From contig CACZQE010000307.1 in NCBI GenBank assembly GCA_902783205.1, positions 1-6,012 on the forward strand: a stretch of 6,012 nucleotides of DNA. The letters are read 5' to 3'. Shown in pieces: positions 1 to 6,012 of this stretch; the stretch's first letter is position 1, and every line of letters begins with the position of its first letter. The notes under the pieces were generated by a model that worked only from the letters and a program-made list of their open reading frames with translations, was not told the DNA's origin and made no database searches. Origin of the DNA: an uncultured Lachnospiraceae bacterium. GTDB lineage: Bacteria > Bacillota_A > Clostridia > Lachnospirales > Lachnospiraceae. Made by a program: the position numbers and the translations under genes.

Positions 1-1089
1 GGTATGCTCCGCATGGTCATGGGGCTTGGCACCTGCGCCGTGGACAGGATTGAAGGGTCTTACCCAAGACTGATCTCCCTGGATAAGCCCGGGGCCACCG
101 CTTTTCATACCGCCGCCGAACATCACCGTTTTTCCCAGAGAAATGTGGAGATGATCGACCGGGAGACAGGAGCCCTGGAACAGGTACCTTTCACGGTAGT
201 GGAGAAGGCTCTGCCTGCTTATCTTAAGAAAATGCTATTTGACCGCGACCGGGAGGCGGAACGCCGTCTTTCAGACAGGGGAATCTTCAGAAGCGTACCC
301 TTTGTCACATGCTCGGGTTTTGCCGATAATCCCTCTGTCATGCAGGATATGCAGGGGCTGATGAAGGTGGTGGAAAAAGAGTACGGACAACCGGTGGATA
401 TAGAGTTTACCATCAATGTGGAGGAGGACGGATCCTATGTGATCAACCTCCTGCAGTGCCGTCCTCTCCTGGTATTCGAAGACAGGACACGGCAGATGAT
501 TCCCGAAGATCTGAGTGACAGGGAGATCTTCCTGGACTGCCGCCATACATCCATGGGTCAGTCCCAGCATCTTAAACTGGACGGTATAGTTTATGTGGAT
601 CCGGTGGCCTATTACGAGATGCCCTACCAGAGAAAAAAAGAAGTGGCGGCGGCGATCGGAAAGGTCAACTGGTATTTCAGAGATCAGGATAAAAAGCTGA
701 TCCTGATGGTGCCGGGAAGGATCGGGACGACATCTCCGGAACTGGGGGTGCCTACAAACTTTTCCGATATCAGCGGCTTTTCAGCCATATTTGAAATAGC
801 GGAATCCGGGGTCGGCTACAATCCTGAGCTGTCCTACGGAAGTCATATATTCCAGGATCTGGTGGAAAACGAGATCCTGTATGCGGCAGTCTTTGAAGAT
901 GAGAGGACTGTCTGCTTCAGACCGGACAGGCTGAAAGAACTTGACAACAGGCTGGCTGACATCGAAGCAGATCTTGCCGGGCTTGAAGAAATCATCGGCT
1001 ATTACCCTGTAGAGAAAGCCGGCTGCTTTCTCTACCATGACCTCTTTGAAGAGCGCCTGGTCTGTACGATCCGGAAGGAGGAAATGTAA
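1..1089 (+). CDS. PEP/pyruvate-binding domain protein (PPDK N-terminal-like), 5'-truncated by window edge
   Basis: This is the C-terminal part of a protein related to the ATP-grasp nucleotide-binding half of PEP synthase and pyruvate phosphate dikinase. The frame is open from base 1 (a Gly codon), so the ATG at base 4 is probably internal. Numbering from that Met, GLGTCAVDR at 7-15 matches the GLGTRAVDR signature of PEP/pyruvate-binding proteins, with Cys where Arg is usual. LLQCRPL at 149-155 corresponds to the QxRP motif that closes the ATP-grasp domain. A conserved C-terminal region follows, with PGRIGTTSPELGVP at 237-250 and PELSYGSHIFQDLVE at 274-288, both typical of stand-alone members of this family. 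No phosphohistidine swivelling domain or PEP-utilising barrel follows, so it is not a complete PEP synthase, and the reaction and target are unknown. The stop codon directly abuts the next start codon, implying translational coupling. Family assignment is firm; function is not. Confidence 0.85.
   Translation, partial: GMLRMVMGLGTCAVDRIEGSYPRLISLDKPGATAFHTAAEHHRFSQRNVEMIDRETGALEQVPFTVVEKALPAYLKKMLFDRDREAERRLSDRGIFRSVPFVTCSGFADNPSVMQDMQGLMKVVEKEYGQPVDIEFTINVEEDGSYVINLLQCRPLLVFEDRTRQMIPEDLSDREIFLDCRHTSMGQSQHLKLDGIVYVDPVAYYEMPYQRKKEVAAAIGKVNWYFRDQDKKLILMVPGRIGTTSPELGVPTNFSDISGFSAIFEIAESGVGYNPELSYGSHIFQDLVENEILYAAVFEDERTVCFRPDRLKELDNRLADIEADLAGLEEIIGYYPVEKAGCFLYHDLFEERLVCTIRKEEM
1075..1081 (+). 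promoter_or_regulatory. Ribosome binding site for the multidomain gene
   Basis: AAGGAGG lies 8 bases before the ATG at 1090, inside the last codons of the upstream gene. It fixes the start of the large protein and supports co-translation with the upstream gene. Confidence 0.85.
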
Positions 1090-4000
1090 ATGGACAAAAG
1101 AGAAAGCATATGGGATTTCAGACCGGAACTGATGAGTGACCGGGAAATGATCGACCGCTTTCATATGATCCTTTCGGCTATGACCGCAGATGTCCGGACC
1201 CGCCTTGGAAATACACGGGGCCTGACGGGGCTCTTTGAAAGGCTGCGGGCAGAGGAGGACTGGCGGGAGATCCGCGCCCATCTCAGTATGATCCGGGAAG
1301 CGGGCGACCGCCTTTCGGGAGAACACAGAAATCTGGTATTAACTCAGCTCCTGCCTCTGATCTTTCATGAAAACGGGACCATTCGCCGCCAGGCAGCCGT
1401 CTGCTGCGGCGTTCTTCTCTCCCTCAGTGCCGCAGATGACGAGCCTGTATTTGAAAACACGATCGCCGGGATCCTTTTCCGTTCCGGAGACCTGGCCGGA
1501 GAGTCAGGACTCCACACGGGAAATGCTCTCCGTCTGATCCTGTCCGTTATGCTTGAGAAAACGGAAGGCGAGACCCGGAAAAAGGTCCTTCGCCATATCG
1601 GCAACTATTTCAAGTCTTCCAGGTGGGACAGGGAGGCGTGCCTGAGTCTTTTAGAGGCGGTAACGGACATTCCCTTTGACCGTTGGAGTGTCATGCAGAG
1701 GGGATATATCTGCGACTTCATGAGAAGCTTCATGAACGGGTCCGATGAGGAACTGCGTCAGGCTTCCCTGATGCTTGTGGACAAGTGGATGTGCCAGGGC
1801 TGGAAATGTACGGAAGATATGATCAGTTATCTTTGCAGCCTGACCCCGGCGGACGGGGCAAAGATCTGCGAGCATTATCTCCTGGCCCGGATCCGGGCCA
1901 TGGCTGAATCCGGAATTCCCTGTAAGGATAATGCATCAGATGATCCCGGCATGAAAACAGTTGCCTTTGACGGCGCCCTCCTCTTCCGGGAGAATCTTCG
2001 TTCCGATGATCTCTGGCTGTATAAGATGATCAATCTGGACATTTTAAAGCGCTATTATCTGACTAAAGATGCCAGAGACCTGTATATTTACGCGGTCCAC
2101 CTTTTAAATATACTCAGGCTCAATACCAGGCAGGAGGTTTTCTTCAAGGCGGGAGACGACCTGGTGGAGGTCATGCCCCTGATCGAAATGCATCAGAGGT
2201 ATGAGATCATCCAGGAAATCTTCAAGGCGATCGCCTTACGGGATGACTCCTCCAACTATCTGCCCTCCTTCCTCGGAAGAACCTTTACCGGTGTCGGGGG
2301 CCGGGAGGGAAGAGAACTGCAGAAACAGCTGCGGGACCTTTCGGACAGTCCTGATAATGACATTGTAAAAATAGTAGCGGAGACCATCTGCGTTATCATG
2401 GATAATTACAGTCCGGCTGAAGATCCTGCCGGAGAAGAAGGAAATGTTAACAGACGGCGCGAGTATCCGGGTATCCTCTGCCGCTGCATGGCAGACAGCA
2501 GGCCGGATATTGCCATAGAGACCTTCTATCTGGCGGGAGATATCCTTTTCCGGAATCCGGGCCGGGCCCTGGAAACCCTCAACGGTATGCAGCTGGTCCG
2601 CAAGATACTGATCTATATGAAGGAAACGCCGCAGTGCCATAAGAAGTACTATATGCTTCCGGTCATCCGGCAGATCTGCCGTTATCTGGATGAACTATCT
2701 GAGAGAGGACTGCCTGACGATACAGTCAGGTCCGGCCGGGGAATTGCCGTTTATTCCGGGACATTTGACCCGTTTTCCATGAGGCATAAGGCCATTGTCC
2801 GGGAAGTGGCAGATATGGGTTACACCGTATATCTCAACATACACAGTTTTGCATGGGACAGTAATTCCACCCCCATGATGATCCGCCGCAGGATCGCTTC
2901 TGTCACAGTGGCGGATATACCCGGGGTTTATCTGCTGCCGGAAGACTTTGCCCTGAATATAGAAAATACTGACGATCTGAAGAGGCTCAGGGAATCCTTT
3001 CCCGGCCGGGAGATCAGCCTTGTGGCGGGAAGCAGCCTGGCAGGTATGAGCGATGCCTATCTGCGGGAGCCGGGACCCGGCACCATACACCATTTCCCCC
3101 ACATCATATATTTTAAGAACGACAGTTACGGAGACCTGGATCTGAAGATGAGCCGGAAACGGATCTTCGGGCAGATTACGACCCTGCGACTTCCCGTCTT
3201 CTACGATGACATGTCTTCCGTGCAGATTCGGGAGAACATAAGAGAAGGAAAGGAAATCACGAATCAGGTCGATGTCCGGGCTGCCCAGATGATAAAAGAC
3301 TGGAATCTCTACGCGGATATAGACCGTACTACAAATGTGGCCCAGATGAAACCCTGCTTTATGACTGTCCGGGAGACGGACCGGGGGACAGAAGCCACGG
3401 TAACCGATGAGAGAGCAGGACGAGTCATTGCCCGGGGCAGTTATCATGAGACCGGGGACGGTGTGGTCCGGATCGACCGGATGCAGATGGGAGAAGGCTG
3501 CACTGTGGCTGAAGAGGAGCTGGCTTTTAATGAGATTATCGCAAAGTGCCAGGAAGAAGGATATCTTTATGCCGTCTGCAGCTCAGACCTGCTCAGGCCG
3601 GACCTGATGGAAAACTTCGGATTCCTCCCCGATGAGGAAGAAGGAAAGACCGGCGTCCTGGACATGCGTAAGCCCCTGGCTATGTTTTATGACGTGGCCA
3701 CCATGCTCAAAAACCCCTACTCCGGGGACTGGGAAGTCAGAAAGGCGCTGCTCGCCGGCAGGGAGCGGCTTAAGAAGGCCCTGATCAGACTCTTCCCCGG
3801 CAGCCTGGTCCTTCACTTTGATTCTGAAATTCTGAATTATAAAATCAGCCGTCTGATCCGGAACCGGGAGGGTATCCTCACGCCGGAGGAGACAGAGGAG
3901 AGCGGACGGAATGTACTCTGCGTACCTTTCGGAAAGATGCTGAAAGGAATGCGGATTCCCAATACAGTCACCAAAGTCCTCTATACGGAGAAGACTTATG

Positions 4001-4662
4001 ATAAAGAACTGAAACGATTTGAATTCAGTGAGCTGCCGGACCACAGGCCTCTGCAGACCCAGATCCGGATGCTCAAGTCCATGAATATGCCCATCATTCT
4101 TGTTGATGACGTGTATAACAAAGGATACAGGATGCAGGAACTGGATGCCCTGCTGGCTGCGGAAAAGCTGGATGTGGACCACATCATCGTAGGGTTTATG
4201 TCCGGGCGGGGCAGGAAGCTGGCCGCGGTCCGGGGCAAGAATATAGTGACCACCTGCGTGATTCCCAACATGCGGACCTGGCTTCTGGAGTCGGACCTCT
4301 ATCCCTTCGTGGGAGGGGACGGAATCAGGACGGATATTGATATTATTGCCAAGCGGGATGCCCTTCCCTCCATCAACCGCCTCCTTCCCTACCAGCGGCC
4401 GGAATTCCTGCATGGCGTGCCGGATAAAGAAGTAGTCAGGCTGTCAGCCATCTGCATTGAGAATGCACGCGACCTTTACCGGGCCCTGGAACGGGTTTAC
4501 AGCAGGCTGCATCACCGCACCCTGACCCTGGAGCGTATCAAGGAAGTCTTTCCTGAGCCCCGCTATCCGGAGGGAATCGACCTTTCCGACCGGACAAGGC
4601 ATAATCCGGTATCCCGAATCCTGGAAAGAGAAAGAATCCGCCTGGTGCGGACCTATCAGTAA
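1090..4662 (+). CDS. Large multidomain protein: HEAT-like / NadD-like nucleotidyltransferase / GNAT-like / PRTase-like
   Basis: This 1190-residue soluble-looking protein has no signal peptide or membrane segment that I can see. Residues about 80-440 are helical and HEAT-like (for example LLPLIFHENGTIRRQAAV at 87-104). Residues 551-741 resemble nicotinate-nucleotide adenylyltransferase (NadD): YSGTFDPFSMRH at 555-566 matches the GTFDPxHxGH nucleotide-binding motif and SSVQIR at 709-714 matches the C-terminal SSTxIR motif. Residues 753-848 look like a GNAT fold ending in the usual NFGF (842-845). Residues 880-1079 look like a type I phosphoribosyltransferase, with VDDVYNKGYRM at 1005-1015 in place of the PRPP loop. 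Both catalytic motifs are altered: Ser563 replaces the first His of HxGH, and the TGxT end of the PRPP loop is KGYR. Activity is therefore uncertain; it could be a divergent enzyme, a nucleotide sensor or a scaffold. It starts directly after the PEP/pyruvate-binding gene and sits 37 bases before larB. Architecture is inferred from motifs by eye; the overall function is unknown. Confidence 0.85.
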   Translation: MDKRESIWDFRPELMSDREMIDRFHMILSAMTADVRTRLGNTRGLTGLFERLRAEEDWREIRAHLSMIREAGDRLSGEHRNLVLTQLLPLIFHENGTIRRQAAVCCGVLLSLSAADDEPVFENTIAGILFRSGDLAGESGLHTGNALRLILSVMLEKTEGETRKKVLRHIGNYFKSSRWDREACLSLLEAVTDIPFDRWSVMQRGYICDFMRSFMNGSDEELRQASLMLVDKWMCQGWKCTEDMISYLCSLTPADGAKICEHYLLARIRAMAESGIPCKDNASDDPGMKTVAFDGALLFRENLRSDDLWLYKMINLDILKRYYLTKDARDLYIYAVHLLNILRLNTRQEVFFKAGDDLVEVMPLIEMHQRYEIIQEIFKAIALRDDSSNYLPSFLGRTFTGVGGREGRELQKQLRDLSDSPDNDIVKIVAETICVIMDNYSPAEDPAGEEGNVNRRREYPGILCRCMADSRPDIAIETFYLAGDILFRNPGRALETLNGMQLVRKILIYMKETPQCHKKYYMLPVIRQICRYLDELSERGLPDDTVRSGRGIAVYSGTFDPFSMRHKAIVREVADMGYTVYLNIHSFAWDSNSTPMMIRRRIASVTVADIPGVYLLPEDFALNIENTDDLKRLRESFPGREISLVAGSSLAGMSDAYLREPGPGTIHHFPHIIYFKNDSYGDLDLKMSRKRIFGQITTLRLPVFYDDMSSVQIRENIREGKEITNQVDVRAAQMIKDWNLYADIDRTTNVAQMKPCFMTVRETDRGTEATVTDERAGRVIARGSYHETGDGVVRIDRMQMGEGCTVAEEELAFNEIIAKCQEEGYLYAVCSSDLLRPDLMENFGFLPDEEEGKTGVLDMRKPLAMFYDVATMLKNPYSGDWEVRKALLAGRERLKKALIRLFPGSLVLHFDSEILNYKISRLIRNREGILTPEETEESGRNVLCVPFGKMLKGMRIPNTVTKVLYTEKTYDKELKRFEFSELPDHRPLQTQIRMLKSMNMPIILVDDVYNKGYRMQELDALLAAEKLDVDHIIVGFMSGRGRKLAAVRGKNIVTTCVIPNMRTWLLESDLYPFVGGDGIRTDIDIIAKRDALPSINRLLPYQRPEFLHGVPDKEVVRLSAICIENARDLYRALERVYSRLHHRTLTLERIKEVFPEPRYPEGIDLSDRTRHNPVSRILERERIRLVRTYQ
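1327..2409 (+). other. HEAT-like alpha-helical region (residues about 80-440)
   Basis: The translated segment is rich in amphipathic helices with Leu/Ile spacing and short turns carrying Asp/Gly/Asn then Arg, as in HEAT or armadillo solenoids. Clear examples are residues 87-104 and the stretch around SDEELRQASLMLVDKW (218-233). Individual repeats are degenerate, so repeat number and limits are approximate. Such solenoids usually bind partner proteins, which would fit a scaffold role. Confidence 0.45.
2740..3312 (+). other. NadD-like nucleotidyltransferase domain (residues 551-741)
   Basis: A beta strand (GIAVYSG) leads into GTFDP at 557-561, as in NadD and related cytidylyltransferase-like enzymes, followed by FSMRH instead of the usual IHxGH. 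His566 keeps the second His position, while Ser563 and Arg565 replace the first His and the Gly. LVAGSSL at 644-650 aligns with the NadD segment that normally reads GxD, so that Asp is also lost. SSVQIR at 709-714 keeps the phosphate-binding SSTxIR signature, and the domain ends in a helix and NLY as NadD proteins do. Fold assignment is good; substrate and activity are not established. Confidence 0.75.
3346..3633 (+). other. GNAT-like segment (residues 753-848)
   Basis: The order of strands and helices resembles a small acetyltransferase: an MKPCFMTVRE strand, two further strands (ATVTDERAGRVIARGSYHE is the second turn), the VVRIDRMQMGEGCTVAEEE turn into a helix where acetyl-CoA would bind, LYAVCSS, then a LMENFGFLPD ending. 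The usual Q/RxxGxG/A pyrophosphate loop is only weakly recognisable, at MGEGCTVAE. This may be a degenerate or non-catalytic GNAT. Confidence 0.5.
3727..4326 (+). other. Phosphoribosyltransferase-like domain (residues 880-1079)
   Basis: IILVDDVYNKGYRMQELDAL at 1002-1021 has the hydrophobic strand, paired Asp1006/Asp1007 and following helix of a type I PRTase PRPP-binding loop. The Thr/Ser-Gly-x-Thr end is replaced by Lys1011-Gly-Tyr-Arg1014. Upstream, VPFGKMLKGMRIPNTVTK (945-962) looks like the earlier strand-loop where PRTases bind pyrophosphate. Downstream, HIIVGFMSGRGRKLA fits the next strand. Substrate is not predictable by eye. Confidence 0.55.
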
Positions 4663-4685
4663 AAAGAAAGAATATGCCGGTAAGA

Positions 4686-4692
4686 GAGGAGG
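4686..4692 (+). promoter_or_regulatory. Ribosome binding site for larB
   Basis: GAGGAGG, within a purine-rich run, ends 7 bases before the ATG at 4700 and confirms that start. It lies in the 37-base gap after the large gene, where I see no hairpin terminator and no convincing promoter, so larB is probably co-transcribed with the upstream genes. Confidence 0.85.
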
Positions 4693-4699
4693 AGACCTT

Positions 4700-5461
4700 A
4701 TGCAGGCCAGAGAAATCCTGGAGCAATTCCGGAATGGAGAAATCACCATAGACGAGGCAGAGAACTATTTCAGAAAAGCTCCTTTTGAACAGCTGGGCGA
4801 TTATGCCAAGCTGGATACAAGCCGCGAGATCCGGTCCGGTTTTCCGGAGGTTGTTCTTTGCAGCGGGAAAGCCGATGCCTATCTCACGGAGATTTACAGA
4901 AAACTTTATGAGGTTTACGGGGAGGTTTTCGGTACCCGCGCCAGCGAGCACCAGTTCGAGCTGGTCCGCCGGGTCATTCCGGAGGTCACCTATGATCCTG
5001 TCTCCCGCATATTGAAATATGAAAAAGAAGACAGAAAACGGACAGGCCTGGTTGCAGTATGTTCCGCGGGAACGGCAGATATACCCGTGGCGGAAGAGGC
5101 GGCCCAGACAGCAGAGTATTTCGGATCCAATGTGGAGCGGATCTATGATGCGGGCGTATCCGGAATCCACAGGCTTTTAGCCAATACTGACCGGATCCGT
5201 CAGGCCAACTGTGTCATTGCCGTGGCCGGTATGGAGGGCGCCCTTGCCAGTGTGATCGGCGGCCTGGTGGACCGGCCGGTGATCGCCGTGCCCACTTCCG
5301 TGGGTTACGGAGCAAGTATGAAGGGCCTCTCAGCCCTCCTGACCATGATCAACTCCTGCGCCAACGGAGTGGCAGTCGTAAACATTGATAACGGATATGG
5401 TGCCGGTTATATCGCCACTCAGATCAACCGTCTGGGAACGGCACAGAAAGAGGATAAATGA
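4700..5461 (+). CDS. larB: LarB, NaAD carboxylase/hydrolase of nickel-pincer cofactor synthesis
   Basis: LarB carboxylates the C5 position of the pyridine ring of nicotinic acid adenine dinucleotide and hydrolyses the phosphoanhydride, giving pyridinium-3,5-biscarboxylic acid mononucleotide and AMP. It is the first committed step to the nickel-pincer nucleotide and acts in the cytoplasm. At 253 residues the protein has normal full length. The N-terminal part (about 1-114) carries the LarB-type FPEVVLCSGK at 48-57. The C-terminal part (about 115-245) is PurE/AIR-carboxylase-like, with CSAGTADIPVAEEA at 121-134, AGVSGIHRLL at 151-160, AGMEGALASVIGGL at 176-189 and VPTSVGYGAS at 197-206. Cys220, in NSCANGV, matches the L. 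plantarum LarB cysteine (Cys221) that adds to the pyridinium ring, so the enzyme looks catalytically intact. The gene overlaps larE by four bases. Confidence 0.95.
   Translation: MQAREILEQFRNGEITIDEAENYFRKAPFEQLGDYAKLDTSREIRSGFPEVVLCSGKADAYLTEIYRKLYEVYGEVFGTRASEHQFELVRRVIPEVTYDPVSRILKYEKEDRKRTGLVAVCSAGTADIPVAEEAAQTAEYFGSNVERIYDAGVSGIHRLLANTDRIRQANCVIAVAGMEGALASVIGGLVDRPVIAVPTSVGYGASMKGLSALLTMINSCANGVAVVNIDNGYGAGYIATQINRLGTAQKEDK
5449..5453 (+). promoter_or_regulatory. Ribosome binding site for larE, inside the larB 3' end
   Basis: AGAGG lies 4 bases before the ATG at 5458. It is weaker and closer than the sites of the other genes. With the ATGA stop/start overlap, this points to translational coupling from larB. 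Confidence 0.6.
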
Positions 5462-6012
5462 CAATAGATGAAAAATATGATGTGCTGATCGGGAATCTGA
5501 AGGAAATGGGAAGCCTGGCAGTCGCCTTTTCGGGTGGTGTGGATTCTTCTTTTCTCCTTTATGCCGCGAAGGAAGCGCTGGGGAACAGAGTATTTGCCAT
5601 TACGGCCGGATCGGTCTTCTTTCCGGATCATGAATATGATGAGGCGGTTTCACTCTGCAGGAGCCTGGGAGTCCGGCATATGACTCTGCAGGAAGATGTC
5701 CTGTCTGTGCCCGGCATCAAAAATAATCCGGCCAACCGCTGCTATCTCTGCAAGAAAGCTCTTTTCGGCCGGATGCTTGCCATGGCCCGGGAAGGCGGCG
5801 CAGCCTTTCTGGCGGAAGGATCCAATATGGATGATATGGGGGACTACCGGCCAGGTATGCAGGCCGTTGCCGAACTGGGTGTCAGAAGTCCCTTAAAAGA
5901 GGCCGGACTTGGCAAGGCTGAGATCCGGTCCCTGTCAAAGCGGTTTTCGCTTCCTACCTGGAACAGGCCTTCCAAAGCCTGCCTGGCCAGCCGCTTTGCC
6001 TACGGAGAGACC
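5458..6012 (+). CDS. larE: LarE, ATP-dependent sulfur transferase of nickel-pincer cofactor synthesis (3'-truncated by window edge)
   Basis: LarE adenylylates the carboxylates of pyridinium-3,5-biscarboxylic acid mononucleotide and replaces them with thiocarboxylates, before nickel insertion by LarC. The first 185 codons are present, of the roughly 270 usual for the family, and the frame is open to the window end. The start is the ATG in the ATGA overlap with larB. SGGVDSS at 25-31 is the PP-loop that binds ATP. NRCYLCKKALF at 93-103, EGSNMDDMGDYRPG at 120-133 and RPSKACLASRF at 170-180 are LarE signatures. Cys175 corresponds to the sulfur-donating Cys176 of L. plantarum LarE. Cys95 and Cys98 add a CxxC that the L. 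plantarum enzyme lacks as I recall its sequence, so this is the three-cysteine type, which may use a persulfide or a [4Fe-4S] cluster instead of sacrificing a cysteine. Confidence 0.95.
   Translation, partial: MTIDEKYDVLIGNLKEMGSLAVAFSGGVDSSFLLYAAKEALGNRVFAITAGSVFFPDHEYDEAVSLCRSLGVRHMTLQEDVLSVPGIKNNPANRCYLCKKALFGRMLAMAREGGAAFLAEGSNMDDMGDYRPGMQAVAELGVRSPLKEAGLGKAEIRSLSKRFSLPTWNRPSKACLASRFAYGET

Follow-up and report, generated by a model that had tools for sequence, protein, structure and literature searches.

The window analysed here, the whole of a 6,012-nucleotide contig from an uncultured Lachnospiraceae bacterium, carries a run of genes on the forward strand (Table 1). The fusion gene starts immediately after a PPDK-like gene (1-1089, gap of 0 bp), and the start of larE overlaps the end of larB by 4 bp. 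The earlier note had placed the fusion 37 bases upstream of larB on the same strand with no visible terminator between them, and both points are borne out by the ORFs (1090-4662 and 4700-5461) and by a scan of the gap at 4663-4699, which returned no plus-strand terminator-like match. That scan also gave no promoter-like match, an element that the earlier note had counted against its own proposal; one weak sigma-70-like match lies at 4577-4605, inside the fusion ORF. LarB and LarE both score above their equivalog cut-offs (NF033503, and TIGR00268 on the partial ORF). Compared with the LarB-LarE-LarC nickel-pincer nucleotide (NPN) pathway, larB and larE of the window are themselves ordinary, whereas no Lar component named in the literature passages available is similar to either the fusion or its PPDK-like neighbour.

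Table 1. Features of the 6,012-nucleotide window.
Feature	Position	Strand	Remarks
PPDK-like ATP-grasp protein ("PEP/pyruvate-binding domain"), C-terminal 362 aa	1..1089	+	truncated by window edge
Fusion protein of 1190 aa from the HD-HEAT-NadD-like-PRTase-like family, lacking the HD domain	1090..4662	+	
HEAT-like repeat match, residues 65-125, N-terminal half	1282..1464	+	PF25801 E=0.00088, 19.2 bits, below Pfam cut-off of 27
NadD-like nucleotidyltransferase region, residues about 551-742	2740..3315	+	profile matches
Nucleotidyltransferase motif I, residues 557-566, GTFDPFSMRH	2758..2787	+	R replaces usual G/S before H
ISSTxIR motif position, residues 708-714, MSSVQIR in window	3211..3231	+	V against T/S in 65/66 HD-bearing rows
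Middle region, residues about 743-885	3316..3744	+	GNAT-like by eye only, without statistical support
PRTase-like region, residues about 896-1080	3775..4329	+	PF00156 in 17/47 members
PRPP-type motif IILVDDVYNKGYR, residues 1002-1014	4093..4131	+	both Asp kept
Gap between fusion and larB, 37 bp	4663..4699	+	larB ribosome-binding site AGGAGG at 4687-4692
larB, 253 aa	4700..5461	+	NCBIfam NF033503, 287 bits, cut-off 175
larE	5458..6012	+	truncated by window edge; TIGR00268, 236 bits, cut-off 150 (partial ORF)

The fusion belongs to an uncharacterised family of proteins of about 1600 aa, found mostly in Clostridia, that combine HD, HEAT-like, NadD-like and PRTase-like regions; its C-terminal nucleotidyltransferase and PRTase-like regions align with those of the family over their length. 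HD-bearing members occur, for example, in Oscillibacter and Sedimentibacter. A literature search, with most subscription journals outside its coverage, found no paper on the fusion or its operon. An initial scan recovered at least 66 family loci; 71 of the 83 family loci had at least 1 kb of downstream sequence each and were treated as evaluable. Neighbours were counted by tblastn, as clustering of ORF calls undercounted partners (the LDH-like gene of G235 was missed). An LDH/MDH-like gene lies no more than 1.6 kb downstream of the fusion in 66/71 evaluable loci, with a flavodoxin-type gene additionally present in 61/71; among the five loci without an LDH-like neighbour, only L064 is HD-less. 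The LDH-like gene profile matches L-lactate dehydrogenase structures at 7.8e-11, and the flavodoxin-type protein matches PF03358 with 78.8 and 65.2 bits and shows a cysteine pattern in 38/39. The HD-type residues are nearly invariant among HD-bearing rows (L004 numbering: H181 in 65/66; H215, D216, H234, H257 and D278 in 66/66). If this reading of the family is right, these genes form a widespread anaerobe operon for which we found no assigned function, and which encodes an LDH-like dehydrogenase and a flavodoxin-type protein alongside the nucleotide-handling enzyme of 1600 aa. We consider the family worth studying.

The earlier note described NadD-like and PRTase-like regions in one chain. 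The window protein alone gave weak NadD-like matches to NF000840 (E=0.0016, residues 687-742) and NF006479 (E=0.021, residues 552-610), and matched CoaD structures at E=0.77 and 0.87 over residues 551-613. The family profile matched the uncharacterised protein 3h05 (E=3.8e-6), NMNAT structures (from E=1.1e-5) and the NadD-type structure 2h29 (E=1.3e-5), and PF01467 was matched in 44 of 47 family members at E<=0.5. Ten nucleotidyltransferase residues (G557, F559, D560, P561, H566, W589, G647, D649, S710 and R714) are present in 66/66 HD-bearing rows; these column counts include the correct L112 ORF, whereas in the tree the row labelled L112 is a wrong 2235-aa ORF that forms the outlier branch and is disregarded. 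Relative to NadD as defined by TIGR00482, the fusion shares profile similarity and the GxFDP..H motif, but the window protein lies far under the equivalog cut-off (15.0 bits against 112.45; family member L022 reaches 46 bits against 112) and its ISSTxIR motif, which we take to be the nucleotide-binding motif of NadD, is altered.

Support for the PRTase-like region comes from PF00156, matched in 17/47 members at E<=0.5 (best 2.6e-5). The window fusion itself had no PF00156 match, and family member P0093 scored 24.3 bits against the Pfam cut-off of 26.3. Searches of the PDB gave weak matches on the PRPP-type motif (E from 0.088 to 1.2), whose Asp pair is retained in 6/6 HD-less rows and in 65/66 and 64/66 HD-bearing rows, respectively. 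The region shares this DD-containing motif with type I phosphoribosyltransferases, but the fusion scores weakly and its motif ends in R and not in T/S, so that the assignment, and any such activity, is putative and draws on weak profile matches. The middle region (about 743-885) gave no significant match with a profile of 26 relatives, the window left out (best E 0.51). A GNAT identity suggested by eye for this region was not supported by profile searches.

The window fusion is a derived, N-terminally shortened member of its family. In a quick tree, the six HD-less rows cluster together with an SH-aLRT of 99, and all HD-less rows, that of the window included, are missing the N-terminal HD domain with its metal ligands. 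The subclade of the window also lacks the ISSTxIR motif and the LDH-like and flavodoxin-type neighbours; in G001 there was no LDH-like match at E<=1e-10. The threonine at position 711 is lost in 6/6 HD-less rows and also in G466, G473, G468 and G457, and with it the ISSTxIR motif in 10/10 HD-less sequences of the subclade. In the window, S takes the place of D649, and R precedes the motif H. These changes are no proof of lost nucleotidyltransferase activity, which may persist given that D560, H566 and R714 are still present.

A PPDK-like ATP-grasp gene lies directly upstream of the fusion in 7/7 HD-less loci (window, L064, L155, L157, L147, L158 and L159). The L147 fusion is a near-copy of the L064 fusion. 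The truncated PPDK-like protein of the window matches PF01326 (PPDK_N) with 34.5 bits against a cut-off of 27 and shares 62% identity with its 880-aa counterpart from L064, which scores 134 bits. The pairing is clade-specific. PPDK-like genes occur in 91/397 family genomes, 3 of these being among the 21 genomes with a fusion, and 20 PPDK loci from genomes lacking the fusion had varied neighbours; PPDK as a family-wide partner was rejected.

LarB consumes NaAD, according to passages of PMC11796402, and the earlier note proposed that the fusion might make NaAD (from nicotinate through NaMN) and channel it to LarB. The adjacency of the two genes on one strand and the likeness of the family profile to NMNAT/NadD speak for this. 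NaAD synthesis is unlikely, however, because the HD domain, the ISSTxIR motif and the ancestral neighbours are lost in the subclade of the window; the window substitutions before the motif H and at D649, the absence of a nicotinate-PRTase family among the Pfam matches listed (25 of 28 families in the 47-member scan) and the lack of larB linkage across the wider family also count against it. In addition, a separate NadD scores over the cut-off in 14 of 15 fusion genomes tested. We rejected a replacement of NadD by the fusion in the exception, G001; a gap in this draft genome is likely because an Obg match over its cut-off is also absent. The fusion is probably not the supplier of the LarB substrate, and we rejected a NaAD-supply model as very improbable.

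Across the family, larB was adjacent to the fusion in 0/83 loci and lay 3.3-6.0 kb upstream in 3/83, all of one clade. LarB was equally common in genomes with a fusion (13/21) and overall (240/397); the genome-wide search left out loci L025, L031, L044, L046, L051, L062 and L065. Homologues located mostly away from lar genes were an outcome that the earlier note had set against its proposal, and this is what the neighbourhood survey returned. The adjacency in the window is thus not a family trait, which calls for caution on the lar question. Conserved linkage with larB, larE or larC was absent family-wide and recurred only within the HD-less subclade, where two sister lineages show it. The interpretation of the earlier note is partly supported: NaAD supply and general lar linkage are disfavoured, and larB in the same gene run of a second lineage speaks for it.

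In that lineage, G471 carries the run larB-csoR-PPDK-fusion on one strand. Two of the junctions are gaps of some 43 and 83 bp and one is an overlap of 4 bp, if csoR starts at an internal Met, as assumed here; next to the G471 larB we saw no larE. The csoR-like gene (PF02583, 95 bits) is a lar companion because it also follows larB-larE in G458, where PPDK is absent. The lar link is subclade-specific but recurrent, which counts against a pure lineage-specific accident, the remaining objection raised in the earlier note. A chance meeting of these genes in one operon, or a false join in the assembly, with no functional meaning, would fit the absence of linkage outside the subclade, save for the distant upstream larB in one clade, and the fact that one contig of 6012 bp (P0001) makes up the whole window. 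We judge this quite unlikely given the recurrence in G471, the similar GC content of fusion and larB (53.6% and 54.6%) and the good ribosome-binding site within the short gap of 37 bp.

It may instead be that the PPDK-fusion pair of this subclade is kept by larB because it serves as an accessory of nickel-pincer synthesis, sensing, salvaging or modifying a pyridinium mononucleotide. The two sister lineages show two gene orders, PPDK-fusion-larB-larE in the window and larB-csoR-PPDK-fusion with its lar companion in G471. Two LarB/PPDK pairs (P0127/P0251, 94% and 93% identical to G471; P0134/P0250, 86% and 84%) suggest that PPDK and larB lie together on a contig in two further species from the G471 lineage, on the basis of identical longest-contig sizes (17197 and 16030) and source codes. 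In G237, with no fusion among the matches listed, larB and PPDK are 5.5 kb apart on one contig, on opposite strands. However, larB is on a different contig in G001 (about 10 kb on each side of the fusion is free of larB), in G457 (none within 9.4 kb downstream or 5.8 kb upstream) and, with larC, in G468 (1.1 kb downstream of the fusion visible). The draft genomes G466 and G473 gave no LarB match, and five genus loci with PPDK and no fusion (L165 and L180-L183) had no larB in the stretch examined. Together with the 0/83 adjacency and the missing larE beside the G471 larB, this makes an accessory role possible but unlikely. G471 offers a natural test of such a possible new accessory of nickel-pincer synthesis.

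On balance we favour an explanation in which the fusion is a derived, slimmed-down family member whose PRTase-like core pairs with the PPDK-like protein, is not a NaAD synthase, and had larB-larE placed behind it. As the sequences show, the ancestral form unites four parts in a chain of ~1600 aa: an HD hydrolase, a scaffold of HEAT-like type, the NadD-like nucleotidyltransferase and the PRTase-like domain. Its gene is followed by those of an LDH/MDH-like dehydrogenase and a cysteine-motif flavodoxin-type protein. It would most likely have coupled a nucleotide either to a second nucleotide or to a small molecule, with the HD domain removing wrong products, as in NadD-YqeK, and the output feeding a redox step. 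In the subclade of the window, the HD domain, ISSTxIR and the redox genes have gone together, while the scaffold, the PRTase-like core and the abutting PPDK-like partner were kept; the pair may act on a phosphorylated or PRPP-related metabolite. In the window sublineage, larB-larE would have come to lie behind the pair, and at 37 bp the genes are probably co-transcribed. The pair may have a functional tie to NPN synthesis other than making NaAD. The linkage of larB in a second sister lineage goes against the favoured explanation and suggests a closer lar connection.

A close parallel is JCVISYN3A_0380, a NadD-YqeK fusion whose HD hydrolase is proposed to remove wrong products (PMC9426524). Like it, the present family joins an HD hydrolase and a NadD-like nucleotidyltransferase within a single protein. 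At about 1600 aa the proteins here far exceed it in length, they have HEAT-like and PRTase-like regions besides, their HD domain precedes the nucleotidyltransferase, and a separate NadD exists besides the fusion in 14/15 genomes; the subclade of the window, without HD and ISSTxIR, falls outside this type. A bolder reading, which we regard as a long shot, is that Clostridia possess an undescribed three-gene system that produces and consumes a non-standard NAD-like dinucleotide. In this system the PRTase-like domain would place a base onto ribose phosphate, the NadD-like domain would add the second nucleotide, the HD domain would proofread, and the LDH-like dehydrogenase and cysteine-motif flavoprotein would use the product. 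In the subclade of the window this system would have been reduced to its PRTase-like core, teamed with the PPDK-like enzyme and recruited beside larB to handle a pyridinium mononucleotide of the nickel-pincer pathway. If the family reading given above is right, the tight joint conservation and joint loss of the HD and nucleotidyltransferase features make the proofreading hypothesis directly testable.

As the earlier note had stated, the gene for the fusion protein lies 37 bp before larB on the same strand. The gap between them contains a ribosome-binding site and no + strand terminator-like match. No promoter-like match was found in this gap (4663-4699) either, and the single weak one lies at 4577-4605, within the fusion ORF. 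The stop codon of the gene for the PPDK-like ATP-grasp protein (PPDK) abuts the start of the fusion, the last 4 bp of larB are shared with larE, and GC content is similar in all genes of the window. The larE segment encodes an SGGxDS motif and a CXXC-C cysteine pattern (RCYLC ... ACLAS), which resembles the [4Fe-4S]-type LarE described in PMC9283937 and differs from the single-cysteine sacrificial type.

Gene layout of the window
Feature	Coordinates	Strand
PPDK-like ATP-grasp protein, C-terminal part	1-1089	+
Fusion, 1190 aa	1090-4662	+
larB	4700-5461	+
larE, start only	5458-6012	+

A protein search in which 7995 candidates were scored returned 742 relatives of the fusion at E<=0.001; 103 of the 120 listed are 1531-1644 aa long. 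In long relatives an HD domain precedes the part shared with the window protein, and its residues are conserved in the family alignment despite weak PF01966 scores (six relatives scanned: P0007 over the cut-off, four below, no match in P0074). The window protein and relatives P0002-P0005 begin downstream of the HD position in this alignment. By type, the nucleotidyltransferase region belongs with NadD/CoaD (PF01467 matched in 44/47 members at E<=0.5), and the best structure match of the family profile was 3h05, an uncharacterised protein (3.8e-6), followed by NMNAT structures from 1.1e-5. The PRTase-like region is more weakly supported, with PF00156 in 17/47 members at E<=0.5 and weak PDB matches (E 0.09-1.2) around the DD motif. 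HEAT-like matches in the N-terminal half fell under the cut-off, and profile comparison gave no assignment for the middle region. No description of the family, of which the fusion is a real and interesting offshoot, was found in the literature searched. One locus (L122, genome G215, 8563-13382) has a fusion gene broken across several frames with stops, possibly a pseudogene or sequencing errors.

LarB uses NaAD, according to PMC11796402, and the earlier note raised the fusion as a possible source of it. This is disfavoured, since of the 15 genomes with the fusion that were tested, 14 have a NadD over the cut-off. At least 66 fusion loci came from one scan of 84,980 species genomes and 19 more from a 397-genome sample of one family, leaving 83 after two duplicates were dropped. 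Fusion homologues lay mostly away from larB, against the association with lar genes that had been suggested: larB was adjacent in none of the 83 loci (71 with at least 1 kb downstream, 52 with 3 kb or more on each side). It was found in only three (L047, L116 and L120), where larC and other genes separate it from a fusion that lies 3.3-6.0 kb further downstream on the same strand; these loci form one tree group away from the window. LarB was over the cut-off in 7/10 and 40/67 fusion-bearing genomes of two sets. The two proteins show no association, because in the 397-genome sample LarB occurred in 13 of the 21 fusion genomes (matches over 400 bits) versus 240 of 397 overall. One LarB, P0121 (404 aa), contains a stretch of about 150 residues repeated in tandem, possibly an assembly artefact. 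We judge the fusion to be of interest as an offshoot of its family rather than as a NaAD source; another role near the nickel-pincer pathway is possible in the HD-less subclade.

A quick-method tree of 71 rows, including one wrong ORF, grouped the six HD-less rows together (SH-aLRT 99); their branches are long (window 1.13). The HD pair and other ligands are conserved in 65-66 of the 66 HD-bearing rows, G557, F559, D560, P561, H566, W589, G647, D649, S710 and R714 (window numbering) in all 66, and T or S at position 711 in 65. Among the six HD-less rows, none has T/S at 711, four have G557 replaced by D, and the window is the only one with R565 and S649; D560 is conserved in all six, H566 in five and the PRPP-type DD motif in all six. 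Fusions of genomes G466, G473, G468 and G457 have neither HD nor SSTxIR, in agreement with these rows; that of G466 is in two pieces, the N-terminal one beginning right behind PPDK. Judged from the alignment, loss of the HD domain went together with loss of the nucleotidyltransferase motif, which would be expected of an HD domain that acts on the products of the nucleotidyltransferase domain. PMC9426524 offers a precedent in NadD-YqeK, which, like the HD-bearing family members, couples HD with a nucleotidyltransferase.

Downstream sequence of 1.6 kb or more was present in 71 loci; 66 of these carry a same-strand LDH/MDH-like gene inside the first 1.6 kb, and in 61 a flavodoxin-type gene follows further downstream; the LDH/MDH-like neighbour is absent in L014, L037, L040, L057 and L064. 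The LDH-like profile matches L-lactate dehydrogenase structures at 7.8e-11, and R204, R269 and H293, invariant in an 18-row alignment, line up with the arginines and histidine of LDH, whose role we take to be catalytic. For the flavodoxin-type protein, matches to FMN_red scored 78.8 and 65.2 bits, and 38/39 proteins show a C-x2-C..C..C pattern. A MAG with the title Flexilinea (Chloroflexota; L012) likewise carries the fusion-LDH-flavoprotein set and groups with clostridial rows in the tree, through either transfer or misbinning.

In L064, L159 and L154 the 7-9.9 kb of sequence that follow the fusion contain no LDH-like match, and genome G001 gave none at E<=1e-10. PPDK lies directly upstream of the fusion in 7/7 HD-less loci (that of G473 nearly duplicates the one of G001). 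Among HD-bearing members of the sister group, L028 and L104 also have PPDK directly upstream, and in L008 and L110 it follows the fusion at a distance of about 7 kb; L061 has a more distant relative 1.9 kb upstream on the opposite strand. PPDK was rejected as a family-wide partner, being present in 91/397 genomes and only 3 of the 21 fusion genomes. In L008 (18442-23349) a D-2-hydroxyacid dehydrogenase gene and a MOFRL/DUF4147 gene (presumably glycerate-kinase-like) form one run with PPDK, which comes after them, and in L110 PPDK comes after genes of 321 and 418 aa. Such neighbours suggest a tie of PPDK to 2-hydroxyacid or glycerate metabolism.

Within the genus of G001 (24 genomes), the fusion occurs in 6, the PPDK-like gene in 16 and LarB in 20. 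In G471, whose fusion is near-identical by eye to P0002 where both read, larB is followed in one same-strand run by the gene for a metal-sensing repressor of the CsoR type (PF02583, 95 bits), then by PPDK and the fusion; larE was not seen beside larB there. LarB P0127 and PPDK P0251 share a longest contig of 17197 and source lgn (94% and 93% identical to G471's), as LarB P0134 and PPDK P0250 share 16030 and source ncbi,ena (86% and 84%). From these printed lengths, two more species probably have PPDK-larB linkage; no fusion was seen for either contig among the 120 relatives listed. The same length matching pairs P0249 with G466:C297, since each has 10639 bp and 60.7% identity to the PPDK of L064. 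In G237, 5.5 kb separate larB from PPDK, which is on the other strand, and the fusion is not among the matches listed. larB is on other contigs in G001, G457 and G468, and none was seen in G466 or G473. Two of the five HD-less lineages with both genes thus have larB and the fusion together, in two orders, through either one ancestral linkage later rearranged or two events. G458 has a larB-larE-csoR run without PPDK, and csoR therefore goes with lar. The His-rich CsoR/RcnR-type repressor beside larB in these two genomes (L157:5239-5625 in G471; L166:8809-9162 in G458) may regulate lar genes in response to nickel.
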